This document shows positions 1 to 64,000 of a stretch of DNA of 64,000 bases, piece by piece. The stretch is from Cryptococcus deneoformans JEC21 (taxonomy: Eukaryota > Basidiomycota > Tremellomycetes > Tremellales > Cryptococcaceae), in assembly GCF_000091045.1 (NCBI RefSeq), contig NC_006691.1, positions 781,301-845,300 on the forward strand, in the 5' to 3' direction. The notes below the pieces were generated by a model, which had not been told where the DNA came from, made no database searches, and saw nothing but the letters and a program-made list of their open reading frames with translations. Positions within the stretch are counted from its first letter, which is position 1. Every line of letters starts with the position of its first letter. Both the position numbers and the translations under genes were made by a program.

Positions 1-1685
1 TCCTGTGAAGTATTGTCAGGATCTGGTCATATGCTCATACAAGGTCACGTACTTTGCAAACTCCTTTCGATGAGATTCAGCGTATCGATCATTCACACGA
101 GTCGTGCCCTCAATCAAACCCCAACCTCCCACCCCAAGCTGTTGATTGGTATGGACCAATTTTTCCACCTCGGCATGTTTGCCTTTAAGCAATTCCGCTC
201 CGAATCTGGCACTGCCTTCGGGTAAACGCGCGTTCATCTCTTCCAGAATGTTCTGTGCGGTTTCCGAAAATTGAGTGTTGGATAGTGCAGGAGGGGCGGA
301 GTTGCCGAAAAGAATTTGGGTTTTACTTGGGGGAGAGGGAAGGGGTGGAAACCCTCCAGGAACTTTAGGACATTCCTCTTGCTTTTTGCAAGTTTGGTCG
401 ATGTCCATATAATGCAGAGAAATGGTGGGTAATGGCGGGTAGACACTGGAAATACTGGCGGCACTAGATATTGACAATGCGGGCATAGACTTGCGAATAA
501 GGGATCCAGCATCACCTGAATGGTCTCGGCTTCCTACGGGAGCCATTGATCTTCTCTCTTTTAGGAGGCTGGCGTTTTTAATTCTACCCACACATGGAAG
601 CTCGTTCTCCTCGTCACTCAATGACTTCACATGCTGATCAAAGCTGGAAGGTGTAGATGAGCACAGCCGAATGGTACTAGGCCTTTCTTGAAGTGTATGC
701 CTCGAATGACGTCTGGGGATACCCACCGTCGAAGCAGGCGACGGAGGAATATTCGCCACAATTTCTTGATGCTCTTCACTTTTTTCGTGATGCCCAGTGG
801 TAATCGCTTTGGCCACCGCCTCCCAATTATGATGATCTGAAAAGGCGGAAGAGGTCAAGCGATCCCGTCCGAATAGAATGATAGAGCCACGTTTAGAGAT
901 AGATGAAGTAAGAGCTCTCATGGATCTGGAATTGTGGGTATCGCAATGTACAGCGTTACCTATGGATTCGATCCATCAGCAAAGTATTTTGCTGTTATCT
1001 AACTAACATTTACCTTCAGATCCTGTTAACACCTCTCCATTATTTGACGACTTCCATGAGCCCAGATTGTGAAAGTGACTGATGGATTCCGGCCGTTCTG
1101 TGTCCTCCATTTTGGATACAATGCTGGCCGCACTCTCAGATAGTACTTCCCAGCTGTCGGACGCCCGTGAAATTAGGCTACGGTCGGAGGGTTCATGGCT
1201 AAGGGAGGAAGGACTGGACAAAGGGACAGGGGTTCTCAGGTCCGGCATTTCGTCCTCAAGCTTCCTCTGGTTCGTTGCTGGAACAGAGGAGAAAATAGTC
1301 AAGTCTTGAACAGGAGTTGGAACAGGGTCTGGGATGTAGAAATCGAGGTTTCCTGCGTGTTTTTGGCCATCTAAGCAAGGGCATATTAGATTTCACCGAT
1401 GGTTTTGACAGCTATCATGCATCTCACACTTTTGAAGGCGATCAATCATGTCTACATTCTGATTTTGACATTAGCTTTGAAACTGGGACATAACTGCCAC
1501 GTATGCTTCTTAAACACGAACCTTTCCACTAGCTTTTAAGCCATATTTCTTGGAAAGAGAGACAAGCTGATGTCTCTTGAGAGCTGTAAGAGCAGCACAG
1601 CTGCGAGAAATGAGAGAGCTTGTTAGAGCTGTCCCTCCCATACCAAAAAATACAACACCCACTTGCGAAGTATATCGTCGCTCAT
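1..1685 (-). CDS. SAP-domain protein, partial (3' end outside window)
   Basis: The coding strand starts at 1685 with a short exon (MSDDILR) ending at a GTGGGT donor. A CTAAC branch point and CGCAG acceptor lead into a conserved SAP motif (ALTALKRHQLVSLSKKYGLK), which continues over two further introns as NVDMIDRLQK. SAP modules are helix-turn-helix DNA/RNA-binding motifs usually found in nuclear proteins. The rest is a long Ser/Thr/Pro-rich region (exons near 1020-1365 and 53-965) with a conserved-looking helical block near the window edge (ARFGAELLKG, RVNDRYAESHRKEF). The last exon seen ends at 53 with a GTACGT donor, and an acceptor lies at positions 3-4, so the gene continues left of the window. 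An alternative ATG at 1641 would give a different N-terminus. The full protein was not recognised; a chromatin or DNA-binding role is only inferred from the SAP motif. Confidence 0.6.
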
Positions 1686-2089
1686 TGGGCTGATTGAATA
1701 GGAGGAAGGTTGCAAGAAAAGGAGATTTGGGCTCTTCGCTATCTATGTCGTGCTGATGTTATGTTATAGAAGGGTGTTTTGAGAAATAGCAGGTATTCGG
1801 ATGAGCAACACAACAAGACGATGTGGATGTGAAATCAGGCGCGATAGAATCCCTTTCAACTCTGCAATCGACGAACTTCCCCACGTGGCGTCAGTTTTCG
1901 ATGTATATTATTCCTAGCACTTTTTACGTAATGTCTAACTTCAGTAGGAGCCAGGAGTTGAGTTGACGCTGATATCTTGGTTCATCAATCCATTATCACT
2001 TCTTGACCCAGCTATCCAATCCCATATGCGTCAATGCGAGGGGCATATGTAATATTCCCAGTATTCCAGCAAGCTACTTCGGTATCATC
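1686..2089. promoter_or_regulatory. Divergent intergenic region, about 0.4 kb
   Basis: This spacer separates the SAP-domain gene (leftward) from the small membrane-protein gene (rightward), so it must carry both promoters. I see no TATA box I would defend, no long ORF and no repeat. Confidence 0.4.
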
Positions 2090-2434
2090 ATGCCGCCTCT
2101 TGGAGTGAAAGACCTCACCATGCCGTAAGTAGCTCACTGAGATCGTCAATCAGAAGTCGCTAATGAGCTCTATGTCCTTCTGCCTGACGCCTGACGTGGC
2201 AGTGCAGCGGCATTTACAATGGCTATTGTTCTAGGTGTGTCAATCGTCTGCAAACCCTTGCTGACATACACATTATCCCAAATAGGTGCACATGTGTATT
2301 CTTCTATAAACCAGGCTCGCCAGGAAGCCGAATTCAAACGAGCACAAGCACTTGAGTCAGAATACGAGAAAAAAATGAGGAGGTTGTCTGGCAGTCAAAA
2401 TAGTGCATTAATGGATAATCAAAAAGAGAACTGA
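2090..2434 (+). CDS. Small predicted membrane protein
   Basis: Exon 1 (2090-2124) encodes MPPLGVKDLTM and ends at a GTAAGT donor. The reading frame reopens after GTGGCAG with AAAFTMAIVL and ends at 2434. The C-terminal half is a charged helix (SINQARQEAEFKRAQ) typical of small single-pass mitochondrial or ER membrane proteins. A further possible 51-nt intron (about 2235-2285, GTGTGT to AAATAG) is a multiple of three. Splicing it gives a protein of about 75 residues with one short hydrophobic segment; retaining it gives about 90 residues with a longer one. No family was recognised. Being small and intron-split, it is easily missed by gene finders. Confidence 0.55.
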
Positions 2435-2861
2435 GGTCATCTACTATGACAATACAAGGACTATGTGGGAGGCATCCAAGTTATCAGTGTACTCCGAAAT
2501 ACCCATAACCGCAAGTTTCCCATGATTATTGGATAAAGGGTCGATAACGATGATATTTCCTTGAAAGAACTTTATGCGCGGTGACGACACCTCCTAAAAC
2601 CTATTACCTTCATGTTCTTGGTTTGCATTTGATATCGCCACCTTAGCGGCCCTTTTTTGCTTGGACTGGTAGCATCATATATTGCTATAAAACGTCCATA
2701 GGGGAAGAACTGAAATTCGCTTGAACAAGTGACGATTTCTACAACATGTAATTGAACAATGCACAAAGTAAGTGCTGGGTATATAAATGTATGCTTGGTG
2801 TCGAGTTAAAAGGGACTGGAAACAGTCCAAAAGAGAAACAATGTAGTTGACGTAGATCTCA

Positions 2862-3782
2862 TTACTGATAACGAGGCAGACCGAAGCGTACAATTCCTTG
2901 AGAGTCAAAATGTTTCGTGAGAGTGGTTACGGCTATAGAGCGGTGAGCTAGCCATTATTTTTATTCAAAACACTCCACTTACGAGGCGCAATGTAGTCCT
3001 TGGTGTGAACAATTTCAAACGTGCGAGTCACAGAGACATGCACCGCTGGTCCCCTAAACAGAGGTTGTTAGTCGAGCCCCATATGAATTTTTATCATTTA
3101 ATTTACCCAGTGATTCTCATCAGCAAAGCTTTTAAACGGAATCTGCCGACGTGGCGGACGCTCACATCCGGAAACACAAAGTAAACGCCTTGTGCACCCG
3201 TTTGGTCGTCCATTTCGGCAGGCGTAGCAACAAGAGTGCCGTACAGCATCGACACAGGCGCGGTGTGAGGAGATGTCACTATCGCAGCATCCTGTCCATT
3301 TTGAGTTTCAAGAGAAAGGTGGCACACTAGAAACGGAAGCTCGTCATAACTTGGAAAAGCTCATCAGCAAATCACCATTAACATATGACACTGACTAGTA
3401 AAACTTACGGAATTATCTGCTCTCCTCGAGCATCCCAACAGTCCAATTGTATTATCAATGGGGGGGAAAGAGGTAATCGAGAAAGGTAAGCTTTTTCGAA
3501 CGCCGCTGATCTCAGAGGTTGTTGTATAGGAGTGATGCGATACGTTCTGCCACCAATCGATCAGCTCAAACGATGTGTGTGAGATCCGTCATGCCCGTCA
3601 ACCAGCACTGATGTCCTAAGTCCGTGCTTCCAGGAAGATCCTCTCCATGGTTCTTGGAGCTATCTCGGCATAGGTCTGATCCCGTCCTCCAGGAAATCGT
3701 ACATAAATTGAATGCAAGAATGAAATAGAAAAGAGACATACCTATGCAAATTTCGAGAAACATGATTAGAGGGGTCCGCCAT
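2862..3782 (-). CDS. Velvet-domain transcriptional regulator
   Basis: Velvet proteins (VeA, VelB, VosA families) are fungal NF-kB-like DNA-binding regulators of development, light response and secondary metabolism. The spliced protein shows the domain in order: YRITPIQQPLRSAAF and PPLIIQLDCWD (first strand block), YDELPFLVCHLSLE, the loop with TLVATPAEMDDQTGAQGVYF, then FPDVSVRHVGRFRLKALLM and a C-terminal VTRTFEIVHTKDYIAP ending TALTK-like (TTLTKHFDSQGIVRFG). The stop is at 2862-2864. The first exon (MADPSNHVSRNLH) at 3782 and the joint to the second exon near 3600-3660 are the least certain parts. The protein is little more than the domain itself, with no long PEST tail, so it resembles VelB/VosA more than VeA. 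It probably acts in the nucleus as a hetero- or homodimer. Confidence 0.85.
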
Positions 3783-6700
3783 TGTGATTTTAATGATTTA
3801 CTGATTGCGGGCGTTGGCGGGTAATTGCGCAGTATCCAGTTTGAGGCAAAGGAAGCACAAAGTTGTCTGAGACCTTGAGATACGCCCGAAGTTGCTCGAA
3901 AGGGTTGAATGACTTGATAGCACGCCTCTACACCACGTCGAATCGCAAGACAAAATGAACATACGATTCTGAGGTTTAGGCAATGATTGGCCAAATCGAG
4001 GGATAAGAGTGAAGACGGCACATCAAAGGCATAGCGACCATGAAAGGAAGTCATAAAAGAGGAAAAGGGAAAGCAGCGAAAACAGTCACAACGAAGGACC
4101 GATCGCAGCGAGGGGACGAAGGTCGTTAATATGGTTGATCATAAACGGTTCACAAAGGGGAACAATTAACGATGCCCAGAGATGGCGGAGTCATAGCGGT
4201 TTGAGAAGTGCGGGCGCGAAATGCAATGAATTATGATTAAATACCAGAATGAAGGACGCCATCAAAGCCGTTGATTTTGCAGGGCGGTGTTGAGTATTGT
4301 TGGGTAGAAAATCAAGACATATAAGCAGTAACAGATATCGAATGGATTATTATTGTGATTGATTATTGATAGAATATAATAAGACCTACATCAGCCTTTG
4401 CCTGGTAATGAGCACATGCACCCACCTCAAAAGTATTGCCGCCTGGTTGAGAGTTTCTTCAAATTTCGAAGCAACTTTGCAATGCGGTTTACGTCTGCCA
4501 CAATAGAGACCTTGTTACACTCGTTTTACAGACTCAGGCTACCGAAATTCACTTGTTATATAGGACGTACGGCTTTGATTCGCACCTAATGTAGCTTCAA
4601 CAACAGACTAAAAGAAAGAACGTCAGGTTTCGTACAAGACAGCCAAAGCAATAGTTGCACACCAAAAGCCAGCAAAACAAGTGGCACTTGATACGGCAAA
4701 GCGAGTGAAGGAAAGACGTACACAAATGTTATATCGGGTTCTTGCTGATCTTGAGCTCTTTTTAATCTCAACGGTAGGATTTGAGGCGAGTCACTGGGAT
4801 TCAGCCAATAGCTTGAGTATATGTTGGCACTCGTCGTAGAAAAGATGACTGTACTTCCGCTGGACCTGGGCCAGGCGCCAGCCAGCTGTGTCGAAAAAAA
4901 GAGTGCGATGAACGTATAACAATTGGTTTTTTTGGAGAGGATAGTAATATAGATGGCGACAGCGATGTGTAGGAGGTGCTGAAAGCTGTGGTGGCAACAA
5001 GAAAGTATCCGGAAGATCAAGGATTGGAGAAATACGAATTAACCTGGATTGGCTAATAAAGTTGCCTTGAAGAGGAGGGTCGCGAGATTGTGTTTTATGG
5101 ACAAAAGCGCTGACAATGAAGGGAAATGAAAGTGTTCAAAAAGAGAGTAAATGTGGTAGAATGGAGGCATCCACTCTTAAACGAAAATTCGTTGGATCAT
5201 GAAGAGATCATGTAAACTGAAGTAATGCCTATCCAACATTTTACTGTTTTAGTTGTCAGCCATCATTGTTCCTTCGGTTTTACCTTGTTCAGGATGTTGT
5301 ACGAGCGTGTTTCACGGTCTAATTAACTTTTCCACCAGAAAAAAATTGAGAGACATGTCTGAAGTCTGAAGTCTGAAGTTTGACGTCGACCGAGTCGGAA
5401 GAGGAAGTGGGAAGATCAGCGATGAGGGAAGAGTGCCGTCACCGTCCCTGAATCCCGCAGCGCTGCCGTCGTTGTCGGCAATTATTACCATATTTTTTAT
5501 CCTTTTTTATTCTTATTTGATTGTCGGGTTCTAAATTTTAGGGATCGCCCACCGCCTTTCGCATCACACCTTAGACCTTACGCCTTTTATTGTTACTTGT
5601 CGCTGTTTTTGGTTTTTGTTTGCCTGGCCCCTTCTTTGGCCTCTGGCATCAGGGGGCATCTGACATCTGACGTCTGACCGGAGCATTCCGCATTACCGAG
5701 CGATGATCATTAATTAATTAATGACTTAGGATTTCTGTATGCATGTGCTCAATTACAGCGTACCGACCGAGTATCGGAAGTACCTAGTAGTACAAGGCTC
5801 AATAATAACTTACGACTTGCAACCTGCAACTAACCAACAACCTTATTATTTGCAGCCTGCGACGTAACGATCGACGAGCAGTAATATCAAATCATAAACC
5901 ACAACTGCATCTGGGCAGTTTAATGAACCGCTGAATGAATGGATTTAAGGATTCCTCTGTGCCATAAAACCAATGATTAGAAGATACGCATAATATGTCC
6001 ATTTTTGGCCTTATTTCAGCTTAGAATTACTCGTTAACTCCGACAGTGGTTGAACTCGATTCAGAAGAAGCTTCATTTTGAGCCTGGTTCAGGGAGTTTT
6101 GGTAACAATTTTCGAACGGCAAATTCCCTTCTTCTGGGATACATATTTATGGTGATGATGAGTGTCCTATACGAGTAACTGTATGTAAAATCTATAAGCA
6201 TCTAATATCGCAAATCGAAAATCGGAATTGTCCCCTGGCTTTGATGATGATTGAACTGAAGAACCCTCGTGCGTGAAGTGATGATCTTCTTGTGGCTTCG
6301 TGTCACCTTAAAAACCTAGGCTTGGAGCCTGAGATTCATCGCCATTTTCCATTTTTCGCCCCCGCAATCGGGCTTCCAGTACTACGTTCCCCCCGACCTG
6401 ACGTTCGTTCATCTTTTGTTTCCGTCTTTCATTCCTATATGACTCGGTCAAAACTCACCATATAGTTTTGAGACTCGTATGAACTGCCCCGACCCTGTGC
6501 ATTCAACGGTACTATGCCGCCTTCTTTGAAGATATGGGTGACATTCACAAAGGTTTATAAGTATTACTTTGGAGGTGAAAGAGGTGCATTCACATTACTT
6601 GAAATCGGCTGAATACATGTTTTTTTTCAGGCGCGAGTTGATAGGCCCTGACCTAGGCATGAAGTTTCTCCATGCGACTTGTTGTAGGCTATTAGGAATG

Positions 6701-8716
6701 CATCCCGTCTGGCTGTCCCCCTCAGTCTGTCCCACTGATTGATGCACCATTCGCTCTTCTTCCTGATTCTCTCTTGATTTTTCCCCTGTATGTCGTGCTG
6801 TCAATAAATGCTACTGGTAATACCTATCACCACTCGACAGAAAAGAAAAGACATTTCATTACAATTTCAAGCCTGGTACTAATTAAACACAATCTTTCTA
6901 CCTTTGATCATACCCGTCCTTGTTGTTGCGAAGACAGTCCCGAGTTTCCCAGTCTACTTCTTCCACCTAATCGCCTTTCAGACGATCAACAGTCTGATTC
7001 CGGTCATTCAAGATGCGAACGCTAACCCCCAACATGTCTGGACGATGAAGACGGAAGTAATCAACACAACTCCATCGCCTGAGCAGCATTAGCCTTCTGT
7101 TCGTCAACTACGGCGTGAACGCTACGCATATGCATGTTTTGATGATGAAGACGAGAGTAATCAACAGCTCCTGCCCCCACCGCGACCTAACTCGACCTAT
7201 GACAACATGCGCCCTCTGCGACGGATCTCTTCCGCGAGGACATTTTGAGGCCGACGGTGAATTATATGGCACCTGTACTGATGAGTGCCGAAAGAAGAAC
7301 CATCCCCCCTTCACGCATACCCTTCACAAACGATCTTGATGCACTTGTTGTCTCACATCATACTATCGTTTGCATTAAGACCTCACAGAGCGAAAGCGAG
7401 GAGGTAGTCGTAGATACGTACATCACATGCACGAGCAGTGGTTTGATTTAGATGTCAGTAGGGAGGGGAGGTGTAGGCAGCGCTGTAGCTCCTCTTATTT
7501 ATAGCCCGGAGGACATAATTTATCACCTTCGAATACCTTTGAGATTCTCCACATGTCGACAAGAAGTTTTACTCATCCTTACCCATCCTAGGCAAATCAC
7601 TTGGAGACCTTTGTGAGAAAGCTGGTACGAAACGTCCTGAGCCTCCCTCAAATGTAGAAGAACACTAACTAGTCTTTGTAATCATCATCACAAATCCCAT
7701 ATCCGGGCATGATTCGGCTTGAGGCTGATTTGTTTTCATACTTTTCGATACTGTACTTCTACTATTGTTGTACATAATAATACGGGGGTCAGATTTAACT
7801 GGGTGAGCGCAATAGTAAAGCACACTGTCAAAAAGGCATCTCATCAGTCTCCTTTTCTACCATATTTCCCAATCCTCTTCCCTCTTGTTTTCGATTTTGC
7901 TCTCGCCTACAGCGGATATCTGTCCTTTCAGTCTTCATCGGTGGTGCATGTAGTCTTTATTGACGAAGGCGGCCCATCGTGAATGTATCGTGCAGCATAA
8001 ACGGCCTCTCTTCCCTTTTCTGGTTGTTCCTTAATGCTGTTATATGTCGCTGTAAAATGTAATACATGTGATAGTATACAGCTGACCTCGCGTTCGGATT
8101 TGGAGTACAAGGATGAGCTGCAGCCAAGTCGTTCTCAAGTACGTTGAAAGATAAAGCAGTACTCGTCCCAAAAAGGCAAACGAACATTGTGCTAACATTC
8201 CTCGGCAAGGGATGGGTGGCGCAAAATGATCGTTCCAATATTCCTCCTTTTGTGGGAAAATTAGGGCCGATAGATGCCGCGAGGAAATGGACAGAGCAAA
8301 TGAAGATGGAAGGACTGGTTAGATTGTGGAGAAGAAAGAGGAAAGCAGTGGTAACAAAACGATAGAGGACAGAAAAGAATAGTAGGATATTATTGTGCCA
8401 CATCGGCGTTTTGAAGCGGTGGCCGTGCTGCAGATGTGTGGCAGACGTCGCGAGGAGCAGTGTCTGATACATCCATATCCATAATACATTCCATCCACTC
8501 TTCACATCCTTCTATTTCTTATCTCGTCTCTCTGGCCGCTCTTCCCACAACTACAGTACGTTCATAGCTAGGGATATGCCCGCCTTTATATATTATTCGG
8601 AACACAGCTGATAATTACCACTCGTCCCTCCTTGCCACCTCCAACCCTTCCACCGCATTCTTTCTCGCTTTCACTCTTACCTCATCAGAAAACACTCTTA
8701 TAGAACTTCCTACAAT
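3783..8716. other. 4.9-kb region without a recognisable gene
   Basis: Between the velvet gene (leftward) and UBC4 (rightward) I find only short ORFs with no family I can name. Points of note: a possible leftward two-exon ORF at about 5170-4800 starting MPPFYHIYSLFEH; a heptamer GTCTGAA repeated in tandem near 5359-5380; an imperfect duplication of about 60 bp at 7014-7073 and 7111-7170; a short ORF at 7115-7339 containing a Cys cluster (CALCDGSL, CTDECRKK); and weak ORFs on both strands at 7.9-8.5 kb. It could hold long 5' leaders, noncoding RNA, a fast-evolving multi-exon gene or decayed sequence. Confidence 0.4.
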
Positions 8717-9597
<881 letters not shown>

Positions 9598-10742
9598 TCA
9601 GAAAATCATTTGTTTAATGACCTCACTTATATACATTTCCCTTCCCTGACTGTTATGCCATGACTATCGCCTTCTTCCATTATACACACGTTTTTGAACA
9701 CGTTGGCTCCCGATGTCGTTATCGTGCATCTGTATGAGACATCTTGTATAACTGTGGATTGCACGAATCGTCGAGATGGTGCGAAGCATCACGCATTTCC
9801 ACTTGTCCCCTCGTTCGATACCACATTAGCGCCAGAGCAGTCGTTATGGTCAATTTTTCCTCCCGCCCCACCCCATAATTCTTAGGGGTCTCTCATCACT
9901 TCTGCCATTAACAAACATCGACGCTGGTGTGGCCTACTTGGCGAATCATTTCAGTAACAGACTGCAATTCGTTGTTTTTCCTTTCTACAATCAGTTTGGT
10001 CCCCCGTTTACAGTCAACGCAAGCCTACTAGCGTTTTTGGGTAACAACCGGCATGGATGGATGGAGAATCATACGACCAGCAGCAGAGCAGCTAGTTGTC
10101 AACCATTGTATGATCAATAGCAAACCATCTCATTAAGGTATGGGACTTCCATCTCTTCAAAAGGTGGCCCCATCAACTGTCATATTACAACCAAGGATTT
10201 CAGTAAATTTTGTCCTTCGATTCAATGTCTGTACAGTAGTGAAGCTTGCAAAACTGAAGGTTATTTAACTAGGGAGCTGACAAAATGACTGAAGGCCTCG
10301 AGCTGCAGCAACAACGTGCATTGGTCCTGTATACATCATTAAATAATCTCCTGCTACAGCTTTCTTCGAAAGCGGCACATGCTACAAGCTACAAGTCTTT
10401 CGGTTCATGAAAGCATTACGATGTGCATGATGAATTATAATGTGGAAAGCAACAACATCGATCGACCGAGACGGAGCAACGAGCATTATACGTAATTAGT
10501 AGCTAATTGTTTCTTGTAAGTTAGACTCGATAGAATTCTTTATCAAGTCGTTATCTCGTCGATTTTCTATTGATTTCTCACTTGATTCTTTGATTCCAAA
10601 AATTTTCCAGCCCTTAGTGACCAAAATGCAGGAGCGATTGCAATGCTTCCTATGCTTTGTAATGCAATCCAGAGATGCATAAAGTTTGCATATATTTGTG
10701 CTGCGTTGCAGATAAGTCTTCCTAAACTGAACCACGATCATT
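9598..10742. other. Intergenic region (convergent 3' ends), about 1.1 kb
   Basis: This lies between the 3' ends of UBC4 and the leftward GNA1 unit. Only short ORFs are present (for example 9694-9885 and 9929-10120), with no conserved motif and no codon pattern I would call coding. It is longer than expected for two abutting 3' UTRs. Confidence 0.35.
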
Positions 10743-12276
10743 CTATTTACTTGATGTTTCAGTAGTCGAATCTGATGAGGCAACACGTGAAGGAAATGGG
10801 GTTCTAGAGCGACCTTCCTTCGAGTCATCTGCTGCTTCGCTGTCTTTACTTTTCGCAACTCCCACTCCTTCTAAGATTGAAAATGCCGGTAAGGTACTTT
10901 CCGTCTTGTCTGAAGCGCGCCGGTCGCTGACATGTGAGGTGTTGCCACCCAAACCCTCCGCCGCCCAAGCAGGTAAGACACTCTCGTCGACAGCTGTCGG
11001 AAAGTCATACGTTACGCCCATACCCGCTTCCGATGACGCACTTGTGAACGTTCGCGGAGACCCTGGTGATTCCCCATCCGAAGCAGCGGTGCCATCTGGG
11101 ATGGTGAGCAGGATTCCTTTCTGGTCATCTGAAGTAACGTCTGACTGGGATAAAGGGTCATGAAGGCTCTGGTTCATTTGAGGGGTAATGTTCAATTCAG
11201 TTCCTGGAGTCAGAGTTCCCATAGTTGAGACGGGAGGTGCAAGAGAGTCATTGGGCGCATACGGCAACAAAGACTGCTGGTTCGACTGCGTAGAGAAGGA
11301 GACATGGGCTGTCCCTTGATCGCTCGGAGTATAATACGCCTAAGTTGTCTTTAGGAGGGGTTTTATAGATATAAGCCAAGATTGACTTACCATCCCTGCA
11401 CTCCGTTTATGAAAACCACAATTTTCATAAAACGCTATATTCAAAAGAATAAGTTCCGCAAATGAAAGGGGAGTCAAAAACTCACGAATTTTAGCTTCTT
11501 TGCAGTCCAGAACGACCTTGTAACATCCAAGGGAGACAGCCAAGTCCCTTAATCCAGTCACCAATTTCACCCCCAGTTTCTTCCCGCGCATTTCTTCAGC
11601 CACGACGATGTCCTCCAGATGTCCTGCAGCGCTTCCACCATTGATATGCTTCCGTTCAACAAGGAGCGTACCGGAAGCAACTAGGCGGTCAATTTTGGTG
11701 TCTACCATGACAACTGTGTAGTACGTTAGGGGACAAGATTTGAAATGTGTAAAAATCGCCTGGTAGAGCGAAGGGGCTAGAGCAGGCGACGGGCGAAGAT
11801 TGGAAAGAAGCTCGAAATGCTGCCGCAAGAGATCAGTAGACGCAAGAGGGCGGACCTATCGAATATATTCAGTGACGATACCTTTGTCGAGGTGCTAAGA
11901 GATAACCTACCTCGATATCTTTGGGGAGGTTTTCTCTCATACTTGAGGGCAATAATTTTGCATCGAATAGCAGGTCCAGGTCTTTGTTCGATGGGAAATC
12001 CTCCAGCAAAGTCTGGACAGTTTCTGTATCCTGTAGCGTATTCGGTCGATAATCATCAGTCTCATCAGTAGCCCGCTGATCTTTGTCACTGATCTGGGCG
12101 GAATGATCAACGAGCCTTTGCGGTGTTGTCTCCTGTTGCAAAATTTTGATCTTGGTATGAGAACTACCAGGCTGAGGGTCATCAATGACAGAAACCTCGG
12201 CGTTGACGCCACTAGAGAATGCCAAGCTAGAAGGCAATATATGTGAGGTTTTCGGAGACCCAATTCCACCGAAGAG
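10743..12276 (-). CDS. GNA1: Glucosamine-6-phosphate N-acetyltransferase (GNAT), with long C-terminal tail
   Basis: GNA1 acetylates glucosamine-6-phosphate with acetyl-CoA on the way to UDP-GlcNAc, needed for chitin, N-glycans and GPI anchors. The spliced sequence reads LFDAKLLPSSMRENLPKDIE, VRPLASTDLLRQHFELL, YYTVVMVDTKIDRLVASGTL, GHLEDIVVAEEMRGKKLGVK (acetyl-CoA motif A), LRDLAVSLGCYKVVLDCKEA and PFYENCGFHKRSAGMAYY, which is the family order. Two unusual points. First, the usual end (AGMAYY) is followed in frame by about 200 residues rich in Ser, Thr, Asp and Glu, to a stop at 10743. Second, the 5' side has no in-frame ATG between 12276 and 11940; instead its exon joins in phase, through a 65-nt intron (12341-12277), to the last RhoGAP exon. 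If GNA1 is made separately, the ATG at 11940 is the only plausible start and would remove the segment LFDAKLLP. Confidence 0.88.
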
Positions 12277-12305
12277 CTTACCGCACAGCGATCAGCGATA
12301 GTTCG

Positions 12306-15127
12306 TTAAGATACGTTTCTTCCGATTTGCATCCAACTCACCAGATTCGAAAACGTAATCAAATCCTCTAATACGGTATCCTTTTCATTTCCAATGAGCT
12401 GTTTTCTAAACGAATTGTCAAGTGGTACCCACTGCTTCTTGATTCATCATCAGAACATTACCATCACTTGGAGCCTGCTCCTGCCCAAAAAGGACGGAAC
12501 CTATGCAGCATTACTACTTTTTTTCTTTCTTTCTAGACAGTTGAAAATTAACATACTAAAAAGCACCGCAAGATTCTGTGGCGTACAATAGTTGAGCAGT
12601 TTCCTATAACAGCTAATGACTAGACGTACTTTTGCGCCCATTTTATTCATTCCACGCTTTTCATGGACTCTTCCTAAGTGTTCGATAATGGATTGGAACG
12701 TTGTCTGATGAATAGGAGGGAGTCGTCGGAGGCGGCCTCTAATGGCACTGAAGTTATTACTGATATGCAACTCTGAAAATCACTCGTCAACTGTGATTGA
12801 ACGGCAAGTTCAATTAGTCGGGCATACCTCGATGCTTGCTATACTTCACCCTCTCGGCGTGTGGCAAATTGAAAACTGGTTCAGGCAACTCCCTGAGGTC
12901 TTTCAACCCTTCATCAGTACATCTACATTGACACACCGGGGTTACCTTACATTGCTTCAAGACGCTCGCGATGCTAAAAACGTCGTCCTTTTCCCCGAAC
13001 TCAAATTGTGTCTCGTCCTTCTCTATGTCTTGGACCATTTTTTGAACTCCTGTGTGCCTGCCATTGACTCGGTAAATACCTTCTGCTTCCAAACCACGCG
13101 CATCGATTGCCGCGATACACTTTTCAACAATCATTGGCGGCGATCCATGGTCGTTCCCATCACCTCGAGCAAAATCGTAATCGGTAAGACTGACTCCAAA
13201 GATAAGAGATCTGCAAGGTCCAACCTTGAATATAGTCAGAACAGCTCATTTAGGCCAACAAAATATACCTACATAGAAGTTCTCGTACGGTACCGGGGCT
13301 TTAGTGGTATTGCTGGTTGCCACAAGTAACCTTTTACGGAAAAGCATCACTTTTTGAAGTCAGCTCGGAATCCACGGCGCAGCCGATTACTACAAGACCA
13401 GCACGCACTATCGTGATCGGCATCAATAGTATCAATAGCTATTCGAGCTACTTCAGTAGCCTGCGCGCTAGTCATTGCAGTACTGTGCATAATGTCCACA
13501 TACGCCACCATGGCCCGGCGAAGTTTATTGCTCAGTTCATCATTGAACTCCTCAAGATGAGTTATTGCGGAGCTATGAAGTTTCTCTGTTCTGAGTCGGA
13601 GTGACTCAAGGTGAAAGATGCCCATGCGGTATGCTCTGTCTGTTGACGCTCGCTGCTGTCAACAGGTCTTTTCCGGCAGTACAATGCAGAAATGAGGCAG
13701 TCACTCACCAGCCTCATCGGCCTCTCGCTTTGCCTTCGCGCCCCGAACTGCCATTTGGGCTTTGATGTTAGCACTTCCTGTGGTGCCTCTCCTTTGAAGT
13801 CCTTCGCCTTCCACTCCATGAGAAGTTATTTGTACATCATCTTTCTCCCGTTCCCTATCTTTGTCACCCCCGAGCCTTTGCATAAAAGCAGAGAAGCCCT
13901 TTTTCCCATGTGTTGCAATATCATTCAGCACATCTCGTGACTTGTTCTCCAGCCCTGAACCTGACTCAGCTCGGAGTCTGTTGCCGAATTTCATTTCCTT
14001 CTCACGGTCTTTGTTTGGTGATGGCACGAACATACCAGAAGTGGTTTCCTGTGACGATACTTTCGAAACTGATGAAGCGGCTGGGTTGTTCACAGGGGGA
14101 AGGGGTGAAATGATTGTAGATGGCAAGGCATATGAGGCGCCTGTGCCGACAGAGAAAGGGTGCTCCTGCAGGGGTGTAGAAGTAGGCGAAGGTGGAGGGG
14201 CGCTAGATAACAGACGTGCCTGCGTGGCTATGGCATTCTCTTGCCGCCTGTGGTCTTCCAAGACTTGAGATTTTTGAAAATAAGCCTTTTTTAGCTTTGG
14301 GAGCTGATGCTTCGCATGATCTTCATACATCTAACGAAAACGATGAATTATATGTCTGAATATAAATATCTGACTTACATGCTCAGCAAGCTTGATGTTC
14401 TGTTTCAGATAATTTCTTATTTTTAGTTGCAGATCCTGGAGTGAGCCACCTCGTGAGCATGAGACATTCCAGTGTCAACAAATAGGCTGACTTTGAGCTT
14501 GGTTAATTCCTTGATAACATCTTCTTCCAGAGCTCCTTTCATGGCTTCCCGCGCCTGAATTTCGCGCAATGTATAATCTCGAACTTCACTCCAAGCTTTT
14601 CGTGATGTAGGCTTTTCTGATCTCTTAGGCGGTGGGTCTCTGCAATTTATCATGGTCAAAAGGTAAGGTCAAAAGGTAACATAACCTCCCGACTCAGAAA
14701 CTGAACTAACTCGTCGTGTAATGAGTCGATAGCCACTGTTCGATCGTATAACCTTTGAAGGCCTTCAATGTAGTCATTCTCAAGGCGTACACTAGCTCTG
14801 AGGTTCAATGGGCTTTCGGTTAGCATATAAACATCAACTCACCGTTCCTGCAAGAAATTTATGTAAATCTCATCCTCAGAAATCTTGCGCTAATGAACGA
14901 AGCAGATTACCATCAGTATTTTTATCCCTGGAACCGTTTCTGGATATAATGGCACAAGGAATAGAGCCAGTAGCAGAATGAGTAGATCATGTACATACCT
15001 TGAACTCGCTAAAAACATCTGTGAGAGTATCCGAGTTCTTTCGAGAGGGGTCTTTGGACGGTCTGATTTCCAGCGAGGCAGATGACGCTTCCGGCAGAGG
15101 ATCGACTGACGGATAAGCGTAAGCCAT
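12306..15127 (-). CDS. F-BAR and RhoGAP domain protein (RGD1-like), apparently fused to GNA1
   Basis: The gene starts at 15127 (MAYAYPSVDPLPE). Exons give an F-BAR/FCH region (YINFLQERASVRLENDYIEG, DSLHDELVQFL, REIQAREAMKG, DLQLKIRNYLKQNIKLAEH, MYEDHAKHQLPKLKKAYF), a Ser/Pro linker, more helix (GIFHLESLRLRTEKLHSSAI), and a complete RhoGAP domain: FGVSLTDYDF, the arginine finger EAEGIYRVNG, YLRELPEPVF, HISNNFSAIRGRLRRLPP, NKMGAKNLAVLF and DTVLEDLITFSNL. F-BAR domains bind and curve membranes; RhoGAP domains switch off Rho-type GTPases, as yeast Rgd1 does for Rho3/Rho4. If the last intron is retained, translation stops at 12306; if it is spliced, the frame runs on into GNA1. A Mutator-like element is inserted 131 bp upstream of the start codon. 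Domain calls are firm; the joint donor near 13287 and the 3' end are the weaker points. Confidence 0.87.
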
Positions 15128-15257
15128 GCTTTAGGTCTCTTCAAAGAATCAAATGTTTTAGTCTATGGTTGAACAGAGACAGAGCGGGCTTTTAAAGGAA
15201 GAAGAAAGAAGGAAAGGAATATGGTGGGAAATCGGACTAGTTACGCGTTTGGGAAAG

Positions 15258-15266
15258 CGTCCACAA
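15258..15266. repeat. Left target-site duplication of the MULE
   Basis: The 9 bp CGTCCACAA immediately precede the left terminal repeat and recur exactly at 18738-18746 after the right terminal repeat. Nine bp is the typical Mutator-superfamily duplication size. Confidence 0.92.
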
Positions 15267-15410
15267 GGGAACTATTTCGGACACCCCCCCTATTTCTTTT
15301 GGGACACCCCCCCTCCTTCTACTTTGGGTAATTTTGACAGAGCAGCCGATAGATAACACCATGGACCCTGCAGTGCATCCCTGAGGCCCTTATGCCTGTT
15401 ATTTACGTAA
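15267..15410 (+). repeat. MULE left terminal inverted repeat
   Basis: This 144-bp arm contains two copies of the block GGACACCCCCCCT (near 15279 and 15302) about 23 bp apart, then an arm ending TTATTTACGTAA. It matches the reverse complement of 18594-18737. Confidence 0.95.
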
Positions 15411-15520
15411 CTAAATGTTCTTTTTCGTGCATAGTAAATTCAGTCCTCTAATATTATAAACATCTATTCTTCTTGTGACATCTATTCCTCTTTCGACATC
15501 TATTCATTCTTCCTTCGCCT

Positions 15521-18436
15521 TCATTCCCAGCTATGTCGATCTCTCCCTCGCTGCATTATAATACTATCCTCCTGCGATCGAATGCTCGCATCCTTGCCCA
15601 CATTATTCTCTAAGTTGTATTGGTAAATTTGAGGAGATTGGAGATTATTGTATCCACTAACAGAAGGGTAATGATAGGGAGTTGGGGCTTCGGAATGATT
15701 GTGGAATAATACTTGGTTGTAAGGGATATACTGGGTAGGAGGCACATGGTATTTTGAAGTTGGGTAATGCTGTGGAGCAGGGGGATAGTATTGTGATAAT
15801 GGTGGATAGAATTGGGAAGAAGGGGGTAATTGGGGGACCGAGGGTTCAGGAGGAAGATGCTGCATTTGAACAGCATGTGACGGATATATTTGAGAGGGGG
15901 CAGGATATTGTGACCGAGAATGCTTTTTTGGACGAAGATTGGGCTATAAAATATGTAAGCGCAAGGTCATCGAGTTGGGCTAATCTTTGAATGAAAGGAC
16001 CAACTTCATTCGGTACCTCGACAAGATCTTCCTCATTTCCTTCCTCATCATCGCTATCTGGGACAAGAACTCTTCTGTCTTCACCTGCATTCTCAGCTTC
16101 TTGGTTTTTGTCGACCCTTCGAGACGCTTGAACACGCGCACAGTCTTTGGTATAGTGAGTGGAACTTTGGCAGTGTTTACAGCGCCCTTTTTTTCGCTGG
16201 GTCAATCCAGCCCCCATAATTCTTTCTGACTGAGTCAAGTACCTTCCTGAAGGTGCCGACATCCGGTCTTCCTGCAACACTGGTGGATTAGGGGCCTTCC
16301 TTCCCCGCTTGGTGCTTAAAATGGGTGGATCGAGGATAAGTTCTTGGTCCTCACCGAAGTCAAATACATCATCCAGCCGTATGACTGATGTATCTGGGGT
16401 GCCAACAAGTCTGTTAATATGGTCAAGGTATCTTTTGAGACTTGCGGCAGACCCGAGACGCCAGTGAGGATGAATGTGATCCTTTTCAAGGTGTCTTCTT
16501 TCCCGGACGAAGCTAATGAGACGATGGGCGCAGGGCAATCCATGGGATTTTGTAAACGAGCCACTGCACGGGTGTGATTCTTCAAAGTCATCGACACCTT
16601 CATCGTAATCACCCAAATATCTTTTGGCCAAAGTCAACTGCTCAGCAAGAAGCTTCATTGCAGCGCGGGATATGGAGCCTTTTAACTAAACAATTATATC
16701 AGCACGATTACAAAAAGGACAGAAAGAAGGAAGGAACATACCCGAACAAAAGTACTGGGAATATGTGTAGCACACCTCGTTCTCTCGAGCTCAATTCTTT
16801 TCAAAATTTTCAACCACTGCTGATCAAAATACGTACTTAGAGACCCAATGACAAGCAGAAGATCACCGTACTTGGTGTCAATTGATTTCTTAAGAGTTGC
16901 GTGCTGACCTTCTAAGCGTGAATTACCGGTTTGTCCGAAGTGAAGTTGCTTGTTGATATAGGCATGTACAAAGCGCTCCTTGATTTCATCCAAACCCCGG
17001 ATATACGAGATCGCTCGAGCATATTTCTGACCAGGATAAAGTTCTTCCATCTTCCGATAACCTTCCTCAAGCTGCTCATCCGATTTTGCATGTACACAAT
17101 ACCGTACCCAAGCTTTGCAGAAATTCGAGACAGCCATGACGATGTTCTCTTCGTCAACGAAACAGGGCCTTATATTGCTTTTGACATTTTCTTGAAGATG
17201 CCAGAAGCAGGAGAAGCGGTAAGCCTTGGGGAGGACAGACATGAGAGCGTTGATGAGTGCTGGGTCACGATCGGTAATGACAACCTTGACATCCGGTTTG
17301 CCGACAAGTTCGAAGAACGAATTGAGAGCTTGGGTATACCAGTTTGTGGTTTCACGCAACATCAAGATGACTCCTGCAGTGTATGTCATACCTGTCGATG
17401 TGGATCCGACGATATGGAGCATGGGCATCCGGTACAGGTTCGTCTTGTATGTGCAGTCGAAGAAAAGGACTTCGGGAAATCGGTGAATCAGTGCGCGAGC
17501 AGTTCGCTTGGTGTAAACCAAACCAATGAGTTCATCGCGTGTGTTGACAAACGGACGATGGAGCTCATCATTGCTCACTAATTGCCGAATACAAGCAGCA
17601 CTTGCACTGGAGCCAGCACGGAGATCTGCACGACGACGAAAGGCGAGACGATGCAAGTCTTCCGATGTCAACATTACCGTTGGGAAACGCTGAGACATGG
17701 TACTGATGATGGAGGGGAATGGAGTCCGGCTGTCGATCAACGTGTTGATCAGCTCTTTGGCTTCAGGCGTCCGCGAAGCACGCCGAAGAAGTGCAATTCC
17801 AATATTGGCGACAGGCGGATGATTGTGCGAGGCATTCACGACCTTCCAAGTCCAACATTTGTCTCCACCATGCTCTTTTACCTCTGCCTCTGCCATCTCC
17901 CAAGCCACAGCAGCAAAAGGGCATCCATTTTTTACGGTCTGTATAGTCCTAATGCGCACATCTTTGAAACTGTCCCCTCGTGTGCAGCGATACTCGTCTC
18001 CAAAGATGCACGAGTATTGTATCAATTCTCTGCCCTCTTTGTGAGTTTTCGTTGGCTTCTTCCTTTTGCTCCGCCTAATAACAGCAGCGAAGCCTTGTGA
18101 GGCTGCGTAAGCCTGGACAGCGCCTTTACACTCATCTTTAGATTGGTAGTACGCTTGCTCGTCGAACCCAGGGGTAGAGATCATCTCGTCGTCGTTGAAG
18201 GAGTCAATGGGAGCCTGGATAATGTCATCCTCACTATCCTCTTCGTCGGCAATATTGGAGACTTCCGATGAATCCGAACCTTCCATGGCATGGAGATTAC
18301 CTTCATCAAAATCAAACGCCATTGATTGATGTCCCGAGTATATTTCGGCCTCTGGGACGCGGATAATAGGAGAAGGTGGGCAGATACCGGGTTGGGGAGA
18401 AAGAGGATCCGAAGAGTGCAAATCAGTCGAAGCCAT
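15521..18436 (-). CDS. MULE transposase with FAR1-type N-terminus, SWIM-like finger and zinc knuckle
   Basis: Exon 1 (18436 to about 16740) encodes an acidic N-terminus, then a FAR1/WRKY-GCM1-type DNA-binding region (about residues 97-205: FDEQAYYQSKDECKGAV, basic RRSKRKKPTK, ending HNHPP). The MULE catalytic core follows, with FFDCTYKTN (first Asp about residue 327), VVITDRDPALI (Asp about 389) and CFWHLQENV. A GTATGT intron leads to exon 2 with LTLAKRYLGDY, a SWIM-like zinc motif (HPCSGSFTKSHGLPCAH, where the usual CxC is C-S-G) and a perfect CCHC zinc knuckle (CKHCQSSTHYTKDC). A possible 55-nt intron near 15911-15857 with a weak GTCACA donor joins a Pro/Tyr/Gln-rich tail ending at 15521. 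The protein should cut and rejoin the element's ends. The frame is open throughout, without stops or frameshifts apart from introns. Confidence 0.9.
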
Positions 18437-18593
18437 GATGTTTTCGAATACGTTATAAGTTTCTTAGGAGGATGAAAAGTATTTAAATGACAGCAAAAAG
18501 GAGGCGCGTTATTAGAGAAAAAAACGCGTTTGTTGTTCGTTACTTTTGTAAAATGTTGCAGTCTGGCGCACGCGACAATATCATCTGAACTAA

Positions 18594-18737
18594 TTACGTA
18601 AATAACAGGCATAAGGGCCTCAGGGATGCGCTGCAGGGTCCATGGTGTTATCTATCGGCTGCTCTGTCAAAATTACCCAAAGTAGAAGGAGGGGGGGTGT
18701 CCCAAAAGAAATAGGGGGGGTGTCCGAAATAGTTCCC
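18594..18737 (-). repeat. MULE right terminal inverted repeat
   Basis: This is the reverse complement of 15267-15410 with one visible difference (C for T in the stretch after CCCTGCAG). It is followed directly by the duplicated CGTCCACAA at 18738-18746. Confidence 0.95.
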
Positions 18738-18746
18738 CGTCCACAA

Positions 18747-19445
18747 GGCTAAAATGCCGGACTCATGGTTCAGACGCGACTTGCACAATCCCATTTTTTC
18801 ATCTGCATAATAATGGGGCTGAAAACTGCGAATCAAGCTTCGCTACTGCTTGCAAACTGGGAGTTTGCCCAAATCCAAATCTCAGACTTTATCAAGATTA
18901 TGCAAAAGGGTTCCTGCATCCTGAGAATGCTGATTGCTGAGCTTACAGACTGTGCCTTGTGGCTTCTGGCGGCACAGCTTCCAATGAGATTTTCAAAAAA
19001 AAAATCTCCATTTTATGGCGGTCATTCTATAGCCCGATGTTACGCCGTTGCGATCGCCGACTATCAGCCAACATGGGCGGCATCGCAGAACCGCATCATC
19101 TAAATTCACGGCAAGTAAAGAATACAGGCGCTCTCTCCTTGTCGAGGGAATATACCAAAACGTACTAGTTCAAATTGGAATGGCTGGGTAACAGGGGTTA
19201 TTGTAGACAACCAATCGGCCCAACGATCATCTACATGACATAAGGAGCAATGAATCATCAGTTTCACGGCCTGTTTAATGAAAGAATCATCTGGCTTGTT
19301 CTACCAAGCACATCCCACTGCAACATCATATATGTCCGCAATATGCTGTCCATTAAGAACGCTATGCTGCATGTTCCGCGTAGCCCATAGCTCAGATCCT
19401 GACCCAACTCCGATCAATGAAAGTACCAGAACCCTTCGCTCATGA
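18747..19445. other. Intergenic region, about 0.7 kb
   Basis: This lies between the MULE's right duplication and the 3' end of the casein kinase gene. It holds the displaced upstream sequence of the RhoGAP gene and the 3' UTR of CKA1. An ORF at 18765-19103 has no conserved motif and is not called as a gene. Confidence 0.35.
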
Positions 19446-20933
<1,488 letters not shown>

Positions 20934-21903
20934 GTTCAACGATTATTCCGGCCTTTACGATTGTCTCAGAATATGAGAATAGTAGCTGCTTGAATGGAAG
21001 AGGCGCGCTGAGCACGATAGTTTGAGGTATCACTTGTACGACTATGGTGCCGAAACGAAGAAGTCGATGGTATATTATCAATGACTCAAAAGAATGATCG
21101 CTGAGTGGAATCAAGACACATGGGCAAGCCTATACGAGTACGCGACCGGGCGTCAGCGAAGCCACAGACAACCAGTAGTTTAATCCCCGAAGTGCCGGTG
21201 GGCGTGGCACTTTCTTTGCTTGCAAGATAAATGTAATCAGTTATTTCGAGTAGTGAACGGCAGAGTAACTTGTAGGCTGCAGATGAGTACAAACGACTCC
21301 GCCGTTGATCTTTAGTTCTTTGGTGCTTTCTAAGAACGGGGGTAATGCTTTTTCTGCTTGTCAATGCGATCTGTCTCATCAGGGTCAGCCTCTTCTCATC
21401 GGCTAACAGTAAGCACTGCTACGCTGCTTTCTTTGCCTGCAGTTCATCAAAGCGTTTATTTCTTTTGGTCAGTTGTAATTGTGCAGCTTATAGAATTATC
21501 AACAAAACGCAAATTTCAGGATTCATTCATTCATTGCAGAAGTGGGTCAGGGTTGAATCTTAGCATTGCCACACTGACAGATGAATGATCATGACTGGAC
21601 ATGGTGACCTATTACACAATACATGTGGCTGTGTGTTCATGCTGACGAAGTCCCCCTGTGCTGCCCCTAGGAGCTGCTACCAGCCCTTTGAGAGCATCCC
21701 CATTACAGCTCGTTCTTCTACGCGATGTGTCTAGGTTCAGTCAAGTGGGATTGACTGTCAAATCCTGGAGATTTATGGCCCTGAATATCGGACAACGATT
21801 CGTCATCTTCACGGTTCTTCTTGTCTCGAACATCATCGTCGCTGGTGTGTATATCCTGATTGTGCTTTTGACACGTCAATCTAACGACAATGTCCAATGG
21901 CGA
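20934..21903. other. Intergenic region, about 1 kb
   Basis: Upstream sequence of CKA1 and downstream sequence of the DUF6534 gene. ORFs here (for example 21086-21379 and 21345-21588) lack conserved motifs. Nothing else was recognised. Confidence 0.35.
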
Positions 21904-23353
21904 CTAAGATAATGGACTTACATGAACATAGGTCTCCACATCCACGTGAATATCGTTTGTCGCATTGTCCCTCCGACCAGTCATAGCAAAAACTTGGCCC
22001 TTGGAAACTTCAGCAACTTGTCATATCTGAAGTGTTCCGCTTCCGCCCACATACGTACAGAATTAAAACCACTTTCATTTGCGGATTTGAAGGATACTCG
22101 GGAGTTCAAAGAATACATCAATCCGACAGTGTAAAGTTTTGATTGGATCCCTTGTAAAGTAGAGCCCAGGAGAGATGCCGGTGTCTGGACGAATTCAATC
22201 ATGAAAGTTATGGCCAGGATTGTAGGAGGGATCTGAGATTCAAATGTGATACGAATCAGTCGGACAATAGCCTAGAGACAAAGGCAGTGTTCAGTAGTTA
22301 AGCCCAGATCGTATAATCGTACGTACCTTGTCAGTGTGTGCCCATCCAGTCTTTGACCGAAGTAAGCCATTAAGGATTAATATAGTGATAATGATATCGG
22401 CCGCCATGATAGATGCCAGCCAGACTGTTTACTTCCCTGTCAGTAACGTTACATTCTGGAACCAGGGTCCTAAGCATCCTTACTCAATTCGGCTGTGTCG
22501 AACACAGTCAGTCTTTTCCTTTCTATATTGTGCAAAATGATAAGACTCAAACCATTTTACTTACGAATTCGGACCTTATCAGCTTCCATAAGGGAATTGG
22601 CATTGCCGAAAATTACTTTTACTGCAATCGTGGCCGCGAACGACGTAAGGATAAGAAGCTATTGTACTGTCAGAATTAACGATTCGCACGTTTCACTGAC
22701 TGATATGTTAGAGCAAAATTTACCAGGATAGTAATAGGGATTAAAATATTCCGCCTGTTCAATAGATACGCACGATAAGCGAAATATGACTGAATACCGC
22801 TTGAACAGATAGCATCGAGGACTGGAAACCAAGCGAGCTTATCGGTTTCCACAAATGGTGAAAAGCGACCAAAATTCTGGTATTCTAGTTAGAGACTTAA
22901 TTTTCGGTTATGTTGGGTTGTTCACCTGGACAAAAAGGTACTGTCCGAAAAACCACAGATAGACGGTCATAATGATGGAGATTATGGAGGCAAAAATGAC
23001 TATGCACTTAGTCCACCATTTGTCGTTTCTCTGATATGTGAAGTAGGTGACGACCTGCATAAACATTATTCCACTGAAGAGACAAGTAAGTTTATAATCG
23101 AAGGTTGGTATGGACCCGATTTCGCTCACGCCATGAAGGTGTCCACAATAGGTTGGGCAAACATGCAACCCAAGGAAAAAGTCTGTTGGACAAGGTTAGC
23201 CGATCCTGCCCACTTTCGAAATAAACATTTCCTCAAATTCTCGATAGTTTGGATGCAGCTACGTACTCTTTCAGGAGCAAAGAGTGCTGCGGCTTCTTCC
23301 TCCGTGGGTGCAGCCGCTCCAATTCTGATCTGGAGGTATTGGTAATGAGACAT
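21904..23353 (-). CDS. DUF6534-type multi-pass membrane protein
   Basis: Spliced exons run from MSHYQYLQIRIGAAAPTEEE at 23353 through LGCMFAQPIVDTFMAGIMFM, QVVTYFTYQRNDKWWTKCIV, FASIISIIMTVYLW, SPFVETDKLAWFPVLDAICS, SGIQSYFAYRAYLLNRRN, TSFAATIAVKVIFGN, VWLASIMAADIIITILILNG, LLRSKTGWAHTDK, AIVRLIRITFESQIPP and SKLYTVGLMYSLNSR. That is about seven hydrophobic helices, with the characteristic SKTGW...TDK...RLIR.TFE and MYSLNSR signatures of the large DUF6534 family expanded in basidiomycetes, whose function is unknown. After a GTACGT intron the tail reads GQVFAMTGRRDNATN with an in-frame stop at 21904. A GTAAGT at the end could extend the tail slightly, so the exact C-terminus is uncertain. Confidence 0.75.
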
Positions 23354-23737
23354 GACCAGCAATGATTGATTTTAATAAGTGGTTGATTGTTAAAATGTTA
23401 CTGGTCGACGAGGAGTTAGGTTCATGCACGAATATCGTCGCTCGTCTGGGCATTTCGACTGTAAAAGTTATCCCTGCAGCCTTCTTATATGATGAGGCTA
23501 AAGGGCGTATAGGGGCAGGGCGGCGATGCGATCTTTTGGCTTCTTTGCTTGGACCCCGCTAGATATTCCTTTCGCCCATGCGGGCCTTGTTTGTACAATG
23601 CTTGGCAAGTAGTTCAAAATAAGGGCGTATGATCAACTGTTGTAACTGACTGCTGAAGCGGTTCGGGGACACTGGGCATATACAACGTCAGAGGTCCGTG
23701 AACTCTCATTGTCGATTGTCGTGAGATTTTCGATCGG

Positions 23738-24045
23738 TCATAACAGGAGCGCGACAGGGCGAATTGATTCTGGGGGAGCGCTGTTTTTTTCTGTGTCCGC
23801 AGAGATTGAAGAAGTACCGAACTGAAAGATTGGTAATGAACAGTAAATGCCCAACTCCATTCCCCGCTTCATTATTCACCTTCTCCCGCGGTTCACCGTC
23901 AATAACGGACCTCCCAATGGAACTACCAACAGCATAAGCGTTCCATCCACCGAGTGTGTACGATACCAGCGGCGTCTCCTCGATGATTTCTGTCACCCTT
24001 TTCTCTTGTCGTCCTGTTCTCAGCGCTTGGTGAAGCTGTAGATCA
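23738..24045 (-). CDS. Possible terminal exons of a small unidentified gene
   Basis: A leftward open stretch begins after a CTACAG acceptor (near 24035) and reads LHQALRTGRQEKRVTEIIEE, TPLVSYTLGGWNAYAVGSSI and GRSVIDGEPREKVNNEAG. Over a short putative intron (about 34 nt) it continues FGTSSISADTEKNSAPPESI to a stop at 23738. Composition and phase suggest coding sequence, but upstream exons (perhaps near 24080-24170) are not resolved and no family was recognised. It could equally be chance openness between the DUF6534 and LCB3 genes. Confidence 0.22.
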
Positions 24046-24649
24046 TGATGTCATGGCTATAGACGCCTCTGACCTGTGAAAAAAAGGAGACTATTATTAT
24101 GATGAAAAGTATTTTGGGATTGTTGGTTGCGGTGCTAAGATTGCAGTAGTTAATGCCATCAACATGTTAGTTCCATTTGCAGATGGCGACGAATGAAGAT
24201 CGGGTCGGAAGCTAGAAGAGGTTGTTGAAGGGCGTAGAAAGGGCGCAAGAGGACGCCGAACGCAAGGGCGTCGCAAATAAACAGGGAACGAAAACGAACC
24301 ATCACGGATTCGGACAAAGACTGACAGCCTCCGTTATCCTAGTGAATATCAAAGGACGTGACTGCTTGCTGGTTATTATTGGATGGACGGATATCCAAAA
24401 GCAGCACGTACCCGCAATCACTATCCGTCCACCCAGAATCCAAAACCGGTTCCTGTACCCCGTGCACGTTGTTCTGTTGCCTTTCACTCCAATTACGCAT
24501 CACTCACAGAGTGCTATGTCTCGAAACTTGGTCCTTGTTACAGATTTTATTATTAAGCAGCCCGCTAGGGTTACCGAATGTTGAAAATCATGTAGGGGGA
24601 TAACACGTAGGATGGTGAAATTCCGCAAACAATTAACAGAAACACGAAA

Positions 24650-26747
24650 TCATCCCAAGACAATATTTTCTATCAATTCAAACCAATAGGGAACAAGGAT
24701 GGTTGCTATGAAACCGATGCCTGAATATACGCCTACCTTCGTAGCCACTGATTTGAGGGCAAGTTAGCAATCACTCTGCATGATTTCATGAGATCTAACT
24801 TATTTACTTACCCTCAATGTCATATGTCAAAGCTGATACACTCATTTGAGCTTGTTCTTCTCGAGGAGTGGCAGTCCTCCACTCGGCACCACCCTCGCAG
24901 GAACTTTTTTTTCTCTTTATAAGCCCCTCCCGGGGATTAGAAGGTGGGCCTATCGTGATGTCGTTTCTAGAGCTGAGAGCGTGAGAAGCGAGAAGTGGTG
25001 AAGGACAAGAGGGCGCGGGAAGAGTTCCGGTATCTTCTCCTGTCTGAAGGTCAAGCAAAGAGGGAACGGCACGTAATGCAAGTTGAGAAGGCTCTTTGTT
25101 GTGCTCTCTAAAGAAAACCATCACTGACTGCCTTTTGGATTTCATGACAGTTAATATTAGGCTTCACTTACGCAGTAGAGATGTAGAATCGTCGAGCTGG
25201 TAAACTTGAATGAAGTAAGAGAGAACAGCTGCGAAACACAGGAGGAAGCACTTGGCGAAGTGTATATTTTGCAAGGAGCCTCCAAGCAAACAATGTTCCG
25301 AGCCCTTTGTATTATGTTGCAGGTGATGTATACCGATATGTCAAAAAGATTACTCACCAAAAACCAATCTGAACATTATAGAGAGAATAATTGTTGCCAG
25401 GTTATACGAATAGAAGGCAGTCGGATTTTGGACCTTAATGGACGGCCAGATTGCAACTGTGAACCATTGGCCTAAAGTGGAACCAAGCATGACTGCAAGC
25501 ACCGCAATAGCGTCTTCAAAGCATGGACAAGCTTCGAAGGGTTCCGGATGACGGTGGATCAAAGTAAACGCTAGGGGTGCAATGATCGCAGGAACTGTTA
25601 CGTTATTAACGATCATGTTACTCATACTCCAGAACTGACGTGTCCTACCTGTCCAAGAGCCCGAATTCACCCATGCCTCGTTCCTATCGCCAATTGCAAT
25701 CCAAAATAACCAACAAGCCACACCCATGATACTCCCTCCAACAATATCGGCTGTAGGCGATTTAGAAAAGTATCATGACGAGGGCAGAGAGAAATATATA
25801 AAACACTTACCGATGGAGTGCATGCCCGTGTACACTCTGCCGCCTATGACGCTTGTCATATACACTGCTAGCACTAGTTGTGGGGTTAGATACAAGAACT
25901 GAATTTTAAGATTGGATGATGTACTCAGCCAGCTAAGTAGTACAGTCGGCCATCCCAGGCGATCCTGGAGTTTGAATATCCATTGTCCCAAATACAGCGC
26001 AATACTGACGGAGTTTGTAGAGTGAGATGATGGAAAGCCTGAATCAAGATGTCACTATCCATCCTGTTCCCTTGGACACCAGTACACTGACCATATTCAT
26101 GATGATGAGTGCTCATACCTGTCCATCATGTATGCGATGAGCTGTGCATATGTTGCACTTGTCATGACTTACTTAACCGAATTACTGGAGGACTGTACGG
26201 CCGTGGAGTGCACACCAAATCCTTGGCAAACGATGAAATGTATATACCTAACCCTACGACATGCAGTAGGCTCAAGGTGCATCAGACCAGCTACAGTCAA
26301 AGTACGGGAGCGTACTTACCCTCTGCCTTCCAATGGATGGCCAAAGAAAAAGAGAATTGGTAAAAACATCATGAAAAACGTGTGCGCTTCGAGAATACAA
26401 CTCACATCAGCAGGTTTCAAATTTGGCACAATGACGGCGGTCCATATAATGCAGAAGAAACTGTACTTACTTCCGAATACTGCAGTCCAATAGAAATATT
26501 TATCGCGAGCTTCGCTTCTTACTCGTTTTTGCCAGTCTGCCATTTGCGTACTCTCGTTTCTCAGGCGCCTTACGAGAAGCCTTCGCAAACTTGCTCTCCA
26601 GGCAGGTAAGAAAGCGTCATATAGCTCATCTGGCTGGCACCCTGGTTCCCATTCTCGTCTAAGCGTCGCGTCTCCTTTGGGATTGTGTTGGAATATAGCG
26701 GTCCCAGATGACGCTGGAGATATTTCAATCACAGGAGAAGACCGCAT
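24650..26747 (-). CDS. LCB3: Dihydrosphingosine-1-phosphate phosphatase (PAP2 family)
   Basis: LCB3/YSR enzymes in the ER membrane dephosphorylate sphingoid long-chain-base phosphates so the bases can enter ceramide synthesis. From MRSSPVIEISPASSG at 26747 the protein has YDAFLPAWRASLRRLLVRRL, a first membrane block AHTFFMMFLPILFFFGHPLE, the PAP2 motif 1 YISSFAKDLVCTPRPYSPPV (K-x6-RP), motif 2 around PSSHSTNSVSIALYLGQWIF, and motif 3 GGRVYTGMHSI followed by GVACWLFWIAIGDRNEAWVN. A further membrane segment ACPCFEDAIAVLAVMLGSTL follows, then a hydrophilic loop with KSKRQSVMVFFREH and the C-terminus ATKVGVYSGIGFIATILVPY, with stop at 24650. All three phosphatase motifs are present, so activity is expected. 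It has about nine introns. Confidence 0.9.
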
Positions 26748-27544
26748 CACCGATAAAAGCCGCCTGTTGGCTAAGATGTCACTTTGAATGATTTGATTCG
26801 AAAGGCCGTAGTGGCTTCCTATAGTCGACGATACTGTTTGCGGTACTGGTAAGGTAGCTTTTTACCCTTGCTTGACTCTTGGACAAGCAACGAAGAACTG
26901 GCCAGGGGAGGCAGCCTGTGGACTATCGCACTGTATTGTTCAGAGGGGCAGATAGACAGTCGTAGATGTCAATTGCAGGTAAGAGGGACAATAATGAAAA
27001 CCACGGACGACAAGCTTTGAAACTCAAGCCACGACGACTGTGAGGGAAGGCTGATAATGCTCGTCACCGCAAACAATTATTTACGTGAATAAATAATCGT
27101 GTATTCAAAATAAATTAGGTTTTGGGAAGACATTGATTCCGCTGGGTCCTACAAGCGCAGTAACAATTATCGCTCTATAGATTCGAGCCTGTCGTTGCCT
27201 TGCTGCGTGTACAACGCAATACCGCCCCTCCGCACTACACATCATCCATACATTTGTCATTCAGACATCAAGACCGGTAACCACTTCCTTGCGCCAGTAT
27301 CAATCTACCCACCTCCTGGACGTTTCCGACGACCTGTTTAACCACAGTCTAACCACAATCTGAACAACGCGCACTAGTTTCTGATACGACAGCTGTTATT
27401 GCACCCATTGTGCACTATCTGCTTTATTAACGGAGCCATTCACGCGAACTTAAGTTTCCGTCCGACGAGTTAGGAGAAAAATAGTCAGAGGACCGGTGAT
27501 CTGGACTTGAACGTAATCATCTTTCACAGCCCGCAGCCTTCAAC
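26748..27544. promoter_or_regulatory. Divergent intergenic region, about 0.8 kb
   Basis: Shared upstream region of LCB3 (leftward) and OST5 (rightward). It contains no convincing ORF. No specific operator was identified. Confidence 0.4.
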
Positions 27545-27926
27545 ATGTCGTCCTCCTATGCATCCGCCAAGGTAAGTCGCATGAAGTCATCACTTCACAG
27601 TCTTGGGCTGACCGGTCTCTAACTCCTAGTCTCTTCACAACTCCCTGCCTTCGTTTCATCCCCGAATTCCCGTCTCTGCTCTTCCGTCGATTGCTCTCTT
27701 GTTCCTTTTAGGATTCTTTGGTCTCACGTTTATGTTCACGACGTGAGTCAGGGCGCTTTTACTGAGACTTCGGCTCTATCTTGCCGATTCATACTGATTG
27801 TTCAAATTTGATAGCCTCCCAAAATCAAGGTTACCTTTCACAGAGATTGCGACTGTATTTGTGGCATCGTCACTGGCTGGCATGGGGATAGTAGCATTGT
27901 TTTGTACAGTGGGCGTTTATGTTTAG
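27545..27926 (+). CDS. OST5: Oligosaccharyltransferase subunit OST5 (TMEM258 family)
   Basis: Three exons (27545-27571, 27630-27742, 27815-27926) total 252 nt, giving 83 residues. The protein MSSSYASAKSLHNSLPSFHP has two membrane helices (PSIALLFLLGFFGLTFMFTT and EIATVFVASSLAGMGIVALF) and ends in the family-typical GVYV. OST5 is a small accessory subunit of the ER oligosaccharyltransferase that moves the preassembled glycan to Asn in nascent proteins. Size, topology and C-terminal motif fit yeast Ost5 and human TMEM258. The three-exon gene has no long ORF and would be missed without splicing. Confidence 0.88.
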
Positions 27927-28801
27927 ATGAATGCAAGGAAGAGCAACTATGAATGTTGAAGAATTGATCTGTTGATTTGTGGTTATATGTACTCGATTGA
28001 ACGTCTGGCTTGCATCCATTTCTGTTTTTGAGGTATTCGTTGTCCGAACGATGCCCATACCCTTGTATCGGCACTTATATTTATATTTATACAGGAGTAA
28101 TGGGCAATACTTGCCTTCAACGACTGCCACATGAAGCCGATGATGACAAATTCAGTACAGCTTGTATTGACACAATCCCTCTCGGATGAATGGGTGGCAT
28201 GGCATAGCCAGTGAGACAACTTTGACATATTATGTTGCCGGTTGGTTACCTTATTAACGAAATCAAAGTGATATATATGAGCACGAGCCGTGAGCAATAT
28301 ATAGTACAGGAAAAGATCACATGACATCCAGCGACTATTTGAGGCCACAGGAGACAAAACGATCCGATCTGTCATACCAGTAAGGTCTTGAATATCACGG
28401 AAGTTTGACTATTTCCCAAAGTCTAGTAGTACTAGTCGTAGTAGTCTATCAGACAATGCCCGCCGGTGGAAAACAATAAATGTCAAGCATTAGCTATCTT
28501 GCGTTAACGATGTCTTCCACTATTATATATCTGTGCCCTCATGAGTAGAAGAATGTCGACAAGAAAATATTTGTTGCACGAACACTATTTTCCTTTATTC
28601 CGTACGCACAGTACTGTACATCGTACCCAGTTTTACAGGAGGCTTGAATCACTTATTTTCGACTGATGGTATACATGATTTGGACGATATAAGGTTGACT
28701 CATACCTGCTTTAGCCACTGGACAAGAGAATATCGCCATTTGGTATCAAGGTACATGAAGTGGACGAGATGGTGGGAAAAAAAATCGAAACCCTCAAAGC
28801 T
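27927..28801. other. Intergenic region, about 0.9 kb
   Basis: 3' flank of OST5 and of the leftward unknown gene. Several AT-rich stretches occur and ORFs overlap in different frames (for example 27983-28375), but nothing is recognised. It is longer than two 3' UTRs would need. Confidence 0.3.
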
Positions 28802-29330
28802 CTACGTCGCCTCTGACCCGATACTACCAATTACCGCACCACTCCTTTGCGTTCCAGATACATCGCCTGATTGCACTGTGACATCCTCCATTGTGGCATC
28901 GCCGTCACCTTCACCCACATTGGCCCTCCTTTCAGTCATAAAATTTCTAGGCGACGGTGGGTTTAATGCGGGCTTATCCACTTGAGCAATCTGATTGGAA
29001 CTAGTAGCGAAAATCGGCAACGTGGCAGGCGAATCGACTTCCATGGAGTCTCCATCCAGATGAGAAAATGTTTTCACCTTGGCAGCCCAAATCTTCATAT
29101 CCTCCCGGATACCGCCGGGCAAACCAGGAGCGACAGGATGGTTTCCTGAAAGCTCAGAAACAGGTAAGGCAATGTTAGTTATTGCTGCCTCCGGGATGGT
29201 GGAGGATCCCATTTGATGAGAAGGGGGTTTTGAACGACGCTTCGAAGTCTACAATTCTTTTCCTATTTCTTTTCCTCCATAGGGCCTTGATGGTGTCGTC
29301 GTCATATGTCACGGCCGCAGCAGCGGTATA
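28802..29330 (-). CDS. Probable C-terminal exons of an unidentified leftward gene
   Basis: An open stretch reads AAVTYDDDTIKALWRKRNRK and RIVDFEASFKTPFSS. A shift of frame, probably by splicing, leads into EDMKIWAAKVKTFSHLDGDS, MEVDSPATLPIFATSSNQIA and NPPSPRNFMTERRANVGEGD, ending at 28802. The tail is acidic and Ser/Pro-rich. It may be the 3' end of the gene annotated at 29859-31012 or a separate gene; the region between (29330-29860) shows several protein-like frames that I could not join with confidence. No family was recognised. Confidence 0.35.
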
Positions 29331-29858
29331 CGACTAGGTGGAAGTGTGCCATCCTTTCGCGCGGAGCAACTCTTCTAGAGGAGGTAATTCCAGAGAGTCG
29401 ATTTCGGGTATGGGATGAGACGCGGCAGAGCATTTATCCACTCCAACATATGCCCATTTCCTCCCGTCAAGTACCGACAGTCGAACATATCTCTGGTAAA
29501 GATTGTCGAGGGACGGGACTCGACGACGAGGGCGTGGACATGCTCGACAGTTGGGACCCTAACCCTATCGGCCGGAAGGGGCATGGAGGAGAACGGGGCC
29601 TTGCCAGTCCTCTTTTTGCCATCGGAGGGGAGGACGTTGATCTCGTGTCAGAGGGTACCGAATGCCAATCGAAACTGTGTCGACTGAAATTGGCCACAAA
29701 AGCAAGAAGGGACCCAAAAACGGACTTTCAACTCACAATAGGAGACCATAAATGGTCCAAACCATTCGCAAGCCGAACGTTTTGAGGGTTACTTTGGTTG
29801 ACATCGCACAGGAGATAAAGAGGTCGAATTCTGGGTCATCGGTGCCATCGTTGAGAGA

Positions 29859-31012
29859 TTACGGTTCTTGATGGGTAAACATCAGTGGGTAGAAGAATGA
29901 CGGGTTTTGAACAACCGACGTCCCCGTTGCGTCAATGGTCCCGAAGGCTGATCCGATGAGATCCCTTTCCCTGCAGGCCTGGACCAAGGAAGCGGGGCTG
30001 CCCAACTGCTGTACTAACTTCCGCATGTCTTTATATGAATGTGTCAACATGTGAAAAGCAGGCAGTGGAGGTCACTCACGCCAGAGTTCCTGGAACAAGC
30101 ACTGTTGGCGTCTGTGTCGATGGCACCCCTGCATTTCTTTCCACAAGTATGGAAATAGCCCTTTACGGATTCCTCGAAAACATGCGGGATCCTTACTTTG
30201 GACGCTTCTGCGTGGTTGGCCTCGAAATTCTCCGTCACGGATTTCAGAAACCTTTTCGTTGTATCGCTGATGTAGATGACAGAGTCAGCTCCTAGAGAAA
30301 TAGCTACTTGCTTGTCGGGTAGAGGGGACTTACACGAGCACATACGTCCAGTCCGGTCGTCAGGCATTGAAAACTGACCCGTCCGACAACAGCTCTTCCC
30401 TTCCACTGACAGTAAGAGCAGGCCAGTCTCGTTTGGAGCTATTGTGCACATAAGCTGTGCTCTCGGACCTTCATGTAGAATTTCTCGTCCTCCAGACCGG
30501 GGAAGCGTTTGTCAACCATTTTATGGAAGGTGTAATGGACAAGTATCTTTTATGTGCAAGTCAGCTATTGATTACTGAAAATTATTGGCCGAACAGGAAC
30601 TCACCTCCACTTGTGGGACACGATCTTTCTCAGTTTTTTTCGGCTCATTCCCACTACCGTTCAAGCCAGCTCCGTTGCTACTCCTCTTGTTCTCTCCCAC
30701 AAACGCCTGTATGACTTTTTGGACATGGTCAACAACCTTCTCATTCTCAGAAAAGACATCGATAAACTTGTCCATGGTCGAAGGGCTTTCGGCGAGGGCA
30801 TCCATAAATGATCCCATAGCATCTGGTCTTTCCTTGACGAGTCTAACGACAGCTTGTGGATCACTTTGAACTCGACGAATATGAGCGATTTCATCGGCCA
30901 GCGACACAGACACCTCTTTCTGTTGTTCGCTGGAGGCGACTGCTTGATGATTGAAGTCGACCAATGCCTTCTTCAATGCCATTTGATTTGTCAGTGAACA
31001 GTTAGGGTCCAT
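29859..31012 (-). CDS. Unidentified protein, helical N-terminus
   Basis: The ATG at 31012 opens MDPNCSLTNQMALKKALVDF, with two helical blocks (VSVSLADEIAHIRRVQSDPQ and KFIDVFSENEKVVDHVQKVI) and a basic linker. Further exons spliced in phase give ILVHYTFHKMVDKRFPGLED, FYMKVREHSLFSMPDDRTGR, ADSVIYISDTTKRFLKSVTE, NFEANHAEASKGCHRHRRQQ, CLFQELWHMRKLVQQLGSPA and CRERDLIGSAFGTIDATGTS, with a possible stop at 29859. Donors and acceptors are normal and phases agree, so expression as a protein is likely, but I know no family with this sequence. The gene may continue to 28802. Confidence 0.5.
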
Positions 31013-31369
31013 GAAATTTGGATTTCTGGCCTCCTTGCCCTGGCAATGGAAGATGGAGGCTCTAGAGATGAGTGTTCGCCGTCGCGACCCTCTTTCTTGT
31101 TTGTTTTGATGATTTGAAGCATCGCCGTCATGTATTATGTAATGTTTTTGATTACTGTTAATTACAATATTTTTATCAATTAAGAACACCATTAAGAACA
31201 ATAAAAAAGTTAACTAAATATCACGTAATCAATGAATAAGCCAAGCTGCCTGATCCATATGCCAGTGGGTATATGTAAAACATTGAAAACAGAATGGGAT
31301 ATATAACCACAATAACTTGACGCGGATACACTATGTAAAACAATGTGTTCAATCGCGGGTTTAACATAA

Positions 31370-33580
31370 TTATGTAAAACCCGCGTTTACCCTAAAATTA
31401 CATTGATCCTCCACCATAGTGTTCTTCTGTGCCGACTCTTTGTAACTGCGCCGATGTCTTCGGCCTCCAGTGCCTTCGTCTTCAGAATCGGAGAGGGATG
31501 TCTCATGTTGCTTTTCCCTGGCCCACAGCCGCGCTTGTAGAGTGAGCAGTAAGAAACTGTTTTCGAGACAAGATGTACGCAATGACTCACCTGGTCGCCG
31601 GACGTCCCTATCTTCATTGTCCTCGCCTTCGTCCTCGTCCTCGTCGTCATGCATCATCTTAGGTATAGATTGTAGGGGAACACTTGGCGCCGCATTTTTA
31701 TCGCGTAAAACTTCAAAGACCGCTTCCGTGACTTTTTGAAGGTACTCTGGAGTGTTCTGATCTGTCATATTGGAAGAGCGAACATCAAGCTCGTAGTCTG
31801 GCCCATAGTATTCCCAATATTCGTTGTTCGGCAGATCTGGGCGCGACCGATTAGCTTTACATTCACTGAAAATTTTGGTCTGCCTCAACACATACCACGC
31901 CCTAGCTCCATGCCCGCAGCAAGGCCAGTTTCATATGCCCAAGTTCTTGAGACAGACTTGACTGTGTAACCACCTCCGCCAAGTAACAATAAAGGCAGGT
32001 TGAAAGATTTGACAAACTGCACACAAGCAGCGTGACCCTTCATGGACAGATTGAACGATCCCAGACGATCTCCGGAAAGAGAATCAGAGCCGCATTGAAG
32101 GACTACAGCGCCTGGTTGATACCATTCGATGACACGTTTGATTACGGGCTGGAAAATACTCTTATAGTTGTCATCACTGATACCATCTCGAAGAGGTACA
32201 TTGATAGCGTATCTGTTGGAAGTCAGGCGGTGCAAAGTGCAAAAAGGAAACAAAAAGTTAGTCACCTACCCTTTACCTTTGCCAATTCCGTTATCTCTTA
32301 CTTCACCAGTACCAGGGAAAAATTCACCATACTTGTGAAAACTGCACGTCATGACCCTGTCGGTCGTGTAGAAGGCTTCTTCCACGCCATCCCCGTGGTG
32401 GACGTCAATATCGATGTACAGAACACGTTGATGATACCTTCAAGAAACAGGTATTAGCGATGTTTGGAGGAGAAGAATGAGAAAGGAATTTAATGCACCT
32501 CAACAATTCGAGGATACCGAGAACAATGTCTGTCAACCATTAGACATCTGCTAGGTTCATGTTAAACAATGTGGTCAGTACTTACCATTGACATAACAGA
32601 ACCCACTCGCTTCCGCCTTTTTAGCGTGATGTAAGCCACCGGCCCAATTGACAGCAATATCGCATTTGTCGCGAGAAAGCCGCGCGGCACCCTCTGAGAA
32701 CGAAGTTAGTACATTACCCTTATATTAGCTATCAAATTGTTGAAGGCCATACCCATGGACCCCCCTGCCGAGATTGAGCAGTATTCGAACAAGCCATCAA
32801 AAATCGGGCAGTCGTCGCCGACGTTATCTATCTCATAATTAGCTCATAAATCGTCCGAGGTTTCTCTAGCTTGTCCACGGTGCAAATGTTTTTAAAACTC
32901 ACATTTGACTTGCTCTTTTGCGAATTGAGCGGCATTGTCGGGATTTATTCGATATAAGAAGTCGACGTATTCATCCGTATGGAACTGAGACATTTCACGT
33001 TTAGTGGCAGGCTTGGCCCGCTGCCATAATACACCACGCGTGAGGTTTGAATAATATGGAATAGGATAAACACGTACAAAAATTTCCATCTTCTTGTACA
33101 AGCCGTAGTTCATAACAAGTGAGTGACACATCCTAATGCGGGTGGGCTTCATCGGATGACCTGAACATATTTTAGCTGGTTTGCACTTTACCAGTGTCAA
33201 AGAATATCAAGAGCAAATGGCCTTCGCATCGCCTTGTCGATTTTGTCAATTGAGGGACGACACTCAAATGACTGTGACAGGAGAGATTATAATACAGAAA
33301 AGGCTTACCAGGTCCATAATGGTAATTCCCAATGTCAGAGTCAAAAAAATAGCACTAAAGAAAGACGTTAGCCATATTGATCAATAGATTGACGTGGGTA
33401 TATAATTCTTGTCATAAGCGTTCTTGACTGCTATAGGCAATGACCAATCGGCTCAATAAGGCAAAGAACGTAACCCAATGCTCTAGATGCTATGTGAAGT
33501 GCCATGAAGTAATGCGATCCCGTGGATGTACTCACAACTCTTCGCTTGCTCTCCCCCAGAATGGGTTCCATACTACCCAT
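31370..33580 (-). CDS. RPD3: Class I histone deacetylase RPD3/HDAC1
   Basis: Zinc-dependent lysine deacetylase, catalytic subunit of the Rpd3L/Sin3 co-repressor in the nucleus. From [15 protein letters not shown] at 33580 the spliced exons give [77 protein letters not shown], the catalytic region [20 protein letters not shown], the zinc/catalytic motif [75 protein letters not shown] and [20 protein letters not shown]. An acidic tail ([19 protein letters not shown]) ends at 31370. All catalytic His/Asp positions are present. At least seven introns split it. An SDS3-like partner lies 13 kb to the right. Confidence 0.96.
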
Positions 33581-34035
33581 GGTTATGGTGTGGCAATGAT
33601 ACAATTAGACTTAGTATGGAAGTGAAATATGGAGTGGCGTTTAAAGCCCAACGTGGGATGTGGAGGATAATAGGAAGATTAATAAGGAATTCCAGTTAGA
33701 ATAGACGTCGTAGAACTGGTGTTAGCGGCTGCTGTCACAGCGATGCTCTATAATAAAGAGTTCCAAACTAACCATAATAATAATAAAATATAATAATTAT
33801 TGCGAATAAAGCGGCCATATCCGTTTGCCGCTTCCCTACTAATTTGATCCCGCTCTCCTTCTACTATCCAGCTTCCCACCTTCCACCTTTGGTTTTTATT
33901 ATTATTATAGATGGCCATCACTTGACTGTTCTTCTTTCTTGACCACTGGGTAGCTAAGAGTTTATTCAGGTAACCGTAACGCACACCAGATAGCATCCCA
34001 CCGTCGGTTGTATCAACACTGTCACCAACAACATC
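33581..34035. promoter_or_regulatory. Divergent promoter region RPD3 / SPF27
   Basis: This 455-bp spacer between two outward-facing start codons has an AT-rich core near 33765-33805 (poly-AATAATAA). Both genes must be initiated from here. No factor site was assigned. Confidence 0.45.
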
Positions 34036-34197
34036 ATGTCATCCATATCCTATTTAGACGCCTTGCCCTACGTCGACAAGCAAGTAGAAGATCCAGGTAA
34101 GTCTATCTATCTTGTCACACAGCGGGGGACTAATATTCTATATTCAGTTAATAAGGCCGCTGCCCAGGCTCTTGTAGAGGCGGAGCTGCGTCATACT

Positions 34198-34240
<43 letters not shown>

Positions 34241-34409
34241 GAGTATTTCCTGTGAGCAGTTCTGCTTGACAAATGGGAACCGATATCTGACATGCTCCCA
34301 GCGATCGACACATTTGGAAGAACTCCTCGCAGACTATCCCAACAAGCCAATTAAGGGGATTGATCCCTCCAAATACCAACCTCCCATTGTTGAAACTAAT
34401 GCGACCCTT

Positions 34410-34453
<44 letters not shown>

Positions 34454-34522
34454 TTACATGGGTTTGAGGTATCTACTTTTGGTTCATTTCCAGAAAACTC
34501 GTCTTTGGCTAAACAGCTTATC

Positions 34523-34558
<36 letters not shown>

Positions 34559-34850
34559 CCCCAATGCTTGGCTTGTTCGCAATTACCAGCTTAACTCTCA
34601 ATTAACAGAACTTCAAGCGACTCTCGCTGCCCTTAAAGAACATGTCACAGACATCAATCGCACTCGGCGCATTTTTCAAGAGGAAACTGGGCAACACCTC
34701 AGTAGGCTTGAGGGAAGATGGCAAGACTTAGTGGGGTCAACGGTGCAGCTTGAGCTCGCCTGTACGGCAATGGAAGGGGAGGTCAAGGGCCTGGAGGCCA
34801 AAAAAATCATCCTGAAAGACGAGATTGCAGAATTAGAGGCGAAATATTAA
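34036..34850 (+). CDS. SPF27: Pre-mRNA splicing factor SPF27 (BCAS2 family)
   Basis: BCAS2/SPF27 (fission yeast Cwf7) is a core subunit of the Prp19 (NineTeen) complex in the spliceosome. Exons: MSSISYLDALPYVDKQVEDP at 34036, then VNKAAAQALVEAELRHTPQ, RSTHLEELLADYPNKPIKGI, EELEAAEKQGRIGEGYMGLR, LENTSILSSYGPNAWLVRNY and a coiled coil (ELQATLAALKEHVTDINRTR, GQHLSRLEGRWQDLVGSTVQ), ending at 34850. The N-terminal DALPY.D motif, the L-E-L-......N-A-W block and the C-terminal coiled coil match the family in order and size (about 220 residues). Its 3' end is only 77 bp from that of VMA7. Confidence 0.88.
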
Positions 34851-34927
34851 TGTTATTATATCCAACTTGGAAGATAAATAGAGTTGTTATACATTTGACG
34901 AGGTATAAAAGCAACATTGACAGCAGT

Positions 34928-35248
34928 TCAATCTCCCCTGAGCTTTTGGACTCTCTTGAGGACGGAATCTTTTGCGGGGTCTATAAGTCCACATACTATT
35001 AGTGCTATTTACATACAACACATGTCTCACTCCTGCTTGACCCAAGTCTAGATCGACATAGCTTGGGCGACGTACCGTATGGGTGTTCTTTACTGGGAAT
35101 CTCTAGCAACGCAGGAAAGGCAGCTTGATACCTGTCAACGGTTGGTCTTATTCGCTCAGCAATCTAAAAGAGGGTCAATGGTCTGTATGTTACTAATTGG
35201 AACCTTCCCTTTCGAGATATACACACATGCTGGTTAATGAGCAGTATA

Positions 35249-35292
<44 letters not shown>

Positions 35293-35422
35293 AACGCTTG
35301 TTTGAGTCTCTAAATGTCGTGGCTAATCAGCTCCAAACGTGGAATGACAGCTAGATGTAAAAGACCTACTTCCATCGACAATCAGAAAGTTCTTCTTCTG
35401 ATGTTGATTTATATGACCAATG

Positions 35423-35459
<37 letters not shown>

Positions 35460-35564
35460 GGTTAGCTAACTGGAGGAGGAACGAAAGCAGCAGGGGGTAT
35501 TTACCTCGTCACCGATTACTGCTATGAGGTTTCTGTCTTTAGGGTTGGGAGTATTGGATGCCAT
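34928..35564 (-). CDS. VMA7: V-type ATPase subunit F
   Basis: Subunit F belongs to the central rotor stalk of the V1 sector of the vacuolar proton pump. The first exon at 35564 reads [20 protein letters not shown]. Following exons give [27 protein letters not shown], an ETQT-like segment, [38 protein letters not shown] and [20 protein letters not shown], ending QKLRGD at 34928. This is the canonical order including the VIGDEDSVTG and [11 protein letters not shown] signatures; length (about 120 residues) is normal. Small exons spread over 640 bp explain the lack of a long ORF. It is convergent with SPF27 and divergent from the MED5 candidate. Confidence 0.93.
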
Positions 35565-35871
35565 GGCTAAATATAGTAGGTGGTGTATGAAGAAAGGAGC
35601 CAGTCAAGTGTGACGGCCGCTGGTTCTGGAGATATGGATGATAACATGATAGGGTACAGCGAATGATATAGTGATAGTAGGAGGATAATCATCGGTGGTC
35701 GCCGATTTCGGGCTAAACTGCGGTCATGTGACCATGAAGAGCGTATAGAACAAACGACCACGTCTCGCTCAGCTCATCTCGCTCATATAGTAGTAATATT
35801 TCGACCAATGATACATATATAACATATATCGATCCCCATTGTGCCACTACGGCGCGCCTCTGACGACTCTC

Positions 35872-36413
35872 ATGCTCTCCTCTCCCTCGATCCCTCAGCT
35901 TATAGCCACAGCTTATGCCCAAGCATTGCCTCCTTCTCGCGTAAGTACTTGAGATGATCCCTCCGCTTTCGCTTACCCTCTGCTCCTAAGTTACTCAAGA
36001 CTCTTCAAGAAGTCCATCTTCATAATCTTAGCCCCAGCGTCCAGTATGATCTCATACGTATGTTCCACATCCTACAAAGACTATTACTTGACTTTATCTT
36101 CATTGCAGGTGCATTTCTTGACCATCTTCTTCCCGTTCCTCCGTCCATCATGCTTGCCTATCTTGCCCATGCACTATCGACATCCGTAATAACGACACAG
36201 GATTTCACAATTGGATTGCTTTTCTATATGTCTGGTCACGAAATTCCCCCTATAGAGTCTCTTGTTTCCATCGTCAATGTCTTGATGGAAAATCCCACTT
36301 GTTTTGAAGATGGTACCATCTTGCCCTCTATGCTTTCTGATCCAGCTTTGGTACAAAGCGACACCAACGGTGAATTATCAAAATACCGTGACAACAATCA
36401 GACAAGTACGCTG

Positions 36414-36445
<32 letters not shown>

Positions 36446-39275
36446 TACGCCATTCCCCCCACCAACACTCACGGCTTTCATTGCCCGATTATTAAACTGC
36501 CTCTCGCCCTTTCCGGTACCGCCACTCGATGTAGGTCTGGAAGCAGGTCAGTTACTTCCTTCCCTCACAGACGAAATTAGCATCCCACTCCGAAACTGCC
36601 TGGGAGGGCTGATGGCCGATGCGACCACAAATGACCCGCAACAAGTTGAACAAGTCGTATTTCAACAGGACTCACAACTTGCACAAGGCGATAGCCCTTC
36701 CCAAGTTGAAATGCCAACAAATTCCTCACTTCCACTTAAAGCTACTGTTGCGTTCTTATTAGAACAGGCTCATCGTGCATCCCAATGGGATCCCTCTGAG
36801 CTTGCCCTCGAAATGGAACATTATCAAACACCTGCACCAAGTTATGTACGCATGCTCAAAGCAGGCCAGCATATCTGTTCCAACCCTGAAGAATTCATTG
36901 TCGTCTTATTCGAAGTATCGATTGAAAGGCTAATTTCCGAAGACGGCCGAAGCCTCATAGCCAAGGCTGAAGGAATACGAGACTGGGGTTGGGTAACTGA
37001 ATCCTTACCTAATCTCCTAAGATGGTGGCGATCCCAGAGGGAAGAGGATGGCTTCGTAGGTTGGCAACTGCCGGTGAGATCTACCCCTGAAATTCGTTAA
37101 TGCGAATGCGCTGACGGCGATGGGGCGATTCGGGTACAGTCTGTGGTCGCTGAACCTTTGACCAAAGCTGTACAAGTGTTTCTTCCGGCCATGCAAAGCT
37201 ATTCTGAAAAGGTGTTAGAGACGTACGAAGTAATGGTGCAATCTGCGGAGATCGAGGAGGAATCCAGTGGATTTACTCCCCCTGAGTCTTGGTGCGTCTA
37301 TGTGCTAACCGTGTGGCTGTGCCGTTGAATTGACATTCAGGTCAGGCAATTAGTGTCATTGCAAGAGTATCTCATTGGGAAGTTGATTGAGATGGAGCTC
37401 ATCACTAGAACCGAAGCCTGTAAGATGATCCCGACGATATCAGTACCACAAACTGTTCAGGGTCAATCTTTATTGGTGAGCCATTGACAATAATGGAAAT
37501 CTTCAATCAAATGTCAGCTAAATTCACTTTCGTCTATAGGAAAGGATGGAATCGGAATCTCGTGCCCATGTCAAACCTCTCGTGTTCATCATAACTTACG
37601 CTTTCGGCGCCGCAAAGTCTTTCGCATATGAAATTGTCAATGTATGTCCTGGTCTTGGAAAGGTAATTATCTAACCGAACCTCTGTAGATCATCAAATCA
37701 TCGCCTCAGGTGCCCCCGCCTGAAAATCTTTTCCTTCATGTATCGTATCAGCCCTCAATATTTTCGGCCCTGGTCACGTTCATATCACCTTTGTCGCTGT
37801 ATACGCTAATGTCAGATCGGCTACTGGAAGCTTATTCTGAATTGGACGAATTCGCCCGATCTGACGACCCACAGGGCTACCTTACGAGATTTGGAGAGGG
37901 GGTCATCTTGCTCGAAAGCTTTGCTAGAGAATTCAATTTGGATCTTCCAGAATTGCTCGCGAACGGGAGAAGGGCGACTGGATATGGCTTGTTGGACGCA
38001 GAGCAGAAGGACTGCTTGAACGGTTGGGTAAAGGCAATCGTAAGTGAAAGCTTTACATCTATGGAGTTGAAGTAGTTTGACTTCCTCTGCAGTTCGGCTC
38101 CGATGGAATAGAAGATCAAATACTTTTGGCCACCCCCCCGCAAACACTTTGCTGCTTAGTACCTACTTTGATTCAACAAGCTATCGCGGCGGTAGCCTGC
38201 AATCAAATAGATCTTGATACCTTACATAGCGGGCTTTCGTATTTCTCTCAACCGTTATTAAGCTGGTGCTTGGGTGGAGTGATCGAATGGCTCTGTGACG
38301 AGATTCTAAGGCAGGGGTAAGCATATCAACAGATCAGCACAGGCAACAACTGCTGATAGCGAGCTTCTCCAGAGCCCTGAGTGCGCTCCATCTCGTTGTT
38401 CTTCAAGCACTAGCAATGGGCCATGCTTGCCCAGAACAGCTTCTGAAAGTGAATGACAGAGCTCTCAGAAAACTATTTAATCCTCTAAGTGGTCTAGATG
38501 AGGTTATAGGAACCTCAAATTTTGATATGTTTGCATTCAAGGCTAAGCTAGAGTCTCTGGGGATCACCACCTCTCATCACTGTTAGTATTGTAAAATCAA
38601 AAACTTAAAGTATATGCTGATAAGTACTCAGATGGACCGCTGAATCAGCCGTCAGTTAAGTCAAGTATCCAAAGCATCAGCAGTCTTCCATTTGCAACAG
38701 CATTTTGGGCGAATCCTCTGCTTGATTCCCTATGGGCTTCTGCAGGCACTTCAAACTGGATGACAGTTGTCCTCAAGAATATCTTCTCTCAACTCGATAC
38801 ATTTCCAGTTTCTCCAGTAGGCTCTGCTTGCCAAAGATCCGGAGTATATGCGAACTTTGTTCCGTTCCTTTTGATGGTCGATATCAAGGGAAACGAGCCA
38901 CTGTTAAGCGGGCTAGCCGCGTGGCTTAGAAATTCCACTGAAGACCTCATCCATTACACCCGCGGCAGTCGCGTACTCGCCGGTATTTTTACGCAGTGTA
39001 TATTGCTAGCCGACCTCATATGGGGCAGAGTGATGGCCAAGCGAGTGATCAAGGAACTTGTAGTCGAGTTGCATTCAGTTACGACACTGGGTGTCAGATC
39101 AGGCGGGCAAAGCGAGGAAACGACTCAACTCCACAGTCGCAAAATGAAACATCGTGATGGACGCCGCCTGACTTCTGAACAAAGGTCGATGTGTGAGGAT
39201 ATAGTCAAAATGTTGACCTATGACGATGGATTGAGGGCTAGGTGGGGGAATCATTGGGTAGATTTAGCCGTATAA
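35872..39275 (+). CDS. MED5: Probable Mediator complex subunit 5 (Nut1)
   Basis: A large multi-exon gene starts at 35872 (MLSSPSIPQLIATAYAQALP), continues TLQEVHLHNLSPSVQYDLI and AFLDHLLPVPPSIMLAYLAH, then helical repeats for about 950 residues. Later segments include DDPQGYLTRFGEGVILLESF, PTLIQQAIAAVACNQIDLDT, QPLLSWCLGGVIEWLCDEIL, FVPFLLMVDIKGNEPLLSGL and DIVKMLTYDDGLRARWG, with stop at 39275. The block with FGEG and the later QPLL......WL fit my memory of MED5, a Mediator tail/middle subunit bridging activators and RNA polymerase II, but the match is by pattern only. At least eight introns, with normal donors. The start is supported by a short spacer (307 bp) to the divergent VMA7 gene. 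Confidence 0.55.
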
Positions 39276-39606
39276 GGCATATGACAATAGATAGTGAATC
39301 CCTGATCAGCATTAAATTTCCACGATGAATGTAATGTTACTGCGGCAATTGTTGTAATCAGGCAACAGGGGTAGAAGGTCCGGTGGTATCTATACGGTGA
39401 TAATGACGACGCTGACGTACTAATGCCATCTTCTTGCACGCCTACTTCCTGGTCTTCTTATTTCTAGCCAACAAGGGAAATAGAAAAACTAGCACAATCC
39501 TATTTTTTTGCGCGTTCGGCAGTTGATGGCTAAATATCATCCAAATCTCATTGATAGCTACTGTATAATCAACATAAACAGCCCATTTCTTGTGTGTAAA
39601 GTACAA

Positions 39607-40067
39607 TCAGACGCTGTCCCCCGCCAGTTTCTTTTCACCCCATTCCTTTTCTTCGCGGTTCCGAAATGTAGCACCTGCAAACTTTTTGGCGTAACCATTA
39701 ACCTTGCATCGATCACCACTTCAGCATGTCTTTGGTACTGGGCATCACCAGAAGTAGTAATCCACTCACCTGTTCTTTAAACGAGAGTTTCTCCGAGTGT
39801 TCGGTCATGTTCCCACTTCCAGGAGCGGTTGCAGCTTTTAATGTTCAACGCGCCGTTGCGTAAGCAGATACTCAAGAGATATCAGATATCAAGTAGTATG
39901 GACTAACCTTCCTGCGAAGAGTCTGCTGCTCCTCTAGGTGCAGCTGGTAGTCCAGTACCCGCAGCAACTACAGATGGAGGGGGCACCGCATTCGGATCGT
40001 TAGGGTCGCTAATTTGGGTTACTGCCGGCGGGTCAACGGTATGCTGCTGTGGTGCTTGACTTGACAT
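39607..40067 (-). CDS. Small unidentified protein, Pro/Ala-rich N-terminus
   Basis: Three exons give about 105 residues: MSSQAPQQHTVDPPAVTQIS with a Pro/Ala-rich segment, then GSGNMTEHSEKLSFKEQ, then VNGYAKKFAGATFRNREEKE and WGEKKLAGDSV, stop at 39607. Donors (GTTAGT, GTGAGT) and in-phase joints support a real gene. The C-terminal K-x-F-A-G......W-G-E-K-K-L-A-G pattern loosely recalls small CsbD-like stress proteins of fungi, but that is a guess. It is convergent with the MED5 candidate. Confidence 0.6.
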
Positions 40068-40359
40068 TGTGATTGCTTGCTCAAAGATACAAAGGACGGG
40101 GACTTCGATCTATTAGATACAGTGGAGATTGACCCAATTCTACGTATCAGTGTTTGGTGGCTGTAGTAGTCGATCGTATTTGGTATAAATTCACTTAATC
40201 TACATAGTACTACGCACGTCTTCAGAGTCAAAATCCGTCGGCATCGGTAATGGGAGACAGGGAGCATGACGTCATAACAGAGACCACTTTTGTATGGTTG
40301 TTTCTAAATTTACTATTTATTATGTTTTTTCCGATTATCTTTTTCCTGGACACTTTATA

Positions 40360-40685
40360 TAAGTATGTAAGCCCGTTTCAAATATAAGTTAAGGCCTGAC
40401 TTAGTTATTAGCTAAGGTCGGCCTTAGTTTTTTAAAACAAGCTGCAATAAGAATTAGAATAACCCATGTTTCCAATGCAAATAATGCTGAAAATGGCTTA
40501 TAATAATTCGGCAAATGGCTTATTTTAAAACCCAAAAAATAAGCCCAGAAAAGTGCTCAAATAAGCCATGTTGTGGCTTGTTTTGATCCTAGATGGTAAG
40601 CCGAAAAATCGCTAAAAAGACGCAATCCTGGCTTATTTTAAGCCGAAACAGTTATGGCTTAAATTAAGCCGCCGCCGGTCCCATA
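40360..40685. repeat. AT-rich tract with many GGCTTA / TAAGCC motifs
   Basis: Within about 320 bp, GGCTTA and its complement TAAGCC recur about ten times in both orientations, several as local palindromes (for example GGCTTATTTTAAGCC near 40630 and AAGGCC...GGCCTT near 40393-40435). No ORF is maintained. It resembles a foldback/MITE-like sequence or a decayed repeat rather than a promoter. Confidence 0.5.
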
Positions 40686-41769
40686 GTGCGTTGTAAACCT
40701 TGTGCTTATTTTGTGTACGTTGTGAACTTTGTAAACCTTGGTACAACCAATTACCACTCACCTCATGCGTCCGGCCCAGTTCAGGCTATCCAAGTCTATC
40801 GGCATCCCCTCTGGCCGCTTCTTTATGCAGAGGCCCTCTTTCCCGATCTAGACGACCCCTCGAGTCTCTTTATTACCAGATATCATTCTATATATATCTA
40901 CGCCGACTTAACAACACGACATTCTTCTAGAACATTCCGTCCCCCCTCCTCTTTTCGACGACGGCCTTCATGATAACCTCCTGAGCCAATCTTGCTCTAA
41001 CGGACCTAGCACTCCTGGAGTGCCCAGCTTACCTATGACATTGTCGTGCTATTCTTCTTGATCATGCAGCACCCCTCCTCCTTTTGCCTCTTCCCACATC
41101 TTCTCCCTTCACTCTTCATTCGCGTACAGATTGGATCAAAGACTTTTGATCTCTTTCTCGCTCCCTACTTTAATGAGACATTGACGAGCCGCATTCCAAG
41201 TGCTCGCCGCTTATGACAATTCGTAGCATTAAATCTAATCTGATTTAATGGCGCAATCTCGATTCAAAATCATCTTCGCTCTTTTTGACACATTCCCGGA
41301 AGGGCAGTACTCGCATCAGTCGCTGATTTTCTACATCCTCACTTGCGCGAACCTGCTCGAACAGTTGGTAACGTATGGAGGATTAATGTTTGAGGATGAA
41401 AATCAAGATGGAAAGGTCGGACGCTTATTTATTATTAGGTGTATGAATAAACATGGATCTTCTCTGGTGCGGTTGCGGGCGAAAAGTTTGATGGACAAGG
41501 CTAAACTTTCCTTGTGCAGAGTTCGGTAGGCATGATGGTGCCTGTATATATCTTTACGTTGCTTGTAGACAGCATAATGAGTTCATCTAAACGAAGGTTT
41601 CTATTATTACTGTACTCTTACAACAAATACTGATGCATAAATGACCATTATGTTTGATTACATGATTTACAGGCCTAATAAGACAACAACTTTCGAAGAT
41701 ATCGATACTCCATTCCACATTACACTTTCCTTCTCAATCGACGGCCCTAGCACTACTCCCGCAATTATT
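40686..41769. other. Region of about 1.1 kb, no gene recognised
   Basis: Short ORFs (40686-40973, 41248-41529) show no known motif. The second reads FKIIFALFDTFPEG and is not convincing as a gene. The region lies beyond the 3' end of the amino-acid permease. Confidence 0.3.
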
Positions 41770-43612
41770 TCAACTGCTGTTATCGGCGCAAGAGAATGGG
41801 CTAGTGATCATGCCGTTCTTGTAAGAGTCTCTTATGCTGACCACAGAAGCCCAAGTACCCGTGATAATAATGAAGATGCCCATGACGATGAGGAACACGT
41901 TCAGGGCGACGAGAGATTTAAAGCGCAAGGATTTATCTATTTTGCGGTGACCCCAGTTATCATGCAACCACATCCAGCCTTCTGTAATAAAGCAGAGGAA
42001 AGTGCCCAGAGTTGCACCGATGAGACTGACAAAATCTCCAAAAAATGGAATTGCTAGCGCAAATTTCAGTTTGTGGCCTTGGCATAACGTAGCCAGGCAA
42101 ACTTACATTCCGCCAGAACAAACGCAATAAGGACACAAGTACCGACCGTCCCGAGCCAGACAGCCCAGTGGATGAATGAAGGTGCAGTCAGGTGATCAGA
42201 GCCTCTGCAGGGAACACCAATGGCTGTTATTAGAGGAACTCATACTTTGCGGGGCTTTACTTACCGAAGCACCCTCACAAAGACCATTTTAGCTCCCACA
42301 TGTGTAAAAAGGATACAGCCGACAAATAGACCAGGGAGGGCAACGCCGTATGCAATTTTCTTGATTAGGATACCGGCAGATCCAAGCGCAGGGTTGGAAA
42401 GATATTGGCCGCAATAGTAATAAACGACGATACCAATGGTCAAATAAACGGCGGAGCAGATGGACTGCGCAGAGTAAAGAGCCAAGTTAAATTGTGTTGG
42501 GTCACGCATCTCCCCGATTACATTGAAAAAAGCGGGTGTGCCACAGTAAGCGAACACGACTGTAGATACCGCCCCCATTCCCTTCAAAAACGTCCCATCA
42601 GACCTGAAGGCGTGAATGTCCTTATCCCAGGGACCAGTCGAAGGTGCAGCTTCTGGGCGTTCTTCCACTCCTACGGCAACGGTGATAATAAGGATGGCGG
42701 ACATAATGGAGAAAAAACCTATCCACCCTAAAACAGACACCTTGCTCAGGGTTTGAAGAGAAGCCAATGCTAATGTGACGACCATGCCCTTGCAACAACA
42801 ATTGATAGATAAGCCTGGGACATATAAAGTTTCTTGAACGGGATGACTTACGATCACTGTCCAGACGACGGTACATGTGGCATGATTGGTGATAGCATTA
42901 AAGGCAATAGAGAGCGTGACATAACCGGAACCACATACGAAAACCATAAAAAGTGGATAGATGAAAGAGAAGAATTCTCGACCCCATTTCCCTAAACAGA
43001 CGGACGCAAGAGATTAGCAGTGAGAGTGTGGGGAGGATAATCAGAAATACCTGCAAGAACATAGCCCACACCATCCATCGAATATACTTCAGGGTGGTTT
43101 CGCTTAAACTGACCAACAACAAGGCCACTCCAAGTGGTCAACAACGCCACAGCAATGATAACTGCGAGAGAGTGCGGATTAGCACAGGTCTCCACGGAAT
43201 GTGTAAAGGCAGCTTTTTGACATACTGATCACTCCTGGTACAGCCCCAACTAGAATGACTGAAGTCAATAAATGGACGAAATTTATAATGTGGGCAATGC
43301 GGGCTCACCATCCAAAAGGGCTTGAGGCATGGCCAATACGCCCAAAGCAATCGTTAGTTTAATCATCAACACAACTGACTTCAGCCTTTGATGGGAGTTA
43401 GTCGATCCCCTGGGGCTACAATGCACTCACATTCCAACGGATTTATAATTAACCTGTCCCTCTTTGTGCTCACCAAAGACAGCGTCTCTTTCGGGATCGC
43501 TGAATTTGGGTATATCATCATCTAACTTCGTGCCCAAAACCGGAAACGTCGTGGGCTCTACAACTGCCGTAGAGATCGAGTCTTTGCCGCACATTTCAAT
43601 GTCATTACCCAT
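41770..43612 (-). CDS. Amino-acid permease, AAAP family (neutral amino-acid/MTR type)
   Basis: The protein starts MGNDIEMCGKDSISTAVVEP at 43612 with an acidic cytosolic head (DDDIPKFSDPERDAVFGEHK). Exons then encode about eleven membrane helices, including LALASLQTLSKVSVLGWIGF, FSIMSAILIITVAVGVEERP, GTFLKGMGAVSTVVFAYCGT, PAFFNVIGEMRDPTQFNLAL, YSAQSICSAVYLTIGIVVYY and ALNVFLIVMGIFIIITGTWA. The tail IRDSY ends in PFSCADNSS at 41770. The F-A-Y-x-G-x-P-A-F......E-M-x-D-P motif is the AAAP signature; fungal members such as Neurospora Mtr import neutral aliphatic and aromatic amino acids with protons at the plasma membrane. The exact substrate cannot be read from the sequence. Confidence 0.85.
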
Positions 43613-44413
43613 GTTGTAACCCTGGGGGTAAATCCAGTCGAAAAAAATGAACTGGTAAAACGAAAATTACAGTATAATATAAGAAAAGAAAGACAAGAAG
43701 AAGCAGAAATTGTCGGTCCGAGTACATGTCGCCGTGCAGTCAAAATACGTATATATCGAATATTCAAGATCTCCTGTTATGTTTGGTAGGGCGTCGAGCA
43801 TTGAGCAATGAGCTGTTAGATCTTCTGACTTATCAGGTGGACAAAGTGTGAAGCAGAAAAACGACTGGCAGGAGGTAAACCAGGCTCGCTTGACCCCACG
43901 ATACGTACTACTGCGTGCCGATAGATAAGATTTAACCCGGACCGCGAGATGACCCCGCATCTCGTGATTGCAGCAGGAGATAAAGTTAACAGAATACGTA
44001 ATACGCAAACCCTAAACAACCATAGTAGCAGTTTGTAACATACTCTAACTATGTTTCGTTTGGGACGAAGTACATATCGCTACTTGGTGCAGTCAAGCAA
44101 GTATTTGCTGCTGCACCGCAAAGTTGTTTGATGTCGTGTCGTGAAGTCAAAATTCTCTGTGGGGGCGTGGCATACGTAGGGCGATGCGCGGAAAAACATG
44201 TGACAATAACTGACGAGAGAATTCATGCTGCATGTCAGCACAACAGCATTCAAAACATTTTAAGACCGCCCTACTCTGACTCATAGCGGGCAGATTGTCA
44301 AGTATCCCTTCCCTACTACTTATTCAGATCACGACGCCATCATAATGGCCAATATGAGAACTCGTATATAGAGCAAACAAGGTAAAGAGAAAAAGCATAA
44401 TAGCAAATTCGGA
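43613..44413. other. Intergenic region, about 0.8 kb
   Basis: Upstream region of the permease. No convincing ORF or repeat was seen. Confidence 0.3.
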
Positions 44414-44639
44414 ATGACAAAACATGAATTGTACTTTACTCTCTTCATCAACGCAGCACTCAGTCTACCACAGCCAATAGACGGGAACCGGGGAAGTCAA
44501 ACTACGGCTTTTCCCTCGCCAGTGTCTCAAATCGTTACAGAACAGGGCAGAAGGGGGTGTGGAGGCCAGGGCAGCGCCGCCACCAGTCTCGGGCGGTTCA
44601 GACCTCGAGTCATCTCGAGTGGAGGCTTGATTAAAGATA

Positions 44640-44830
44640 GGACAGAGAGGAAGATGAAGAAGTGGATGAAGGAGCTTGGGAAGGTTGGAGGAGGGCAGTT
44701 GGTTGCTAGAAATATCCCTAATGCTGCAGAGGTATAGGGGATTGCGAAAGATGGGAGCCAGCCGGTGGGGTGAAGAGATGATCGTTTAGTAAAGTTTCAG
44801 TTCAACTGATTAGTTAAATAATGATGTCAC
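44640..44830 (+). repeat. Dispersed repeat, copy 1
   Basis: This segment (core GGATGAAGGAGCTTGGGAA) recurs in inverted orientation at 53640-53835, with roughly 80 percent identity by eye over about 180 bp. It lies beside a decayed reverse transcriptase, so it may be part of that retroelement. The reading frame of 44414-44737 ends inside it and is not considered a host gene. Confidence 0.6.
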
Positions 44831-44879
44831 GAAAAAAACTTAAAAAAAGGAAAATAAATGTTGAATAATTCATCTCAAA

Positions 44880-46140
44880 TGCGTTAGGGGCCAAGGAGAA
44901 GAAGACCAGACCGAAGGGGTCTCCTTGGCGAAATCCCCTGGGAGGAGGACAGTACATGTCCATCGCAGACCTGCACCGACGAGTTGCTGTAAGACCGTTT
45001 ACCTGCCTGATAGAGTTTGGGAGCGTGAGTAGTTACTGCGGTTGCCATTTCCCCTCATGTCGATGCAGTTGAAGGCATTAGATGGCGTCTAGAGGCAAAA
45101 TATAGGTGTGATGGCCGTTCACTGCGCCTTTGATTGCTCGCTCAGCTGCCCTGATAATTGGTTCAACACCGCCTGAAGACATCATTCCCATCTGGAAGGG
45201 TAGAAGAAATTCCAGTTTGAAGGTAGTTGTGAGAATGGCCTTTGCCCAGACTCGGTAGAAGAGGCCGCCGACTGCGGTGGGGCGTACAGAGCCGTTCGGT
45301 TGGTGAAGTGAGACGAGCTTCGAGGCTAGAAGCATTTCTTTGCTTAGTAGAGTGTTATTGGTAATGCCGCGGCTCATTTTCGACGAGGTATTTGCAGAAC
45401 ATGTCACTCTTACAAACCAATTTCAGAGGGGGTCCAGCCAGATATACCAGGCGCTGCGTCAGGGTTCGATTTGCCAACTATTTCCGCAGTAAGTTGGGAA
45501 TCAGAGCTGAGATTGCCTGGCGACCGGGGATTGAGGAGGTTGAAAGGATTGGGGGGCCTCTGTGGCATGCTTGTTGAGAAGTTGATTGAGAACTTCAGGA
45601 ATGGGGTTGGGCTCCCGTCTCCTATCAATATCCTGGCTGCTGCCACAGTATCCCCTTCTCAATCTTCCTAATGGCTTGATCATCCCAGGACATTCCGCTA
45701 GCTCCCCTGCCTAGCCGAGCCAGCATTTCCAGCCGGTCATAATGCGTTAAACAGGCCCAAAGGCGAGAAGCTGTTGGTTGGGGATGGCTAAATGCGGGGA
45801 CAATTCCTCTCTTGGAGATTTGGAGGTGGAGGGCGAGGTGGGCTGCCGAGAAGGGGGGATAAATTTTGTCAACGAGTTATTCGACCACGGTTCTGAAGGC
45901 TCGCTGCGCACTTCCGGGTAGGGATTTGAAATTGGTAAGGAGGAGGGAGAGGTGTGGGAAGTGGAGGAACCCTTCGATTGCGCGCTTGGGGTGACCTTAT
46001 AGGGGTTGCATTTCCGTCCCCTCGACTCTCCGCTAGCCGCCTATAGAGTTGGAATAGACGGGGATGACATGTGGGGCAGGTTCCAGAGACAGTGACTGAT
46101 TCCTGGCTTGGGACAGAAGCAGGGAGGGGTAGACATGATG
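44880..46140 (-). pseudogene. Decayed non-LTR-type reverse transcriptase
   Basis: In leftward frames broken by stops and shifts I read, in order: a helical block LARLGRGASGMSWDDQAIRK; PDAAPGISGWTPSEIGL, matching the APG-SGW motif of RT palms; a block with LLASKLVSLHQPNGSVRPTA, VGGLFYRVWAKAILTTTFKL and PFQMGMMSSGGVEPIIRAAE; and GFRQGDPFGLVFFSLA, matching the QGDPLGPLLF motif. This order is that of non-LTR retrotransposon RTs. The catalytic Y/FADD box was not seen and no intact frame exists, so this is a relic. Confidence 0.7.
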
Positions 46141-46542
46141 ACTAATTCGACAATGAGTGAGAATCAGAGAGAACTTGGTGGTAGCGATGAATTTATTAAT
46201 AAGTTAAATATGAAATGAATCACCGTAACTTGCAGATAATTACTTGCGAAGGTTTAATACGATCGGATTAACAGCATTTATTGTTGGGAGACGGGACTTT
46301 GCGGAGATGACGGTGACGGATAATTGAGATAAAGATCATGATATGATACGACCCTTATTTACATTCAGCAGCATTCGTTAATATTATATCACACTAGCGA
46401 TCCATAATAGTACCAACTCTCCTTTTATGGCGGCAAAAGCCCTCATCGCACGACAAAGTGGTCTCTTCAACGATCCTCTTTCATCGTTTCCTACGTCCTG
46501 TTCCATCATCCCATCCTTCCCTTTGTATAGCAGCTTGCTACA

Positions 46543-48338
46543 ATGAGCAATTCCCCCCAGAACCATCTGGCCCAACACATTCCCCGTAAAATGTCTTCCC
46601 CACTCTCCTCACCCAGTTCCTCTGTGGGCCGTGGGATGCCCATTGCGCCATCCGCTCACGAGGGGCCGTCTGGAAGCCCAGCCACCAGCTCCACTCTTCC
46701 TCTCACAGATGACGAAAGTGAGCTTACCGAAGAAGAGGAACCCGAAATTACTCTCGTAAAGGACAACGATCCTGATGACGAAGCAGAAGAAGATAATGAT
46801 ACCGATGATCTAGCAGATAACAGGTAAGTTTATCGTTCTTGGACTACTAAATAATGGTCCTGATTAAGCATCTTCGATTGTATTGTTAACTTGCAAACCA
46901 GAATGAATCGCTCGGAATCTCAAGCAACCACAACATCCTTGACACCACCTCCATCCGATCCTGTAGCTGCTTCTCCGGTCAATACTTCACAAATAATCAG
47001 CTCAGACATTCCAGCATCAAACACCCATATACTCAACGGCAGTATGATTCCCGAGAACTATTCGCACAAGCGCGACGTCGGCCAAATTATATCATTCAGT
47101 CATACAAACAAAGGGAGCAATGGTGATGGAGACATGACGATGCGACCTGCAGAAGATGATGGCGAAGACAGCGACCAGGGAACCGTCAATGGTATGATGA
47201 ATGGCGCAGGAGAGGATATCTTGCAAAGACCCATTAAACGCCTTGGAGAGCCGACAGACATTGCCGATACAGGGAAGGTGGCAGTACCAGCATTCGCAGA
47301 CGCTGAAGCCCATATGGAGGAGTATGGCTGGATCGGTACGTACGGATGCCGCATTCTTTATCCATGTCTTACATTATGCAGAACCACCAGCACCCGAAGC
47401 AATCCCACCTATTTTGCTCAAACAAAATTCTCACGCTCCCCCTCTTCCTCCATCAGCTCTGCGTCAGCTTCTGCTCGTAGAGGTCAAGCTTGCTGAATTG
47501 AGGAATTGCCTTTATCTAGAGAGGATGGAAGAGGCTGCAGCGGAGGAAGAGATGATATTGGAAGGTGAGTTTGGGTTACCCAGGCGAAAAATCTCATGGC
47601 TTCTAGGAACGTATCCCGCCTTGAAATGCTTATACAAAACCCTGGACGAGCGGCGTGAGCGCTTGCACGAAGGCGCCTCTAGAAGGTTCGAAGCTCAATT
47701 GGCCGAGTTTAGGCGGATGAGAGACGCTGAGAGGCACCTCATATGGTCGACTTGGACAGTACGTCAACATTATACAATGCTTTCCAGTCACTTAATCAAA
47801 TGTTTAATGTTCACACCTTTCACATAGGAAGAGCGAGATAAACTCCACTGGGACGAATTTCAGACAACATGGAGCAAGCGTAGGAAATTGGCCCGCGAGA
47901 AAGGCTTAATTGAGACAACCAGGCTCAGTGAGTACCTATGTCAGTTAAGCAATTAATACTCATGGGACGTAGCAAAACCTGTCCCGAGTCTTGATCACCC
48001 TCACAGTATCCATCGGTTTGACTGGTATCAAGATGCTGTTCCAGCGCCTTTGGGGGCGGACATAGCACAAATGGAGGCTTTGGCCATGGTCAGTCGTTTG
48101 ATAATGTTAAGGCTGCATTTTAATCCAAAGTAAATTGCAGAGCCGAAGGCCGCCCCCAATGTTGCCTTTAGCCCGACGTGCTTCAACTGCTGCTTTGCCA
48201 TCATCTTATACCGCAACAGGAACAGTACAACATTCTAGTACTGTATCTGACGGTCCGAACATATACACTGCATTTGGGCGCACGTCCAGACCGACTAACT
48301 CTAGTTTAGAATTCACAGCTGGTACTGCTGCTATGTAA
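46543..48338 (+). CDS. SDS3: SDS3/DEP1-like subunit of the Rpd3 histone deacetylase complex
   Basis: The gene starts at 46543 (MSNSPQNHLAQHIPRKMSSP). Exons 1-2 are Ser/Pro- and acid-rich (LTDDESELTEEEEPEITLVK). The Sds3-type region follows: PPSALRQLLLVEVKLAELRN, CLYLERMEEAAAEEEMILEG, TYPALKCLYKTLDERRERLH, EGASRRFEAQLAEFRRMRDA and ERHLIWSTWTEERDKLHWDE, a long helical segment that in yeast Sds3 holds the Sin3/Rpd3L complex together. The C-terminus (RRPPPMLPLARRASTAALPS, GRTSRPTNSSLEFTAGTAAM) ends at 48338. The L-x-L-E-x-x-L......I-L-x-G-x-x-P spacing supports the family. Introns contain normal GTAAGT/GTACGT donors. Dep1 is an alternative within the same complex. Confidence 0.68.
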
Positions 48339-48546
48339 ATGGCATGGCGAGGATTGCAGAAAAAATGTCGCCGCCTTTGAAACTTGTACACGACAAGCAA
48401 GCAGTCAGTTGTGTAGATGTGGGTCCTAAGATCATTGCAAATTCAGCAGCCGTACGGTAAATGTGGACAATGATAACATATATCATGATTGCATGTACCT
48501 CATCATTGCATGTATGGCTACTCAATAAGGCGAGATTGATGTCGCC

Positions 48547-49029
48547 TTAAATGTTCTTCTTCACTTCGTCTTTGGCATCCCTCGCGGCGCCTGCAGCCTT
48601 CCCGAGTGTGCGGTTAGCGCCCTGACGGGCAGACTCAGCCGTCTCAGCTGCCTTGGACCCAAGGTTGTCAGCAGCGGATTTGGCTTCGCCTTCAGACGGA
48701 GTCTTTGTGTCTGTCAAATAATGCCTAGTCAGTATCGAATGATGCACGTCGGATTTAAGACTGACCGATGGTGTTCTTTGCACTCTGGGTGGCCTTTTCG
48801 GTGGAGTCAATACCGCTCGCGAGTGTCTGGCCAACCTTCTTGTTGAGCTACCAAGCCTCATGTCTCAGCGGCAATGTCCAAGTATGATGATAGGACTTAC
48901 GTTCTCTGCGGTCTCCTTCACACTATCAGTAAGGGACTTCTGACTAAGAGCAGAGGTGCTGAGCGGTCGGCTAGCTCTTGAAAATGGAACGCGTGGAACG
49001 CGCGTGGCCATAAATCGGACGACGGACAT
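48547..49029 (-). CDS. LEA-like protein with mitochondrial-type presequence
   Basis: Three exons from 49029: MSVVRFMATRVPRVPFSRAS, rich in Arg and Ser without acids, as in mitochondrial import signals; then SLTDSVKETAENLNKKVGQT and DSTEKATQSAKNTI; then TPSEGEAKSAADNLGSKAAE and TAESARQGANRTLGKAAGAA, ending DEVKKNI at 48547. The repeating 11-residue-like pattern of Ala, Lys and Glu is that of group-3 late-embryogenesis-abundant proteins, which protect membranes and enzymes during drying or stress. Mitochondrial location is inferred from the presequence. Confidence 0.72.
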
Positions 49030-50397
49030 GATAGGAAGTTGTGAAAGGTGGTTTAGTTATGCGAGAGATGGCTTGTAAGTAGTCTTGGTAACTCCACTTG
49101 AGAGCGCTTGTTGGGTCGTGAAGTGCTGGGAACGTAAATCATCATCATCCCAATAAGATGAAGGTATATATAGTGGAGACGCAGTCATGACAGATGTGAC
49201 ATAATAGTCTAAAGTCTGGTGTCTGATGACGATACGAAGTAAAAGGTCAAATGATAAAATAATACAAACTACTGCTGACGATCTGCAGATGATGACACAG
49301 ACGGAATACAGCAGAACACAGAACATAATAATGATATTACATAGACGCAAGGACATGGATTTGAATACTGGATCAGGGTGGCAGAAATGACGTCATCTAT
49401 GACGGATACACCAATGAGCCTTTTATTAGGTCCGACGAGAAGACTCGGAGCGGAAGAGTACCCCCTCCCTGCCGTATGTTGTAGCGTACATCCTTTATTT
49501 TGTACAATCGATTGTTTAGTTTATAGGATAGGTTTATTAGGACAACTCTTTGTAAAGCATGTCAAGACGCGTAGTGTGCAGTGCCGCAGTGCATGTGTGG
49601 CTAATGAAGTGATGAGACCACTAGGAAGTATCTCGTCGCTATTATTCTTTTTTTCTTATCATATTGCTAACGATCCCGTATCACCACCCTAAGCTGGATC
49701 CCCCAGTACAGTCTGTGTAACGTCAAGTGTCAAGAAAACCTCCTCTGCTACTAATTGTTGTCACCAAACTTCCCCCCTTACAGCGGTATACCGGGAGCGG
49801 GTTTGAACCATGCTGGAATAATCAAAGGGCGATTAATCTCTTTGCTTATTAGGAGGTTATCAAACTGGGGCCTGGATACGTGGTAACTCCTTCCACCACT
49901 TAAAAGGTCTTTCCCCCCTTTTTCTCCATCAGGACTTACCAACTGAATACACACTAGAGGCACGAGCTTTTCTTCTCTTATTATAAGGTTACCCAACCAT
50001 GTCTCACAGTAGCCCTTACCAACTCTTCTCAAATAGTTATCTATAACCATCCAAATAAGAATTATTACTAATTCTTACATAACATGTTATTAATAAATTA
50101 CCATTTTATTAATGTAAACCGTTGCTCATCATGAACAAATTATTCGCTCCGAACGCACTATTAAATTATGTCATCGTGCCTCCTGACGCGTATGAGAATC
50201 CGCCGCAAACAAGAGACCGGGGAATGATCCTGAAATCCCTCCTACGTAGAAGTTGTCTCGTATACTTATTTACGTCTTACATTCAGTATCGTTCTTCTCT
50301 CCATCAACTATTAATTCTCCTTTATTCATCTCTTCGTCGCTTCATCTATACTTTTTCATCCATTTAACGTCTACATTTGTCCATTTAAACAGCAACA
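49030..50397. other. AT-rich region of about 1.4 kb without a clear gene
   Basis: This separates the LEA-like gene from the TMEM205-like gene. A 90-codon leftward ORF at 49778-50050 (YHVSRPQFDNLLISKEINRP) starts and ends abruptly and may be a transposon scrap. AT-rich palindromic sequence lies at 50060-50115 (ATTAATAAATTACC..TTTATTAATG). No other signal was recognised. Confidence 0.35.
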
Positions 50398-51065
50398 ATG
50401 GCAGTCCTTCAACAGGCTCTTGCGCCCTTTACCCTCAAGGGATTCTATCTTCTCACTTGGGGGACGGCATTGGGCTCCAATGTCTACAAAACTCTTGTAA
50501 GACAACACTTCGTCCAGCTGAAATTCCATTAGCTGATATATATGTGCGTTTAATGTGTGATAGTCCAGTTATCGAATTTTTAAGGCTCTCCCGCGACAGA
50601 CATTTGGTACTCTTCAATCTTATCTAACGCCACTCTATTTTTCGTTTTCCTCGATTACTACATCTGCCCTTCTTCTCACCCATCTCTATTTCCATCCATC
50701 TTTGATCTCTTCGCCTCGGGTTGAGCCACACTGGCTAACTTCTGAGGAGGGTCGACAGGGCCTGTTGATCGTGGCCGGCCTTGTGCCTCAAGTATTGAAC
50801 TGGCTTGTCGTTGGGCCTTTGGCGAACAGTGTTGTATTTGAAAGACACAGATTGGAGAGGGTAGAGGGAAAGGAATATGACGAAGCCAACGTAAGCGATT
50901 ATTTCAGGAACATGACATGTCTGGTTTAGCTGATATGTTATCCAGCCTTCGGATGCCATGAACAAAGTGAACAAAAAGTTCACTACCTTGCACACCATTA
51001 GCTCTGTCCTTGACACAGCTGCCCTCCTCGCACTTGCAGGTTTGGGTCTTGTTGTTAGCATGTAA
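50398..51065 (+). CDS. TMEM205-like (DUF4149) membrane protein
   Basis: Exon 1 (50398-50496) reads MAVLQQALAPFTLKGFYLLT. After an intron ending TGATAG the frame gives SSYRIFKALPRQTFGTLQSY, LTPLYFSFSSITTSALLLTH, GLLIVAGLVPQVLNWLVVGP, LANSVVFERHRLERVEGKEY, a last intron near 50890-50944, then PSDAMNKVNKKFTTLHTISS and LDTAALLALAGLGLVVSM, stop at 51065. Four membrane helices, the ALPR..FG.LQ motif and the F...H..S motif of DUF4149 proteins are present. Function in fungi is unknown. Confidence 0.8.
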
Positions 51066-51372
51066 GGAGCTGCCTACCGGCAAACGTAAATGTCTAGAAG
51101 TCGAAGTTCGAAGAACAAACAATCATATGCAGCACGCTTCTTCGTGGTGAAATATATCGGTCATAAAATTCTTAAGTTCGTATCGCTCCACTGTCATCAT
51201 ACCTAAAAGTCGGTTTATACTAGATAACCCGGGATTTGGGCGAATTATGACAACCTTGGTGTAGTACATGGTCGCCAAGCCACCTACTAACGTACAACAT
51301 TTCTTTCATAACTCCGACTGACCCGCATTGGTCATCTATCTTTTATTTCTCCATTTGATAAAACTATTTTTA

Positions 51373-52919
51373 TTAGTGTTGTCGATATCCGGCGTAAGCC
51401 GGAAGACCGGAAGGAATTCCTGGGATGTGCGTTGATTGCGTGGAGTTCGACGACGCATTCATAAGGGACTGACGGATTTGAGCATCTGCAAAGAGTGGAA
51501 GTAACCGAATGAGCTCTTGTGTCTGACATCCCATGGAAAATCTTACAAGGATCAGTATATGCCAACTGCATGGTTCGACTAGGTTCATCGACTCTGGGCA
51601 TGCCATCTCCGTCAAATGCCCCGTATACATCAATACTGGGTCTACTCAGCATGGGATGATGATCAACAGAAGGCTGGGAAGAATAAGCTGTTCTGGCAGA
51701 TACAGGATGATCATATGTCTTGTCGGTTCTCCGGTAGGCGTCGGAGGCATAATCTCGAGCAGACTCGGACTTGTCGCCAAGCTGCTCTTCATCGGCGGCC
51801 TGAATGTTAGAGTATGATATGCCTTCAGATGCCGGGGGTAACACTATTAGATCCCTATGATTGGTTTTCTGCTGTCGTCGGAAAGTAATAATGGTGAGGA
51901 CAAGCAGGATTGACCAAGCAACTAGACCGAGAGGAGGTGATGAGCGCATAGAATGATAAGCAGCTGAATGTCACGCACTGGATGAGAACCAATCGAAGAT
52001 TGCAGACGCCTTTTTGGTCTTGCACCAATTCTGCAAGCCACTCTTGTAACTGTCGCCAAGGTCAGAGTGAGGGTCATTACTGGAATTTTTGCAACCTTTT
52101 TCAGTCCAGGCTATATAAAAGTAGACTCCAGGTAAGTTGTCTGCTGTATATTATAGGACGATAACTCACCACTAATAGTGACAATAAATGCTGCTAAAAG
52201 CATGAGAAAAGTCCCAAAAGCATGGAGTATTAGTGTCGACCGCGTTTGAGCTAGGAATTGGGCAGGACGCTTCAATTTGTCCCATCTATCAAGAACTATT
52301 AAGACAAGGATTGGGTAGAGGAGAGGAAATAGATCACACCGATCATAGACAATGGGTACGACCATCAAAATAACGGTCAAGGAAAATGAGAGTAGAAGCA
52401 GAAACAGGACAAAACCGGTTCCTCCCGCTACATTTATGTCGGCCAATCAGCATTATTGAATGGTGATTATAATAATTGTTAGGATATTAAATGGACAATA
52501 CCTACACACAGAGAACCATTTGGCCTGGAAGCCGGCCACTGCTCCCATGGTACAAACGGCAATGAAGGTGAAGAACATCTAAAATCAAACCATTAGATTT
52601 TCCTACTCTTCGACTGACAATACAACTCACAGCAGCTGAGTGTAAGATGATGTGTGATCTCTGAAGCGATGGCTGCACGTCATCAAGTCAGCATGTCATT
52701 GAAGAGTCAGGATATATCCACCAGTGATCGGAAGATGACCTAGATGAGCCTGTCACCTACTTCTGCGTAGTCATGCTTATCAGCGAATGGGTTTTCCATA
52801 TTGAGTCCACATTCATTCGATCGCTTGAGGACATTGCGGTCTAAGTTGGATTTGAAGATTTTTGAGAGCTTGTTGCCGATTGAAGAAAAAGCGAGTGTGG
52901 ACTTGAGTTTGTCTATCAT
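51373..52919 (-). CDS. MARVEL-domain tetraspan membrane protein
   Basis: From MIDKLKSTLAFSSIGNKLSK at 52919, exons give HIILHSAAMFFTFIAVCTMG, AVAGFQAKWFSV, GGTGFVLFLLLLSFSLTVIL, LILHAFGTFLMLLAAFIVTI, a loop ending QNWCKTKKASAIFDWFSS, and a fourth helix VAWSILLVLTIITFRRQQ. The four-helix plan with a final C-x-x-x-K-A-x-x-x-F-x-W helix is that of fungal MARVEL proteins, which associate with membrane domains and vesicle traffic. A hydrophilic tail (YASDAYRRTDKTYDHPVSAR) ends GIPSGLPAYAGYRQH at 51373. The specific role is unknown. Confidence 0.72.
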
Positions 52920-53359
52920 TATGTATAGTGAATTGCGTAGTTGAAAAAGCCGAAGCCGAATATCAAAGATGGGGTAAGCTGCAAACTTCCACTTCTAGAG
53001 AATAGAACGTAGGAAGGGAAGCAGTGTAACAATGCAGTACTAGTAGCTGGTCGCTGTTGTTGTTGATGTTGTTGTTAACGTTGATGACCGCTTGTCCACT
53101 ATTATTACGAACGCAAACATTCGATGTTAAGGTCGAATAAAAAGCAGTCCTTTGAAAACTTTCGCTGAATAATTAATTGCGTGTCTGGTGAAGAGGACAA
53201 ACTGCCAAAGGTAGTTGACTGATGTCTGTACTTAACAGGGAAGCGGCAAGATAGGTGTCAACGGTGAGCTGTGTGGATAGAAGATAGAGTGAGGAAGTCT
53301 ATTTGTTGTAAACGGAACCAAATCTGAGGTAAACACGGGTTTTGTGATTGTTGTGCATG

Positions 53360-53505
53360 AAACTAGGCTATTTAAAGGCGCATTATTCATCCGTAAAAAG
53401 AAGGTCTGATTCTGTAGTATCATCCTGTAGATGTTATGTCTGATTATTACCTCCGTATGAATAAACAATGGCCATTTGAAAATGGTCGGAAACGGCAAAA
53501 TAACG
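53360..53505 (+). repeat. Dispersed repeat family B, copy 1
   Basis: The sequence around TATTTAAAGGCGCATTATTC through GGCCATTTGAAAATGGTCG matches 61148-61265 in the same orientation (ATT-TAAGGATGCATTATTC through GGCCATCTGAAGATGGTCG), at roughly 70-75 percent identity by eye. It has no coding content and is likely an old transposon fragment. Each copy carries the small palindrome CCATNTGAANATGG. Confidence 0.6.
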
Positions 53506-53639
53506 AAATACGTACCCCGCCAAAGTTGCTGTTTGTGAAGCCCCCTTCCTTGAGCCTTCTGGCTTCGTCGGAGACCGGTCAATGTCCGTCGAGGAGCTTT
53601 ATGTCAATTATCATATAGCTTTATTTCCTATTTTATGTA

Positions 53640-53835
53640 TCTTTTTAAGTGAAATGATTTAATCTAGCTAATCAACAAGTAAACTGAATGAAGTACTCTT
53701 CACTCCCCCCGGCTGACTTCCATCTTCTGCAATCCCCCTATACCTCAACAGCATTAGAGATATATTAGCAACCGACTGCCCTCCTCCAGATTTCCCAAGC
53801 TCCTTCATCCACCTTTTCATAAATAGTTAAATAAA
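53640..53835 (-). repeat. Dispersed repeat, copy 2 (inverted relative to 44640-44830)
   Basis: Reading leftward from 53830 gives GGATGAAGGAGCTTGGGAAA and TGGAGGAGGGCAGTCGGTTG, matching 44660-44770 with scattered differences. The match fades into AT-rich sequence near 53640. Part of an intergenic stretch of 1.4 kb (52920-54322) that otherwise shows nothing recognisable. Confidence 0.6.
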
Positions 53836-54322
53836 GTAGAGATGAAAATTATATGATGAATGTTTTAAGTACAACAATCTGAAGTGTAATAATTAATTAA
53901 ATATAATTGTTTTCACATTAATAGCCTTTGATGAGATCATCAGAGAAAACAGGAAAGAGAAAGAAGAGCCTCAAGGCGGCAATAAAAAAGCAGCGGATCT
54001 ACTAATATTTGATCCCGCAAGGGGATTACAAACTATTGGCCAAAGTAGATAGACGGCGGGGTAGATGGCTGAGTGGCTGTAGGTTAATATATTTGTAGTC
54101 GCTTGATTTTCGCCACCATATTGTCTTTACATATCTCGTTTTACTGAACCCCTTCTCTTATTTGTTGCGCCTCTCACTCGCAATGCCGCTTTCCAACTCA
54201 TAGTAATCACGAATCTAGCCATTATACGCCACACTTCATTGGAGCCTAGGTCTTGAAGCATCATCACCTAGTAACCAACAGTTCCCTTTGGATATTATTC
54301 ACATTGCGACAATAGTGTCGAG

Positions 54323-56911
54323 ATGTCGTCGTTACCTGAAGATGGCATTTCTGGAGCTTCAGCGGACGACGCTGGAGAAGATGTGCAGCCTGCAAATACT
54401 GTTGGCAATGTGAGTATATCCTACCAGCGCGTCAATTTGCTGATTGCCCGTATGCGCAGGCTGTGAATATGAGGGATTTGTCCCATGTGTTCGACACATC
54501 TCTACAGATGCCCTCCGAATCACAGCCAGGCAGCACCGTCGCCACTCCATCGTTGTCTCCCAGCTTAATCTCTACTGCGGAATGGGAGCAGGAACTCGCA
54601 AGCTCTCCCCCTGCTAATTCTGCCGTTCACACTAGTCGTCCTTTTCCATCCGCCTCGGTCACAAGCAGACAAAATGAACAACCGTCCATTCTTAATTCTC
54701 ATTATCTGTCACCTATTCCTTCAAGCCCTAGTCAAAAATCTGTGACAGCGCCTCTTAACGCCCCTGACTACTTGTCACAGAGGACCCTCCCTCCAGAGCC
54801 TGCGTTTCCCTTTCCCAGTAGTATGTGCCCAGTAATTATTCATCTTCGTGAATCGTTGCTGATTTCTGGTGTCACTGCCCCTTGCCACTGTAGTCAAACA
54901 TATAACGCCAAATGAAAAATTAACTCCTTCTAATCCGCCTGTCGCGGGTAGTGGCCAAGCATCTGCTGCTTTGTCAAGGCCCAATTCGTCTGCGAGTAAT
55001 GATGGCACCTCAGCCTCGTTGGCCGGAAAAAACGAGGATAGCTCCGCCGCTATGAAATCCGTTAGCCGCCCGGAGTCCATCGCAGCCACTACAAATGGTC
55101 ACGATATCATAAGCCACGCGTCAGGAGAAAAACGTCCAGGGACAGCTATCAAGTCTGGGCGGTCGTCCTCGTCTGCCGTGAAACCACCTGCAGAGCTGAT
55201 CTCCAAAAAGTCCTTTTTCCATAAAATGTTCCATCCGAATCAGGACAAACATGATGGGAAGAATGCTGTCGGGCAAAGCCGGCTGCATCTTGAACTCCCT
55301 CGCGATGCGCCCAGCAATGGCCTAGCGAGTGGCCGAGTTAGTCCGTCTGTTATGGGACCGAATACCACTGAGTCGCCTCCTCTTACGCCCTCGGGCAATA
55401 TCTCTGATATTGATTCACGACCTCCATCTCGAGCGCCAAGTCGACCTCCTAGCGTCAGGCGTCAAAACTCGGCCCCTGGCCATGATATCTCTGTTCAAAC
55501 TTTTGTTGATCCAAAGAATGCTGTCACGCCTCCCGTAGGTGTATTGGCTCCTCAGCCCCAGCGCAGATTATCACAGAGGTCAGCTGGCTCTCCTAGTCGT
55601 CGATCTGCTTCCGCTGGACAAGGGGTCACTGCAAAGAAGGATGAGTCTGCGGGAAACAGTGGTACTAAATTTACTCTCAAGGATCTTGTCGGACTGGGAG
55701 ATAATAAGGTTAAAAAAGCGTCTGCAGCAGGTTCGGCCAAAGGTTCAGATCGGGGATCAACCAGGGGGAGTGAAATAGGAGACAACAATAGCACAGCATC
55801 GTTGTTAAAAAAGTATGGTGTGTGCGATCGTGCTGCCATTGGCAAAGGGGCGACAGCAGTCGTCAGATTAGCGCATAAATGGGATAGAAGGGAAGAAAAA
55901 CTGTACGCGGTGAAGGTAAGCAGTGGCTTGTGCTGGATTAGTGCACGTATCTCACATTCTTAATAGGAGTTCCGTAAGCGTCGTAAGAATGAGACAGAAA
56001 AGGATTACGTCAAGAAACTCACTTCAGAGTTCTGCATATCGTCAACCTTGCACCACATCAATGTTGTTGAGACAGTTGATTTAGTGCAAGATGAAGCACA
56101 TCATTGGTGTGAAGTCATGGAATATTGTCCCGGAGGCGATCTCTATGCCGCAATCAAGAAGGGAGGCATGTCCAGCCAAGAGGTAGAGTGCTCATTCAAG
56201 CAAATAATGCAAGGCATTGCATATCTTCATTCCATGGGAGTGGCCCATCGAGATATTAAGCCTGAGAATTTACTTTTAGATGGAAGAGGACATGTCAAGG
56301 TGCGAGAAAGTTTTATAATGTATCCCGTGTTGCGGTAAAGCTGATGTCCCCTCGTAGATAACTGATTTCGGCGTTTCAGATGTGTTCAGAATGTGTTGGG
56401 AAAAGAAGACGCACATGAGCAAAGGCTTATGCGGGTCGGAGCCTTATATAGCGCCGGAGCTGTTTGAGCAAAAAGGTTAGCGCTAGTCCTTTTTTTTACT
56501 CAACCGGCATGTGACTGACCGATCTTATTCAATTAAGAGTACGATGCTCGTCTTGTTGATGTGTGGGCTGCCGCTATCGTATTCTACTGCATGCAGTTTC
56601 AAGAACTGCCATGGAGAATTGCAAAACCAAGCGATCCGACATTTGCCGCCTATATGCAGCAATACAAACCACAACACGTTGTGGACGCGAGTGGCGGAAC
56701 CCACCATCCTACCCCACCTCCGATCAACAACTTGATCCCAAGGGAATGTCGCAGTGTGATCAAACACATGCTTGATCCAGATCCCAAGACCAGATGGACC
56801 GTGGATGAGGCGCTAAAGGACAAATGGCTCGGCAATGTTGAGGTCTGTCAGGAAGGCCAAGAAAATAGTCACAGGCACATCACGGCCGGGATGGATATCG
56901 TCAGAGTGTAG
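54323..56911 (+). CDS. HAL4/SAT4-type Ser/Thr protein kinase
   Basis: A long disordered N-terminus (MSSLPEDGISGASADDAGED; many Ser/Pro-rich blocks; SFFHKMFHPNQDKHDGKNAV) precedes a kinase domain: KKYGVCDRAAIGKGATAVVR (Gly loop), LYAVKEF (Lys), EVMEYCPGGDLYAAIKKGGM, GVAHRDIKPENLLLDGRGHV, KITDFGVSDVFRMCWEKKTH, GLCGSEPYIAPELFEQKEYD, VDVWAAAIVFYCMQFQELPW and CRSVIKHMLDPDPKTRWTVD, stop at 56911. All catalytic residues (VAVK Lys, HRD, DFG, APE) are intact. Insert and DFGVSDVFR fit the fungal NPR1/HAL4/SAT4/HRK1 group that regulates potassium uptake and plasma-membrane transporters. Family level is firm, exact orthology not. Confidence 0.88.
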
Positions 56912-58042
56912 ATCGTTCAGGTGGCGTTGACGGACCGGAACGAGGAGATGGAACACTGTTCAAGCGTATTGGTCATTCCTATTATATCGCATCTGTTCCA
57001 ATGCTTTTCACCTATCGTTCTGCTTTATTTTCTTTTCGATATCTGTACATACAAGCAATGCTAGTGAATAATAATATTAGACTTCGGAGTATAAAAAGAT
57101 GATCAAGAAAATATCTGCTGCACTTTGAAATTAATCCTTCCCTCGGCCTCTTACTACGATATACAGAAGATATTCTACCATCGTCTCGGGCTTTTTTTCT
57201 AGCCGAACTTGTGGAGGAATATATCAACTTTTTATCATAATTTGTATTTGTAAGTATCAGCGCCTCCTTTGTAATTAGGAAACCAAATGATGACTATCGA
57301 AGGTATAAATTATGAAAAAAAATTACCAGGCCGCATGCTCAAATATATATGAACAATTTCAGCTTCCATCATTCTTCATTCATTCCTATAACATGTGTCA
57401 CTGCTCAGCCTTAAATAAATTAAAAAAAAATAAAGTCGGGTCAATCGACACAAGGAGGGTGTGTGGGCTTGGTTGAATCACAAATAACTCGGGACAAATT
57501 GTATTTGTAATGTTGGAACCCGGATGATTAGTGATCCTGGGGGAAGGAGAATATGCATCGAAAAGTTTTGAAGAAGAGATTAAGTACAAATGGAACGAAG
57601 AACAAAGCCGCATGGAGCACGAGAGGCGGGGAGAGGTAGGCGACTTCTCACATCAACCCCCCTTCTTCCACCGACCCGAGGTATTATGCAGAGGATAACG
57701 ACGCAAGCGGCAAATGGACTTCTGTACAAGCTATTATAAATAACTTAAAAATGGGTGTTAAGAAAGTAATTACATTACATAAACACTGATGGCACGCCTA
57801 TCAAACCGTCAAAAACCCTTTCCAATTTTACGAGGCAGGTCCTTATTAATACCCTTCAATTATCAGCAGTCATTCCGTCCATGAATTATAAACATCATAT
57901 CTTTCGGCTACTCACACATGTTAGCTCGCTTTACGTCTCACTTTCCATCTGCTACTGCTACCACTGTCAACATATTATCAACGCGAACACTCAACTAGTA
58001 TAGACTGCAAGATAACCGGACTGCTCGCCGAGTTTTTCTAGA
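56912..58042. other. Intergenic region, about 1.1 kb
   Basis: Between two rightward genes: 3' flank of the kinase and upstream of RDS3. AT-rich stretches and short ORFs only; nothing recognised. Confidence 0.3.
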
Positions 58043-58957
58043 ATGGTAAGGCCAACCGGATGGTCATGAAGCACGGCCAGACTTATAACAATCATTCGCA
58101 GTCCAAACACCACCCTGATCTGTTAATGTGCCGAAGGCAGCCCGGGATAGGTTAGTCAACAATTTAGCGTCATCAGGCTCGCTACTTATATTAATGACTT
58201 GGCAGCTATTGGCCGCATGTGTGAAAAGTGCGATGGCAAATGGTCAGTCGCTATCAGTGCTTTTTGTTCAGGAGTTGAGTTCATTGAACACACTCAACTC
58301 TCGACTTCTTACTGTCTTATTTGAAGCAAATTCTGACATCTGCCATTTTGCAGCCCGGTCTGTGACTCGTACGTAAGGCCCATGACTTTAGTGAGGATTT
58401 GCGATGAGTGTTCTTGTGAGTGTCAAGATTTTTTTCTGTCTTTGATATTTCTCCTCTGCCATCTATGTAGTTTTGAGATCATTGTTATTGTAAATGCTGA
58501 CACACCACAAGTTGGAACAACCGCAGGTAAATGTATAGTTTGTTCATCGCCTGGTATGTTGTTCCATAAGCTTTCGACCGCCTGCCCATGCTAATGCTGC
58601 TGCTAGCCATATCGGATGCCTATTATTGCACGGAATGTACTAGGCTAGAAAAGGATCGAGATGGGTGTCCACGAATCATCAACGTGAGTAGTGTATCCCA
58701 CGGTCTCAGCCCGCGATTCAACTCACGAAGATGTTTCACTTTTCTTTGTTCCTTTTGTTTTCCATTGTCTGGTCACTGACATAATACGCTGACTCTTATT
58801 ACTGGCTACGACAGATGGGAGCAAGCCGGGTGGATGCCTTCTACGAACGAAAAAAACTGGGGTAGGTAGCGCTTTTACCATTTCTGTCATTCTTACTGAT
58901 CAGTGACCGATGCTTCCTCTCAGACTCGAAAAAGGCGGAGGTTTCAAAAAGGGATAG
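58043..58957 (+). CDS. RDS3: Splicing factor RDS3/PHF5A (SF3b complex)
   Basis: A highly split gene: exon 1 is just the ATG at 58043, then [100 protein letters not shown] and RKKLGLEKGGGFKKG, stop at 58957. About 116 residues with the family's paired CxxC zinc sites, almost unbroken over its whole length. PHF5A/Rds3 is a zinc-knot protein in SF3b of the U2 snRNP that helps recognise the branch-point adenosine. The single-codon first exon and at least seven introns mean no long ORF marks this gene. Confidence 0.95.
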
Positions 58958-59336
58958 AGTTTTATACAGTTTCTATACTATTTTGTTTTTGCTCTGAGTA
59001 ATTACAGACTTCCCCTAGGATAATTGAAGTAAGGTCACACCAATATTTTGCGGCCATAGGGAAACTGGTCTAATCTTGGGTCACGTACGAGGCATGTGAT
59101 ATGTAATTGGATGATGACTGTGCAAGAAGAGTTTCTACACTACCAGTTTGCGAAGGCTCCGCCATAAAGTAGGATTTAAGTTTAACGACTTCATAATGAT
59201 ATTTTTGACTTGTACACAGCTTTAATAAGGCTGGCCAACTAATATTTAACACTTCTCGCACAGCACTATCAACGCGATTTGAAACGACCACGGCAGAGTA
59301 TTACAACCTATCTGGAAGTAGCCTGAAAGCAAACAC

Positions 59337-60403
59337 TCAGGTGCTATGAGAAAGGTCGCCGACAGGAAGAATGAAGTAGCTGGTATCCTTGGTAAGCATC
59401 CCGGCAAGCCCTGTGTATGCAGCAACCGCGGCAGTTAACTTTGATCAGACATGTGTCAGCTTTTCCGGTAATATATTCCTATCGTACGGACTCACGATAC
59501 CGAAAGCGCCGCCAGCCTTGGTAGCATTAGTGCTGGGTGCCAAATAGCCCGCGGCGCTACAACCAAGTGTTAGGTAACTGTCGAAGATAGGAATAAGCTA
59601 TTTAACTCACAGCAACCAGAAGGTGATGTCGAGGAAAACGAATACACAAATGAGGGCGACGGACGATCGAAGACAGGCAAGCAATAGGATGAATGTCACG
59701 AGGGCCCAAGCTACAAGATACAGACCCAATGCGTTGTCAAGCATGGCTGGATCGTCATACGAAGCGAGCACTTCAAATTGTGGAATGTAAAGAGCTGCAG
59801 AAAACAGTGAGTACGCCATTTCGTAACTAATGACGAAGTATGCCCACCTGCGAAAGAAAGCCAGAAGCCGCCGTAAGAGCAGAACGCCGTTGCCTAATTG
59901 TTTTTCCATGAATCAAAGGCTCTCTGATGATTCAGAACAAGCAGCAGGAAGGACCCACTTACACCAAAAGTGTTGCCGCATGCCCATTCTTCGATTCCCA
60001 CGATGATCTGACAAAGACCTCCATAGCCTAAGGCCATGCCAAGTATCACGTTATGTACGGTGATACCTCGAGTTGAAATGTTAAATAGGGAAAGCAGAAA
60101 TGTTGTGGCTGCGAAACTTGACAAACGACATTCTAGTCAGATCAGATGTCCGAGACCAAATGAGAGACGGACCTACCTGATCAGACCCAAAGGGGCGGGA
60201 TTGCCAAATTTCCTGTGGAATACGGGGAAGGCTGGCTGACTTGTGTCCATGGGATGACCTCCCGGAGTTATAAACCTTGTCATTGGTCCGCCTGTTCCGT
60301 GATAACCAGTAGCACCATTGGAGGGTGCGAAGGACGCGTTGTCGTTTGTTAAGTGTCGTTCTACTACATCATCGTGACCGCTGGAGAGCTTTGTTTCAGA
60401 CAT
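59337..60403 (-). CDS. Acetate transporter, GPR1/FUN34/YaaH (Ato) family
   Basis: From MSETKLSSGHDDVVERHLTN at 60403 the cytosolic head leads to FGNPAPLGLI, the NPAPLGL signature of Ato proteins. Then helices FAATTFLLSLFNISTRGITV, VILGMALGYGGLCQIIVGIE, EEWACGNTFG, FCSYGGFWLSFA (the second family motif), DDPAMLDNALGLYLVAWALV, TFILLLACLRSSVALICVFV, FLDITFWLL and a last helix with TAAVAAYTGLAGMLTKDTSY, ending at 59337. Six helices are expected. Members move acetate/succinate with protons, or export ammonium, at the plasma membrane; which cannot be told here. Confidence 0.92.
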
Positions 60404-61556
60404 TGTCAGAAGATTGTGCGCTGGTGGTGCTGATGATAGCTGGGGGAGTATGTAGCTTTACAGAAGAGAGGAATCTGTTGAGAGTAGAAAGTGGAAAGTG
60501 TTGAGGGAAATTTAAGATGTTTGGGTCGTGCGGTGTGCTTTATTTATGACAATCCATAAACAAGTGAGTATACCCGACCTAGCCGGGCGTTTCACGAAAC
60601 GCCCCATAAAAATTTAGCAAGCACCTGACCGAGCTTCCGCTTGTTGGTAACTTAATCGCCGAGCTCCGAAGAACCCAATAATTAATCCCAAAAACCTCAG
60701 CATTGCTCAGCCTAACATAAATATAACCCGTAATAGCCGGCCTCATTGGCTACCGGCTATTGCGTTTCGCGTCGTTATCGGGATGCGGTTTTCATGTCCC
60801 ACACTGGGCGAGAACCCATTCCACTACGAAGTTCCGTTCGCGTCCGTTCCCATTTGTCCAACCTCGAATACGTACAGAATGGCGATTCGAGAGGGCTAAT
60901 GATATAGCCTCCGGCACCGGTAATCCCCAATGAGCGCGTTCAAGTCAAAAGTCTGGGCGCTGGCATTTACAGCCGAGCGTCGTGGACTTGGTGATGTGGG
61001 CCGGCAGAAGTATAGCTATTTTTCCCGACGCAACTTTTGCCATGGCAAAACCTGTATGCCAGCAAAACTTTTGTTTGAGAACCGCTTGGGTCCGCCGTTA
61101 TAAAATAGTGATAATATACTTGTAAGTAGTATGTAGTAGTAACTGGGATATTTAAGGATGCATTATTCATCCTGTAGAGGGAAGGCCTGATTATGTAGTA
61201 TCATTTGGTGGAATGTTACGTCCTAACATGTTCGTATGTGGCCATCTGAAGATGGTCGAAATAGGCCAAAACCATCCCGATGAACCCAGCAACCAAATGT
61301 TCCAATTTGCGACGAGTTCCTGGCTCCTCAGGCCTTATTAAGGCACCTCTTATTAAGGCCTCAGCGCCAGTCATTAATCACATAAATGATAGGCGCGCCC
61401 ACACGCAGGCGGTCCTGACTAGCGAGCACCTCTTTCACCTCCAAAGTAATACTTATAAACCTTAATAAAAACGCCCCTATAAGCAAGGCTATTAGCCATT
61501 TTCATTGGAAGATTGCATAGCAATCTGACCGATTGCATTTTCTCCTTTCTCACCGT
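60404..61556. other. Upstream region of the acetate transporter and repeat-bearing sequence
   Basis: About 1.15 kb without a recognised gene. It contains two perfect short inverted repeats: GGGCGTTTC at 60587-60595 with GAAACGCCC at 60598-60606, and AATAGCCGG at 60732-60740 with CCGGCTATT at 60753-60761. It also holds dispersed repeat B copy 2 (61148-61265) and a doubled CTTATTAAGGC near 61333-61362. Confidence 0.45.
61148..61265 (+). repeat. Dispersed repeat family B, copy 2
   Basis: Matches 53360-53505 in the same orientation; shared blocks include GCATTATTCATCC, TGTAGTATCAT and GATGGTCG. It has more differences than expected for a recent copy. Confidence 0.6.
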
Positions 61557-61727
61557 CTGCAGGACTCATATTGGCCAACTGCATGCATATTTTTATATCA
61601 ATCGGTAGCTACGGGGCGTCCGAATCGGATAGTTCATTGCAAAAAAATTGTTCAGAGGGTGCATATCTACCACATATATAGGGGCCTTCTTTCCATAGTA
61701 AACCGGAAGGCAGATTTGTTTCCGTCG
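61557..61727 (+). repeat. 171-bp inverted repeat, left arm
   Basis: From CTGCAGGACTCATATTGGCC to TTTCCGTCG this arm matches the reverse complement of 63830-64000 with about five differences by eye (about 97 percent). The outer end coincides with the window edge on the other arm, so the full length of the repeat is unknown. Confidence 0.92.
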
Positions 61728-63829
61728 GCTGAGACTTGTTGTGGAGGTACCTTCTTCGAGTTCTTCAGGCCGTCCGTCCAAAGAAGATCTTTCGGTTCCA
61801 ATATTTATTTAGCCTACGTAGTATTTGTCTTTGTCACTCACCGTCTGAGTAAACAGTCGTTCATACAACGTTCTTATTCATTCTTTTTTCTCTCTCCATA
61901 GCTTGATCGGGAAACTGCCATTCTTCATTTTCGTCCTGTATATCAGCATAGCCGATCTTCAACATCCTTTTCACCATCTTTCTTGTCCCCTCGGCCTCAA
62001 CATCATGCTTGTCTCCCCCATAGTTCGCCATGACACGATAATAAACATTGTTGTATTGATCGCGGAAAGTGTCGCCTTTGCAGTAGGAGCTACTACTACA
62101 ACATAATCATTCCCGACAGTTGCAAATCCTCCGGCAACCCAGCGTTTCTCCATCTTCAGGTGGCGATGAAGATCTGGATTGAGTAGCCAGAGATTAGAGG
62201 CTAGTATGATGTGTGCTTATGGCTCTTATCAGGTAGAACTATGTGAAATGCTAAAGTCTGCGAATGTCGTTCAGTACGTCAGTCGTTTTTTTAGCTCGCC
62301 CTTGTTGGCATGGCTTTGGCGTTTGCATCTGTTCAAACCCATAAAGTTGCAACATCCTTTCCAACCTTTGCCTTTTTTGTTTTCTACTTTTCAATAGCGT
62401 CCTGGATCAGGTGGCGAGCGTGGACACAAAGCAGAATCTTCCCCATTTCTTCTAGAAGAAAAGCTAGAGGGTAAAAAAGATAAATCAATGATGGGTAAGC
62501 CTGAACTTTGGATATTCTGTCTGGCTGCATTACAGATGGTTGTGTTGAACCTATGAGACTGTAAGCCATGATGGAAAATCCAAAGAAACCAGGTCATAAA
62601 CGCTTTCATTGATAAGAAGGTTCATTTCGAACCAACGACTGAAAGTCCCGGTTCCCCCTCCTCTGCGTCATGTCAAAAGGAAGAAGACAACAGCAGTGCC
62701 CAAGTGCAGGAGTGAAATATCAAGGCATGAGCTGAGAGTCAGTGAGATAAACCTCCCAACAAACAAAAAGCACATGGGGGCCACCTCAGCCAAGGAAGGG
62801 TACTGTTCAAACGATGAGAGTTTCAAGTTCGGAAGATGGCACAGAGAACACGGACAACGATCTAATAATAACTGGACTTCTTACTTCCTTCTATCTGCTG
62901 TTAAGGCGTTGACTTTGACACTTTCGTATATGACTATGATGAACACACCCAGATGCATGGAAGCGCTAAGAGAGTAGATATTGCTATGAAGCATGGTTTC
63001 GGAACTGATTTCATTCACGCTTTTGACACTTGCCGAGCGCACCCTATTCTTTTCTTGTTCCGCTGCACAAGATTCAGTTGGCACCTTACTATCGATTACC
63101 AAATGGTTTTCTGGACTCGATCGCATGATTTTATCTTGAGATTGTCTGGCATTATAGCTCAAGCACATATAACGGGATATCAGATTAAAATCACCAATTA
63201 TCGGATCTGAATACCAGGTGATGGTACTGTACTTTCTGCACGTAGACATTTATGCGAACAGTTGTCGTATCCAGCATTAAGATTGTCCGCAAATAAAGGC
63301 TGATCAAGTGGAGTAAAGAACGTTTGAATCAGAGTAGTCCATCCCTTTAATCGTACCCGTCCGAACTCGAATTACCCCTTGGAGTCCTATAAGATGTAAG
63401 ATATAAGATATGCCAAGTCCCTCGTCTTATCCTCAAAGGCCGACGACATATTACAGTCTGAAGTGTCCGATGTCAACTTCTCCACCACCTATCCTTGCTG
63501 GCGCCTCTGCTCAAGCACTCTGTCACATCCAATGTGGTTGCTAATGTAATTAGCGTTGTGAGCAAACAATCGTGCTCAAGTCGCACGTTCATGATGGCCA
63601 AATGACGACAGAGTCAGAGATAATAGTACTTCCTGAACATGATAAGCCAGCCAAAAGAATAGGAGGCGCTTACTATTTACTAATTTACTACTGCCAAGGT
63701 CATGTCTGTGTAGAAGATTGTCAATGAAGCCATGACAGACGAAGGAAGCAGGATGTAGAATATGCTAAATGTCGGCGCTCGTTCGTTCGTTCTCGTCTTC
63801 GTTCGTTCCTCTTCTCCGCATATCTCATT
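61728..63829. other. 2.1-kb interior between the inverted repeats
   Basis: No transposase or other family was recognised in either direction. Short ORFs (62609-62977, 62881-63249, 62953-63210) overlap in opposite strands and do not look coding. A GTTC-type microsatellite lies near 63783-63812. The content fits a non-autonomous element or unique DNA between two inverted copies of one repeat. Confidence 0.4.
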
Positions 63830-64000
63830 CGACGGAATCAAATCTGCCTTCCGGTTTACTATGGAAAGAAGGCCCCTATATATGTGGTAGACATGCACCC
63901 TCTGAACAATATTTTTGCAATGAACTATCCGACTCGGACGCCCCGTAGCTATCGATTGATATAAAAATATGCATGCAGTTGGCCAATATGAGTCCTGCAG
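63830..64000 (-). repeat. 171-bp inverted repeat, right arm
   Basis: Reverse complement of 61557-61727. Ends at the last base of the window with GTCCTGCAG, so it may continue beyond. Confidence 0.92.

Follow-up and report, generated by a model that had tools for sequence, protein, structure and literature searches.

A predicted fusion of an F-BAR RhoGAP with a glucosamine-6-phosphate N-acetyltransferase in Cryptococcus and its relatives

The window analyzed here is a 64,000-nucleotide stretch of chromosome 6 of Cryptococcus deneoformans JEC21. It contains a gene model in which an F-BAR domain, a RhoGAP domain, a disordered linker, a GNA1 domain and a disordered Ser-rich tail follow one another, from the N- to the C-terminus, in one reading frame (Table 1). 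GNA1 is glucosamine-6-phosphate (GlcN-6-P) N-acetyltransferase, an enzyme of the pathway to the chitin building block UDP-GlcNAc. The sequence confirms the fusion at the level of the gene model, and we infer a joined transcript from it. Probably this is one gene encoding one polypeptide, an Rgd1/Rga7-like F-BAR RhoGAP that carries at its C-terminus a captured GNA1 duplicate, which would work as a tethered isoenzyme or status reporter. The initial annotation had placed the three domains in one reading frame; the joined relatives, the linkers that lack methionine and the constraint on the GNA1 part, all described below, bear this out.

Table 1. Features of the fusion gene and its neighborhood (positions in the window).
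Feature	Position	Strand	Remarks
Fusion gene	10743..15127	(-)	18 exons, 1127 aa; splice model
N-terminus and F-BAR part 1 (helices)	14181..15127	(-)	Boundaries approximate; PF00611, helices in P0002 model, profile match 7aam/6ikn
F-BAR part 2 (helices after disordered Ser-rich insert)	13273..13730	(-)	Boundaries approximate; structure model and profile
RhoGAP domain with EGIYR arginine-finger motif	12268..13224	(-)	
Junction intron	12277..12341	(-)	65 nt, phase 0; spliced product agrees with P0002
Linker	11980..12267	(-)	No Met; predicted disordered in P0002
GNA1 domain (GlcN-6-P N-acetyltransferase fold)	11331..11979	(-)	Includes N-terminal LDLLFDAKLLP segment
First in-frame ATG after RhoGAP	11938..11940	(-)	Inside conserved GNA1 N-terminal segment
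Ser/Thr-rich C-terminal tail	10743..11330	(-)	Predicted disordered in P0002
Ubiquitin-conjugating enzyme (UBC4/5 type)	8717..9598	(+)	By eye, end coordinate too; marks gene order

The last exon on the RhoGAP side (12380–12342) ends ...DTVLEDLITFSNL and is followed by GTGAGT. The junction intron has CTTAAC at 12310–12305 and the acceptor GGTAAG. The next exon (12276–11911) starts LFGGIGSPKTSH..., and its 122 codons are open up to a phase-0 splice into the GNAT exon; as a control for composition only, the frame of this exon was open in 33 of 20,000 base shuffles. No in-frame ATG occurs in 12276–11941, the first one being at 11940. Re-reading and splicing the sequence reproduced the junction of the initial annotation (GTGAGT donor, 65-nt phase-0 intron, CTTAAC and AAG acceptor), and our frame reading agrees with its further statements that no in-frame ATG lies between the RhoGAP exon and 11940 and that the frame is open from the junction into the GNAT domain. 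The deposited C. neoformans protein P0002 crosses the same junction (...ITFSNLLFG...), and the fusion gene product is 92% identical to it over the searched GNA1 region. Two acceptors of the 1127-residue splice model were set by comparison with P0002. A 1135-residue model was dropped for two wrong acceptors, both outside the GNA1 query region scored (765–945).

The F-BAR domain is recognized by sequence. PF00611 scores 26.5 bits in P0002, just below the cut-off of 27.8, and 28.8 bits in the Kwoniella protein P0003; profile matches to the F-BAR chains 7aam and 6ikn have E values of about 1e-6, with profile positions 268–448 matching 7aam. The structure model of P0002 (a monomer) contains the RhoGAP and GNA1 folds, long helices in the F-BAR region, and a disordered linker and tail; no F-BAR chain appears among its 50 listed fold matches. 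The RhoGAP domain (PF00620, 122 bits in P0002) has its arginine finger, and R516 and K554 are invariant across 30 aligned sequences. The N-terminal part of the fusion is assigned as an Rgd1/Rga7-like F-BAR RhoGAP, with predicted membrane bending and Rho switch-off. The closest known F-BAR RhoGAPs are Rgd1 of S. cerevisiae and Rga7 of S. pombe; to our knowledge, neither has an acetyltransferase. The acetyltransferase is absent from all 81 unfused rows (P0161–P0241), of which the named ones are agaricomycetes and dacrymycetes.

The C-terminal domain has a GNAT fold with GNA1 as its nearest relative. Solved GNA1 chains have 149–190 residues, whereas here the domain lies at the C-terminus of a 1127-residue protein. 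Residue roles at the active site are described for CeGNA1 in the part of PMC3413214 available to us. In CeGNA1 numbering, E104, D105 and C141 are present in all 34 fused proteins, K136 and Y149 in 33, and M161 in 32; P0151 has R at 136, and the remaining exceptions come from gaps in P0150 and P0024. The phosphate-contacting Arg164 of CeGNA1 is Tyr in 30 of the 34; because Tyr is found in A. fumigatus GNA1 as well, we did not count this position as GNA1-defining. JEC21 and P0002 are 96% identical in RhoGAP, 94% in GNA1, 74% in the linker and 76% in the tail, and identity to three other Cryptococcus is 72–74% for GNA1 versus 66–79% for RhoGAP. By these identities, the GNA1 part is under constraint, about as conserved as RhoGAP, while the linker and tail drift. 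The linker frame is kept open through this drift. Fifteen of the 34 linkers, that of JEC21 included, have no methionine at all, and in the others methionines stand at scattered positions. Fused and stand-alone GNA1s differ consistently at eleven positions. One is N145, found in 28/28 stand-alone and 15/15 agaric GNA1s but replaced by K, R or M in 34/34 fused proteins (CeGNA1 has Leu), so the activity may have shifted. We considered whether FTPD in the fused proteins is a lost MTPD start codon; the Coprinopsis protein P0052 has MTKFTPD, so FTPD looks older, and we claim no M-to-F change.

The joined domain order recurs in at least 33 deposited relatives, all from Tremellales and Trichosporonales; the initial annotation had proposed to search tremellomycete proteomes for proteins with F-BAR, RhoGAP and Acetyltransf domains. 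PF00620 and PF00583 occur together in 23 of 23 matches of a length-restricted search, and in 33 among the 120 RhoGAP relatives listed, of 137 found. Most of these proteins are gene predictions, in which neighbors may be joined by mistake; an identical wrong join across 33 of them is unlikely.

An own-genome search gave a complete, intact stand-alone GNA1, identical to CNF03220, on the same chromosome and 164 kb away. The idea that the fused domain is the sole GNA1 of the genome was rejected on this result. The comparison that identified it as CNF03220 covered 120 of 781 matches. Because CNF03220 exists, the domain in the fusion is a paralog and not necessarily the source of chitin precursors. 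Of the three introns in the fused GNA1 part, two match the stand-alone gene in position and phase. The initial annotation had missed this second gene.

In the GNA1 tree, all 34 fused rows fall into a single clade (100/99), which groups with 27 stand-alone tremellomycete GNA1s (100/94), with Mrakia outside. The 27 form their own clade with weak support (95/60), and there is a long-branch warning at Mrakia P0071 and P0048, which leaves the precise date of the duplication uncertain. The stem branch of the fused clade measures 0.88 versus 0.067 for the stand-alone group. The RhoGAP tree covers basidiomycete F-BAR RhoGAPs only, with 17 of the 81 unfused rows as outgroup. In this tree, all fused proteins group with those of the C. 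gattii complex (100/99), to the exclusion of the unfused P0154, whose tail the first third of the linker resembles. The proteins of the C. gattii complex (4 clusters) end five residues into the GNA1 part, which is therefore dispensable there. The trees indicate that the fusion arose once and was lost once, in the C. gattii complex.

By gene order, the fusion gene is the ortholog of CNAG_05695 of strain H99. In the accessible part of PMC11651612, CNAG_05696 is E2-16 kDa and CNAG_05688 is V-ATPase F, and their JEC21 counterparts, at 790.4 and 816.5 kb of chromosome 6, flank the fusion gene (792.0–796.4 kb). A Pfam scan of the upstream ORF at 15849–16685 returned no family. CNAG_05695 was published as 'Gnat1' in PMC5595294; as the text available to us reports, its deletion is viable, was read as acetyltransferase loss, and was cited against the idea that hexosamine metabolism has a role in filamentation induced by glucosamine. 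That text treats the protein as a hexosamine enzyme and names neither a second GNA1 nor the RhoGAP; 'GNA1' has no match in its main text. Judged from the domain order, the deletion also removes the RhoGAP and should leave the stand-alone GNA1, so it is probably no test of GNA1 loss. Its viability fits a non-essential isoenzyme. Given CNF03220 and this viable deletion, the proposal of the initial annotation that the fusion ties chitin precursor supply to polarity is not established.

We envisage that an intron-containing copy of GNA1 ended up downstream of the RhoGAP gene in the lineage ancestral to Tremellales and Trichosporonales. With the stop of RhoGAP and the start of GNA1 lost, the RhoGAP tail would have become part of the flexible linker, and the stand-alone GNA1 would have remained on the same chromosome. 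In the present protein, an F-BAR dimer may bring the molecule to curved membrane of the cell cortex (bud neck, septum or growth site), where the RhoGAP would turn off a Rho GTPase. A catalytically competent GNA1 dimer, tethered by about 100 residues, could then make GlcNAc-6-P at that site as a second isoenzyme or, alternatively, report acetyl-CoA/GlcN-6-P status there. Two further enzymes are needed to convert GlcNAc-6-P to UDP-GlcNAc, which weakens a role in local supply. Coupling of hexosamine metabolism to Rho signaling is plausible from the domain content. A stronger form, which we regard as speculative and rather unlikely, is a metabolite-gated Rho switch: occupancy or turnover of acetyl-CoA/GlcN-6-P in the tethered GNA1 dimer would tune cortical position or GAP activity, hexosamine status would directly control Rho-driven wall building across Tremellales and Trichosporonales, and the C. 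gattii complex would be a natural sensor loss.

Could gene prediction have merged two adjacent genes, with GNA1 leaderless or started internally, at ATG 11940 or a non-AUG codon? That ATG would yield a 346-residue product starting MRENLPKDIEVRPL, at a point like the start of yeast Gna1, in which the segment before it is missing. Its column is Met in 18 of the 34 fused proteins, and the C. gattii proteins end just upstream of it. However, the other 16 have Leu, Val or Ile there, and the position lies within the conserved N-terminal segment; the joined relatives, the open frame of the drifting linker and the stand-alone GNA1 elsewhere in the genome also stand against two genes. Two further points against separate genes come from the portions of the sources available to us: strand-specific RNA-seq and poly(A) data served to refine the H99 gene models in general (PMC3990503), and PMC6687208 places CNAG_05695 under regulation of cellular process, expected for a RhoGAP annotated with signal transduction, although not under regulation of Rho signaling. 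The two-gene alternative is much weaker than the single-frame fusion, and we consider it very improbable.

In a real fusion, the GNA1 moiety might still be a decaying passenger whose acetyltransferase does nothing needed. The loss from the C. gattii complex polypeptide, the viable H99 deletion in the available text of PMC5595294 and the presence of the stand-alone GNA1 would suit this, but 33–34 of 34 rows, across two orders, retain the residues for catalysis and sugar binding, and constraint on the domain is similar to that on RhoGAP (94 versus 96% to P0002), which makes a passenger unlikely. A reading that overlaps with the tethered isoenzyme or reporter is that the GNA1 domain regulates the RhoGAP, having turned into a sensor or an enzyme for a different acceptor such as a protein amine. 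The long stem of the fused clade and the eleven consistent differences point this way, and with a redundant stand-alone enzyme present the fused copy is free to change; against it, GlcN-6-P-binding residues are retained, our data show no allosteric path, and the linker is predicted to be disordered. We hold this reading to be possible but doubtful.

The fusion is old and conserved. The initial annotation knew of no described protein with this order, and a literature search at the level of titles and abstract starts, supplements aside, found no paper describing the fusion among the matches listed; the proteins themselves are deposited, several under the name glucosamine-phosphate N-acetyltransferase, and a deletion of the H99 gene is in the literature under the name Gnat1. 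One chain combines a Rho regulator, a membrane-shaping module and a UDP-GlcNAc enzyme, and is kept across two orders beside a stand-alone copy. The question of hexosamine metabolism and Rho signaling is directly testable by separating the domains. The reading of the published CNAG_05695 mutant changes, and where GNA1 is considered as an antifungal target in Cryptococcus, two GNA1 domains must be counted.

The splice model of the fusion gene, set out in the table, reproduces exactly the junction of the initial annotation, in which a 65-nt phase 0 intron (12341-12277) joins an F-BAR/RhoGAP part to GNA1 (glucosamine-6-phosphate N-acetyltransferase); the strand reading gives the same junction. The reported lack of an in-frame ATG behind it also holds, with none between 12276 and 11941. 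The frame of the linker exon was open in 33 of 20,000 base shuffles of that exon. The alternative is two separate genes. Among the 34 fused proteins (our own and 33 relatives, which are gene models and not transcripts), the column of ATG 11940 holds Met in 18, Leu in 14, and Val and Ile in one each. The linker is free of Met in 15 of the 34, and linker Mets, where present, lie at scattered positions (30 proteins compared). The product is very probably a single polypeptide.

Coordinates of the fusion gene and associated loci (C6, chromosome 6; window = C6:781301-845300)
Feature	Position	Strand	Details
Fusion gene	window 15127-10743, read over 15600-10400	minus	1127 residues from 18 exons; 17 introns (48-109 nt), all GT-AG
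Two ORFs directly upstream of fusion gene	window 15846-18436	minus	580 and 270 aa
UBC4/5-type E2, neighbour of fusion gene	window 8717-9598		
V-ATPase F, sole locus found	C6:816365-816754		
Stand-alone GNA1, start codon	C6:960897	minus	186 aa
LIM-domain match	C6:773809-773892		in 2127-aa open frame, ~20 kb from fusion

Relatives were sought in two ways. A search scored on the GNA1 region but confined to proteins 0.55-1.75 times as long as the query (E ≤ 0.001, 1328 candidates) gave 23 proteins, all with both RhoGAP and acetyltransferase Pfam domains. A second search, using a Kwoniella RhoGAP region as query (E ≤ 1e-10, 1705 candidates, 137 matches), found both domains in 33 of the best 120 matches. 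The named genera among these 33 are Cryptococcus, Kwoniella (Tremellales), Tremella, Naematelia, Kockovaella, Vanrija, Cutaneotrichosporon (Trichosporonales) and Cryptotrichosporon, plus two Tremellales isolates; the remaining genera belong to the same two orders. Within the same 120, six tremellomycete-like proteins (P0146-P0149, P0154 and P0155) have the RhoGAP but not the acetyltransferase domain, P0155 lying on a contig of 4,246 bases; the acetyltransferase is also absent from the other 81 (P0161-P0241), whose named members are agaricomycetes and dacrymycetes. Four Mycena F-BAR RhoGAPs (P0211, P0216, P0221 and P0230) lack the acetyltransferase Pfam domain, yet are named Glucosamine 6-phosphate N-acetyltransferase; the name was probably transferred from the fused Cryptococcus protein. 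The initial annotation knew of no described protein with this order. This stands for the open literature (5.39 million papers searched), where no description of the fusion was found by title or abstract start among the matches listed, but not for databases, where such proteins are already deposited and, when given functional names, are mostly named for one domain only. The architecture is new, but both of its families are known, and it does not amount to a new type of system.

The genome (19,051,922 bases, 14 contigs) holds a second complete GNA1, identical letter for letter to P0025 (CNF03220 of JEC21) and with the active-site residues present, 164 kb from the fusion start on the same chromosome (1,438,950 bases). 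In seven Kwoniella and one Cryptococcus, the locus tags of the fused and stand-alone genes differ by 37-59 (for instance IAT38_003687/003650 and CI109_105593/105534). The longest contigs of both genes are equal in size in Tremella, Naematelia, Kockovaella, Vanrija albida and Cryptotrichosporon, and unequal in two Cutaneotrichosporon species. From these tags and contig sizes we infer that the two genes are still linked outside JEC21 as well.

A GNA1 tree of 77 sequences (34 fused, 28 stand-alone tremellomycete or tremellomycete-like, 15 selected agaricomycete) placed all fused domains in one clade (100/99) with a long stem (0.88). This clade and 27 stand-alone sequences grouped together (100/94), with Mrakia (Cystofilobasidiales) outside; support for a separate group of these 27 was weak (95/60), with a long-branch warning for P0071 and P0048. 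In a RhoGAP tree of 56 sequences, the fused proteins and those of C. gattii all fell into one clade (100/99), with the unfused P0154 outside it. The two trees agree on a single origin of the fusion. P0154 is a 794-aa F-BAR RhoGAP on a 2507-base contig; for a multi-intron gene this contig is short, and it may represent a transcript. By eye, the first part of the linker is similar to the tail of P0154. Two of the three introns in the fused GNA1 part match the stand-alone gene in position and phase, and the copy therefore came from DNA, not RNA. Four clusters of the C. gattii complex (P0146-P0149) lack the GNAT domain, sit inside the fused RhoGAP clade beside C. neoformans and end in ...RNLDPIF, five residues into the GNA1 part. 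The enzyme part looks to have been lost secondarily there, and three of the four still bear the database name glucosamine 6-phosphate N-acetyltransferase.

Whether the fused GNA1 is a live enzyme was judged from its residues (CeGNA1 numbering; roles as given in the consulted part of PMC3413214). E104, D105 and C141 are invariant in all 34 fused proteins; M161 is present in 32, K136 and Y149 in 33 each, and the exceptions are one K-to-R change and two unusual gene models with gaps. A histidine reported to line the dimer pocket of A. fumigatus Gna1 (excerpt of PMC7324522) aligns with H102, which both the fused and the stand-alone sets retain at a frequency of 90 percent or more. The JEC21 protein is identical to that of C. 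neoformans Tu401-1 (P0002) at 96 percent of positions in RhoGAP, 94 in GNA1, 76 in the tail and 74 in the linker; identity to three other Cryptococcus is 72-74 percent in GNA1, 66-79 in RhoGAP and 28-33 in the linker. Against a live domain count the C. gattii complex proteins that end so early in it and 11 alignment columns that consistently separate fused from stand-alone GNA1. One of these columns is position 145, four residues ahead of the conserved Tyr149, where Asn is found in 28/28 stand-alone and 15/15 agaric GNA1s, and Lys, Arg or Met in 34/34 fused. On balance, the fused GNA1 is likely to be a live enzyme.

Tethering of GNA1 to an F-BAR RhoGAP fits two roles, hexosamine work on the spot or sensing. 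The simpler reading is local supply, but sensing is a serious rival to it because GlcNAc-6-P still needs two further enzyme steps. A real coupling of either kind seems to us possible rather than probable.

In H99, CNAG_05696 is E2-16 kDa and CNAG_05688 is V-ATPase subunit F (sections consulted of PMC11651612). Here an E2 neighbours the fusion and V-ATPase F lies on the same chromosome; CNAG_05695, published as 'Gnat1', is the fusion if gene order is shared. It is filed under regulation of cellular process, not regulation of Rho signalling, in the portion seen of PMC6687208. Its deletion, taken in PMC5595294 as acetyltransferase loss, should then also take out the F-BAR RhoGAP and leave the stand-alone GNA1 in place, so the conclusion of that paper, as far as its available text goes, requires separated alleles. 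The S3C panel legend there names gnd1 instead.

The 270-aa ORF upstream of the fusion gene had no match in a Pfam scan. The two upstream ORFs resemble a MULE-type transposase that has a SWIM-like zinc region; a putative element of this type lies near the fusion gene promoter. The LIM-domain match would fit the counterpart of CNAG_05703, called 'Lrg1 RhoGAP' in the excerpt of PMC11651612; a RhoGAP search gave no match at this locus.
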